Below are positions 1 to 64,000 of a DNA stretch of 64,000 bases, piece after piece (position 1 is the stretch's first letter; the number at the start of each line of letters is the position of its first letter). The notes below the pieces were generated by a model that was not told the DNA's origin, ran no database searches, and saw only the letters and a program-made list of their open reading frames with translations. The position numbers were made by a program, and so were the translations under genes. The DNA comes from Paramecium tetraurelia. Lineage: Eukaryota; Ciliophora; Oligohymenophorea; Peniculida; Parameciidae. The DNA is taken from assembly GCF_000165425.1 (NCBI RefSeq), contig NW_001799400.1, positions 372,001-436,000 on the forward strand, given 5' to 3'.

Positions 1-1092
1 TAAATACTGATGAAAATACTTGTGATAATTGCTACTTCATAATTTAAATTAGATATACTAAAATTATGACAAATACACCAACTTTTTCTATAGAATGAAA
101 TGTAAAGATTAATTCAAAATAAATGAAAAGGAGGAGAAAGATAGTTAGGAATACGTTTGATTATGCTCTTCAAATTTAGTTTTCCTAGAAAAAGTTATAT
201 AAGCATTTGGCAGAAAAACTCTGCAGTGCATCTAAGAATAAGCTGAAACCTCAGTTTGTTGATTAATTCTAAAACAAAAATTTGAAATCGTTTACTAATA
301 CTCATTCACGGTTTACTCATCGAAATTTGTCTTATAGTCTTATAGTAACTAAAATTTTAGTCTTATTATTTAAATTCTTCTTAATAATTAGACGTTTTCT
401 AAAAAATTTTTCTGTTATTTGATCCTAAACTTTTTTTGGCCTATTTTATATAAAATTTTTCCGAAGTCTCTTAAAATCTTATTATTATGGTTCAATAAAA
501 TACATCAGTATAAATCTTATATCTCTCTATTTATTAATGTATAATGCTAAGAGATGTTTTTATAAATAAAAGTAATATATAATTTAATTTATACTTGAAA
601 AAAAATAAGCTTAAATATGATTATCACATATCAATAATTCAGGTTTCAATATTATATCTTATTACTTTTTGATCCATTTAAACTTTATTACACTATTGTT
701 TATCACTACGATTAATCAAACTCTTTTGATGGAAGACAAGAGTTAGAGTCTCATTTAAGGAAAATAACTCTCTATTTGGTTTTTTTTAATATATATTATA
801 ATGATAGCATTTTCTGAAAAGAAGATTTTTTATCAAAAAGTATAAGTTAAAAATATGGAACTAATAATGTGTTAAAATTAGAAAGCCTAGTCATCAATTA
901 AATTTCTAGTTAACAATCAATTTATCTTAATTGATGTGCAAACTAAATAAAGTTTATTATTTAAATTGATTCTTCATATCAATCGTTTTAGCATAAATTA
1001 AGAATTGCGTTTTATAAATCTTGCAAGGTATTAAGATCCATGATTCAAATATTAGCTATATATTTTTGGGAATATATTATTAATATAAAAAA
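1..1092. other. AT-rich stretch without a supported gene
   Basis: No convincing gene seen. The only notable frame is 123-422 (+), 99 codons in the ciliate code, opening with a basic run (MKRRRK) and ending in a hydrophobic stretch. TGA is rare in AT-rich DNA, so such a frame can arise by chance. It could equally be the remnant of a gene cut by the window edge or by decay. Confidence 0.35.
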
Positions 1093-3155
1093 ATGGCACT
1101 AATTGCAAATGATACTAAAAGCTTCACCCATTTTGCAGATATAAATACAAGTGAATATTCCCACAAATTCCTTGATAATAGTAATTAGAAAAAATATACA
1201 CCTAGATATTCTGTATTAAGGTTAATTGTTGGATGATCAAGCTTTTCACGGTTATGGCAAGGCAATCTTTCCTAATGGTATCCTTTTCATATTTGATCAT
1301 AGGGGATATATATGAAGGAAACTGGAACAATAACTAATTGGATGGTTATGGAAAGTACACAACAATAGATGAAGAAATTTATGAAGGTTATTGGGAAAAA
1401 AATTAGCTGTTGATATCAGAAATGGTGATTGATTTACCGAAATTTGAGACATAGTTGTTGAAAAAAATGATTGAACAAGAGATTTATAGTAAATATAAGG
1501 AAACAGATATTATAATTTTCGATGATGGTATAATTTAAACACTATGTAGGTTCATCATATAGAGGATAATTAACAGATAACATATAGGATGGTTGGGGAG
1601 CTTAAATTTATTTGAGTGGTATGAATATTCTAAGAAAAAAATAGGTTAAATGTATTAAGGTCAATGGAAGAACGGAAAGTATGATGGGTATGGAATCAAA
1701 TATTTTTTAAATGGGGATGTATACATTGGACATTGGAAGAACGACGAAGCAACTGGTTATGGGGAATACAAATATTTCGAGGGAGCATTTTATCGGGGAT
1801 ATTGGCTACACAGCTTTAAACATTATTTTGGGATAGAGTAATGGAATGAGACAGCTAAATACATTGGAGAATTCTAGAAAGGATTTAAACATGGTAAAGG
1901 AATATTGACATTTAATGATAATTCAACTTATGATGGAGAATTTATTAATGACGAAATCCAAGGTTATGGGGAATATCGTTGGGTTGATGGTCGAAACTAT
2001 GTAGGAGGATGGTATAAAAATAAAATGTAAGGCAACGGGAAAACTACTTGGCCTGATGGAAGAATTTATGAAGGGTCATATGATTAAGACTTGAAATAAG
2101 GGTTTGGATTGTTTTGTTGGCAAGATGGTAAGAAATATATAGGAAATTGGATGTAAGGGAAATAACATGGAATAGGGATTATGTATGCATAAAATGGAGA
2201 CTATAAATTCGGAGAATGGTTTGAAGGAAAGAGGAAGAGATGGCTGGATTAAGTTTAGGATTCCGACATAATTGAGGCATTTAAAGCTGATCATCAATTG
2301 TAAATTCTCCCTTCTATTATAGTGAAATTATTAAGTAGATTGCCACTGATAAAACAGATGAATCTCCATTGAAAGCATCTGAAAGTATTTGGTCTATGCC
2401 AAGAATCAGTGACAAACAACTTATTAGTAGATTTAGTCTAACTTTGGCTTAGAAAGATGGCTAATTTTATATTGGTGAAACAATTAGAGAGGAAAGATCT
2501 GGTAAAGGAAAACTGTTTTCATAAGATGGTTCATTATATGATGGCTATTGGTCAAATGATAAGAGACATGGATATGGCAAGTAAGTCTATTCAAATGGTG
2601 ACACTTATGAAGGCCATTGGATATGTGACAAGTAAAGTGGAATTGGTAAAATGATTTATTCGGATGGTAGTATATTGGAGGGATTTTGGAATGGTTAAAT
2701 CTTGGATGGATATGGAAAGTAAACATGGCCAGATGGTTAATATTATGAGGGTTATTTTTAAAATTGTTTAAGACATGGAGAAGGAAAGTTGTTATTCAAA
2801 GATGGTTCATATTATGAAGGGTAGTTTGAATCAAATGAAATTATTGGTAAAGGAACTTTTACTTGGAGTGATGGTTCATAATATAAAGGGTTTATGAAAA
2901 ATGGTTTAAAACATGGTTAAGGCACATATATTAATTGCGATGGAGATCATCATATTGGATAGTAAAAATAGATAATAATAAATTTTTAGATTCTACAAAG
3001 ACACTTGTCATGGAGATGGAAGTTATGAGTATAATGATGGTAGAATCTACATTGGATCTTGGTTCCATGGAGCAAAGCATGGAAAAGGAACTCTTAAACT
3101 TCCAAATGGATAAAAGTAGGAATTGGTATATATTTTTGGTGAATTAAAAAATTGA
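1093..3155 (+). CDS. Large MORN-repeat protein (635 aa)
   Basis: Spliced model of 635 aa made almost entirely of MORN repeats, of the form HGYGKAIFPNGDIYEG. I judge about 18-20 copies. They lie in two blocks (about residues 30-360 and 415-625), parted by a charged linker, with a weaker stretch near residues 85-150. MORN proteins commonly bind membranes or act as scaffolds; in ciliates many belong to cortex or axoneme. Introns inferred at 1151-1181, 1278-1302, 1528-1549, 1619-1644, 2300-2322 and 2962-2989; removing them keeps the repeat register intact and leaves exactly 636 codons. The first intron begins GTG, so the first 20 residues are the least certain part. Two other MORN genes lie at 20254 and 49028. 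Confidence 0.85.
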
Positions 3156-3678
3156 TTTAGCTCTTTCTTTTACTTTAATTTTATAAAGCATAATATTTTA
3201 CTATAAATCTCCAGATATGTGTTTTCTTGTTGCTTATTGAATCAAAATTTTATATCAAAAAATAAAGTGAAATTAAATTTTAATCTCAAAGAATATAATA
3301 ATCTAATTTTATTATTGTTTTAATCTATTGCCTTTTCTAAATATCAATTATTTGATCCAACTTATTATATTAAATCTTGATAATAAATTACCATTAATCA
3401 AAATTATTGATAAGTATTAGAAAGGTAATTAAAATTGCCTTAAAATACAATATTTTAAAAGGTTCACAGTTTATATGAATGACTGAAATTGACTATATAT
3501 AGTGACTAAGTTATTGAGATTTGATTATTATTTTATGTTATTTTCATTTCAATTAGGTTTGTTTCTAGTAACAATAACTATTACAAATAACAATACTATT
3601 TATCGATAAACATATTTTATGAAGTTAGAAAAATTGATTTAGAAATAAAATTTATAAAGATAGATAAATTATAAAATC
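3156..3678. other. Intergenic, nothing recognised
   Basis: AT-rich spacer between two same-strand genes. I see no frame, repeat or RNA gene that I can support. Confidence 0.5.
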
Positions 3679-4384
3679 ATGACAGAGTCAAGACCTTATT
3701 TTATTCCTTCTTGTATGGCATATTAACTACTTAGCTGCTTCATCCAAGTCGAATACTAAACGATAGAATGCTACTCAATAGTAATCTAATTATGAAGCAT
3801 TGCTTTCTCAATTTAGCCAAAGTAAAAGTAATTCCAATAAGTTAACAAAAACTCCATCTTCAATAATTTAGCATGACAAATTTTATGTTCAATAACTGTA
3901 ATAATAAATAACAGATTTAAAAGAGTAGGTTAATTTTTTAATCTAAGAAAACCAGAGATTATAGTAACGATAAGACAGACAATTACAAGTAATGAAGTTC
4001 TTTTTTTATTTTAGAGGATAAAAGAACAATATTAGTAATTAACAAAATTTAGCAATGTTATACAATTAGTGCAACAATTAAAAATAGAAAATCTAGCTCT
4101 CCGATAAAATGTTTAATCTCTAAAGCTTGATTTTACTATTCAAATGAATCCATTAAAATAATTATATCATCATATTATCCAAATACCAAAGTAATAAATC
4201 AACGACATTATGTAAATAAGATTACAATAGCAAGAAAGTATAAATATCATAAATCATAGCCTAAATATCTCAACAATAAAATAAAGTTGAGATTCTCAAT
4301 TTAGAACGAACACAACTATTGGAATTATGTTCGAAATAAGAAGAATAATTGATTTCAATATTATAAAAGTAGATTTCCAGCTGA
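3679..4384 (+). CDS. Glutamine-rich coiled-coil protein (211 aa)
   Basis: Starts MTESRPYF, followed by a Ser/Asn/Gln-rich segment. From about residue 65 it is a heptad-like Leu/Ile pattern rich in Gln, Glu and Lys (for example ILNLERTQLLELCSKQEEQL), so a long coiled coil is likely. Introns at 3713-3734, 3989-4014 and 4238-4259 leave 212 codons including the stop. No enzymatic motif is visible and I do not recognise the family. Oddity: the frame remains open for another 134 codons after the TGA at 4382-4384 (see next entry). The protein may therefore be shortened relative to an ancestor, or the extension may be chance. Confidence 0.7.
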
Positions 4385-4967
4385 AATATTCACTTTGATG
4401 GTGAATATTATTTGTATCCTTTTTATGATATCATTAAATGTATTAATAAATAAAGATATTTCTTATTAGTTTCAGAACAATATTATATTAATAATATCCC
4501 TTGTTAGGATAATATTATTTCTGAAATTAAAAATGAAAGAACTCAAAATTTACATGTGCTTAATCTAGATACAGAATATCTTGAGTACTTTAATTAGTTA
4601 TAAAGGTTAAAGAATTTAAATAGGTCATAAAACTACCAAGAGATAATTTCCTAAATATAGACTAATGTATTATTAGGATTGTTAAATCTTTATAATTTTA
4701 GATTTTATCATTGCATGAAATATGTAATCAATAATTAAAACAAGAAGTGTAATTTGTTCTAGATTTTGAGTATATTTGTAACTTCTTGAAAGTTATAAAA
4801 ATCCGATCGAATTAAATAAATTAATATATGACATTCTAAACAAAATCATATTTTAAAATATTCAATATAAAAATTTTGACTTTCTAATTATTTTAATAAT
4901 TTTAAAAACTGATCTTAATTAAGAGTGAGAATCATAATGGATTAGATATTGATCTTTATTTTATAAA
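4385..4967 (+). other. Open extension downstream of a stop
   Basis: The frame of the upstream coiled-coil gene stays open from 4385 to a second TGA at 4787-4789. The translation has mixed composition (one segment reads ERTQNLHVLNLDTEYLEYF) and is not obviously low-complexity, but there is no domain. No short GT...AG intron would remove the TGA. The remainder to 4967 shows nothing, and the end of the minus-strand WD40 gene follows directly. Confidence 0.3.
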
Positions 4968-6734
4968 TCAAAATGATTGATCTCCCTCAGATTATTATTA
5001 GTATTCTTCATCTTCTTAATCATCCTATTCTTCTACAATCTCACCTTATTGAGAATTTATTGGTTAATCATATTCATTCGCAATATTAATTATTTATTAT
5101 TACTCTACATGGTCTTATATCCATATTTTAACAGTTTTATCATCGCTTGCTGTCAATAATTAAGCTGTCTAGCTATGCCAATCAACGAAATTAATTGGTT
5201 AATTGTGTCCATCAATGACATTTTATTGTAATTGATTGTTTTTATTAAAAAAGTATACTTTACCATCTTGACTACCAACACAAACATAATTGTCCTTCTT
5301 ACTGCCAAAACAACATTTCATCTCTATGCCTTTAACTTGAAATCCAAAAAAAACATGCAACTTTTAAAATGTCTTAAGACTCCAGAGATGCAATTTTGGT
5401 TTTTCTTTAGAAACATTTAAAACTAAGAATTATTAATTTTAGCTGACAGCAGATGAAACAATCAATTCTTATTCTTCCATATGAGTTATTATTTTATTGA
5501 ATTTGGAATCATTTTCAATGACAGTAATTGAAAATATAGCAGCATTGTGAAGTAACAAGTATTAATCAGTCAACAGAATATTTTTAACCACTTTACTTTT
5601 TATCTAATTCACTAATTTTCCATTATCTTACCATATTCCTATCCATCCATCTACACCTCCACTAAATAATTGACTGATTATAAGATATTAATATACTTCT
5701 TAAAGTAAGCCAAGCACAAGACTTCGTTGGTATGCTAACTCATTGTTACTTTTATTTAGGCAGTTTATACATCATAACAATTAATTTTTTTATCATTTGA
5801 TGCTGAAAACAACCTAATCATTTAAAATTATTCAGTTTTACAATTTATCATCTGATGAAAAGACTAGCGAATTTATATCCATCTAATGAGCTTTGCTTAT
5901 TTTTTATTGCTATTCCTTTGAAATAATATAAATTGAATTCTTCTTTGTTGCACAACCAATCCATGTACCTGAATTAGAGAATTTGGCAATCCACACTTCA
6001 TCATCGAAACCCTGAAAAAGAATTGAATTATTTTTAGGTATTTAATAGGACTAACAATTGTGATCAATTAATAAAGAATAATTCTTATTCTCATTAGAAT
6101 CATTGTGATATGGGCATCGCTTAATTTGATATTCTAAAGACTGATCAATCACTTTATCAAATTGTGTTTTTAATGAAAAGTCTCCAAAATTTAAAAGATT
6201 GAGGGTTTTTTAATAAAGTTACAATCTTTACTCCCTTTAATCCATAGGTATTCCCAATTAAACATATAATTGGGAAGCATCTTCTGGGAGAAATATCATT
6301 CTATTTTTATATAATAGTATTTACTTAGCCAAAACCTAAGATTCTTGTTCATTAAATTCGGACAATTACCTTAGTAAATTGACCGCTTACTCATAATTTC
6401 TTTATTGAACTATTTCTAAGTACAATTATTTTTATATCTCGTATTATAATTTCTAATTTAAATAATAGAGTACCCTATTGATCATGTCTGAAAAGTCTAA
6501 TTGTTGCAAAATATTTTCATAGTCACCATTTAAAAAGGATTCTTTTAACTCACTCATTTATGTTGTGTCTAATTTAGTTTGAGATTCATCCTCAAGAATT
6601 TTACAAGCATCATCATATCCCATCTAACTCAATTCTTAAAGAATCATTCTAACTATCTCCTTCAATCTTTCAGGAGAGTCATCAATACTTATAGATTGTA
6701 CTTCTTATAGAGCGAGATTGTCATAAACTTGCAT
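4968..6734 (-). CDS. WDR26/GID7-like CTLH-WD40 protein (563 aa)
   Basis: WDR26/Gid7 is a WD40 subunit of the CTLH/GID E3 ubiquitin ligase, where it scaffolds assembly and helps present substrates. Visible here: an N-terminal helical part with LisH/CTLH character (residues about 18-135, including YLEIVQQRNYEQAVNLLR), then the linker diagnostic of the family (LNLLNFGDFSL, Q.KRCPYHN, SLLIDHNC), then WD40 repeats from DDEVWIAKFSNSGTWIG (about residue 225) to a last blade ending LLTASDDKTVKIW, and an acidic Gln/Glu-rich tail. Introns: 6301-6324 (24 nt, in frame, supported by alignment to WDR26), 5814-5841 and 5674-5696. The start Met is the first in a frame that then matches the family. The tail distinguishes it from animal WDR26. 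Confidence in the family is high. Confidence 0.88.
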
Positions 6735-7622
6735 TTATTAAATTATTATAATTCAATTATAATTAATTTGATGAAATGAGATAAATATACATATGTTTTC
6801 ATAATCCAAATTGTATTAAGTATATTTATAGTTGTATTTAAGGAATAATATTATTATTAGAGAATTCATATCTTTATAGTGGTTTGATTATGGTTGAAAC
6901 ATTTTATTACTATCTTAAAAGCCTTAAACGAAGTAATTCTTGGAAAGTAATTTAATAAAATTGGGTGTTGTAACTGTAAATACAGATAGTTATAAATCTT
7001 CATAAGAATATTAAATAATTAGTAAAAAAAACAAGATAAATTTTCTTTTGAAAATGTTCTTATTACAAGCATGAACATTATGAATGTCTTCCTATAGATC
7101 TATTTTAAATCAATATATTATTTTTTTGTTTTTTGGAATCTAATCTTGATTCTGAAAATTATAGACATCTTGATTTTATGATTAAATATATTAATAAGGT
7201 AATTTAATAAAACAAGTAAGTTAAACAAAATTAAAAATTCTACAGATTTTGAAGTTTTTACTTAAATATTTAGTTTATATGATTTAATAGCTAATATTTA
7301 TATTGGATACCAAAATCAAAGAAACAACATTATTCTATGCTAGAACTCCAAATAATTAATTTTTTCATTTTTAATTAATTTTTATCTCATTATCAATAAT
7401 CAATAATAACGATACTACCTTCAAGACATCCAGAAATCACTATCTGGAAAGGATAAGATTGCTGAACATTATCTATTTTAGCAATAATTCGAAACTAAAT
7501 AATTCAGGATCTGAAAAGTCAATAAATATTTAATTTAATGTATTTTATTTTTATTTTCTTTAAATGGATAAGATAATAAGCTGCTTAAAATTTAATTAAC
7601 ATTATATTTATAAATACAAAAT
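6735..7622. other. Intergenic between divergent genes
   Basis: About 890 bp between the start of the minus-strand WD40 gene and the start of the plus-strand cyclic-nucleotide-binding gene, so it must hold two divergent promoters. I recognise no element in it. Confidence 0.5.
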
Positions 7623-9485
7623 ATGAAAGCAGCAATAGAAAAAGTTAAAGGGAATTTATAATGTCATAAATTGACAATTAGGGAGATTGTTCAGGAGGTT
7701 CTTAAAAAGTCTGATATAGATTTTGAGGATGATGAAGATCTTAAAGTAAGTTATAAAAGGATATTCATTTATAGAAGATTGTAGCATTGCTTTAGAAAGA
7801 TCCGAATCAAAGAACATAACTGGATGTGGATAAAATTAGATTGTCATTCTTTAGATTCAAGTTTTTCTAAGAATTAGAATAATCGATGGGGGCTGATATG
7901 GTTTAAGGGCTATACAAATAATTGGGTTATGAATTGCAGAAAAAAAGACAGGTTATTTTTAACATCGGTGATATCGGAAAAAAGTTTTATATTATTCTGA
8001 AGGGCAGCGTTTGGGTTTTGGTATAGAAAAAGGGATTGTAAGAAGGTTCCGGTCCTACAGAAGAGGATTAAAAATAAGAGGAACAACTAAAAAATGAGAA
8101 GAATAAGGAAATGATGGATAATATGAAAAAGAATAAGAAAAAGAAAAACAAATAAGTAAAATCTTAGGCATTTGTAACTTAAGTAAAATTAGATGATATC
8201 TTTGCCACAATGACAGATCAAGAATATTTGGATACTCAATTTTCAACATTAACAAAGGTAGGAATAATAAATGCAGGGGAAAGTTTTGGTGAAATAGCAT
8301 TAACTAAATAAGTGCCAAGAACAGCCACAATAGTTGCAGCGGAAGATACCCATTTTGCTACAGTTACAAGGGATTAATTTAATAAGTTATTGTCTGTTTT
8401 CTATGAGGCTTAATAAAAACAGAACGTTGGATTTTTAAGCAAAGTTGCTATATTTTCTGAATGGAATGAGCAGATGCTAAATCAATTGTATTATCATTTC
8501 AAATTGGAAGAAAGAAAGCTATTCTAAGTGATTTACAAGGAGGAGGAAGAGGCAAAGTATTATTAGTATATTATACACCTTAGTAATGTCTATTTACTGA
8601 AATAAGGGGAAATAGAATTGTCACGGTTTGTCGATGTAACTCAATAATAAATGTCTCCAAATCTTACACTTTAAAAGTTCTTTACAAAATCTGAAAGAAA
8701 ATTAGAAAGAGTTCGAACTACAGTTATTACAGCAGGTTAGATCTTTGGGCATGAAGAAGTAAGTGGAACTATAAAATTAGGTTATGGCTGGAACAAAAAG
8801 ATAATATAGAGCCATGAGTATAAGCCAGAAAGTTGTTTATTTTGTATTAGATAAATAGAGATTCTTACAGTACTTTTAGAAGGGACAAGCAATTCAAAAA
8901 CTATAAAAATTTGATGCCAAGAAACTAAATTAAAGAGCATAATCTTTGGGTATCATGAAAGAACTCAAGAAAATTCCTTTATTTGTTGAACATAGAGATG
9001 TTCCATTTATAGAACCTCACTAGACTAAGACTAGAGCCAAAAATTCTGTTGAAAGAATAGGAAATCCAGTTGAACATACAGGATATGAAATGCTACAAGG
9101 ACATGGTCATATAAACAAAGCACATTATAATTTTAGAAGGAATATTGACGTTATTAAATAGAATGTTTAGAATAGCGAACCATTATCATTAGATAAAGCT
9201 CTATTTCATATTGAGGCAAGTAAGGGTTCTTAAATAAGCATAATTAATAAAGTAAAAATAGATTAGATTTAGGTTTTTCCTGCCGCTGCTAGACCAAAAT
9301 ATGCGATACCAGAATGCTATATTTCGTCTTAAACTATTATCAAATCTTTGAAGTTACCGAAAATCTTAACAGAGGTTGATTCAGTCATGCTTAATAGAAC
9401 AAATAAGGAGTACTTGAATAGTTTCAAAGCTTCCTCAATCTATTCAAATGGATTTCCTAATGAATCACAACAGACATTAAATTGA
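7623..9485 (+). CDS. Cyclic-nucleotide-binding domain protein (603 aa)
   Basis: Contains a cyclic-nucleotide-binding (CNB) domain. The beta-barrel starts near residue 95 (QVIFNIGDIGKKFYIILKGS) and the phosphate-binding cassette is at about residue 212 (FGEIALTKQVPRTATI). It keeps the Glu and Arg that contact the cyclic phosphate in PKA/PKG-type CNB folds. A Lys/Glu-rich insertion of about 50 residues (about 132-183) splits the barrel. A second, degenerate CNB-like region follows (about 265-370, including LSNVYLLKQGEIELSRF), and the C-terminal 190 residues show no domain. There is no kinase domain, so this is a stand-alone sensor or scaffold. Introns at 7746-7774 and 8759-8780. Ligand preference cannot be told from sequence. 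Confidence 0.82.
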
Positions 9486-9607
9486 TACTCTTTATTCTTT
9501 ATTTAATAGAGCCAATTTATTGTAATCAATTTCAATTTTCATCTTTATTGATGAATACTTCTCTGTATTGTATTGAATTGATTTTAATTTTAATTATAAT
9601 TTTTAGA

Positions 9608-11348
9608 ATGGATTATCATCCTTAAAAAGGAGGGTATGGAATACCAATGAGTGGTAATATCCTGTCAGGCTATAAACATTATTACAAAGCTACAAATCAC
9701 ATACGAATGCCCTACGTGGAAGAAACCTATGAATTCAAAGAAGAAGATAAGTAAGACCATGTAGATTTCACAAAAAAGGAGAAATCAGGAATAAAGATAT
9801 TTGATGACAACACACTGGAATTTGAATGCAAAAAACTCACTATGCAAGACTTAGAAAAATTGGATTTATAGCAGAGCAACATTACTGAACAAGGCATGTC
9901 TACAATTTGCTCTTCAAAGAATTGTTGCAATATAACTGAATTGGATTTATCAAAGAATTCCTATAATGTGACAGACACCTTCCTCAGATTGATTGGAGAA
10001 TCGTAATATTTAGTTAAACTTGAAACCTTATTCCTTGATGACAGTGCTGTATCTGATAATGGAATTATGTTCATAACACAGCCATTCACAAAACCAGTTG
10101 ATCAATATACTTTGTATGCCACTCACAATTTAAGAAGAACTAAAAAGCATCTGGAATCCACTAGAGGAATGACAGGTTAAAATTTTAATAGTACAGCTGC
10201 TATGACTCATACCAGTGACTCTTAAACTCAGTTCTCAGATTCAAATAAATTCAGAAATTTTGTGAACCATCTTAACAAATTATCTCTTTAAGGATTAAAT
10301 TTAACAGATAGAGGACTCTAATGTATTTCTTTTAGTTAGAATGTGCGTCTTCGATATTTGAATTTGTCATTTACTAAAATAACTGATAAAGGAATCGTTG
10401 AATACTTTAATTCTTCCAATAGTGCATTTTTAGAATACTTAGACATCTCTCATTCATCAATTACAGATGAAAGCATCAAAGCGTTTGCATATTCTGAATT
10501 TTGCAAATCCTTGATTGTTTTCATAATAAATAGTTGCCCATTGACTAATGAGAGTATGATTCATCTTTGCAATTCTCCTAATACTATTAATATGGTTGAA
10601 CTCAATATTGGTACGTTCACTAAGTCTTATATGACTGGAGATGCCATTAGAATTTTAAGTGAAGCAAAATATATGAGTGCATTAAAGAATTTGAATTTGG
10701 ATGGACAACCATTCCCAGAAAGTAATATTGATATTTTAAGTTTAAAGTCACCCTTCTGAAGTTCATCAAGAGTCCTATAATGAATAATATAGAAAAATTG
10801 TCGATAGCAAAGAATGAGGACATCACAGATAGTTTTTGTGGAGCTATCTATGAATTTTATCAGGCAGAACAATACAAGTCTTTAAAGTATTTGAATTTAA
10901 TGAAGACCAATATTACTGAGAGAGGAGTAGTGCAATTATAAGATTTATTTAAATTAGTTCATTCAATTGATAACTTGTCTTCATTGGTAAAAAGTAATTA
11001 TTATGTTAATCACTAATTCTAGTTAAGGAACAAACAAGAGCAGGGATAAAGTGTTTTATATGTGATCGATGTTTGTAGTAGTAGGATACTGAAAGGGATA
11101 ATTATAGAGATAAAAAACCGCCAATAAATCCACATAATTGCTTTATTTGCAGAACCAGATAGATCACAACAATAGAGTATCCAGCAAAAGCATGTTATGG
11201 ATGTGGCAAAGGGTTCCAAGAGAAAACATGTCATTTGTGTTAAAAACAAACAGGAAAGCATCAATTATTCAGATGTCATCTTTGTGCTATTGGCAATAAC
11301 AAATTCAAATGCTTTAATTGTGATAGAATGATTTTGGCCAAAAGATGA
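9608..11348 (+). CDS. LRR protein with C-terminal cysteine-rich (zinc-finger-like) module (561 aa)
   Basis: Residues about 75-435 carry leucine-rich repeats of the cysteine-containing/AMN1-like type, for example LEYLDISHSSITDESIKAF and LKYLNLMKTNITERGV, which form curved protein-binding surfaces. From about residue 460 the protein turns into a run of CxxC pairs: KCFICDRC, NCFICRTR, CYGCGKGF, CHLC, CHLC and CFNC. This spacing suggests several zinc knuckles. Introns at 10722-10747 (ends AAG) and 10994-11022. Both splices are needed to keep LRR and Cys parts in frame, so the join rests on splice inference. I know no named family with this combination. It could be a ubiquitin-ligase-like or regulatory scaffold; function unknown. 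Confidence 0.75.
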
Positions 11349-11448
11349 TAACTCTATAATTATTTTACTTATTATTATTTAATATGTAATAAGACGCAAT
11401 AAATAATGAGGAATTTGTGTTAATGATATGTATTAATGTATATATACA

Positions 11449-12044
11449 TCACATCTTGACTTCTTTTAATCCGTCTAAAATGTAAACAAAAGCTGGAGAG
11501 GCTTAACCTTCCTTGTAATAACCAAGAACGATGTGATTTTCCATGTCATATGACTCAGGACAGTAGCTAAACCATAAATTGCATATATTACAATTAGAGA
11601 TCGTTGAAGTTAGCAGAAACCCATTTGATGAATTCACCAGCACCCTTTTAGAATGAAGCAACTCTATTTGGTTTGTTGGCTTCTAAGTATGCCTTGACCT
11701 TCTTGGCATAGGCCTTGAAGTATGTGACATAATCAGCTTTGGTAAATTGTGTTTCAGCGTATTTAAAAGCATCAATAATGTTGTTCACTTTTTAGGCTTA
11801 ATCATCAACACCTCCATCTTCTTCATCTTCATTCTTGCCACCGAAATGACCACCAGCACCTAAAGTTATTATTTCTTTAAATTACCAACATCAACATTGA
11901 GTGCTCCTTTAACAATATCTTATGATTGAACTTCACCAATAACACCTTCGAATTTCTCTTCCATGTTGAAACTGTCTGAAACGATTTCTTCTCCACTGAA
12001 TGCGTCAACGTAGATCTGAATATGGTTTATGTTTATACCTTCAT
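11449..12044 (-). CDS. tpt1: Translationally controlled tumour protein homologue (173 aa)
   Basis: TCTP/TPT1 is a small conserved cytosolic protein linked to growth, translation-elongation factors and calcium or tubulin binding. The spliced protein is 173 aa (human 172). It matches the family from KIYVDAFSGEEIVSDSF through the N-terminal TCTP signature region and the helical hairpin (NRVASFQKGAGEFIKWV) to the C-terminal strand ending GLKEVKM. The acidic loop (NEDEEDGGVDD) is present. The first exon encodes only Met-Lys; introns are 12016-12038, 11860-11885 and 11567-11591. Without the first splice no ATG precedes the conserved start, which supports this model. Confidence 0.93.
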
Positions 12045-12168
12045 TTAATTTTTATCTAATAAAAAGATTTAAATTTCTGGTCATCGTAATTTATGGTTTT
12101 ATATTGTTTTCACAATAATTTAAGCATCTCACATTAGTTAATAAATATATAATAATCTTAATGCAATT

Positions 12169-13596
12169 TCATTACTTCTTTTTCCCTATCACCAAATGTG
12201 CAACTCCCTTTTTCTTCTACTCTTCCTTCAAAGCTTACATCAAGGGTCCTTCTGATTAAGCCCTCATTTTTTATTTTTGTCTTACTAATTCACTTCGCTT
12301 CTTTTTCTCTATTTTATTCTTACTTGGACCATCTCCATGAAATATCCAACACTAATATCTGAATGCTTCTTTAGGTGTCATTAATTTTCCAGAATGATCT
12401 CTATAAACCAAATTTATTTCACCATCCTTTTGTTCTTGATCTTTAAAAACTCTCTGATCCTTATTTCTCCCAACATAGTCATACTTCGATGGATTCAATT
12501 CACCCCTCTTTCTAAGTAACTCTAAAGTTGCTGTCAACCCATGAGCATGTTACTCTTCTTCGAGAAACTCTATTCCACCCTCATCCTTTTTCGTACCATC
12601 ATTATCCTTCTCCTATTACTCTTCTTATTGTTCTTCTTTCTCAACAAATATGTCATTTTTTTAAGTCTCTTCCCTTATGCTTTCTAATTCCATTTTAGAT
12701 TATTATTATCTATTCTAAACAACTAATCTTTCTGTAGGTAATCTAACATTTACAACTGAAGTTGTTCCATTTTTAGTATCTCTAATTGAATATCCTGTGT
12801 TAATTCTAAGGTTTATCTCTTCCATTTCCTTGTCTGTCTTAACATTACTGAGAAAATCAGTTGATTATTCAATGACTTTAATTTCTTACACCTCACTTCC
12901 TTGAATCTTTACTTAAGGTATCATAAATTCATTTTATTTTTACTTCTACAATTCCTCCTCTTTTTATTTATTTTAATCCATCAGCTCCTTAATGTTATCT
13001 TCTTATTTTAGTATTTACTAGTTCATTTTCTATCTTTATTAATTTAAAATGGATCTCTGCAATAATTCATAATCATCTTCTTCCAATAGAGCCTTATCTA
13101 CCTTTGATATTCGTTCTTCAGCAAATGGATTTGCTTATTATGGTTTTTGAAATTTCTTTTTAATCAATGTGGTTGGGATACTTGGCTTATAGTCACTTGC
13201 CACATTATCTATGAAATTCAATGAAATCTGCTAATTTTTGTTTAGTTTGCTTTTTATTGCTTGTAAGTCATTTTATTTTGGTTCTTCTATTATCTTTCCA
13301 TCAGTAGCAATATAAAAGCCTTCTTTTTCTATTTTAATTTCATCATACTTCTCTAGGATCTCCTTTTTCTCTTCCCCATCATATTTTTAACTATAATGAG
13401 CCTTCTTTATTTATTCTTTTAATTTCTCATTTTTTTTAATCTAATCCTAAACTTTGATTTGATCGTTTTCTAGAACATCGTCTACTTCATTTAATTAGTC
13501 ACCATCCAACAACTATTAATCAGCCAAGCAAAGTATCATTTCTCCACCTACTTATATTTCATCCTCATTTACGTCTACTTTGATTTTATGTGACAT
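12169..13596 (-). CDS. sart1: SART1/Snu66 family tri-snRNP protein (475 aa)
   Basis: SART1 (yeast Snu66) is a U4/U6.U5 tri-snRNP component needed before spliceosome activation. The intronless 475-aa frame shows the family layout: an N-terminal block (MILCLADQQLLDGD, then DVLENDQIKVQD), long Lys/Glu-rich linkers, and the conserved C-terminus. That C-terminus has GLTATLELLRKRGEL, INLVYRDHSGKLMTPKEAFR, then a basic tail ending VIGKKKQ. The stretch GRKLTPKEAFRQLSHRFHG of the human protein is recognisably parallel to LMTPKEAFRYQCWIFHG here. It is shorter than the human protein (800 aa) because the N-terminal RS-like region is missing. This is notable in an organism whose introns are about 25 nt. 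Confidence 0.88.
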
Positions 13597-13732
13597 TTTA
13601 ATTTTTATATATTAATGAATTAATATTGTTGTAGATTGTGTGAAGCACAATACTACGATTAATAGTTCTCTATAAATTTAAAGGAAAAATCAAATTTCAC
13701 CACTCATCAGTATTTTTGATGTTTCCTTCTTT

Positions 13733-16700
13733 TTCATCTAATGGAACAGCTAATTTAACTTCTGGGACTTTAAAAGTCTCATTCAAATTGATTTTCTCTA
13801 ATGATTAATGTGATTAGTTTACCATCCTCTGACAATGAATTAAAATTAACAGGGATGACTGATTGTTTCCACTTTTAATATTTAAATTTTAACTCCTCAA
13901 ATTCTGCACATGCTTTAATTAAATATTTTAATTAATTTTGTGTCACTGCCACTCTCTTCTCCGGTAATTTTACTTGAGGTTTCAGTTCATTACTAGTCCC
14001 AGTAAATAATGGGATAGCAACATCTTACTCATCCTCATCAATAATTCTATATGATTGAGCATCGCTGCTACTATTTTAGTCAGACGAACCTTTTTTTCTA
14101 TCTGAAATCCTCTTCTTTATCAATTTCGTTTTCATTTATTTATGAAAATGAGTTTCCTCGATCATTTAATTTAATTACTGACTCGTAGATAGTTGTTTAC
14201 CCTCTTCTATTTATTGTATAAATCGAAAGAACTTCATGTAAATGACATCAGACTATATAAATGTGATACTAAACAATTACAATGATGGCTTTAGATGAAT
14301 TCTTTTAATCGAAAAAACTATGTTGCTTTTTTGGTTTCACTTAATTGTTAATATTTTTGTATTAAATCCCTATATGATAAAGTTATAAAGTTATACTCCT
14401 CATTCAAATTCTTATTAGATTTATGAAGATGCTGTATTCTGTAAAGGAGAATATGATGGAAAATCATCCTTATATTGAATGACCAATGCATAAAAAACTT
14501 GGTGGCCACGTTCTCAAACAGCAAGTCTGTTATGTCCTTCCTTATGTCCACTATTAATTAATGTTCATAGTAATACATGGAAACAAGACATAGTTGTTGT
14601 ATATCAACCAAAGACATTTTGAAACGCTGAAAGCATGTTCACATTACAATAGAATCATTCTGATTCCTTTTAAAAAGAATTACTAATCCAGAGAAGTTGG
14701 CATCGATAATTTGTGATTGCAGAGATATTGTAAACAAGAATTGAGGATTTCTAAGCAATTCAGGAGAGCATCAGAATCAAAGAGATTTGTTTTGTTAAAG
14801 AGAATAACTATAACAATGTTCAGCAAACTTGTGTTATTTAAGAGGGAACACATAGCAGCTTTCATTATATCTGGATAATTCTTTAGTTCTTTAGCCTTCA
14901 TTTCCAAAAGGATGGCTTTAATTAACACATTATACCCCGGCAATTATTGATATGGAACATTTTGTTTGACTACAACTGAAATATCGATTAAGTCACACCA
15001 CTCCTTAAGAAAAAAGAAGAAGGCAATGCCTCTTTTGCCAATTCTCTTCTGCCATTCTTCCTAATTGATAATTTCCATCAGTTTATTGATGTTGGCATAT
15101 ATATTTTGGTTGTTTAGTGAGATATTCATAAAAGTGTCTATTCCAATCAAATAAGTCATTAAATTCCTTATTGGTGATTTCATCAGTTTGCTTAGTAAGC
15201 GATCTCCATTCTGGAATTTATGGATCATCTGCTCTTTAAACACTCTGAATTATTTTGGTTCGGAATTCAGGGATTTTAAAATAGGCACTTGCAAAAAAGT
15301 GTTCAACAAATGCCCTTTCATTTTCAGCCAAAAATTTCTGTTTCAATTTCTGCAACACAATACCAAGACATTTATATAAAAAAGATTGATAATTGAGACC
15401 AATCTCTGTCTTGAATTTAAGCAGCTTTTCACTAGTTTTTTCTGTCTCCTCAGAGAATCCCACTTGATTTAAACTTAGTTCCCCTCTATTTAAAATTAAC
15501 TTAATGAGAACGTAATACTATTCCCTAATTGTTTCCTCTTGTTAATCTGCAGATTCTAAAAGTTTGGAGGCTATTTCAATTAATAATTTTTGAGCGTTGA
15601 ACAGATCCTATTGAGATTTATATTCAAAACAGATGATCGACTGTTTATCACTCTATTTTAATATAGTTTAGATAGTATTCAATTGGACAGTTTGATGGTT
15701 CTTTAATTCTGATTTAAGAAATAACTAAATTAATAGGATACTATTACATTGTTTGATGAACAATTTTGTATCTTGTATTAAATATCTAATAATTGCTGCC
15801 CTGACTGACTTAATTATTGGATTTCCTTCACTGGCATCTTTCCTGAATTTACAACACTGCTCCCTTATTATATCCCTTTGTCAGTTCTCACACCTACAAT
15901 TTATTGATTTAAATAGGTTGGAATAATGACTTAGAGATTACAATTCAAACTGCCTTCCAACACTCCATGATTCCATAATCTCCTATTCGTTTGTTGATAC
16001 AAAATCTTATACACTTTTAAATTATTCTCACAAATCTACAGGGATAAATTGACAACATACTTGATCACTATTTAATGCTTGAGTAAATATTTGATTAAGA
16101 TTGAAATATGTTTCGGCTATAAGAGTATGTTGGGTTTTGTTCATTCCTGATGTCACATTGTTGGCTTATTCATTGTACCACAAACACACTTAAATGCTAG
16201 AGGAGGATATTTCTATGAGGGGCACTTCGACGGTCATTTCAACTCCAGATTATTTGTACACAATTTATTTGATAACTTATTATTTGGCTTAAGCACTATT
16301 ATTTGTGGATTATTAATTCTTTTGATAGGCTGGATTCAAGAATGCATCTGAGTATTCGCTTTAAAAACACAAGACTGAAGTGACCATTTTAAGTGAATAA
16401 TAATATTCTGAATGTATTAGTGGTTCGTTCATATTAAATTCCATCAACTACGGCACAATGCTTACTTTAATGATTTATGCAATTTTAAAATCAAAGCTTA
16501 TTTTACCCTATTATGATTTCTTATTAATTAAACCAGTATATTCGTAATCCATGTGCTGTGGCCCAGTTGCTATTAAAAACAAATTAATTTAAATCGAAGC
16601 TATATTCTCATTATTCGGTGTCAACAATGTCACAATCAGATGCTACTTCTTCAATTGTTCTTCTGTTGTAGACATTTAAAATGCATGAGTCTGTTTAAAC

Positions 16701-16979
16701 TACATTATAGCATTTAATCACTTTTTACATATAATTTTCCGTAAAGTTCTTTCGAGCATTCTGTTTCAAATTAGTCATATTCACCTATTTTCATTGATAT
16801 TTTGCCAGCTGGCTATAATACTATGATCACTAGATTAAAAATACCAGATTGTCCATCTTTACCTTAATGCCCGATATTTTCACATTAAAGTCCAATGTAC
16901 CTTAAGTTAGAATAGGTATCGATTCAATATCTGTCACTAGATTCTCTCTTTACTAAGACTTTCCTGCACAAATACCCAT
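13733..16979 (-). CDS. Large unrecognised protein with an N-terminal C2-like region (1010 aa)
   Basis: Eight introns are inferred: 16813-16844, 16700-16728, 16036-16060, 15725-15747, 15211-15241, 14551-14576, 14318-14340 and 13798-13822. They leave 1011 codons. The N-terminus is MGICAGKS, so Gly2 could be lipid-modified. Residues about 30-130 look like a C2-type beta-sandwich (LDFNVKISGIKVKMDN, GKISMKIGEYDQFE, NIASIQINLFLIATGP). The remainder is largely helical, with blocks such as KRGIAFFFFLKEWCDL and FFMHWSFNIRMIFHHILL that suggest armadillo/HEAT-like packing. I do not recognise a named family. The weakest join is 15211-15241: that intron starts GTTTA, and skipping it gives a different, also plausible frame (see findings). 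Two introns start with GTG or GTT rather than GTA. Confidence 0.65.
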
Positions 16980-17661
16980 ATAATTATTAATATGTATCTA
17001 ATATAATATATTTAATATTAATCATAAGTTCAATTTATTGTACAAAGTTAAGAAATTTAACCATTTACCTTGAATTCTCCTTTTTCTAGAATTCCCTTTC
17101 CTCTTTTAGTTCTTTCTATAAATTTAAAATAATTATTAATTCTTTGTTTTTAGATCATTATATTAATTTTGGCTTAGCATTTATTATTCATTTTGTATCA
17201 ATTAAATTGATTCTCATTTTATCCAAAAAAAATTGAATATCCTAATTCAAATTATTAGTATTTTCATAGATTAAATAGATGGAAGTCGAACTTAATCACT
17301 TCTAATACTTTTTAATAAGACTCTTAATTTTATCAGCATTTATTTTGCAATTATATAAGTTCTACTTTTCTTTAATTTTTGCTTTTTTATTATTAAATTA
17401 TTGTTGAAAAATAAGGATACTTTGGATTACATTTACTTATAATTATTAAAAATGGTTATTCAAAATAGTAATCATCAAACTTTAACTTTCAATCCTATCT
17501 AATTTTCAAGATTAGTTATAAATAACAATTTAGGTTATAAATATTTCAGCCCTTTAGTGATTACATAAAACTTGAATGAAATTTGTATGATAGTAAGATA
17601 AGATTATTGATTAAGTATTACAAATAGTAGTTCTATAAAGTATTAAAGATATATAATTATT
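16980..17661. other. Intergenic, nothing firm
   Basis: About 680 bp of AT-rich DNA upstream of the large minus-strand gene. A short minus-strand frame near 17085-17165 has a few Lys/Glu-rich codons but no start-to-stop gene I can support. Confidence 0.45.
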
Positions 17662-18414
17662 TCATAAATCCTCGTTTATCATTTCTTCTTCCAACCATTA
17701 TCTATCTATCATTCCTTCACTATCAATCTTAGGTCTCAGAGGATATGAGGTGGAGGGTCTTCTCTTTCTAGATTTACTCTTTCGATTATTCTATTGAATC
17801 AACTATGCGAGCAAGGCATCAACATAGTCTCCTTTCAGCGGAGATTTAGGAGTTTGGATCATGGATTGGGACCAACGAAGAGTACTCTTTTTTGTGCTTT
17901 CTATATTTCTAAATTTACTTGTACTTGTAGACTGATCCTTTTTTTTTGGACTTTTTGTTTTTCCAGGAGATATTTTTTTAGAGTGACTCTATTTTTATGC
18001 ATTTGGTTTGTTTTCTTTTCCAGGCTTTCTTTTATTTGGACTAGCAGGGTCATCCTCTTCAGTGATTGTTTCTAATTGAGGTTTTTTGCCCATCAAGGCA
18101 TGATATAGAGATTTCTCTGTCACCACATAATTGTTCATGCAAGATACCCAGACCATTTGTTCTCCTGGATATACCAAGCATTGAAGCATGAATCGCTTCC
18201 TTGTTGAATCCAATTAAAGTAAAACCTCTTGGGTTTGAATTTTGAGAGCAACAACATCATTCAACTAAAATTAAACAATCACTTCCTCTTTGTTCGAAAA
18301 ACTTGTAAATTCTAAATCTATTAATGTACAGAAGTTGAGTTGAATCTCCTCAGGCTCTGGGTACATAATTCTTAGATCCTTTGAAGCTCCTTCCACTCTA
18401 ACTAAAATACTCAT
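17662..18414 (-). CDS. Basic protein with Lys/Ser/Pro-rich tail (250 aa)
   Basis: Single-exon frame from ATG at 18414 to TGA at 17662-17664. Residues 1-105 look folded, with alternating hydrophobics (MSILVRVEGASKDLRIMYP, RFMLQCLVYPGEQMVWVSC). From about residue 118 to 215 it is a very basic low-complexity tail (SPNKRKPGKENKPNAQ, KTKSPKKKDQSTS) with several SP/KSP motifs. That suggests nuclear localisation or phosphorylation by proline-directed kinases. No recognised family. Neighbours give no functional hint. Confidence 0.72.
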
Positions 18415-18808
18415 ATACGTTAAAAATTAATTATTAATAATAAAAAAATGCATATTTCTAAAAATGTTTTTATTATTTGAATTAATATTAATCATAAATT
18501 TAATAATACTATCAATAATTACATTTCAAATCTTCCAAGAATTATCTACCCAAACTTGTAACAAAAAACATGGTTTAAATCACAATTAGGTTGCACACAA
18601 TAACAATTAATGTATAGTTGTTAGGTGATAAAATAGAGCGTAATCATTTTGATTTCCATCATTTGAATTGTGACCCAAAATATTGTAGTAGTTTTAAGAT
18701 AGATCTATCATTTTTATGATAAATTAAATATATACAGTAGTTTGAACATTTATATGGTTATCTAAATTTGTTTAATAAATAAATTAAAAATACGATTCAT
18801 TTAAAAAA
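18415..18808. other. Intergenic between divergent genes
   Basis: About 390 bp separating divergent start codons. No recognisable element. Confidence 0.5.
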
Positions 18809-19391
18809 ATGTGCAAATAAGATCTGCCTATTAAAAGAGTTAAAGAGCGTTCTATCAAGGAGGCTAAGCAGAAGGTCGATTAATGGAGAAGCCTATATAA
18901 AAATGGAGAGATTGATGCGAATGGCAAGAAAATTAAGTACAGCTTAAATAAAGCTGCCGAGAAGGTAGGAGTTCCAAAAAAATCCTTAGAGGATTATCGT
19001 TATCTATTAAGGTAGTCATATTCATTCAATATTTAGGAAAGCCTAAGGTTTAGTTGATTTCAATAATGTTGGAGACAAGAGGATGGGGTTTTTGCGTCTC
19101 TTGCTTAAACAGTAAGAATACATAAAAAAGAGAATGGCACCGGCTCACTAAAAAATCTTTATTGATGAAAGATCTCAGATGCATGAACCATAGCATCAAA
19201 ACAATTTTGTAGATATGATTGTAGAAGGAGATACAGTCAAGTAAATTAGGGATAATGAGTATTTGGATTATTCATATGTCCTACCGCATGTTTAATCCAC
19301 CATTGAGGAACATGAAGGAATTCATGAAAAGCAGATGAATATCACTAATACAGATTATGAATGTTAAAATGGACAACTAGTTTTAAATTGA
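18809..19391 (+). CDS. Helix-turn-helix-like protein (185 aa)
   Basis: One intron (19012-19036) gives 185 aa. The N-terminal third is basic and contains a segment with helix-turn-helix character of the Psq/CENP-B/transposase-like type (SLNKAAEKVGVPKKSLEDY), in which A..VGVPKKSL would form the turn and recognition helix. The rest is acidic and unremarkable (for example FIDERSQMHEPQHQNN). A DNA-binding role is an inference from that one motif. It could be a domesticated or simple regulatory protein. No transposase catalytic domain accompanies it. Confidence 0.65.
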
Positions 19392-20253
19392 ATAATTATT
19401 ATGAATGTCCATTAAAACATGAATAATAAGTTATATTTTTCTCTCATTTTCAGTTCAAATTATTACTTATTTTTAATTGAGTTTGTTAGATGCAAATTTA
19501 TTATTGAACTAACAAGAAAGAAAATAAAGAATCCTGTTGGCAGCTTGGTGGTTTTTAATCATTTTATAGAGTGATTTTTTAGATTCTGGTATTGATAATG
19601 AAAATAAAGTCTAAATAAATAAAATTTGAGAGTTACAAAAGCAGAATTATTTATTTATTTATTTAATATAATTTGAAGACGTAACAAGAAAAAATAATTT
19701 TCTTGGATTGGAAAGCAAGAGATGTTTTATTTAAATGGGTTATATTTTTCACCAAAATTCTGTTAAATTTTTACAGAATTTTCATATTAAGGTTAGGTTA
19801 TTTTATTAAAAAATTATATATAATTATAAAGTTATTTAATATATAATTATTAAATAATAGTTAATTTATCAATAAGATTAAACAGAACCTTAAATTAATG
19901 AATCAATAAAGTTTTTTTAAGCATGAGCAAAGAAGATCATTCTTCACTCAAAATGAAACATTTTTTTATTTCGCAAAAAATCATGTCTCTTGGATATTTT
20001 ATATCTGATCTACTACAAGTCGAAATCATGTTGTAAATTCTCTCAAATGCTAAATAATCTTAAATTAACCATTTGGTTTTTTTAGAATAGCAGCAATCAA
20101 AAAGAACTATAAATTCATTTGAAATTATTTAGTCAAAACATAATGTAAAGTTAAGCCTTCTTAAGAAACATATCAATGTGGATACTAACAGCAAAGATTG
20201 AATGATTTTATATTCTTATTTTATTATTTATAATAGAGAAAATACATTTTATA
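19392..20253. other. Intergenic, nothing recognised
   Basis: About 860 bp, very AT-rich, between two plus-strand genes. I see no coding frame or repeat I can support. Confidence 0.5.
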
Positions 20254-21294
20254 ATGGGAAATTAATGCTAATGCGCAGAAAGCTAGTAAGACACTGAATA
20301 AGTAATCACTTCAGCAAAGAATCCTCAATAAATTTCATTAAATGGTGAACTAAATGATGAACAGATGCAGGCTATGAGTAACTCCAAAAGCAAGTTAACC
20401 CAATTCCAAATAAATGAATAACCTTTGCATACTCCTATTGTAACACCAGGAAAGCAATTACCAGGATCATCAAGATATTTTGAGGCCAAAAAGTCTGCAG
20501 TTGTTGAGAGCTGTAGCGAAGACAACGTGAACAAACAATCATTTGAAAAGAGTTAACATTAATATGAATTTGAAAATGGAGCCATTTATAAAGGAGAGTG
20601 GGTAACAAAATGTTTATTACAATAAGATTGGAGATATAAGAGAAGGGTTTGGAGAATAAATTTGGAAAGATGGGGCAAAATACGTTGGATAGTGGAAAAA
20701 TAACAAGGCTGAAGGTAAGGGTAAATTTTATCATGTTGATGGAGATATATGTATATATTCAAAATATTGTTAGATGAAGGAGAATGGAAAGATGATAAAG
20801 CACATGGAAAGGGGATATATATTCATGTAAATGGAGCATAATATGAGGGAGATTGGTTTGAAGATTAACAACATGGAAATGGAGTGGAAAAATGGACTGA
20901 TGGTAGTAAGTATGATGGAGAATATAAAAACGGATAAAAAGAGGGGATTGGAAAATATTTGTGGCCAGATGGGAGTAGTTATGAAGGATAATGGTTAAAT
21001 AATAAAATTAATGGTTTTGGAAAATATAATTGGGCAGATGGAAGAAGTTTTGAGGGTCTATGGCTGGCAAATTAGATGCATGGAAAAGGTAAGTACAAAT
21101 GGCCAGATGGTAGAGTGTATGAAGGGGATTACATCTATGATAAAAAACATGGGTATGGTACCTATATTTGGAATGATGGAAAGAAGTATGTTGGAAATTG
21201 GTTTGAGGGCAAATAGCATGGGAAAGGATAGTTGATTTTTGCAGATGGGTAAATTATTGAAGGAGAATGGCATGAAGGTAAAAGAATTAAATGA
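20254..21294 (+). CDS. MORN-repeat protein (330 aa)
   Basis: N-terminal 105 residues are Ser/Gln/Asn-rich and begin MGNQCQCAES, a start compatible with N-myristoylation and palmitoylation. From about residue 110 there are roughly nine MORN repeats ([36 protein letters not shown] and so on) to the C-terminus. MORN arrays with a lipidated N-terminus suggest attachment to the cell cortex or other membranes. Introns: 20602-20626 (ends AAG) and 20751-20773; both restore the repeat register. The 3' end lies 20 bp from that of the convergent cyclophilin gene. Confidence 0.85.
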
Positions 21295-21314
21295 AAAATT
21301 AAATTCACTATTTT

Positions 21315-21925
21315 TCACATTATTACACCTGAATCAACTATTCTTACTAATTTTTTTGGTGCTCCATTTGTTGATGAGACTAAACAATAAAAATTAATTA
21401 TTACTTTTCTCCAACTCGTCTAATATACTGTAATCTTCAACGATCTTTCCGAAAACCGAATGCAATCCATCAACCCATGAGCAATCTGTAAAAGTGAAAA
21501 AGAATTAAGATCCTATATTGCCATTTCCATCATTAAACATTGAAATCAGCCCTCTCTAATCATGCTTGAATCGTTTTGGTTCTGCTTTGAAGGTTGGTCC
21601 ATATATGCTACATTATCCTGTGCCATCCTTATTCAAGATATCTCCACCAAGGGCCATGAAATTGCTATAAACCTTGTGAAAAGGAACGTCTTTAAAATTT
21701 AATTTCACATCTTGTCTAGATATCTGATATCATACATGGATTAGATTTTTCTCCTGTACATAATGCTCTAAAGTTTTCACAAGTTTTTGGCATTTCATCA
21801 TAAAACAGTTTAATAATGACACGTTTCGGTTTTTCAGTTCCAATTTTAATATCCAAAAACACTAATTGAACCTTTACAGCTGTTTGCTTGCTGAAACTGT
21901 AAAATAATGAAGAATCAGTAAGCAT
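21315..21925 (-). CDS. Cyclophilin-type peptidyl-prolyl isomerase (186 aa)
   Basis: Cyclophilins catalyse cis-trans isomerisation of X-Pro bonds. The spliced 186 aa covers the whole fold: strand 1 ([11 protein letters not shown]), [70 protein letters not shown], and a C-terminal [12 protein letters not shown]. Introns 21711-21735 (ends AAG) and 21380-21404 are each needed for the match. Oddities: the catalytic Arg of FHRV is Lys (FHKV) and the Gln of FMxQGGD is Leu (FMALGGD), so isomerase activity may be weak or absent. The Trp and His of the cyclosporin-binding region are present. Confidence 0.9.
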
Positions 21926-22039
21926 TATAAATTATTGATAATAATTATTTTTCAATCAAAATTTTCACCCTTTATAAGAAACAAAGAATGGGTTAATTTT
22001 CTAGAATAAATATGCGTTGAAGTTTGATAATTAAAATTT

Positions 22040-23271
22040 TCATTCCTTCTTCACAATAATTTAGGTCATTGTGTCTATGCCAATATCCAAGAGTTATTGT
22101 GAAACATCTTGAAGTTATAGTTTTTGAATTGGGCAAATCAAAATGAATCTCATAGGTTGTTGCCTGCTTTCGAAGAAAATGAAATCGTAAAGATCCTATA
22201 TAATCAAACATGAAATACTTCAACAGTCGCATCATAACTAAAAGTGTATTGTTTATTTTATCCACCAGGCAACTAAAATAGGATAACTAAGCCTTCCTCC
22301 AATTACATACTAAATTTCTAACTATGTATCAATAGCATCTTACTTATTCAAGTGTCATTAAGATAATAGATCTATACTCAGCATCGAGTGGATCAATATT
22401 AAAATTTGGATAATTTACTGCTGATTTTTAATTCTAAAATTAAACGCCCTATCCTTGAAATTTGGGAGTAGATTACTTCTTCTGTGGTTATTGAACATCT
22501 TCAAATTCCTCATCTGTTGATTCCTAAAATATTACCCATAAGTACATATTTCTCTCCTTTGCTTTGTTTTAATGCCTTTTCCATCTCAACTTCATCTGAG
22601 CCTCCTATGTTCAATTTATAGTTCTTCTTCTTAACTCTTCTATCGTGAACTTATTTAATGAACTAGGTAGTAAGAACCTTTTACCGATCGTTCTAATCGA
22701 TATTCTATTAAGGAATGATGAGATTATAAATACATCCAATTATGGAGGGGGATAAACACCCTTTACAACAAAGATTTGATATCCATTCTCCTTTACTGAT
22801 AGTAGGAATGCTGATAGATAAAAATCACTAATTATTTCTGGTCCTCTTTTATTGGTTGAATTTAGATTGTACCAAACGTTTTCAATCTTTCTTATTGAAA
22901 ACCAATGAGCTTAAGAATTGCATATAAATCCACTCTCTTGACTTAATTTATATGAAGGGTATCAAATACCTCAAGTCTTAATTTTGGTTGATTTTTGAAT
23001 CAACGGATTCAATATACAAATCTCCTAACTTTTTTAAAGCCTCAGCTAAAACCTAAATCGAGAAATTCCCATCTTCTGCAACATTCTATGATCTGTAACG
23101 ATGCCCTGTTTTCCCCAGCAATTCGATTTCCTATCTATCTAATTCTTGAGCAATCGTTGCTAAATCAACCTCATTAAAATAGGGTCCTTATAAAAGAGAG
23201 TTGATGCAATGCACACCACATAATTGATCATAGCCCTATTTTTCCCAATATACGAGTTGTTAATAATTCAT
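22040..23271 (-). CDS. Ataxin-3-like deubiquitinase with C-terminal UBX domain (357 aa)
   Basis: Josephin domain at residues about 1-180. The catalytic Cys lies in QLCGVHCINSLLQGPYF, FSIQVLAEAL follows, then the His (NSQAHWFSIRKIE) and Asn (VWYNLNS) of the triad, so hydrolysis of ubiquitin chains is expected. A UIM-like acidic helix follows (DEVEMEKALKQSKGE). The C-terminal 80 residues read as a UBX/ubiquitin-like fold: LEIQYLPGGQNKQYTFSYDA, then VEDLYDFIFFESR, then ending TMTQIIVKKE. UBX domains bind the AAA ATPase p97/Cdc48. Six introns (22942-22969, 22705-22733, 22524-22545, 22322-22343, 22273-22306, 22196-22218) leave 358 codons. The UBX register depends on the last two introns. Confidence 0.85.
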
Positions 23272-23387
23272 AAAATAATTAACATTTATTTATACTGCAT
23301 GATTTTATTAATTGATATCGACAAATATTGATCTAATACGATGATAAATTAGTGGAATATTAAATGAACAATATTTATTACTGTAAA

Positions 23388-23903
23388 TCAACTTTATTCC
23401 TTATCTCCTTTTTTTGCTTTTTCTGCTTCCGCAAGAGCCTATGCTTCTGCAGCTGCAGCCGATTTGGCTTCCTCGATTGCCTTGCCGCATAATTATATTC
23501 CGATCATAGTATAATCCCCCTCTAATTGATATAACTCTTAATACATTGTGAAATTATATATTCTGATTAAGCTTTAGTTCTGATTCTGATGACTTCCAAA
23601 TCGTTCTTTTGAGATTAATAAAGTAAATACATCTTGATTCCTCAAATCCCTCTAAATGCACTTTTTAGTCACATTCCATAAATCAGCAACCAAAGCAGAC
23701 ATGTGAACAGCCTTTTCATAAGAGATGTTCTTTTCTGATCTTTTCAATGGAATACCTAAAATATATGGTTTCTGTTTAAATTACAATCCTAATTGAATAT
23801 GACATAACCATTAGCTCCTTCAACGGCTGACAATCCCCTCAAAACTTCATCAACGTTGATATCGTTTATTGGTTACTATTCGAATAAGATGAGAAGTTAC
23901 CAT
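23388..23903 (-). CDS. Dynein light chain, roadblock/LC7 type (137 aa)
   Basis: Roadblock/LC7 proteins dimerise and bind dynein intermediate chains in cytoplasmic and axonemal motors. Seen: the LC7 core (INVDEVLRGLSAVEGANGYV, IPLKRSEKNISYEKAVHMSA, LEVIRIRTKAQSEYI, DYTMIGIQLCG). An added Ala/Glu/Lys-rich tail of about 30 residues is absent from the roughly 96-aa animal proteins. Four introns (23876-23900, 23756-23784, 23606-23630 ending AAG, 23522-23544) give 138 codons; the first follows the start Met directly. The gene lies 38 bp downstream of the kinase gene on the same strand. Confidence 0.87.
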
Positions 23904-23941
23904 TTCGGAAAATAATAATTTATAATTAATAATAATAAAGT

Positions 23942-24994
23942 TCACATAGTTCTAAAAACATCGCATTATAGTAACTAAAAATAAAAGCAATAAATGATTA
24001 CCTCTTTGGCAGTTGATCGATGATGAGGATCCAAAACAAAGACCTGTCTCAGAAACTCTCTCACATCCTTATCCTAACTATTAATGGTATACTCATTATT
24101 CCTGATTTTAAAGAAGAGTTCTTTTTCAGTTGAACCCTTAAATGGGAAGCTGCCTTACAATAAACCAACAAAAAGGACTCCCAAGGCCCATATATCAGTT
24201 GTCCTCCCATCATACTTCTGCTTTGTGACTACTTCAGGTGACATATAGCTTGGAGTACCACAATGACAAGTAATGCTATTGCATATAGTACTAAACCCGA
24301 AATCTATGAGTTTAATTCTTTTATTGGTTATCAGGATATTCTCAAGCTTGATGTCTCTATGACATATATTCTTCTCGTGGATGTATACTAGGATCTTCAA
24401 TAGTTGATGAATGATATTGAATGCATAATCCTTGGATAAGGCTCTATGTTATTTCACCAAATTGAAGAGACTCTCGTTTCCACAGTACTCCAATACTAAA
24501 TTTATTGTGCTTCCACAATGATACACATCTAATAATTTAACAATCTGCTCATGATTAAGTGCTTTCAATGCACTGATTTCTTTGACAAGATTATTGAGTC
24601 TCTCGCCTTTTAAGAATAACTTTTCATATACTTTTATTGCTACTTTCAACCCTTACTTGTTAGTTCCAAGTCTTACTGTAGCATAGCTCCCCTTACCTAT
24701 TGATTATCCAATCGAGTAAATACTCCCATCACAAGTGGGAGGAATCAATTTTAACAAATTATCATTCACTAAATTTTCAATAGTATTAACATAGGTTCTT
24801 AGCCTGATTTTGTGTAGTCCCTCCACTTTTGTAGTCAAAGGTTCCCTTGAACTTATGTGTTAATCCATTTGTAATGGCTACAATAGCTTTGGTGTTGTCT
24901 TCCTAAACAGTTTGCGATTCTGTATTGGAGTTTCCGAAGTGTGTTGATTCTCTTTATTATCCAAAGATTTCAGCTTAGGTCTCCGTTATTGCAT
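23942..24994 (-). CDS. Serine/threonine protein kinase, CAMK/AMPK-like (341 aa)
   Basis: A complete kinase domain spans residues about 90-335: glycine loop GKGSYATV, VAIKVYEK with the ATP-anchoring Lys, catalytic loop CHRDIKLENIL, DFGFS, activation-segment end GTPSYMSPEVV, and DIWALGVLF. All catalytic residues are present, so it should be active. The HRDIKLEN signature favours the CAMK/AMPK/MELK side of the tree. The N-terminal 90 residues are basic and Ser/Thr-rich (MQQRRPKLKSLDNKEN). One intron, 23975-24001 (27 nt, in frame), gives the usual TAKELLQ ending. I chose the upstream ATG at 24994 because the frame before the internal Met at 24868 is clearly coding. Confidence 0.87.
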
Positions 24995-25176
24995 ATGTTC
25001 GTTAAAAATTATATATATAGGTTTATTAATTTATTTGGCGCAATCTACTCCTCAAATGGCTTCTATTCCTCCATCATCATTCGAAAATCCTCTGAAATTA
25101 CAGGCTTCTCCTACCTAATTCGCCAATGCAATCAGTCAGATTTCTGTCTAACTAGCCTTATATTAATAATAAATTA

Positions 25177-26070
25177 ATGTCAAAAGAACAAAATAAATTT
25201 AAGCACATTCTCCTTGTCCCCAACATTGTCTCAGATCAAGCCTTCTTGTAAAGACATAAAACATTCCAAACCTATGTAAAAAAAGCTCACTCAGATCTCT
25301 ACTATTTGTAACTGAAGAAGATTGGAGGGTTGAGAAAATCCATTGCAGAAAAGGCTGATTATGGCTAAGTCTTACAACAGATTAAAAGTAACAGACTACA
25401 GAATGAGTATTTGAATCAACAGAAGAAGAATCAAGGGTTTATGTACAATAATTAACTATGGTCAGATAAATACTATAATCAAATCTATCAGATGACTAGA
25501 TTGTCTCAACTCTCAGAAGTTCTCAGTAAACAAAAAACTAAAGGCAGAGATTAATTAATCAAAGATTTTGAAGTCTACTTCAATAAACATGTTCATCCAA
25601 TCAATGATGAATTTACTGAAATCTAAAAGGTTCTTCCTCTTTCAAATTGTACTACCAAGTGCAGTTCAAGAATCAACTCCTAAAAGTTCCTACTACCTAC
25701 AGAAAGACGATTAAATTCCAAATAAGAAACCCAAGAGGATGATATCATTAGAGTCAAATCTCTACAGACCTCCTTCCACAAATCAGTTAATGACAAAATA
25801 GTTAATCTTTTAGATGAAGCCAGCAATTTACACATCCAGAATCTGGAAACCATCAAGTAAGCATCATCAAGATATTTAAATAGAAAAACCAGGGTATTCT
25901 AAACCGAATAGAGCTCCTCTCGAAAAATCATCTATTCTCAAATCTAAAGAAGAAATGAACGCATGAACATTCAAACTTCGATGAGAAATAGATAAATTCA
26001 TTTTAAAAATAAATTTGTATAAGAAAGATTTTAGAAGGAAATAGAAAAATTATCTGCTTAGAACCTTTGA
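25177..26070 (+). CDS. Unrecognised basic, helical protein (297 aa)
   Basis: Single-exon frame, 297 aa, Lys/Gln/Ser-rich, with amphipathic helical stretches (for example LKKIGGLRKSIAEKADYG, LQTSFHKSVNDKIVNLLDE) and a very basic C-terminus (RRNERMNIQTSMRNRQ). No known motif. Codon use and lack of introns resemble neighbouring genes. The start lies 182 bp from that of the divergent kinase gene. Confidence 0.7.
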
Positions 26071-26205
26071 GATTTATATTATAATCATATTTTGATTAAT
26101 CCTGATCCCTATATTATTGTGATTTGTCTGTAGATAGGTTCCTTGTATTATTCAAATGATAGCTGCCTCGTTAACGACTCAGGCTGATCATCCATTCTCT
26201 TGCAT

Positions 26206-26720
26206 TCAGATTTGTATAAATGAAATGCTGATTCCTTTTTTATTTGGATATCCTTCGATTCTTGAAACCAATTCAACCTCCTCAACAACAACTTATTCAC
26301 TCTCTTTATTAACTTTTTGATCCTCGCTATTACACTCGACAATGGACAGAAGGGAAAATTTCTTTTGATTGTTGATTTTCTTACTAATATGATTAAGTAA
26401 AGGCTTTAAATAATCTAAGGTCCTTTAGGAATCTCCATAATCAGAGAACCAGTTAATCTCTTTAACAAGTCAAGAACCTATGATTAGATAGAAGCACTTA
26501 CTTACGAAATTGTATTCTCACTTAATTTAGACTCCATCAATGAACACAAAAGCTTCTAGAACTCCAAGTCAATCTAACTCGCTTTTCGATTCATACTTTA
26601 GTTCTCCACATCCAAATCAGTTATTTAATCCTTATGTGAATCCCCCCTTAAATTAGTTAAATGTTCCGTGCTATCTATCATCATTTCCATTTCAATAGCA
26701 ATGTCCCTCTTAGCTTGCAT
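26206..26720 (-). CDS. Small acidic helical protein, structure uncertain (about 151 aa)
   Basis: Starts MQAKRDIAIEMEMMIDS and continues with an alpha-helical, coiled-coil-like sequence (MESKLSENTIS). Downstream, a different frame is clearly coding (DYLKPLLNHISKKINNQ, SEDQKVNKESEQVVVEEVEL). To join them I need an in-frame 24-nt intron plus a 35-nt intron starting GTTCTC (about 26409-26443), which is unusual. Without the latter the first frame runs on to a TGA at 26085. Either the join is different, or there is an indel. Exon borders are therefore tentative and no function is proposed. Confidence 0.5.
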
Positions 26721-27463
26721 AATAATATAAATATTATTTAATCAACTTAGATTAGAAGCTATTAGAACTTCCTTAACAATAAATAAGTAATTATCTATAT
26801 TTAAAAATATATACAAACTTATTCGTGTGTAATTAATCCGTAAATTCTCAGTAAATTTAAACTCCTCTGAAAAATAAGATATTCTAATACTATTCATGGG
26901 TAATTGTAATCAATATTCAGATAATATCTTCTCAAAAGTTATCTCTAAATTAACAATCAAAAAAAGTGAATTTACATTAATTTTTATTTTAACAATTAAT
27001 TGAGAAGTTCATAAATAATTCGTAAACAAGTTAAAATAAGCATATCTCTTCTTAAATAATATGCTGTTCGTATATAGATATATTTGGATAAAATATTAGT
27101 TCAAATAAATGTTATTAAAAAGTTTTCTATAAAATTTATTTTAACTATGTTTACTAAAATAATCTATGAGTCAGAATTATTATATTTCTAATTTGTTCAT
27201 GGATGATTGAGGTGTTTCTCTTTCATTTCTAAAAGAAAATAATTCGAGTAATTTTATTTCATTTTGATATTATAATTTTAATATACAATTTATCACCTTT
27301 TTAATTATATCTAGATAATATCAATTTCGTAGAGATTCTTGAAATCCGAAAGTTATTCTAAGTGGGTTAATCCCCTTTCTTCCAATGGTTTTTTATCTTC
27401 AATTTTTTTAAAAGTTTATTTATTTATAACAACATAAGATATTGAAATTGTTAAATACAGAAA
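26721..27463. other. Intergenic, very AT-rich
   Basis: About 740 bp with no supported gene. It leads into the decayed TPR region. Confidence 0.45.
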
Positions 27464-28788
27464 ATGGGTCAAATTCAATGGGCGATAATGTTTTAACTAA
27501 GGTTTGGCTATCGATCCTTAAGATGTTAGCTTCTTGAATTCCAAAGGTATGTTTTCTTCAATTTTTTAAAGATGCATGTCTATGAGCATTAATTATTCAA
27601 TCAGATATTTTATTATGACTTTTTTGATAGAATATATAAAATTCTATTTTGAATATAATTTTCTATTTAAACAGCATTAGAATTCAATATCATAATTTCT
27701 TTTTATTATATTTCATATTTATCCCCCTATTTCATCCCCAATTTTTTCTAATGACTTTTTTAAAATGATATTCTGAATCACATTCCATCTTTTTAATTTA
27801 CCCAATTGTATTTCTGAATCCATCCCCAATAACATCTCTTATTTTATATCATGTTTATTCAGTTATATCACCTAAATTAATTATAAAATAGTTTATGATA
27901 TATTTGATGAAATACATATGATAAAATAGGGGATGAAATAAAATGTGATGAAATAGTAATGAAAGAAAGGTGATAAACTAGGGGAAAATGCGAAATTAAT
28001 TACAAATAAAATAGGTGATGAAAAATTTGAAGAATGTCTATTCTATCTTTTGAGGATATTCACTATGGGGGATACTTAAAATGCATTAAGAATTTTAATG
28101 AAACTTTGGCTATCAATCCATAATATGTGTAAACTTTACATGGCATAGATATAATGGAATCATTTCTTAAAGGTCGAATCCTATTTACAATAGATTATTT
28201 TATCAATACAGGATACGGATTAATTTGAATAGGCAATAAAATACTATGACACAGTTTTCAGTATTAATCCTCAATTTTAAAATTCTTTATATCAATCAAA
28301 GGGGTGTTTAAATCAATTTTTTCAAGGTCAATATGCTTATTCCATATGGATCAATATGAATAGGCTATTGCAATATATCGTTACAAGGTTGATGGCCATC
28401 AGTCGTTAAAATTTTGATGTCTAACATTTCTCAAAAGTACAATGCTTAGTAATTTTTGATCAAGATCAAGAGAAAATTAAATGCTGTGATATTGCACAGC
28501 CTTAACATGCTCTTGTCATNNNNNNNNNNNNNNNNNNNNNNNNNNNNNNNNNNNNNNNNNNNNNNNNNNNNNNNNNNNNNNNNNNNNNNNNNNNNNNNNN
28601 NNNNNNNNNNNNNNNNNNNNNNNNNNNNNNNNNNNNNNNNNNNNNNNNNNNNNNNNNNNNNNNNNNNNNGGTCAATATGAAGAGGCGATTTAATGCTTTG
28701 AAAACACTTTGAATATTTATGACTTTTTTATTTTTTTAGCTAATAAATTGATCAATATTTTTATAATTAAACTATTCGGTTAAAAAAA
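27464..28788 (+). pseudogene. Decayed TPR-repeat gene
   Basis: Several recognisable tetratricopeptide-repeat units remain, but in different frames and separated by stops and indels. Near 27464-27550: a GQ..WAI start, then, after a shift, CFNQGLAIDPQDVSFLNSKG. Near 28082-28144: CIKNFNETLAINPQYVQTL. Near 28211-28280: DQFEQAIKYYDTVFSINPQF. Near 28458-28519: DQDQEKIKCCDIAQPQHALV. After the gap, 28670-28717: GQYEEAIQCFENTLNI. This is the Paramecium-type TPR consensus (34 residues, 102 bp). TPR arrays mediate protein binding. No continuous frame or intron set rescues it, so I call it a pseudogene. The gap hides part of it. Confidence 0.7.
28520..28669. other. Assembly gap (150 N)
   Basis: A run of exactly 150 N inside the decayed TPR region. 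A gap at a tandem repeat is what a collapsed or unresolved repeat would produce, so the true length is unknown. Confidence 0.99.
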
Positions 28789-29337
28789 ATGAACGATGAA
28801 TCACCTAATAGATCAAAAAGCATTGAAATCAATCTAACAAAGATGTTAGATCGAATGAAAAACAATTCATTTCATATGTAGAAAGTATGTGTTGGTGATT
28901 TAATCAATAAAAGTCAAACTCATGTAATTGCTAAACCAATAAGGCAATAAATGACTCCGACACCTGAAGAAAAAGAGAATAAAGAACTTACATTTAAACC
29001 ATAAATTAATGTATTATTATATTCTAAGAAGAAATATCCCAATTATTTAAATCAAACATCCTTTTTAGAGAGAAATGAATAATGGCAAAAAAATAAATTA
29101 CAAAAGCAATAAGAAACAAGCAAAACTTATTTAGAGGAAAAAGAAAAGATTATCAATAAAGAGTGCTCTTTTAAACCCAAAATCACTCCTCATCAATCTG
29201 CCAGACTACCAAGGCAGTAGAAACAATAACCTCAACCAAGCACAAATTCTATCAAGTAATAACCAGTAATACCCAATATAACAATGTAAGCCTTGTAATA
29301 TGAACTAAGAAAATAGTTGCATGGGTTATAATTATGA
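28789..29337 (+). CDS. Unrecognised protein with paired FKP motifs (182 aa)
   Basis: Single-exon frame of 182 aa, basic and Gln-rich. Two copies of a short motif stand out: ELTFKPQIN near residue 70 and ECSFKPKITP near residue 130. They flank a Lys/Gln/Glu-rich helix (LQKQQETSKTYLEEKEK). FKPxI motifs of this kind occur in several ciliary and basal-body proteins of protists, which is a weak hint only. The start codon overlaps the last stop of the decayed TPR frame. Confidence 0.7.
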
Positions 29338-30353
29338 GAAAGATTAATTAATTATAAATTTTCATTTTATTGTTTATGACTGAACAACATTATAACTAAT
29401 AATATAACATAATTATCTATAAATTGTAAATCTATTATTGAGTTAGTTTCAATTAATATTGAGTCTCTATTTCAATATTCTAAATAATTATATAAAAAAA
29501 CAAGATATAAGTTATTTAGCATAAAAAATGGAATAATTTGGAAATTATATGAAATTAGTTGAATATTATTACGCAATACTTGATATATTATTATGAAATG
29601 CCTCCTTTTAATAACTCATTTAAAATCTATTTTAATAATAAATTATTTTGAGTTTGAAGTAGTGGTTTTGATAAGTTTAAAGTATTATTATTATTATTAT
29701 TATTTTGTTAAGATCTATTTCTTTTTGATTTACCAAGAAATATTTTTTTTATTAATATTTTATCACTACAAATTAATGTAATTTTAAATAAGATTAAAGT
29801 AAAAGTTTTAATAATTAAAATATTCATTATATCAGAAGCTGAAATACTTTATCAGATTTACTGTTTTATAGTTTTATTAGAATTATTGTAAAGATTAAAT
29901 TTCTCATTCTAAACACATTTACAATACCCTTCTTTTTTGATACTAATAATTTAGAAATTCTTAATTTTATTACATTGATTCTATTCTTTATTTCTAAATG
30001 TTTACTATAATAATCATTATCTTCATAAATTAATTCCAATTAAATACAATCAAAGTTAAAGTCAAGACAACATAAACTATTTTAATAATTCTTACTGATT
30101 GAAGGTATTCTTTAAAACAACTCTCTAATAACTATTTTAATCAAATCAGAAGGGCTCTGTTACATTAAATAAAAAAATCACGCAATTCTCTTCTAAGAAA
30201 TTTCCATTCTATATTTCTTCGAAATTCTTTTTATTTTCTTATGTTAAGATGTTTAATCATATTAATTGAGCTTATAAGGTTTGAGAATAGCTTAAAATAG
30301 AACTTTTGAGTTGCAATAAAAGAATTTATATGAGCATTATAAAATTAATTAAT
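29338..30353. other. Intergenic, nothing recognised
   Basis: About 1 kb of AT-rich DNA, including a short ATT-type microsatellite near 29685-29702. No supported gene. Confidence 0.5.
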
Positions 30354-30688
30354 TCATTTTTTTTCTTTTTCCAAACATTATAATAAGTCATTATATAAGT
30401 AGTTAATGGCATATTTAATTTGTTCTTCATCAGATTCTCTATCATCATCAGATTTCTTCATTTATTATAAACTTATATTTACATGTTTTTATAGGATAGA
30501 TTAGTATTCTTAAGGAATATTTAAATCTTTGTCATCATAGCAGATAAATTACCTTTAAGATTTGTGTTTTTTCAAATTAATCATTGTCTTCATATTACTA
30601 TGATCAATACCTGTTTAGGTTTCTTATGGATTGGTCCTCTTCTTCTAATTGGTGTTTATGCTGCACTAGGAAATGGGTACTCGCTCAT
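30354..30688 (-). CDS. Small charged protein (103 aa)
   Basis: Starts MSEYPFPSAAQTPIRRRG, a basic N-terminus. A 23-nt intron (30588-30610, ends AAG) leads into a Lys/Gln-rich centre and an acidic, helical C-terminus (KSDDDRESDEEQIKYAINYL). The spliced frame is 104 codons with the stop. A further 27-nt in-frame GT...AAG segment near residues 67-75 could also be an intron. No family recognised. Confidence 0.62.
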
Positions 30689-31965
30689 AGATACATTCTA
30701 TTTTATAGTGTATAAATAATATATATATAGGAAGAGATATTTATGAGAATTTTGTGGTGAATACCTCTTAACAAGTGACAGACAAGTCTTCTCTCTGTTT
30801 TTGTCTATCAGAATTCCTAGTTTTCATTTTATTAAATATTTTATTCTATAGATCACTATTATAGTTTGTACAACAATCATAATAATAATATTAAATATTC
30901 ATTTTACATTGTTTTGTAAAAAATATCCTTTTTCTTATTCTATTCATTAACTTATTTTTGTTTACCTGCTAATAAAAAAACAATGCATAGATGTATTCAA
31001 ATGCATTTCTCTATGCAGACAATGAAAACCTTTAATAGAACAATTAGTATGAAAAAATTATCCAATTATTTAATATAAAATAAATTATATTTCTAAAATA
31101 GAATATCAATAAACAAACATAATTCCAATTAGGAAATTCAATTATCATCATCATGATGGAAATGGGAAATTCTTCTGCTAAACCATATATATCATTTAAA
31201 AATCTTGTATTTAAAATATTTATTTTTTATAAAACACATAATTCTTTATTTTAAGGTAGAAATTCAAAGGACCTAAATTAGTGAATTCTAGTGTAATATA
31301 TAATTAGTGAAAATAATTACAATTATTTAACAGACTCACTATTAGAAAAATTTGGATCATATTCATTAGTTTTTAAATATCAGATCTAATTTCTTATTAT
31401 GCAGCTCTATTTTTAGTTCTTTCATGATTTAATAAAATAAGTAGAATTCCATGTTGGTTCTTTCCTTCTTTTCATTTCCTCCTCATTTTTCTCTCAAGAG
31501 TTTAATGTTTGCAATTGGAGATGGTGCCTATAATCAATTTGAAACGATCTACTGATAATTTAGACGTCATTATTTCTTAAAAGCCTCTCAATTCCTTATG
31601 AAGTTTTTATTTCAATAATATCAATGAAATATTGTCTTATTATTCTAATTATTCTTTCTTAAAGCGATATTCATGTGTAAATTTAATATGCATATTGTTT
31701 TTCTCTATTTCTTTTTACAGTTTCTACTTTATTTTAAAGAGGTTGAGAAGTGATATTTAATATAATTATTGTTAAAATTTATTAAATTCAGACAGTTTAT
31801 ATGAAATGACATATGTTAATACTTTTTTATACTCCTTTTTTCAAATCCATAGAATGGAATTATATAAAAATTAATCAACACTGTTGAGAACACCTAACTT
31901 CCATGTTAAATTTATGATTAACAAACCTATTAATATTTTTTCAGTAAAATAAAATTTTTGGGGAT
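30689..31965. other. Intergenic with one broken coding remnant
   Basis: About 1.3 kb. Apart from the minus-strand remnant at 31363-31570 (separate entry) I see nothing supported. A short ATC-repeat lies near 31143-31158. Confidence 0.45.
31363..31570 (-). pseudogene. Broken small gene remnant
   Basis: From ATG 31570 the reading MTSKLS, a 25-nt GTA...TAG intron, then APSPIANIKLLREK is followed by an in-frame TGA (31483-31485). The same frame then continues GGNEKKERTNMEFYLF and KELKIELHNKKLDLIFKNQ to TGA 31363. A shift of one base at the A-run just before the TGA gives the equally coding-looking NEEEMKRRKEPTWNSTY. So coding texture spans a stop or indel. It is either decayed or a base-call error; no family recognised. 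Confidence 0.35.
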
Positions 31966-32760
31966 ATGAGAACATCCGTTGTTTTTATTATATTATTATT
32001 GGCTTTAGCAACCACAAAAAGAGTTGAAACACACAAGAAGGCTGAGACAAAGTATATTCAAGTAACAATATATTATATATAATCAACAGAAAGATGTGAA
32101 ATAAAATGAAGAATTGTCTTATGGAACTTCCTTATTAACCCCAGAGGAATAAAAGAAAGCAGATGATGCTAAAAAGGCAGAAGAAGCAAAGAAGGCTGAA
32201 GAAGCAAAGAAAGCAGAAGAGGCAAAGAAAGCTGAAGAAGCAAAGAAAGCTGAAGAGGCTAAGAAAGCTGAAGAAGCCAAGAAAGCTGAAGAGGCAAAGA
32301 AGACTGAAGAAGCCAAGAAAGCTGAAGAAGCAAAGAAGGCTGAAGAGGCTAAGAAAGCTGAAGAAGCCAAAAAGGCAGAAGATGCTAAGAAAGCTGAAGA
32401 AGCAAAAAAGGCTGAAGATGCCAAGAAGGCTGAGGAAGCTAAGAAAAAGGAGGAAGAATTAAAAAAAAAATAAGAAGGAAAAACTCAGGGCACTAATAAT
32501 GGAAATAATGGAGAGGAAGATGAGAAAGAGAGAAACAAAAGAGCTGAATATCAAGAATGTATCAAGGATGTATGTGCATAATATTTTAAAGATTGCAACG
32601 AAGAGTGTATTGACAGATTAAAAGGCTGTAAATAGAAGGCTATAAATGAGGGACTTGATGCTGTAAAATATGGTTTTAATTGTAGTATAATCAATGTGTA
32701 AAAAATAACGAAAAGGCCAATTCTTTAATAAAATGCATTAAGAGTAATTGTTAAGAGTGA
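31966..32760 (+). CDS. Secreted-type protein with AKKAEE tandem repeat and Cys-rich C-terminus (247 aa)
   Basis: A typical signal peptide opens the protein (MRTSVVFIILLLALATTKR), so it should enter the secretory pathway. Residues about 54-150 are a tandem array of AKKAEE units that would form one long charged alpha-helix. A low-complexity spacer (GTNNGNNGEEDEK) leads to a small Cys-containing domain (ECIKDVCAQYFKDCNEECI ... GCKQ ... NQCVKNN ... IKCIKSNC) with about eight Cys, probably disulphide-bonded. Introns at 32062-32089 and 32663-32685; the second is needed to keep the Cys pattern. I do not recognise a named family. A secretory-granule or surface role is only a guess. Confidence 0.82.
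32153..32440 (+). repeat. 18-bp coding tandem repeat, about 16 copies
   Basis: About 16 imperfect 18-bp units, each encoding A-K-K-A-E-E or a near variant (D for E, T for A). Synonymous third positions vary (GCA/GCT/GCC, GAA/GAG, AAG/AAA), so the peptide is better conserved than the DNA. On the other strand the same period gives an open ASSAFL reading that is only a shadow. Confidence 0.93.
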
Positions 32761-32972
32761 AATTATCATAAAATAATATTTACATTTAGTATCTTTTTAA
32801 AATTATTCACATAATTGATTATGAAGTTTTATTAATAAGGATTATTTCTTTTTATTAATATTTTCTTTAGACTTATAAATTACAAAATTTAAGTTTTGAA
32901 TATATATAGAGAGAATGATATTCTACATTACGATAAGTTAGATGATAATGAAATTATTGTATAATTATAAAA

Positions 32973-34471
32973 TCATTAACTTACTAATCCAGCTGGCATA
33001 GAACTTGTGATTGTTGCTAAGGGTTAGAAGCCAAGCTCTTCTGGTGGAATACCAAATTCCACTAATTTTGCCTCATAGACTCTAATTGAATCATTGTATG
33101 CTTTAGTAGCATGATGAATCGAATATCTAAGGTTCTTGACTAATTAGTTTTTAGCTCTAAAAATAATAATATTATTAATTACTCAATAGATTCTTTGATT
33201 TTGATTGTTAATTATTAGTACATTTAGGGATCCATATTGGTTCTTTCTACTATAGTCTTTAATTAAACTTCCTAATAATTATTTCAAAGTATTTACTTTC
33301 TCTTCCAATCCGTCTTACATATTTTGTAATTATTAACCTAATACATTATTTTATAAATCTGTATGTTTTTTAACTTCCATAGCAATTCTTTCAAATTTTT
33401 CTTCCAATTCTTATTTTTCACGTAGTAATTTGTCATACTTAAAATTTAAATCATTGCTATTATGTTTTAATTCTGCATATTTCTCTGTTAAAGTAGTGTT
33501 TTTTGACTGTAAATTTTGTAGTGACATTTTATGCTAAAATAATAATGGGGAATATTACCTTAGAAAATTATTTAAGAGCATTTTTTAATATATCTCTTTC
33601 TTCAGTAGCTTATTTCAAGGGGATTCGAATATTATTGTTGGCGGCCTTCATGTCAGCTATGATTTTGCTATTTTTTTATAATTTGGCATTGATGCTAGCT
33701 ATTTCTTCCTTTTAATTTTTAATCAGTTCTAAATTCTCTCTAGTGATAGTATTATAATATTGTTTAAGTTCAGCAAAGGCTGTTTCATGATTATTAATCA
33801 ACTCGTTGATGTGTAGATTCTTTCTTTCTTCAAGTTCGTGGATTTCTACTTTTAATCTTAGTTCTAATTCTTCTTTAAGTTTTTGAAGTCTCATTTTATA
33901 TTTCTCTTCCATATTTTGTAAAGTTTCATCAAAAACTTGTTTTGATTTATCAAGTGTTTTTTTATTGTTTTTTTCTTCCTTTTCAATAGCATGAATATAT
34001 GAATTTTCATATTCCTCTTATAATTTTTTTAAATGTGTTTTTTATCTTTTCTATTCATCACTTCTCTTAGAAAAATGATCGTTTTCTAAATTATGCGCTT
34101 CCTTTCCATCTTTTTCGATTTCATCATTTGCTTTTTCTTATTCATACTCAAGATGTTTAACCTATCCTGATTGATAGTTATACTTTTTATAAATAGCTTT
34201 TTAATTGGATTCTATGAGTCTCCTCTAATTATTCGGCTTCAGTTTCTTTGTTCACTATTTTAATATTCAGCTCTTAGATTTCTTATAAGCAATTTGAGAA
34301 AAAATTTTGAACCATATCACGATCCATTTGGATATAATTTCTTTTTTGCTTTAATTCAGTTAACTTATCTCTGAATATTTGTAAATTCTATGTAAGCTCT
34401 TAAGCAGTCATCTTAGTAAATTCATCTTCTGGTTCTTGTGGTGCTTTCTTAGGTTTCGGCTTAGGAGGCAT
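32973..34471 (-). CDS. drc4: Dynein regulatory complex subunit 4 (DRC4/GAS8) homologue (467 aa)
   Basis: DRC4/GAS8 is a coiled-coil subunit of the nexin-dynein regulatory complex that links axonemal doublets and controls ciliary beating. Matches along its length: a PK-rich N-terminus, RNYIQMDRDMVQNFF, a long coiled coil, the signature KLKEELELRLKVEIHELEER followed by HETAFAELKQYYNTIT, a segment RTNMDPQMYQQLT, and the C-terminal EFGIPPEELGFQPL. Length 467 aa (human 478). Introns: 34162-34183, 33534-33558, 33247-33268 and 33157-33182. The third begins GTT, and alignment to GAS8 confirms it. Confidence 0.93.
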
Positions 34472-34800
34472 TAAGAATAATTAAATAAATATATAATTTA
34501 TAAAATTTGTAATTGAGTATTATATCATTTGATAAATAGGTAACGTTTTACCAGTACCTTACTTATTTAATTGATTTCTTAATAATATTTTTATGTTGTT
34601 CATCATCTAAATAGTTTTAAAAATAATTATGAGTAATAAATCAAACATAGTAATCTAAAGGTTAAAATGAACTCATAGGAGTACATCTATTATGTTATGA
34701 GATTATGTTTGATTCGACATTAATTATCTACATAAAATCAGGAAAATAATAAAATGATCATCATAAATAAACTTTAAAAAAAAATAAATTTTCTATTTTT

Positions 34801-35559
34801 ATGAACCCAATTTGCTCAAATGGCTATGATTACAATAATTTCAAAACAAACAATGGATATCCCTAAATATTAACAAATCATATATCTCCAATAAAGAATA
34901 TCTTAGCACCAAGCAGATAGGAAATATTAATAGATATTCTACAAAGCAAGTTTAATGGATTCATTAAAGATGTTGAGCTAGCCAAATAAAAAATTATCAA
35001 GGTTATTAAAGACTGTTCAGAAAATAATATATTTACTATACAAGACAAACCAATTAATTTTGATGACTACATGAATTTTATAGAAATCAACACCAAAAGC
35101 TATATAAATGAGATTAAAAATCATCACAAACTGACTATAAACTTAATAACCTAGGAGAGCTCTGAAATAACACATTAATCATCATCTTTTGATATGTAAC
35201 AAATGTGTGATAAATGCTAAGTGATGGTTGAAAAAGACTTAGTTTAGTTGGATTGCTTTCATTGTTATCATTAAAAATGTGTAGGGGATTATATCAAAAT
35301 ATAGATTAACAATAATTGCAAAACATTGAGATGCCTTAATTGTCAATAAAAAATAAAAAGCTCAATTCTCAGAAAATTTGTTCCATTTTAGTAAATAGAT
35401 AAAATGTTTAAAGAATAATTAAAATCAATAAAAAATAGTTTCTTACCAAATCAAATCTTTAGCTGCAAGAAGCCTGGGTGTAATTATTTTTGCATTAGGC
35501 TTCATGGAACTAAGGGACCAGTTAGATGTCAAATATGCGAAAGCCTTATAAATAACTGA
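34801..35559 (+). CDS. RING-type zinc-finger protein, RBR-like (252 aa)
   Basis: Single exon. The N-terminal 120 residues show no domain. From about residue 130 a RING-like pattern appears: MCDKCQVMVEKD, LDCFHCYHQKC, then CKTLRCLNC. A second Cys cluster follows (FSCKKPGCNYFC ... VRCQICES) that resembles half of an IBR finger. This suggests an E3 ubiquitin ligase or an RBR relative, but a full RING1-IBR-RING2 is not present. The 3' end is 24 bp from that of the convergent membrane protein gene. Confidence 0.72.
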
Positions 35560-35583
35560 ATATATATATATAACTAAATCATA

Positions 35584-36522
35584 TCAAGCATTTGTTAATT
35601 CAACAGCTAATTCACTTCTTCTATCTATTAACACATTAATGTCTAAGACGTTTGCAGCCCTATAATTGAATTGCTACCTCTGTTTATAATACAGAATATA
35701 ATAAATAGCAATTGGAGATATCATTAGCGTTAGCACTTTCATAATAAATATAACAAATATCTATTTAATAATATTAAATTATTACGCTAGTAATAGACGA
35801 GGCCTCATAATATGATTTACAATCAGCGATAGTATAAGCACTCATATTAGCCCAATAATCCCATCCAAATTGGATAAGACCAGACAACAAGTCACAACCC
35901 AAGAATATTTTAATTTCTAAGGCTTGTTCATCCATCTTATTCTAATCTTCAGGTTTTAATTCTTGCTTTGATATTTATAATTAATCCAGTGCATAAAATC
36001 CAAAACCACTAGCCATCAGAGTCAAAATTACTGTAGTTCCAGATAAATAAACCAAATCCATTTTCAAACAATAATAGCTTAATATTTATCTAATAAATTA
36101 CTCATATTCTTCATTTGAAATAATTGCAGTCCAAAACCATTCTATAAATACAAACCCGCTTAGGATCTTCAAAACGATTTCTAATTTATCTAAAAAGTCT
36201 TTTTCGAATCCTATTTCTGCTAGCAAGGAACATAATAAAATTTCATTCAAAATCCTAAGACATCTAATAGTTGAAATAACAAAATCAGATCCTACAGTTT
36301 TATTGAAAACTTACCCCAAAAGATGAAATAGGCACTAAGCAATATTAATTAACTCATAGATATGCCATAAATAATTTTATTCAATTTCGATAGCAATTTA
36401 TTACGATCTCTAAATATTATTCGGAATCCATTTATTGCCATTATTGAAGATGTAGTGGAGACGGCCACTTCAAGAAAAGCTTCAATGCAGTTTGCACCAT
36501 CACATTAAAATAGTGTTGCCAT
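35584..36522 (-). CDS. Multi-pass membrane protein (296 aa)
   Basis: Introns 36292-36314 and 35761-35785 give 296 aa with about six hydrophobic segments (for example LILLSAYFIFW, LVYLSGTTVILTLMASGFGF, IFVIFIMKVLTLMISPIAIY). No transporter or receptor motif is visible. Amphipathic loops and an acidic stretch near residue 185 lie between the segments. Family not recognised. Confidence 0.72.
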
Positions 36523-37354
36523 TGTATTTTATTATTTTTATAATTCAATAATTACAGAACTATGTAATTTCAAAATTAAAATCCTTAATCCCTCTTAAGC
36601 ATTGATACTAAAGCTATAATACTCAAAACAATTAATATGTAAATTTACTCCATAACTTGAACTTACAACTTTATTTCTTATAAATATCAACTATAGAAAA
36701 CATTTTGTTTATATTAAAATCAAAACATGAATTTGGAATTATTTAATTAACTCAAATTATCTATATTAATTTGACATGGATCTAGATTATTTAGCCAACA
36801 TGGCGTTAATTTTTGTGTTTTAACAAATCTATTGGAAATAATAATTTAAAAAACTTGACTCTCCAGTGAGTATTCTTTTTTGTTCTAAAAAGCTCCGAAA
36901 AATAAAAACTGTATAAAAATAGATACAATTAAATTATATAAAATTGGATTAATTAAAATTGTCTCCATAAACTCAGATGTTTATTTCTTGTTTTATAAAA
37001 ATGCAAATAAAATAGAATCATCTAGTTGATACTGAAAATAAAATGATAATCAATTTAATAGTTAATATAAGGAAGACTGTAAATTGGAAATGTAGAAACA
37101 AAATAGATACTGGAGATTATTTAATTTCTCTAATGATATATTATTTTTTAAATTTAAAAAGAGAGAGAATAAATAACAGACAAGATTTGTCCTAAGTTTA
37201 TAAATATTAGGCCTACTTGGAACAACAAGATATTCTAGAAACTAAATAATATGTTAATCAAAGAAGAGAATGACTTTAAGATTATGTGGATTTTGCCAAG
37301 TGTTTTATTTAGGAGTAATCATATTGTTTATATTAATATATTTATTTATTAAAT
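36523..37354. other. Intergenic between divergent genes
   Basis: About 830 bp between divergent starts. Nothing coding that I can support. Confidence 0.5.
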
Positions 37355-39989
37355 ATGGATCCCAGGTCTTAAAACAATTCTGACAATTAGATTCATGGTG
37401 ATGACAATGATGATTAAAGATCAGGCGATGATGGAGTACTAATTTTATCAACTTTAAGGATAAATTACATAATTTCAAACACAACATCAATGAAGGTGGT
37501 GAAGTAATCCATGAGAATGTCAAGAAAATAGATATGAAAAAAACATTAAATGATACTACCTTCATTTTGACTTGCTTAAAAAACCATTTTGTATTTTATA
37601 ATCTGAGTGAAGCTGAACTGTAAAAATGTTTATATATATATTTAATAGTGAGAATATCGTAAACAAGATGTTCTATTGCGAAGCTGCTGCATAAACTTAT
37701 ATCTTCAAATAATAAGATCATGCAACCTGCTTTTTTATTTTATAAAGAGGGAGTTTAGAAGTTATAGTTAATGAAAAGGTATGAGTACTCAATTCAAAAT
37801 TTTAAGGCCAAGAGAGAATTGAAAACTGGAGATGGATTCGGAGAGTTGGCTCTCTTGTACAATGCTCCTCGTTCTGCATCAGTGAAATGTTTTGAGAATT
37901 GTAATCTTTGGGGAATCGATAGAAATACTTTCAGAAGAGCTGTTGAGGAGATGATAACAAAAGAATATGAAGAAAACAGAAAATTTATGGAAGTGGTTAG
38001 ATTTTTTCGTAAGTTCTTTTATAATAAACCTAGATAATTTAACAAATGAGTAGAAGGATGCAATCGCTGCAGTTTTAATTGTACAGAAGTTCTATAAAAA
38101 TTAAATTATTGTAAATGAAGGCGATCCTGGATCTTCATTTTACATAATCAAAGAGGTATAGAAATTCAGTATAATCTTCTAGGGAACAGTGTCGGTTCTT
38201 AAGGGAAACAAAGAAGTTAGAAAACTATATAAGGGTGACTCTTTTGGTGAATAGGCCTTGTATTATAACACTGTCAGATAAATGACTGTTAGAGCAGAGG
38301 ACGACGTTAAGTGTTTGGCATTGGGAAGAGATTCCTTAACAAAGATCTTAGGAGATCAAGTGCATGTTGTCACATTTAGAAATTTATAAAAATGGGCCTT
38401 TGAGAAAAATGCATTATTAAGCAAATTAACCAAAGCCTAAATTGACAAAGTGTTGGATGTGATGAAAATATCTTCATGTAAAGCAGGTGATGTGATTCTG
38501 AAAAAGGGTACTCAAGCCAATCAAAAGATTATTGTCATTATTGAAGGTAGTTTGAAAAAGAGTAAGTCTGGTATTACAGTTGCAACTAAGGCTTAAGCTT
38601 GGGGTGAAGAGTATTTCTTATAGACCAATAAGGCTAAGATGTATAAGATCTAAACAATAATTTAGTTTGGATGATGATATCGTAATGGAAACTGATGGAG
38701 TAATTGCAGAAATTACTGCTGACAATTTTATTGATTGTATTTCAGGTGAATTAGAAGAAGTCATTAAGAAGAATGAGAAAATTCTTGAAAAGAAGTTACA
38801 AAAGTCAGATCAAACTAAAAAGAAGGAAGCTCAAAATATTAAGAAATCAGAGCTGATTCATATCAAAACAATTGCTTATGGTCAATTTGGTCCAGTTTAT
38901 TTAGTTAAAGCTAAATATAATTAACAATTGTATGTCTTGAAGGCTTTCAACAAAAATTAAATTAATGAATAAACTCTTGAAAAGTATTGTTAATTAATAA
39001 ATAATTTAGATATTTACAATAGGAAAAGCAGGTTTTAGAAATTGTCAATTTTCCATTTATCATCTCGTTTATGAAAACATTTAAGGATTCAATGGATGTG
39101 TATTTTCTCCTTGAATATGTGCGAGGAATGGAATTGTTTGATGTGATTAGAGATATCGGTAATTCTTAACATAATATATTCAGGTCTCTTATCAACATAT
39201 GATTCTCAATTTTATGTTGCCTCTATGATTCTAATCACAGAATATCTACATCACCAAAATATCATTTATAGAGACATTAAACCTGAAAATTTCATGGTTG
39301 ACGAAAAAGGATTCCTAAAATTAATAGATTTGGGAACTGCCAAAATAATCAAAGGAAAATAAGGAATTATTCGTACCTACACAATTATAGGAACCCCACA
39401 TTGTATTATCATAATGTTAGTATTTAATAGACATGGCACCAGAAATCATTTGTGGAAAAGGATACAATTGTTTGGTTGATTTATGGTCCATTGGTATATG
39501 TCTCTATGAATTCATGTGCGGAATGGTTCCTTTTGGAGAAGAAGCCGAAGACCCTTATGAAATTTATGAGGAAATCATCAAGAAGGATATTACATATCCT
39601 AATTATTTGAAAGATAAAAAAGCCAAGAAGCTTATGGATTAGTAAAACTGAATTAATAACATTTTAGATTGCTATCTCGAGTTCCTGAAGTGAGATTAGG
39701 AGGATCTTATGCAAGTCTTAAGGGAAATCCTTGGTTTGAAAATTTTGATTGGGTAGTGCTTTGATTGATTAAGTTTAGGAAAAATTGTTAGAAAAAGAGA
39801 TTAAAACACCATACCTACCCCCGGCAGACAAATTGCTACCAGACATAGAAATAAAGTAACTTGAATAAAATGGTAGAATGATTGAGGATGAAATTAAAGT
39901 AAGTATTATATCTACTCAAGTAAGAACAATCCGTAAGACAAATTGATGGCAACAACTAAGGAGATCAAGGATGGGAAAAAGACTTTTGA
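37355..39989 (+). CDS. cGMP-dependent protein kinase-like protein (774 aa)
   Basis: Layout of alveolate PKG-type kinases: an acidic N-terminus, CNB domains, then an AGC kinase domain. First CNB cassette FGELALLYNAPRSASV (canonical); second FGEQALYYNTVRQMTV (no RxA/T pair); a third, worn barrel ends near KAQAWGEEYFL. Kinase domain about residues 465-745: AYGQFGPV loop, YVLKAF with the Lys, YRDIKPENF, DLGTAK in place of DFGTAK, GTPHYMAPE, and the AGC tail ending GWEKDF. Twelve introns of 22-29 nt leave 775 codons exactly. The first Gly of the loop is replaced by Ala. The kinase should bind a cyclic nucleotide and be active. The exact ligand (cGMP or cAMP) is inferred from layout only. Confidence 0.88.
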
Positions 39990-40072
39990 AATCTAAAATT
40001 AATATTAGAAAACCACATTCATCAAATATTATACACTTTTCTCTTTCTATTAAAATATATATGCTATCACAT

Positions 40073-40449
40073 TCATTAATCTGATTATTGTTTATTTTCT
40101 GGCAGCTTTCTTTATAAATCTTTTTCAATCATTTATTTTCCTTCCTCAGTGACTTCTAATATGGCAATCAATTTAATCTTTTTTCCACCTTGATCTGGAG
40201 TATATGTTTAGGTCTCTATCTTCTTAATCGTAGCATAATTCTTAGATAGCAACTACATTTTACTTTTCTTGAAAGAGATTCGGCCACTGCTGCCACAGTC
40301 TTTGTAGCCTCACCCAAACCATGCAATTCAACTTTTTCAAATTTATTCAAGAATATTTTGGATAAGAAAATGAATTGACCTGAGGATTTCTTTAATGAAA
40401 TGTTCAAAATTGAATCTTTAGGGTCCAAGGGTTGCTTTTGCTAATCCAT
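40073..40449 (-). CDS. Alba-domain nucleic-acid-binding protein (117 aa)
   Basis: Small Alba-like fold: LDPKDSILNISLKKSSGQFI, IFLNKFEKVELHGLGEATKT, VAAVAESLSRKNYATIKKIE, KKIKLIAILEVTEEG. Eukaryotic Alba proteins of this size (Rpp20/Rpp25 and Alba-like groups) bind RNA, or work in RNase P/MRP and translation control. One 23-nt intron, 40241-40263, ends AAG. The 3' end is 83 bp from that of the convergent kinase gene. Confidence 0.82.
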
Positions 40450-40512
40450 AATAATTAATGTTTAAATAAAATATTTAAAATGAATTGCAATAGATACTAA
40501 TTGTCATAACAG

Positions 40513-40698
40513 ATGCCAGAATAAATTACATTAGAAACTTAACAAATGTATAAGGTGGAAAATAGATGGCAGCCATCTTATTTTGAAAACGTAGAGTGTA
40601 TCTATAATATTATTTGTGTTATTTCTAGAAATAATTCTTTTTTGTATAGAATAGTTGAAAACAATAATTATTTTTAAATGGATACTTCTAATCAATGA
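40513..40698 (+). CDS. Possible short gene (61 aa)
   Basis: MPEQITLETQQMYKVENRWQ looks coding, but the frame loses this character after about 30 residues and ends at TGA 40696. A 31-nt GTA...TAG intron near 40583 would change the C-terminus. The remaining DNA to 41020 shows nothing. Low confidence. Confidence 0.3.
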
Positions 40699-41020
40699 AT
40701 TCCTTATGTGAAGATAAATAATTGATTCATTCTTACTTAACTCCATTGGATCAGAACCTATCCATTTGTGAATATTTAATGTTTTTATAAATAATCTATT
40801 AATTAAAATTCCTAACAATTTTCCTATATTAATTTATGAAATTATAGAATTTATATAGAAACAATTTTAAGAATGTAAACTTAAAATAAGTAATTTGCAG
40901 AAAAGCATTAGAATAAGAATTATTCTGTGTTATACATTTAATTGGTACCATTAATTTACAACCTAACTATGTTTGTTAGTATTATTTGATTAAGAAAAAT
41001 AATTTTTTTATATATTCTGG

Positions 41021-42436
41021 ATGAATCGGCAGAATTAAAAGGCTATAAGAGCTTCCTTAAAGAAAGCGCTATTTAATGACAGGAGAAGAAATGCATGTCC
41101 CATTCAAAGTCGCTAAAACTCATCTCCTTCTATTCCCAATAATTAACCTAGAGCTATAAATTAATAATTTAGACATTTTAGCGACGTCTATGAATATGGG
41201 GATGAGTAAATAGGTAAAATGAATATTTATGATTAGGTGAGGGAGCCCATGGAATTGTCAAGAAATGCTATAGAAAAGATCCAAATACCAATTATGGAGC
41301 ATCTGACAGAATTGCATATGCTGTCAAAGTGTTCAGAACTGGAGACACAGAAGTAATCAACACGATAAGGGAGACATTTAACCTAAATCGTGGATTAAAC
41401 GATCTTAATTGTGTTGTTAAAGCTCTAGATTTGTTTATAAATTCAAAAAAAGAAGAGCATCATCTAGTGATGGAATACTGTCCATTTCCTAGTCTAGAAT
41501 AAAGAATAGGATCCTTATGTGAAGAAGACATCTAATAGATCACCTTAAATTTGGCTTAATCTTTGCTTTCTTTGCACTAAAGAGGAGTTTGTCATAGAGA
41601 TTTAAAACCTGATAATATTCTAATAGGAGATTAACTCTCAATCAAATTGATTGACTTTGGAGTCTCAAAAAGATTTTTAGTGAAAGGAAAAGTAACAAAA
41701 AAAATTGATATGTGGACTAGGACTGGTTCATTATTTTATTAAGCACCAGAAATATTTATGGGTGGAGGATATGATGAGAAAAGTATTACAATTACACTAT
41801 TATTGTAGTTGATATTTGGTCAGCCGGTATAATTCTGTATCAGCTATTATTTGGGTAATTGCCTTTTCATTAAGAAACAATTCTAGATACAATCGAAATG
41901 ATTATTGATTCGAAATTGAACTCCACTGCTCTCAGTCAACTAAATCCCTTAATTCAGGATTTATTGAGAAGACTATTGGAAAAAGATCCAAATAAAAGAC
42001 TGTCTGCTGAAGGTATATGTATTTACTATGGTGATTAGGATTTGTTCTACATCCTTGGTTACATACTACTCAATAAAAAAAATCAAATAAAAGTTTTGAT
42101 GATTGCGACATAGTATAAACAAGAAATAATGAAAACATATTACAGACTTCTTAGATAACCATTTAAAGATAGAATTATAGATATTAAAATCAATTAACGG
42201 TACCAATCTAAGAAGAAAGGGAATAAAGCTCATTAAAGAATAGTTGGAATTATTGGGAGAACCATGTTCATTATGTCCCTCAAGATGTAATAAAAATGAT
42301 AAATCTTGATGATGGCTACATAAATTAGGCTGGTACATCTTAAGAATTAGTAAATGATAAAAAGATATCTGATGATTTGACTGATTTTTAAATTGGATTA
42401 GTAAGAACCAATTCAGAACAATTTGATTAACTATGA
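41021..42436 (+). CDS. Serine/threonine protein kinase (446 aa)
   Basis: Kinase domain at about residues 60-345: GEGAHGIV loop, AYAVKVFR with the Lys, CHRDLKPDNIL, DFGVSKRF, QAPEIFMGGGYDEKVDIW and a final helix RRLLEKDPNKRLSAE. All catalytic residues are present. The N-terminal 60 residues are basic (RRRNACPIQSRQNSSP) and the C-terminal 100 are Gln/Asn/Asp-rich. Introns 41214-41236, 41783-41808 and 42013-42038. I cannot place it in a named subfamily. Confidence 0.85.
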
Positions 42437-43283
42437 CTAAAAACACTAGATTCATCTTTTTTATTTAAAATAAATCTCCATTATAGCTTGACATCTATTA
42501 GCAAGAAGTTTCTAATTTTTGTTCATAAAGAATTCATAGAATTGGTTGAATTTATGTATTCTTTTTGACAAAATAACTTTACTTTTCGTCAAAAGTTAAG
42601 AATTTCTGAAAATCTAAAAAAAAGAAAATAACATAAGGATACTTTCAATACTTAGCACCCAATAAAATAATTACCATTTTCTAAAGAAACCAAAAAAACT
42701 ATATAGAGAGGATAGGTATTTTATTTAATTATCAAGAGCACTCGAAATATTCTTGTGAAAATACCTAAATGTAACCATATTCTATTTAAAAAAGATCTCC
42801 CTACAAAGAAATTCAAATTAGAATAATAAACATAATTATTATATAAACTAATCTATTCCTTATGATAAATTGAACCTACTCTCATGAAGTTTCCAGAAAT
42901 TCATGAAAAATAATTGTAAATTATATTTTATTTCAATTAAGTGCTTATTTAGTATATAATTAAAATTCATATCATTTTACTTTTTTAAAGCAGCCAAGAT
43001 CAGTATTTAATCTCTATTCAAATCTAAAAATGAATAATTTTGATGGTTATTCATTTAAAAAATGGAAAATTGCTTCAGAATTAACAGAAAATTATCAACT
43101 GAATTCTGATAGAACTATCATTGAATTTTAACAATAGTCAATCTTTTTATCTCAAAATCTAATAAATTTATTCCTAAAGAGTGTTCTAAAGAGACTTTTA
43201 TTAAGTAAAAGAAATTAAGAATTTAAAAACAAAAATTAATTAAATTCAGTTTTCTCGAATTTTGTATATGTATTCATAGAATT
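42437..43283. other. Intergenic, nothing supported
   Basis: About 850 bp, AT-rich, between convergent genes. A 116-codon plus-strand frame beginning at 43030 runs into the phosphatase gene and was rejected. Confidence 0.45.
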
Positions 43284-43954
43284 TCATTTGTTTTTGTTTT
43301 TACTTTACGACATCGACTTAGTAATAGATTTATAGAAATTAGTATTTTATTAAATAACCCCAGCTGAACCTTTTCGATGAACTGGTGCATAGAAATTATT
43401 TTCAAACTAGTCTTATGTCTACTCGAAATGATTGGGTCTAGAGGTTTTTGGGATGGGAGGCTGAGAATGTCTAGCAGCGAATTGCATCAATTAATTGGCA
43501 AACCCTTTGTTAGGATTTATTTGAGGTCGTTTAGATTTAACAAAAGTAAAGGCCTAATAATAAGTCATTTTTTTCTTCTCTATTAAATAGGCAATTACTA
43601 TGGCTGCAGATCGGGAGACGCCTGCCATACAATGAACTTAGCTTCTTATAACAGATCAATGTTACCTAATACTCCTCCTATGTTAAATCCTCTTTCAATC
43701 CAATCAATGGCTGTTTGAAAATATTAAGAAATATTGGTTAATTCGATATCCAATATTTCTATTTTGTGATGGACTATTCCCTCATATTTTTCATTTAACC
43801 CTGCAGCCACTGTTATGATTGTCCTGATTCCTTTGCTTTTAAGGAACTCCTTTGAGATAATAAATAATGATCATACTAAGTTCAGAGTAGACTCGTAGTC
43901 CCCTAACCACAGAGCTCCTCGGTCGTTGAGAATCAAATTGCAATGTTATTACAT
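43284..43954 (-). CDS. Dual-specificity protein phosphatase (204 aa)
   Basis: DSP domain at about residues 10-150: GALWLGDYESTLNLEFLK, GIRTIITVAAG, then the active-site P-loop VHCMAGVSRSAA (HCx5RS), and SKRPQINPNKGFANQL after it. The general-acid Asp is likely in ILDIELTNI. It should remove phosphate from Tyr and Ser/Thr, typically on MAP-kinase-type substrates. The C-terminal 55 residues are Gln/Asn/Lys-rich. Introns 43850-43876 and 43637-43665, both ending AAG. The gene starts 11 bp after the stop of the upstream RING gene on the same strand. Confidence 0.88.
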
Positions 43955-43965
43955 AAAAATTAATA

Positions 43966-45257
43966 TCATAAAAATTGAAGAGCATCTCCTTAATACTCAA
44001 GACTAAAGAAACTGAAATATTAATCTCCCATCTCTTATAACTCATTTCTATTAAAACAAAATGTCAAATGTCTTGTTTCATTCGTAATTCTTAAGCACTA
44101 CATAAAGGGTAGAATTTGAAATCGGATGACATCTCCTTCTCCGAAAGTAAAATTAACCTTTCTAATAATATGATATCTATTGTCATTTTCTTCCTTCTTT
44201 TTTACTTCTCCCAATCTATTAACTATAAAATCAACTGAATTAGATAATTGTGAAGAACAAACTCCAATTAGTAGATTACCCCTTAAGCGAATTACTCTGC
44301 ATTTCCATTCGTAACCCTCTAAACCTGTAGTAAAATAATAATCTACGTAGAAGTGAAGGAAATCATTTTTCTATTTATTGTAATTGTATGAATTTCTAAT
44401 ATTCAAATGAATTTTACCTAACAAGCCTTGCAATATATAGATTATCTGTAGTGAATTAGTAGTTTGCAGTAAAAATTGTAAAAAAGTTATACTCAGTTAA
44501 GGCTATAAGATCTCCTTTCATCATCCTAGCTATCTTCTCCTCATAATAATTAACCATGTCATCGCAAATTAAATATTGTGTGTATAGATTCTCCAATTGC
44601 TAATCTTAAACCTTAAACAAGTTTTCTATGCAATTCTGCTAATCATTTTAATTATTACATATTTATCATGTGTAGACTCAAGATCACATTTTGGCATCCT
44701 CTTATGACATTTCTAACATTCAACAGGAATCTAAGAGCATTATGCCTCATGTTCCTCTAGTTTATTTTATAAAATGTATTATTAACAACCTCTGCATTAT
44801 TTTTTTCTTTCCTTGCAATTAACAATATGGTTTTCATAATCTGTATATGGTATCACCTAAGTGCAATCTTTTAAATACATTTCCATACCTGAATGAATGC
44901 ATTTCAGTTCGATTTACGATAATAATACTTTCACCAAAGGTATTTCAGTCTTGATAAAGACTCTCTTGCACTTCGGACAATTACTTTCATTCGCAAAGGT
45001 TTCTTCCTCTTCTTCGAAAGTTGATTGTGCACTAACCATTATATGGATAAGTACTTTTTCTAATTTAACCAAGACTCAATGCAGTATTAGCAAAATGATG
45101 AGAAACATCTGTCTTACCCACATGCAATTGGTTTCCATAGAATATTAAAACAAATTGGGCATTGAAGTAAATCGATATTAACACTTGAATTGCATAATTA
45201 TGAAATTGGAATTCCACCTTGTTCTAACATTAATTCAGCTTCTTCTTCCTATTACAT
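43966..45257 (-). CDS. RING and TRAF-type zinc-finger protein (408 aa)
   Basis: The N-terminal RING reads LLQCPICFNILWKPIACG, then SFCQQCIESWLN, then CPKC at about residue 85. An acidic insertion (QSTFEEEETFANE) sits before the last CxxC pair. TRAF-type fingers follow (CRGCQQYILQNKLEEHEAQC, VECQKCHKRMPKC). A helical stretch and a C-terminal beta-rich region (YNYNKQKNDFLHFYVDY ... GEGDVIRF) with SPRY/B30.2-like texture complete the protein. The likely role is E3 ubiquitin ligase with substrate recognition by the C-terminus. Introns 45032-45054, 44639-44658 (20 nt) and 44396-44417. Confidence 0.82.
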
Positions 45258-45414
45258 TTTATACACTAAATTTAATAATAATAAATGATCTCAATTAATA
45301 AAGATGAGATCAATCTAAAATTGCACAATATAAAAATAGTATAATAAAATCTAGAGAATAATACTAATTAATTTCTTAGATATCGTAAGATTTATTTGTT
45401 AAATCAATATTTAT

Positions 45415-46662
45415 TCAAAATTTCAATTCATTAACAATAAATTATTGCCAATCGCTTTTCTTTATACCCATTTTTATGGCTTTGTCGTATAATTCATTAA
45501 GCATTACATCTTTGTTTGGGTGATTAAAGGGCAATTCGAGTTTTCTGTTTACAACTAATTAAAAAAATCGTTTTTTATCATCCTAGATTTCCTCTGTGAT
45601 ATTGTCTGAAGTTGTTTATCTTGACAATATACAATTTGCTTTTGGACTTTGAAGACTATCATTTGAGCTGCCATCTTTATTGAATATCATTATTAATTCT
45701 ATTTTTTTTTGCTTCTCTTTAACTACAGATATTAATTTTTAAACATTAAATTAAATATTGTATTTTGATTCCTTAAATGATTTTGAGTTTGTGATGTCCT
45801 TAAGATGCACTACCTCTTTTTGAAGGAGATTACTATCTTCGTTTTGTTTAATGATCTTATCTATCGAAACTTGGATAGGTTCCAACATGGGATCGTATTT
45901 TATGGATTTTAAGATGATATTTTTCAGTTGTATGATTTTCCCATTGATATCATCTATTTAGGTTTTAATCAATTATTTAGGGTAATATTGAGATTTTGTT
46001 CTTTTTTGGAGGAGTTAAATAATATTTGTGCTATCTTACTTCTAGTTAAGATTGGCATCCAAATTTTTGGAACTATAGTGACATACAGTGATGGCTGATG
46101 TCTCAGCTCTTGGGGTATAGTTGGTGGATGATCTATGTTTATGAGATTTGATATCATTTTCATTTTATTTGGATGGAGGTTGGTTTTTAGGAGTAGAATC
46201 GTTTTTGATTATATTTTTCATTTTGTTGAATTGAAAATGTTTTGTCTCAGGAGAAATCTTAATTTTCTTTGAATTATTAATTTGATTTATTATTTATTCC
46301 TTCTGTGGTTTCTATTTACATTGATGATAACTAGCGAGGATCTATAGAATTTACTATAAGGAATTCTTGTCAAATTTAACGATTGGTCGCTAATTCTTCT
46401 ATGACACAGGATGATTTGTAGAAAGACTATTATTATTCTAAATTAAGAGGGTTTATTCATATTTTGAATTATCAAATGGCTATAATATGCTATCATTCAG
46501 CTGTTACGACGAGTCTGTGATTGACGAAAAAATTCGCTCATATTCTTTAGGCAATTCGATATTCGAACTAAAATTTTATAAAGGTATTTGAAAAGTTCTT
46601 CTCTCTTCAACCTCAATTTCATCATCAACATGATGGAAAATTGGATTCATAAATCCTTTCAT
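45415..46662 (-). CDS. Unrecognised Lys/Ser/Gln-rich protein (415 aa)
   Basis: Single exon of 415 aa. The N-terminal half is Gln/Asn/Ser-rich and probably disordered. A helical, coiled-coil-like segment lies at about residues 250-340 (IKTQIDDINGKIIQLKNIIL). The C-terminus (RKLELPFNHPNKDVMLNELY ... MGIKKSDWQQFIVNELKF) looks like a small folded helical module. No family recognised. Confidence 0.72.
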
Positions 46663-46855
46663 TTTTAATTATTATTTAATATCTCAATACATGATCAATT
46701 ATTATATAATACGTTATTGATAACAAGGTTCTAGAATAGTTGCTCTTATACTACTTCCAAGTGTTATATCATGAATCTTGATGTAACTAAGATGACTATA
46801 GAGTTTTAACAAATTTGGGTGAATGATGATAAATTATAATTAACATATATATAAT

Positions 46856-48154
46856 TCAGTTAAGTTTTTTATGTAATCTAGTTTAGAAACACCTCATTTT
46901 TTATTTAAGATCATAGTTTTCTTAACTTAATAATATTACCTATTCTTAATATTTATCAGCCTTCTCACATAATAATTATTTTGAAACCAAGTAATCACTT
47001 TCCAACATCTGAACATATTCTTTAAGGTTCCTCTAATTAAATTATTATTTCCTTATAATTTTGAGCTGATTTTATAAGAGTTATAATTATGCTCTTTGTT
47101 CCTTCAATTATTTTGTTGATTTACAAAGACATTCTTCATATTATATGCATAATTCTGACTTTTCATCTAAGGCCTTTCTAAGATGGGTAGTCAAGTCTTT
47201 ATCTTCATAACTATCTTCCAATAATTCAAAAGCTGTTATATTGATATCTTCTCTTTAATTCTAATCATTTGAATGAGCTGTCTATTATAATTAATAATTC
47301 TCTGAGTGCACTTTGTCTTTGCTTTCATTATGTGTTTCCAACTAATCTTTCAATTCATTTATCTGACAGAGTAGTTCTTTGTTATTTTATGTTAATTTAT
47401 TATTTTAAAGCTTTAGTGCAGATGCCTATTTTGATGTTTAACTTATTTGGATATTTTATTTCTTTTATAACTTGTAATGAATACATTAAGTTTAATATCT
47501 ATGCTATTTTTCTCTTTCTAGAAATGTTCCTTCATTAATTCCATTTGTCTTTGCATTTTGATTAACTGTTAGTTTAGTTCTTAACTTTCATCTAATAACT
47601 ATTAATTAATATTTGTCAACTAATTGATAGTGTTCCTATCAAACATCTACTAATTCTCTTTCATTTCCAACTAGAATATGATAATTGTTATACCTCCCTA
47701 TCAAGCGAGTATACCTTCTCTTCCAAATAATGTAAAGTTTCCAACATTTCAATTTTCTCTTATTGTCCATCATTACTACTCTATTGCATTTGATCCAATA
47801 GGTATGTGTTCCACTTTCTTTCCTATTCTTATAATTACTCGAAATGTTTCATCTAAATTGCGTCAATCCTTTAATTCAATTCATTTATGTGACTTTGTTA
47901 AAACAAACTATTTACTTTTTGAGTTGCATAATTTCATCATCTTTATTATATTATCTAGATCCATGATTGGCTTAAATCATAGCTTCTAATTATTATATTT
48001 TTTCATCCTTCTCCATTATAATATCAATAGCACTCTTCTCGAGTTCTTAAATCTATAACTACAATTGAGATATGAATTATTTCATGCTCTTTAACATTTG
48101 GCTTTTCTAATCCTAATCTAAATGCTCGAATTCTTCGATATATTTGTTATCCAT
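46856..48154 (-). CDS. Long coiled-coil protein (409 aa)
   Basis: After introns 47893-47915, 47671-47693 and 47462-47484 the 409-aa product is coiled coil over most of its length: LQIQELEKSAIDIIMEKDEK, HINELNQRIDAIQMKHFEQL, LLCQINELKDQLETHNES. The extreme rises in Gln and Glu suggest a structural filament or basal-body component, but nothing specific can be named. Confidence 0.78.
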
Positions 48155-49027
48155 ATTAATAATTATTAAAATAGGGCATTATTTACAAATTTAGTGCTGA
48201 ATAATTTTCATAACATCTAAAATAACAGAACAATCTTCAGTTATTCTTAGATTAAAGATTAAATCACTTAAATTTAAGTGGCTCAAGAAAACTCAATTAC
48301 TATTGTTTTAAGAGTCTCCATATGAATATACTAGCCTCAATCTGTATTCTATGTGACTATCTTACAATCTATTCCTATACTCTCTTCTATAACCTTAATT
48401 GAAATAAATAAGTAGATTAAAAGCATTAAATGACTACCAATATATTTGAAATTTAATTAATTGTCTATATACTGAAATATTATATATAAGACCATAAAGT
48501 CAGCTTATTCTAGAATCATCTAAATATTCATATAAATCATTTGGTAAAAATTTAGTAACAAGGGAATAATAACTAGTTGCTGGATGAGTTTTTGAGTTTC
48601 AAGATAATATATAATAAACTATAAATGAGAGAGTACAATTAATAATTTTGAAGTACCAAAAAATAGTTTATCTTTATTTATTTAGATATAAAAAGATCTA
48701 TTAACTATGTAACTTTAAATGCAATTTATTATTGAAATATGATGTGATTATAGTTAGAAATGAGGAAGGAATTAATAGAATGAGTGCAAAATAGAATTTA
48801 AAAATTTGACAACAATGTTGTTTTGGAAGGAATATTTATTAGTTTTTAATTAAAAGATAATGTATTTTGACAATTTAAGATTTCTAACTGGAAATTATCT
48901 CGAAAGAATATAATTAGCAATTTAATGATATAGGAACTCAGATTTTAGAGTCTTCAGTGAGTATGAGTAAATAATCGAAATAAGCTAACTGATTAAGAAC
49001 AAATTTTTTGATTATTTTATTTGAATT
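48155..49027. other. Intergenic between divergent genes
   Basis: About 870 bp, no supported feature. Confidence 0.5.
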
Positions 49028-49568
49028 ATGGGCTGTTGTATTAATACTCCGTATGTATATCCTGATGGAGGGGTCTATGATGGTGAACTGAAAAACGGTC
49101 TTCCTGTATATAATCAACTTAATCTAGCACGGAAAAGGTAAAATTTAGTGGAAAAATGGAGATTACTTCGAAGGAGTCTTCGAGTGTGGGAAAAAGAATG
49201 GTAGAGGAATATTTAAATGGAGTGATTCATCATATTATGACGGAGAATTTAAAAATGAAAATTTTCATGGATAGGGAGAATATCAATGGTATGGAGGCAG
49301 ACTCTACAAAGGATAATGGGTTGAAGGAAAAATGGAAGGTCAAAGTGTACTAATTGATGATGGCAAACATTATCAAGGTTGAATTCTTTATGTATTTTGA
49401 GGCTAATTCAAAAATGACAAAAAAGAAGGCATAGGTGAAATGAAATGGTCTAATGGGTAACAATACATAGGGGAATGGAAGAATGGGAAATAAGATGGTA
49501 AAGGAAAACTTATTGATGCTAATGGTCATTTAACAGAGGGGTTATGGATTAAAGGAAAGAAATAATGA
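49028..49568 (+). CDS. Short MORN-repeat protein with MGCC N-terminus (164 aa)
   Basis: Starts MGCCINTP, a good candidate for N-myristoylation plus palmitoylation of Cys3/Cys4. It is followed by about six MORN repeats (GGVYDGELKNGLPHGKGKIQ, YFEGVFECGKKNGRGIFKW, QYIGEWKNGKQDGKGK) to the end. Intron 49106-49127 is ordinary. The second, 49378-49401, begins GTT and ends GAG, which is unusual, but removing it restores the repeat (YQGQFKNDKKEGIG). Likely membrane-anchored at the cortex. Confidence 0.83.
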
Positions 49569-49940
49569 TTCATTATTTTTGTTATTTTCACATGTTGCTG
49601 TTTATGTTTTTATTATAAATCAATGACCAATATTATTTTAATTTAAATAATCTTATTTATGTACTTAAAGTACAAAATATTGTTGCATTTACTATTTGAT
49701 TTTTGAGTAGATGAATGTAGTTTTTCAGATGATTTAATTATTAATTAATTTTATCATAATATTGTGAGAATAATTTGAGTGCTTCAGAATTAACTGATTA
49801 TAATGATCGTTATTTCAGAATGATAAAATAATATCTGGGTAATATTAAGTTTTTAATAATAGACTGAATTTCATTTTTTTCTTCTTTAACTCAATTAAGG
49901 AATATTAAAGCTAGTTTAGAATAAAACATATTAAATATTA
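49569..49940. other. Intergenic between convergent genes
   Basis: About 370 bp between convergent genes, no supported feature. Confidence 0.5.
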
Positions 49941-50446
49941 TCATTCACATTCGCTCCAGTTCTATTATGAAAATCGTTCATTGAAGATGAGAGCAATGCG
50001 ATTATCACTTGATCTAGCACTGCTTAAAAGAAAACCTTTGGAACTAGTAGTGATATCTGTATCTCTTTAATATAATTTTTGACTCATACTTTCTTAAATT
50101 GATCATAAATTTCTTTTTCGGCAATAGCATTTTAGCAGGTCTTTTACCTTTAAATTTGCTATGACTCCCAATTGAGACATCATCTGAAAAATTCTTGAAG
50201 CTTTTTGGAGAATAGTCCTCGCCAGAATAATTATGAAAATTTTCTAGGAGTCGAAATTCATCTCTGTCTTCAAGGAATTAATTCATTGCAATTTCTATTC
50301 TTTCATCTTTTTAGATTACCAGGTCTAATTCAATCATAGCAGATACCTTTTAATTTGCCTTTCTATTCTTCATTTATCTGATTTTTCTTACAAAGCATGT
50401 AGATCTTGTAAAATAGTTTTCCCTCGAAGCTATCTATCCTCTCCAT
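49941..50446 (-). CDS. Unrecognised small protein (152 aa)
   Basis: Starts MERIDSFEGKLFYKIYMLC. Introns 50325-50346 and 50065-50089 (ends AAG) give 153 codons with the stop. Charged helices (RIEIAMNQFLEDRDEFRLLE) precede a Ser-rich patch (SGEDYSPKSFKNFSDDVS), a basic segment (RPAKMLLPKKKFMINLRK) and a polar C-terminus. No family recognised. The second intron is needed only to avoid a less plausible ending. Confidence 0.58.
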
Positions 50447-50938
50447 TTATATTTATTAATATTATTACAAAACAATTTATTCGCAAAAATTACAATAATG
50501 CAAAAATTAATTAGAATCTTAATTCCAAATGACTCCAAAATAAAATTTAATTACACCTATTAGATAATAAATTATGATTAATTGTTTACATTATAGAAAT
50601 GCATTGTCATTTAGGATTCATAATATTCTAGTGGATGTTATTTTATTTATTTTCTTCTTATTAATTTCATAATTTGAATTTAGCAATCTGATTTGAATAT
50701 TAACTAAGTGTATTTATTAGTTTAATATCTAGAATGGTGTTAAGATCGAATTATAAGATCAATAATAATGAATTTTCGCAGTAACAAATAGTAGATTTAT
50801 GGAATAAAATTGATGTATTTTATAGATGATAGTAATATTTAATGTGCATTTTCGAACTTCATCATTAAATGATTGCATTATCTAATAACAAATGGTTTAT
50901 TTAAATCAAAAAATAACATTTTTAAAATTGAATAGTTA
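50447..50938. other. Intergenic with possible upstream exon
   Basis: About 490 bp between divergent genes. A plus-strand frame from ATG 50734 (MVLRSNYKINNNEFSQQQIV) looks coding and could be a 5' exon of the next gene, but I could not find splice sites that join it in frame. Confidence 0.35.
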
Positions 50939-51934
50939 ATGTAAATTACACCTTTTATTGATGCTTATAAACTTGATGATTTAGTGTCAGCTCAAAAGCA
51001 TAAAATAATTGCTCCTGTTTTTCAAAACTATAAGGTAGAAACATAAGATTACCTGATTTCACCAAATGGGTAATTCATAGCAATTATGTATAACATGGAG
51101 CCGATGCTGAAACAGGACAAATAATTCTCTATTGTGTAATTATTCAATATAATAACTGGAGAACAGAGTCACTCACAATAAGTGGATTAAGAATGCCCCG
51201 TCATCTCTATGTAATTTAGTTTTGATTCAAGCATATTTGTTGTATTGGATTTCTTCAATTTAATTCTCTTCAATGTTGAAGAAAAAAATAAAATAGCCAT
51301 AATAAAATTAAAAAGTGATGGCATAGTTTCGATTGATTCAGAGAACAATGTTATTTTGGGCTCATCAAATAATCAAATTATTGTGTATTCTACAAAAAAG
51401 GCATTTTAAGAAACTTTGCAATTTGATAGATTAGTAGATCATCTTCAAAAGCTGGGAGCCAATAAGGTAATTTATATTTGTGGTTGCAATTAATATCTAT
51501 TTAATTTGCAAAATAACAAAGTACTGCGAAGATGGATGAACCATGAATTCGAAATAAAGGATTAAATAATTTATAAAAAACTTCTGATGATTTAATCATG
51601 GTATGACAAGTTTAGATCAGTGTATATTAAACTATAGTAATCAGGAAGAATTATTAGGAAATACATCAGAAGTTCTAATAGAAAAGAGATATTTAGAATA
51701 ATGGAGGATAAATCATCAGTTTCAATCTAGAAATTTTATATTTGCAAAACAAAATAGCCAATATTGAATGTTTCAAAGAGTGTATTTAAAATTGAAATGA
51801 TAATTACAAAATTTGATTTAATATAAGGGCGATAGAGAAGATATTATTTCAAGATTGATGAGGATTCTTGGAAGGAGATTCCAATTTATATCTTATTAGA
51901 TAATTAACTGAAATATTATCTTTTGATAATTTGA
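50939..51934 (+). CDS. Beta-propeller-like protein (331 aa, 5' end uncertain)
   Basis: An uninterrupted 331-aa frame from MQITPFIDAYKLDDL. The first 170 residues show WD/beta-propeller-like blades (DYLISPNGQFIAIMYNME, CPVISMQFSFDSSIFVV, IVSIDSENNVILGSSNNQII). The rest is basic and helical (KIEMIITKFDLIQGRQRRYY). The start may lie further upstream (see previous entry). Function unknown. Confidence 0.65.
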
Positions 51935-51998
51935 ATTATTCATTACTGCATTTTTAGTATTGTTATATCTGTTTATATATTTAGCCTATAGCAATTTA

Positions 51999-52586
51999 TC
52001 ATTTTTTATAAAATGGAGCTGACAGCTTTCTTATTCTTTTATAAGGATCTTCGGATTTCTTGGGAACATTTAATCTTCGAGTCAAATCAGTTTACTAAGT
52101 AGCTGTTTATTGAGTTTTTAAGAATTGTTTAAAAGACTGTGCACTTGGAGTTTGAGCCAATCTAAAGCAATCCTATTATTTTATTGGAGGACAAGGTTCG
52201 TAATCTCTTAAAGATGTGAAGAAGTTCGTTCTTCTTTGAAACTTTTATGATGATGGAGCCAGTCCTCCTTCATCAGCACTAGAAAATAAGAAATTAAAAT
52301 TACATTACATAATTATCTCTTCCAGATCCATCACTTTGATAGTGTCTAAATTTGGGTACCATCATAGGAGCAGGAGGTTTCCATTGTTTTTATTTGCTAA
52401 AGGTTCCTAATTCAGGATGCACACATTAAATTTAAATTTCTTTCCAAATTCCTCCATTTTATAAAGTGACATAGGAATCCCTACCTTATGATATCCTTCG
52501 ATAAATTTACCAGTTCCATCTGGTGCATAGTGTGTCATTTTGGCTTCCAGGGTTCCAGCAGTTGCGCATCTTTGTAATTTTGACAT
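51999..52586 (-). CDS. Protein with repeated DGxGRDxYV motif (178 aa)
   Basis: Introns 52485-52510 (ends AAG) and 52279-52303 give 178 aa. Two near-identical motifs mark it: YAPDGTGRDSYV (about residue 22) and YQSDGSGRDNYV (about residue 78), about 55 residues apart. Pro/Lys-rich segments (PPAPMMVPKF) and a basic C-terminus (RLNVPKKSEDPYKRIRKL) follow. The DGxGRDxY signature occurs in protist proteins that I believe are cilium-associated; I cannot name the family. The splice at 52485 creates the first motif copy, which supports it. Confidence 0.7.
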
Positions 52587-52834
52587 GTCAATATTTAATA
52601 TTAAAAATAATAATTGAAAATGCTCGTTATATTATGTTGATAATCATTAATAAACTTGCATAGATAATTTATAATAATATAATCTTAACAATTTAATTAT
52701 TTATCAACTAAATAACATTCTAACTGTTCCTTTGAAATGAAAATCTAGATCTATGATTAAGTATACCAGATGGCATGGCATCTTCGATCTTGCTTTGTTT
52801 TCTTGATTATTATTAAAATAAAATAATATTATTA

Positions 52835-54630
52835 ATGAGATATGCATAAAATAGTTCAAGTGAATTCGTTTTAGGGATAGCATTTTTGGTGTTGGGCATG
52901 ATTTACACAACGATATTCTTTTTTGGTGTAATCAGATATTGTAAAATGGGGAAGAGAACAAAATACTTGGGAAAGCAATTTTACTTATCTATTGTATTGT
53001 CTTGTTTGGCATATATGTTGAATATGGCTTTGTACTTATATGATGTACATTTACAAATGTAAAATAGGTTTTTAAATCTCAACCTACTGATGAGTATATT
53101 GTGAGTATTGAAAAATAGCTGTTAAATACAATATATGTTCCTGATGGCTTATTTTGGATAGTTTATCAATCATTGTTTTGGACAGTGGTTTGTTTGCATT
53201 ATGACTCACATCTGCATATAGGATAATAGGATGAACTTCCATATAATCCAAATATGTTGATTAATGCTACAAAAGACATTTGTTTAGTATATGGAATAGC
53301 TCAATTAATTGTTGTGTTATTATATAACTTTGATTAAATTAAAAGTGGAGTATTATTTTACATCAACATCTGCATCAATCTATCGATTCCTGTCTAATTG
53401 ATAATAACATCTCTATACCTATAATATAAATATTCAGGATCCCCATTCAAATCGTCAAAATAAGAAAATAATTCAAATAGATTGTAAAAGTTAATATTTT
53501 ATTGGACAATCCTAAGAGTTTTTCAAATCATTAGCAATATTTTATTAATGGAAAATCAGGAAAGTATAGAGAAGTTCTTTTCATCCCAATTAAGTCAAAA
53601 CCAACTGTTGTTGTATATTTCAATACTCATAATTGATCTATTATTGACTAACATATTTCCATTTATCTTGGCCCTTAGACAGTAAAGTTTTTCGATATTT
53701 TTGGGTCACAAAAATACTACAATGAGTACTGTTTCAGATCAGCCAATTCATTAACAATTGATAAATGATAATAAGAGCTCAGTAATGGAGAGGAAATAGA
53801 TTTAATTTGATTACAATGAAATAATGAGATAGAATATGAATTAATAAGCAAAACGATAAAAACCAAATGGATTCGGATACATTATTGTCTGTCAAATATA
53901 ATAAAAAAGTTATGGAATGAGAGTGATTGAATTCAAATAACTGTAACCTTATTTGATTGAATAGATAAAGTAGGAAATTGAATAAGTGAATTAATTAAAT
54001 CATTAACAACTTTATCACATTCGTGGATTCAAAATAGTAGAAAGTAAGGTAGTATATCTAACCAAATTTTATTAATATTCCTTACACAGTTATCTAGCAT
54101 AGTATTAGATTTCGATAGAAGAAAAGATTAAGATCTTAATTTAACTGTTAAATGGACTCAATTATCTGCACAAATAAGGTCTTTGTCATGGGAGTTTGAC
54201 ATCGGAAAATGTAATGGTTAAACCAAATGGTCATGTCAAAATAAGTAAATGTGATATGTTATCTTTTCTAGTTGATTTCGGTCTATTTGGGATTAAGAAA
54301 TACTAATCATTATTGTAGTTTTACACAAACAAATCTGCATTTACAGCTCCAGAATTGATTTAACAAAGAGGGTTGGTTGTGAGTGGATCATAATAAGGAG
54401 ACATATACAGTGTTGGAATGATTATGTATGAGATGTTTGAAAAGAAAGTGCCTTTTGAAGGATTATAACTATAAAATATTTAGGATTGTCTTAACAAAGC
54501 AGTAAGGCCTAAGATTGAGTCTCAATCTTTGATGGATGATATCATTAGATGGTGTTGGCAACAGGATATAGAGAAGAGACCATTGGTTGATTAGTTATTA
54601 AATGTAATTGAAAAAATATAAATAAAATGA
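52835..54630 (+). CDS. Seven-transmembrane protein fused to a predicted pseudokinase (about 583-590 aa)
   Basis: N-terminal half: about seven hydrophobic segments (for example VLGIAFLVLGMIYTTIFFFG, FYLSIVLSCLAYMLNMALYL, VPDGLFWIVYQSLFWTVV, LLLYISILIIDLLLTNIFPF), the number expected of a GPCR-type fold. After a Gln/Asn-rich linker comes a protein-kinase-like domain (about residues 335-583): FGYIIVCQIQQKSYG, LNYLHKQGLCHGSLTSENVM, DFGLFG, FTAPEL and GDIYSVGMIMYEMF. The VAIK Lys appears as Glu (MRVIEF) and HRD as HGS, so catalysis is unlikely. DFG and APE remain. Intron 53061-53083 and a probable in-frame 21-nt intron, 54251-54271. The stop overlaps the next ATG. Known GPCR-TKL and GPCR-lipid-kinase fusions in oomycetes and Dictyostelium are the nearest design. 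Confidence 0.75.
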
Positions 54631-56619
54631 GTGGTACAATAGTTGTGGGGTCAAATATTTACGAGACTGAATTCTTGGACGAAATTTTTATCTATTATGG
54701 CAACAAGACCAACAACACCATTGGCTTTAAGGATGGGTTGATAATTAGTCCAAAAAAAATGGAATTGCCAGAATATAAAATGAATAGATCTGAACGAGGA
54801 GAAATCATCATGGCAATAATTAAGGAAGCCATGAATCTGATGGAATACTCAAAGTTATCAGATATGGGCATTATTAACATGTTTGAATTACAATACATAA
54901 ATCAATTGAAATCATATCCATCACTAAGATTTTAATTGATGGATAGAGAGCAGCCATCAGTGTTAATGGATGTTCGTAAATCCTATTTTACTATGCATAA
55001 TTGTTACTAAATAATTAAGACTTTAAATACAGATCCCTCCACATATTTTAAGAATAAATTTGTGCTTTTGAGGTACCCTGAAAAAAAAATGATTGTTCAA
55101 ATTAAATCAGTTGTGCTTGATTAAGAGTTCACATATAAGGGTTTATCTTTGGAAGACTACTTTAAATAAAAATATTAATTGAGGAGCAAATCAAGTGTTT
55201 ATTTAGAAACATACAACACTCAGAATATTAAGAAATAATTCTTAATTGCAGAATTTTGTGAATTGAAAATAGATTATATTGAATAAGATGTCACTGTGTA
55301 TTGTCAACAGCTGGAATATTGGAATAAAATTATTAATAATAGTTCATCATTTATTTAATTCTTAAATTAGTATAAATTCATAATCAGAAATGAGTAAGTT
55401 GAATTCAAGTAATAATACTTAGAACCTGGAAATTTAGCATTAAATAATCAAACTAAATCAATATTTTAGATTGTGGCCTCCAGAACATCAAGTGAATTTG
55501 AGTACTACTACACTGATTTCTTTCTTAAAAATCCCACTTCTTTTACAACCTCACTGACCATCAATAAATTGATGATTTTAGTAACTAGAGAAATCATTGA
55601 ACTTAGAGACAACTTTAAATCATTTTTAGAAAAATTTGATTTATTCATCAAATCCAGATAATACAAAATATCATAACCATAAATTTATGATATAAATAAT
55701 AATTTGAATGAAATCCTAGAAAAATATGTCACTGAAGATGCATATGTACTTTTTGTTGGAGATCAAAATACAGATTTTATCTAAGCAAGAAATACTTTGT
55801 TATCCAAGGCCATTCCTAATTAAATAATTATTCTTCCCATATAAGATTAAGAAATAAATAGATTATTAGCCATGATGACTGCCAATCTTGGTAGTGTGCC
55901 TTGGGCTATTAGAGAAATTAATGGATTAATTACTAATAAAAAGAGCGCTGTCTTAGGTATCTGGAAAAGCGAGAATTCTTATTCTGCATGTCTCAGCATC
56001 AATAAATATCTCAACAAGTATATATCCTCGTTTGGAGATTTAGATTAAGTTCTAACCCTTCTTTTAGCCACTTATTATGCCACCCATAAAATATTGGCTA
56101 ATTAAATCATTGTGTTTGCTTAAGATGATTATACACAGATTATGGAACAAAGAATTCTAGGAGTCATTTAATTGATAAGAGATCAAGGATTGGCATAGCA
56201 AATCTTAAAACCTGAAGTTGTTATGGTTTAAGTAAAGGATGCCACGGCAGAAAGATACTTCACATATTTTGAAAGAAATTTGTAATATATTATTTCTATC
56301 TTATTCTAGTGAATCTTACTATTGTAAAAACCCTTAAGTAGGTTGTATAATCCCCATCAATGAGAAGTAAGGGAGATTTTCATTCCATTCTTAGAGAGGA
56401 GAACAAGGATGTTTATAAGCCTAATAATTACATATTAGTTCAACCAACACAAAAGAAATCGCTTAATTATACTATCATCTGATTTTCTTAAATTTCGATT
56501 TGAGTTCCACCACTTATTTACCTGCACCACTTCATTATGCCAAAAAATTGTCAAAACACCAAATTTAGAGTGAACAATACAAAAAAGCAATAGAAAAAGG
56601 ATTTTTGTTATTTGTTTGA
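54627..56619 (+). CDS. Argonaute/PIWI-family protein, slicer residues degenerate (654 aa)
   Basis: Argonautes bind small RNAs; in Paramecium PIWI-type members act in genome rearrangement and RNAi. Order seen: N domain from residue 1 (VVGSNIYETEFLDEIFIYY), PAZ-like region (MIVQIKSVVLDQEFTYKGLS, LEDYFKQKY), MID (SKAIPNQIIILP), PIWI (GSVPWAIREINGLI, AVLGIWKS, NQIIVFAQDD, VMVQVKDATAERYF, CIIPINEKQGRFSFHSQ, YLPAPLHYAKKLS). One intron, 56283-56310, restores the PIWI end. Where slicers have Asp in GxDV this protein has GIWK; the final His (YAH) is Lys (YAK); RDG reads QDD. Cleavage is therefore improbable. Length is short (Ago usually 750 or more) because the N-terminal extension is missing. Start ATG overlaps the previous stop. 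Confidence 0.82.
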
Positions 56620-56733
56620 GTATGATTTATACCATGATCTTATAAAAAAAATTTATGATTTGGATTAATCAGGATAAGAAAATTGAATATTTAGTTATCA
56701 CTAATATTTTAATAATGTTCAATATATTATATC

Positions 56734-57046
56734 TCACAATTGAGTCACTGTATTTGGCACTGTTCTTTAATAAAGCAATACTTATTTTGAATAGAAATCT
56801 GGTACTGCTTGATATTCAACTTTTTGCTATTAAATATTTTAATCTAAAATTTACTCTCTTATATAAGTATGGGAATGTTATTCCATTGAATGTGTTAAGG
56901 TAGATTACCAAAGTTCCACCGACCAACAATCCCAAGTATGCTTGAATTCCTACTCTGGCTCCATAATAAACTGGATTCAATGAAAACTTTAATGACTTTG
57001 GAAAATGTTTGCTTAATTGCTCAAACTTACTGTTGTCCATGGCCAT
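56734..57046 (-). CDS. Small single-pass membrane protein (94 aa)
   Basis: Starts MAMDNSKFEQLSKHFPKSLK, then one hydrophobic segment (QAYLGLLVGGTLVIYL) and a polar C-terminus (VEYQAVPDFYSKQVLLYQRT). One 28-nt intron, 56827-56854. The size and topology would suit a small mitochondrial inner-membrane subunit, but this is only a resemblance. No family recognised. Confidence 0.7.
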
Positions 57047-57088
57047 TTTTATTTATTAAATTTATATATATAATTTCTATATTTATAT

Positions 57089-60000
57089 TCATTTATATTT
57101 CCTCATCAGATAGCATAATTTTTTTGGTATTCCTTTCTAAAATAATGTTTCCAAAGGAATCTATCTAATGCTTTCTCTCCCTAAATCAAATTTCTATGAA
57201 AAGCTCAATATTACATAAATTTCTATATAAAGAGTGAAAAGTAACATAGGGATACCAAAGATTAAAATGTAAATAATATTGGATTCAGTTAATTTATTTA
57301 AAGTAGAGATAGTCAAATTTAAAAAGTATTAACAAAACCAAGAAATTTAATATTGTGTGGCATCAAGACCATAAAAAATGTATAAAAGATAATTATTAGA
57401 ATTGTGCATCTAAAAGATCCCATTCGTCCTTTGTTCAGGAGTTAAGGACTCATCACTTATCAAATATTCATACTCGATAATCACCTGCAACGTGTTTTTA
57501 AGTAATTGCATGAGACCAATTTAGTAATAATCCAATAAAACATCAGAAAATACTCTATTCTTTAATAATTCCGAACTCATATTACAACCAATTAGCAAGC
57601 AAACATCTTTCCCAATCAAGATCTATTTATTCTGCTCTGATATTAATAGATTTTAGTTTTACTCCTTGGCATTTCTATACAACAAATCAGTTAAATCATA
57701 AGCCTACAAAAGTTTAATTTGATTGAGTAAAAATGCTTTATCAATTTCCAATAAACTAAAAAGTTGTTAATTATTTTGTATGTTCTAATTAGAATAATTA
57801 AAATAATTATTCTCGTAATAAAATTGCTTCAGCAAATAAGTATCCCACAAATTGATAGTGATTATAAAATTCAATCTCATAAGCTAAGCTTCTATTTCTC
57901 TTGTAGTTGCAGGAGCAATTCCTGAAGCTACATAATCATAATAAATTTGGAAAACAGCCGAGAAGCTGATTTTTAGGATAACCAATATAAGATACACGAT
58001 TATATATTTTCTAATCGACAAGGTTGGTGAATTACGAAACATTTTTTTAGCTTCTATCGCAGATTTATTTTTATTATTCTAATTTTTATTGTTATCTATC
58101 AGAACTGCCATCTAGTTTGTTTCTTAATATTGTATTAATGTCAGGATGTTAGTCGGAATTAATTTAATTTAATCGAAATGATTTTGTTTAACTAAAAGAT
58201 TATCTTGATTGATACTATTCTACAATCTATCGTAGGAATCTATGATAAATTCGCACTCATCAAATTCTAGAGTTATAAATTGATTTAAATAAATTTGAAT
58301 TACCTTTTTTAATCTGAAAATTGCTAAACCATGGAACATTCCAAATAGCAATGCTATACAATATATCAACACAAAAATAATTGAAACTAATTGATCGTAT
58401 TATCCATTTATTTTATCATTATAATCATTGCAATCATAAAGAGATTGATTTACTACAGATATGATGTTCTGATAATTAAAATATAAAAAATATCTGTTTC
58501 TTAATCTAAAATTTAAAATGTTAAATACCCTATATTGCTTTCATTATTATTCTATAAATACATGTTCAGGGATACATCATTCTAAAATGTCATATACAAC
58601 AATTAATATAAAGTTGTGTAATGAGTTGCAAAGTTGTTTAATGTTTGGCTCTTCACTTGTAAATTAGAAAAATCAGGGTAAGATAAATTCACTGGCACAT
58701 CCTCATAAGTTTATAGAATATTTGAATAGATTTAAAACTTTCCTATAACTCCTTGGGAACCTTGAACTAGCAGATCCCATGATATATTTATGCGATCTGT
58801 ACTTGTAATAGTAATGATCCCATTATCAACTTTCAATTTGATAGGATCAAAAAGGGTCTAAAAATTAGAGTTAAATATCATATGTCTAGACCCAGACAAT
58901 ACCGAACTGTAACCATTAAAATAATTGATATCTTCAGTACTATTGATTATGCAATTCGATTAAATCACTTTTTTTAAAAAATAAACAGCACAGATTAATG
59001 CTATAATAACTATTGTCATCAATAGATGAATTGAGACTATTCCATAAGTGGCTATAAATACTGAAGGATAGCGATTATCCTAAAGAAATTCAAAAAATTT
59101 ATGAATTCGATTTGGAATATTAATAATAGAAGAATTTTAACTTTGAATCTCCTGGAGATGATGCTGATATTCTATAAATTTCATTTAAGATTTTCTTCTA
59201 TTGTTGTTTAAAGGAGGCTCTTAAATCATTTATTATTCTTCACCATTATGAGATATCATCTTATCACTAGTGATAAGGTTAACACTATCAAATTAATATT
59301 ATAATATTGTCGATCCTCTTTAAAAATCAATATTTTTAGATGTAACTTGTTGCTGCTTTAAAAACTATTTACTTTTTATTTGTTATTCTATTTATACATT
59401 GAAATCTTCCAAGAATTCTATTTCTATCAAATAATATAAAAAAGATTCTAAATTTTACTCACTGCTATAAGGATGCAAAATCCTTTGGGTAAGAGTAAAT
59501 TCTATGGGGTAATATTTTGTATTCTAATCCGCTTGCGAATTTTACACCATCATTGCCTATTCAATCACATGGAGAAGTAATTTTTTATTAGTAAGCTTGG
59601 ATAGTGACATTCGTTTAAGATCTGGTTTTTATTCTGACTTTTGTTATTTATTGGGTTGGATATTGATTTTCATAAGCCCTTTTTCTTTAACAAAAATTAC
59701 TTCATTTTCTCTCAAAATACCTCCTTGCATCTTTTCGTAGTAATTCTACAAATTTGATTACAATTAGGGAATAATACTAAAAATACTACAATTATTATAA
59801 ATTTCTTCAGGAGTAATTAATTCAACATCTTAATTCCTTTTGTAATAGTACTTGTAATTTAGTTTTTAATAAAGATTCTGTGTCATTCCAAATATCTTAA
59901 ACTCTTTATCCAAAAGCAGATGTCCTTTTAAATTTTAATCTTGCTAATTTTGTTAAACTTTAGAAGTCTTTTAAATATGTGCTATCATGTAGAATGACAA

Positions 60001-62133
60001 TTCTCTTAGATTTACTGGAAAAAAATAACTTAAACACAACTTAACTTATTCAATCAGGTTTTTTTTATTTAGAATGAATGCAAGGGAAGAGTTATTTATT
60101 CTATCGCTCTGTCCTTTAAAAAAGAAATTTTCAACCAATCCAGAATGCACATTACCTAATTTGCTTGGCATTAAATCTTTTATATGAGTAAATGGTTATC
60201 CATCTTCTTCGCTGAATCCAAAAAACTATTTAAATTCAGTAGTTATTTTTTATTCTAATCTGCCTTAGTGTTCTGGACTAATGTTAGAAATTATTGAGAG
60301 TGCTGAGCCTGTAAGAAATGATAAATCATTGAAGTTATTGATATTAATATCATATTGATAAGCTGATTCAAGTTCGTTTAGTTGTTATTAAATTTTTAAA
60401 GTCAATTTAAGATCTTGGTAAATTATTAAATAATACAACAATTTAATTTTTAATGAGTAGATCGTTTCTTTAGTTTAATTCCTATATTTTTAATATTCTT
60501 CAAATTAAATTCGAGATACTTTTTTTAATTTCTAAACCTTCTCAACAGCATTTAATAAATGATCAAAATTAATCAGCTAATTTTTTTGGTAGTCCTCCCA
60601 TAACTTCTTTTGACAAACAAGGACTTGCTATAAACTTTATATTATTGAATCTCCTAAAGTATACAAAATATTGATATCGGTAATAATGAAGTATTCTTAT
60701 TGGCTTATCTTAATTTGTTTCAAGGATTAACTCATCAAGTTTACTCTGCATTTTTACCAGATCAAATATAATATAGTACTTGTTACATCAAACTTCTTTT
60801 CTTTTTTTTGAAATTATTTTTTAATTTCAATACACTAATAAATAGTTTTGCATGTCAAAACATGATTTTCAAGGTAAAATCTTTGAAATGACAAATAATT
60901 GAGGATTATTAAATCATATTCTTGTTAATTATAATATTTAATCTGTTTCCCTCTAAGTTGATTTTTAAAAAGATGTAGAATCCATTTTTTTAAAATAAAC
61001 TTCTTTTGGGTTTTTTGTTTTCTTGTACCTTTTAACAAAGTAATTCTGTCAATATCTAACACCTAACACTCTTTGCAAGGGCATAAGACATCAAGGCAAT
61101 TATTTTTATGTATCAATAATTGTATTAAGAGTTCAATGCTTTGGGACTATTCACAAATAAAGTATTCAATAGATTAAACTAAATAACAGTTATTGGATCC
61201 AATACAAAATTCTTAGATTATATTTTATATTTTTCTCTTGAGCATGGAATCAACAACGTACCATAATAACTACAATATATCAAAATGTTACTTGACAAGA
61301 AATAAAAAAAGTAAAGAAAATAAATTTATCGTTTTCAGACGAAACTCTCCAAACAATTAATAGTAAATTGAAAAGTGCGCTTAATATCGAAATTTGATAA
61401 AATAAAATTGATGAGGATGTTAAACCAAAGGCAAATTTCTGAGCAATTCTTAAATGCAATAATATGATCACACAATGAAGCATATGCATTATTATTTATG
61501 ATTCTTTCTCTTAATATATGATTGATAAAGTAATATAGCAAACTATGAGGGGACTTAACAAGAAAGATTCTATAAAATTATATTTGAGTAAATCAGTTTA
61601 GTGGATTTCTCTTTTTTTAAAAAAAAAGGTTGAAGTAATTGAATTAAGTTATACTAAGATTGTGCCTATGATACTTAAAAATAATGTTAGAGAATTATCC
61701 TGGGTATTTAACTAACTATTATGGTAGTTTAACCCTATCCACTAGCTTAAAGATTGACTAAAAATAGTTTATAATGGACACAGAAGGATCCAATTAAAAT
61801 AAAGAAAATAAACTTTAATTATTCTAGATTACTAGGTATAGATTGTTCATATTTTACTTAGAGTTTTAGAATAGAGCAGATAATTACTGCTACTAAAATT
61901 ACGATTAGAAATAATAGTATAGCCCATAATAGAAAGTCAAGGCTAAAATAATTTACAGCTTCTGTGATAATATTGGCATTAGATAAAATAGTAAACATAT
62001 ATTGGTTTTCTTAAACTATATTTGAATTTCGTTTCTGATCCATTACTAAAAATCCATTTAGTTAAAAAAAATATATCCATAGAATGAACTGTTCAACAGC
62101 CGTGTGTTTGGTTAATTTCTAATCGTTATCCAT
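57089..62133 (-). CDS. Giant multi-TM protein with PAS domain, TmcB-like (1657 aa)
   Basis: Three introns only (61832-61857, 61270-61291, 58506-58528) in 5 kb, leaving exactly 1658 codons. N-terminus: several TM helices (DFLLWAILLFLIVILVAVII, TLFLSIIGTILVQ, FLLSPLIVCYITLSIIY). Then a Cys motif typical of the family (CLDVLCPCKECQVLD), a helical region, and a PAS-type domain (FKQFFGFSEEDGQPFTHIKD, LMPSKLGNVHSGLVENFF). Further on come a TM helix (LMTIVIIALICAVYFL), an extracytoplasmic region, TM helices and a long C-terminal part ending FQKGIPKKLCYLMRKYK. Ciliates have many such genes, often called PAS-domain or TmcB/TmcC-like. PAS domains sense small ligands or redox; role unknown. Start chosen at MDNDQKLTKHTAV because no other ATG precedes the first TM helix. 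Confidence 0.78.
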
Positions 62134-62247
62134 AATTGAGATCTGTAGCAAAAATTCGAAAATCCTTTGAATCATTAAGCGTATTATTAAATATTGAAAT
62201 TAATTTAGAACTAATCAATCAAACATATAAATTATAAGATCATAAAA

Positions 62248-64000
62248 TCATTTTTCATATTTTCTTCGAAAGCTTTCTAAATGTTTTGGAATGTTTCTTT
62301 AAAATAAGATAGGGAGTGGTATAGATTTGATGATAGCTTTTGAAAGCAGATATCTGTTGAATTAATAATATCCAAACGTAATTTAGAATGCTAAAACAAA
62401 GATAAACATCAAGATTCCTATTGAAATGATAAGGGTTTAATTGTCCTTAGTTAATTTATCTATAGTTTATGACGAGATATCTAAGAAGTATTGACTAAAT
62501 TGACTTATCTGAAATTAAATGATATCGATTCCCCATAACATATAAATCAGATATTCACTATCATCGAATATGCTTTCCAATGCAATAGCTTTCTCTAAGT
62601 AAGATTATTATCTAAATATTAATTAAGAGGCTCCTTCTACAAAAGATAGCACTTTAGATTAGAGATGAACAATTCCAGTTTAAAAAAGAGGAATAAATGT
62701 CTATTAGTACAGCCTATCATATAATAATTGAGTTTGCATATCACAACCTGTTAAAAGACATACATCTTAACCTAAAAGCTAATCTTATTGCGAAGCATTG
62801 AGTCCAGAATTGGATTGATCAGCAGTTAGAATCAGACTTGTAAAATCTATCATCTTTAACCTTGAGATATCTTCTTAAATCAGTTCTTCATCTATTTCTA
62901 ACAAATTCAAAATCTAAGTATTAGTTTATATGTTTCTCGTTTTGAGTTGATGACCTGGATCAGAATTATTAAGTTACGCGTAAGTTTCAAAATACTATTT
63001 TATTAAAAATAAGTCAAATCTATTAGCAGCTACTATAAAATTCAACCTGTTTTCTTAAGCTAAAATGGCTCTATTGCTAATAGGTCCAATAGATTTGGTT
63101 ATTTAAAGATAATAAAGTAGAAAAGCCATTACATATGAGATAATGATTATTGAGACTATGACAATGGAAAAAATAGAGCAAAAGTTTGAATATTTAGAAC
63201 TTTCTTAGATCTCTCTTTAATTAACCCTTTTTTTCTAAACAACTACAACTGTAGCTTTATTTTAGCTTTTTCTAATATCATCCAAAAAGCATTTAGGCAA
63301 GCTCAAAATTACACTATAATCTTTCTCTCTTAAGAAGATCCTGTTATATGACACCATACTTATTAATTAATCACATTAATGAATGATCTACACACAATCC
63401 TCCTTATCACACATTTAAAATAATTTGAGATAGATTTTGATAGTGTGAACTACCTTCAGATAATTAATAATCAAAGCTGTCAATTACAAAATAAGAATTA
63501 TAAAGAATCCAACAAATTAATAATTAACTATCTAATCAAAATAATCATTCATCTCAGTGTTATAAACATGACAATCCTCTAGAGTTATATTAGCACTCTC
63601 ACTGACATCAAAAAAGTTATAATAAATTTGTGATCTTGCAATTTAAGTTGGGTATGAATCATTTCTCCCAGATAAATAAGTTTAAGGTGAGGATGAAAAT
63701 GTCTTATAAGACAAAAAGAATGATGAATGCATTATCTGATAATAAGTAGAATAATCTTATACTGTTTGAGATATTTTGCTTTTCAAATCGAAATTGATAA
63801 AATAAATTGTAATAAGTTTAATTTAGCTTTTTGCAGCTATTTCTTTATAACTTGAATACATATCGTTGAGTCGAACACTTCCTTTTGCAATATGCTACCA
63901 GGCCATATATATTTTATCATATCTGGTAATATTTATCTCATCATTATTGAATGGAATAATTGTGTCCTTTTATAATGGATAAAAATCTCTATAATAGATT
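62248..64000 (-). CDS. TmcB-like multi-TM protein, 5' end outside window (partial)
   Basis: The frame is open without introns from the window edge (64000) to TGA 62248-62250, 583 residues of the C-terminal part. It parallels the previous gene: an extracytoplasmic region (SQIYYNFFDVSESANITLED), TM helices (FVGFFIILILQLTALIINYL, IFSIVIVSIIIISYVMAFLL), LLGQDVCLLTGCDM against LIGKDVCLLIGCNM, a TM helix near the end, and the tail LFQRNIPKHLESFRRKYEK against LFQKGIPKKLCYLMRKYK. Arranged head-to-tail 114 bp upstream of it, so a tandem duplication. The PAS and Cys motifs would lie outside the window. Confidence 0.8.

Follow-up and report, generated by a model that had tools for sequence, protein, structure and literature searches.

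Our analysis identifies what is almost certainly a real and selectively maintained family of four Paramecium tetraurelia genes, each predicted to encode seven hydrophobic, putatively membrane-spanning segments (7TM) followed in the same polypeptide by a kinase fold that has lost canonical catalytic residues. One member lies in the window, by which we mean the whole 64,000-nucleotide stretch of DNA that was analysed, and its features are collected in Table 1. The architecture is that of the GPCR-TKLs, in a form predicted to be non-catalytic, and we found no report of this design from the lineage.

Table 1. The window gene (A1) and its predicted features, in window positions
Feature	Positions	Strand	Basis or remark
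7TM-pseudokinase gene	52835-54630	+	581 aa, ciliate code (table 6), three exons
Exons 1, 2 and 3	52835-53044, 53068-54244, 54272-54630	+
Intron 1	53045-53067	+	23 nt, GTACAT...AATAG, phase 0
Intron 2	54245-54271	+	27 nt, GTAAAT...TCTAG
Seven hydrophobic segments, whole region	52877-53673	+	Kyte-Doolittle hydropathy
Segments 1-4	52877-52933, 52982-53038, 53146-53202, 53275-53331	+	residues 15-33, 50-68, 97-115, 140-158
Segments 5-7	53350-53406, 53491-53547, 53617-53673	+	residues 165-183, 212-230, 254-272
Kinase-fold (pseudokinase) domain	53866-54627	+	Pfam PF00069, PF07714
R355 replacing the beta3 (VAIK) lysine	53920-53922	+	alignments
HGS replacing HRD (catalytic Asp to Ser)	54187-54195	+	also HGS in A2; HGH in pair B
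DFG, intact	54274-54282	+	DYG in pair B
APE, intact	54346-54354	+	present in all four members

Gene structure, duplicates and selection

Searches with the membrane part across the genome (69 Mb in 231 contigs, ciliate code), run at E 0.001 and at E 10, returned these four genes and no others; candidate scoring covered 132 of 1240, and the counts of that search are lower bounds. The genes fall into two duplicated pairs, the window gene A1 with A2 (contig C164, locus L046) and B1 (contig C167) with B2 (contig C6). According to the ORF lists, homologous ORFs lie on both flanks of A1 and A2, and likewise of B1 and B2, and tblastx shows the flank homology of pair A for the upstream side. Over the few kilobases compared, the A and B neighbourhoods have only this gene in common, apart from some pieces of 11-17 codons, and between A1 and B1 the kinases are 39% and the membrane parts 28% identical. 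Whole-genome duplications would be the natural source of the pairs.

Both the membrane part and the kinase are under purifying selection. By a simple counting method, and at dS values of 0.8-2.3, dN/dS in pair A was 0.069 for the membrane part, 0.292 for the linker and 0.078 for the kinase (0.088 for A1 versus A2 overall), and the corresponding values in pair B were 0.055, 0.093 and 0.118.

The sequence-only reading of this DNA had proposed a single gene at 52835-54630, and both the coordinates and the one-gene claim were borne out. The start and both intron positions of A1 recur in A2, and the position (after LYLYD/E) and phase of intron 1 are common to all four family genes. Intron 2 of A2 is 26 nt long and begins from the identical GTAAAT donor, and the frame of A2 depends on it; in A1, splicing of the 27-nt intron 2 yields KIIDFG, as in an ordinary kinase. 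The 21-nt intron proposed earlier (54251-54271) would give KISKFDFG and has a donor that is absent in A2, and it is replaced here by the 27-nt intron at 54245-54271. An in-frame ATG further upstream (52775) was rejected as the start because its frame is not kept in A2, where the matching DNA is one base longer (the DNA before 52835 was compared by eye). In A1 one exon (53068-54244) encodes TM3-TM7 together with the linker and half of the kinase, ending with the residue that precedes DFG, and A2 is alike; in B1 and B2 a single exon extends from the loop ahead of TM4 across most of the kinase. This uninterrupted exon of A1, together with the recurrence of the architecture in four genes, upholds the earlier claim that the 7TM part and the pseudokinase belong to one gene.

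The TGA stop codon of A1 (54628-54630) shares bases with the ATG that opens the next ORF on the same strand (54627-56312, 561 aa), for which a Pfam scan gave no match at E 0.01, and the ATGA overlap (54627-54630 in the window) is kept in the duplicate at L046 2517-2520. Fusion of A1 to this ORF was considered and rejected: the sole in-frame join would be a 38-nt GTT..GAG stretch, and the pair-B proteins stop at the identical point of the kinase. On the other side of the gene, divergent short ORFs (74 and 98 aa), for which Pfam gave no match, lie at 52273-52586 on the minus strand, and a stretch similar to this one is also found upstream of the duplicate in L046.

The kinase domain

As had been proposed, the hydrophobic segments of A1 are followed by a kinase fold (PF00069, E 3.1e-32, residues 348-573; PF07714, E 6.4e-30, residues 366-573). 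The replacement of HRD by HGS and the intact DFG and APE motifs of A1 had likewise been read correctly. The residue at the VAIK Lys, taken earlier for Glu, is in fact Arg (YGMRVI, R355) and is Arg in all four members; in the alignments R355 stands against the K of VAIKII in MARK4 and the K of YALKMI in the kinase of locus L032. For A1, A2, B1 and B2, in that order, the beta3 motifs are YGMRVI, FGMRIV, YALRVV and YAVRII, and the catalytic loops are HGSLTSEN, HGSLTTEN, HGHLNSNN and HGHLNSSN. Every member thus has Arg in place of the beta3 Lys, has lost both the Asp and the Arg of HRD, and has kept the Asp of DFG/DYG; also kept in all four are the catalytic-loop Asn, KQEI at the expected alphaC Glu, the alphaF Asp and KRP. 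A pseudokinase being a kinase fold in which at least one of the VAIK Lys, the HRD Asp and the DFG Asp is lost, the domain is one in which two of the three are gone.

Judged from these residues, the kinase is very probably catalytically inactive. Since no member found retains the catalytic-loop Asp or the beta3 Lys, phosphotransfer is predicted to be lost, and to this extent, as a prediction drawn from the lost HRD Asp and from Arg at the beta3 Lys in all four, the earlier description of the domain as catalytically dead can stand. The loss of canonical kinase residues does not always abolish activity. Binding of ATP or Mg may persist, since the DFG Asp, the catalytic-loop Asn, KQEI and the alphaF Asp remain. 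Considering that the substitutions occur in all four members despite 39% identity between the A1 and B1 kinases, they appear either to predate the split between A and B or to reflect the same constraint.

The domain leans to the tyrosine-kinase-like (TKL) group, a placement that is not settled. Scores for PF07714 versus PF00069 were 104.8 versus 112.4 in A1, 112.8 versus 116.9 in A2 (ratio 0.96), 101.8 versus 97.1 in B1 and 110.5 versus 105 in B2 (ratio 1.05); the ratio was 1.08 (205.7 versus 190.7) in locus L025, taken for TKL-like because of this value, and 0.57, 0.57, 0.60 and 0.68 in four other kinases of this genome. A tree was built from 28 kinase domains, those of the four members and of 24 of 33 kinase loci (three repeats, L028, L034 and L038, and six loci of less than 170 residues were left out); in it the family forms one clade (100/99) and joins L024-L026 at 81/85, with a long-branch warning on that join. 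Among the best 60 of 2444 PDB matches to the kinase, TK and TKL structures (EGFR, RIPK1, MLT, KSR2) are mixed with MARK and MELK, and the top score, that of EGFR, sums two copies in one chain.

Of the 38 kinase loci of this genome that were compared, five of them from the family (L016-L020) and three of them repeats, each with about 1.5-2 kb of upstream DNA, only the five family loci have at least four segments in the ORF that enters the kinase. At L030 and L033 four segments lie in an ORF that stops short of the kinase, by about 700 and about 1050 bases, respectively.

The membrane part

A segment was defined as a hydropathy maximum of at least 1.2 in a 19-residue Kyte-Doolittle window. By this measure seven maxima precede residue 285 in A1, in agreement with the seven hydrophobic segments claimed before, and exactly seven segments are found in each of the four members, as judged from hydropathy only. 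At least seven segments were also reached in 16 of 1000 shuffles of the 285-residue membrane part and in 114 of 1000 shuffles of the whole protein, and because shuffled sequences can reach seven, hydropathy alone is moderate evidence only. The stronger evidence, which we find convincing, for seven predicted segments is their conservation between pairs that are 28-29% identical.

The charge of the loops suggests an N-terminus outside and a C-terminus, with the kinase, in the cytosol. In A1, Lys and Arg residues number 6, 1 and 5 in loops 1, 3 and 5, and 2, 1 and 1 in loops 2, 4 and 6; in pair B the numbers are 4, 6 and 4, and 3-4, 1 and 1-2, respectively. Loop 3 of pair A, expected inside, has only 1 and 0 Lys/Arg in the two members and is of no help to the topology. 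Ahead of the first segment there are only 9-14 residues.

A Pfam scan of the membrane part gave no match to a transmembrane family, and a bacterial antitoxin model matched it in two of the four members, at a best E of 0.22. A PDB profile search with the membrane part returned no sequence match at E <= 10, and among 233 and 119 pattern matches in viral and prokaryote contigs, respectively, no relative was confirmed. The Dicty_CAR profile had no match in the genome, in a search in which no control responded either. Kinship with the 7TM proteins THH1/TOM1/TOM3, considered for a possible resemblance, was rejected: PF06454 gave no match in the protein scans or in the genome at E <= 10. Structure prediction for the contiguous exons 2-3 reached a pLDDT of 35.4 and a pTM of 0.20, values too low to inform on the fold.

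By hhalign, the membrane parts of pair A and pair B matched at 99.6%, while the family membrane part scored 0.1-0.4% against the membrane regions found at four of the 20 PIPK loci collected from this genome, and the reversed-sequence controls 0.1-1.0%. The miss against the PIPK regions is no proof that kinship is lacking, because among these regions themselves only L078 versus L064 scored high (95.4%) and the other five pairs reached just 0.2-5.7%. Three or more transmembrane segments are present in ORFs near PIPK loci L060, L062, L064, L068, L070 and L078. Since L062 and L070 showed no clear hhalign match to L078, to L064 or to each other, this genome may have more than one kind of membrane part linked to PIPK.

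Relation to known designs and possible function

An N-terminal 7TM part with a C-terminal TKL-type kinase placed in the cytosol is the layout of the GPCR-TKLs of oomycetes and amoebozoans. Passages of PMC5784254 count 17 GPCR-TKLs in Phytophthora infestans and state that evidence of their presence is confined to oomycetes and amoebozoans; passages of PMC12716839, whose proteome list includes P. tetraurelia, repeat this restriction while adding choanoflagellates, and for GPCR-TK also early-branching metazoans, and its authors infer repeated independent origins. The main text of PMC12716839 nowhere uses the term 'pseudokinase'. The choanoflagellate GPCR-TKL/K and GPCR-TK proteins (the latter also in early-branching metazoans) share with the present family a 7TM part and a C-terminal kinase, and belong to other lineages. 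Instead of the predicted-active accessory domain expected of a GPCR-TKL, all four members found here have a degraded kinase (Lys to Arg, HRD Asp lost); moreover, no DEP domain was found in the Pfam scan and the 7TM part matches no Pfam family. In the part of PMC3019232 concerned with these kinases, 19 TKLs of P. infestans are predicted to be inactive, most inactive TKLs have transmembrane domains, and 21 TKLs are counted among 2614 P. tetraurelia kinases.

The sequence-only reading had named the oomycete GPCR-TKLs and Dictyostelium RpkA as the known designs and had known of no described ciliate example. The comparison with the GPCR-TKLs is apt, the layout being the same; that with RpkA is not, RpkA carrying a lipid kinase (PIPK) and not a protein kinase. 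Type IV PIPKs (GPCR-PIPKs such as RpkA) do resemble the family in having a 7TM part and a C-terminal kinase and are present in ciliates, 15 of these 7TM-lipid-kinase fusions being listed for P. tetraurelia in the pertinent passages of PMC3823935, so that ciliate examples of this kind are described. They differ in being lipid kinases of another catalytic family, with a 7TM part not detectably related to ours (four PIPK loci). A lipid-kinase identity of the RpkA type was itself rejected: Pfam scans of A1 and B1 gave no match to PF01504 at E <= 10. As to 7TM-protein-kinase fusions, none from a ciliate was found in the literature searched, in agreement with the passages of PMC5784254 and PMC12716839 above; the abstract and results of a ciliate GPCR survey (PMC9960496) mention a PIPK accessory domain and no protein kinase.

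KSR2 and RIPK1, which are among the best 60 of 2444 PDB matches, are alike in having a TKL/TK-type domain. In the pseudokinase KSR the beta3 Lys is likewise Arg, whereas the catalytic-loop Asp is kept, and neither KSR nor RIPK1 is known to have a membrane part with seven spans.

We suggest that the four proteins may be receptor-type membrane sensors in which the pseudokinase serves as an allosteric docking module, a reading to which we give roughly even chances. A stimulus sensed by the 7TM bundle would cause a conformational or oligomeric change in the TKL-type pseudokinase joined to it; so altered, the pseudokinase would dock to, or allosterically switch, a partner, probably an active kinase. 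KSR and HER3 are pseudokinases that work by docking or allosteric switching, and this is the manner proposed here. The output would not pass through a heterotrimeric G protein, considering that no G-alpha over cut-off was found in the genome. A more far-reaching version, in which the ciliate lineage has independently built an orphan, G-protein-free 7TM sensor with an obligately dead TKL-type pseudokinase that predates the duplications, is put forward tentatively, as a possibility and not as an expectation.

Of the readings that compete with a docking sensor, one takes the membrane part for some other seven-helix protein (of an organelle or of trafficking, a channel or a transporter), whose sorting or gating the pseudokinase regulates. 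It would accord with the lack of a match to any Pfam receptor family, PDB profile or PIPK locus (n=4) and with the 9-14 residues before segment 1, which provide no sizeable ligand-binding ectodomain; however, many GPCRs have short N-termini, and the layout of a GPCR-bigram is matched by the seven segments, the loop charge and the signalling-type domain at the C-terminus. We regard this reading as rather unlikely. That the kinase domain is instead an active, atypical enzyme phosphorylating proteins without the HRD Asp is improbable: the conserved DFG/DYG, APE and catalytic-loop Asn and the strong purifying selection on the domain speak for activity, but the Lys and the Asp are replaced in all four members and the HRD Arg is gone too. 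Misreading of two adjacent genes as one, or of a decaying pseudogene as a gene, has nothing in its favour beyond hydropathy being permissive at this composition and is extremely improbable, given that one exon holds TM3-TM7 and the kinase to DFG in pair A, that most of the kinase is likewise in one exon with TM4-TM7 in pair B, and that dN/dS is 0.05-0.12 in both domains.

The genome itself bears on whether these proteins could be conventional G-protein-coupled receptors in which the dead kinase is a regulatory tail only. Not one of 12 matches to the G-alpha profile in the genome was over cut-off, in a search made without a eukaryotic control, and ten of the 12 fell at profile positions 144-262, which we take to be the part common to other GTPases; the RGS profile had no match in the genome, in a search in which no control responded. 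For Arrestin_C, 17 of 18 genome matches were over cut-off, versus none of 12 for G-alpha and no match for RGS. The layout and the Arrestin_C result would suit a conventional receptor, as would one of the GPCR-bigram working models sketched in part of PMC6033456, in which an inactive accessory domain is combined with G-protein output. In the same direction, passages of PMC3226668 cite evidence from pertussis toxin, cholera toxin and antibodies that ciliates have G proteins, the evidence for Paramecium including that from pertussis toxin and antibodies, and report that knockout of a Tetrahymena GPCR lowered G-protein activity. Against this, the G-alpha and RGS results make a G-protein route less likely and favour signalling via the attached domain, although they are not decisive, and we consider a conventional receptor distinctly improbable.

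Finally, returning to the proposed sensor with a docking pseudokinase, the ciliate family adds a further lineage to those with 7TM-protein-kinase fusions, possibly by an independent origin. Since the kinase looks dead in every member, the family separates a receptor fused to an enzyme from a receptor fused to a docking module, and Paramecium, with no G-alpha over cut-off here, is a place in which 7TM signalling free of G proteins may be tested.
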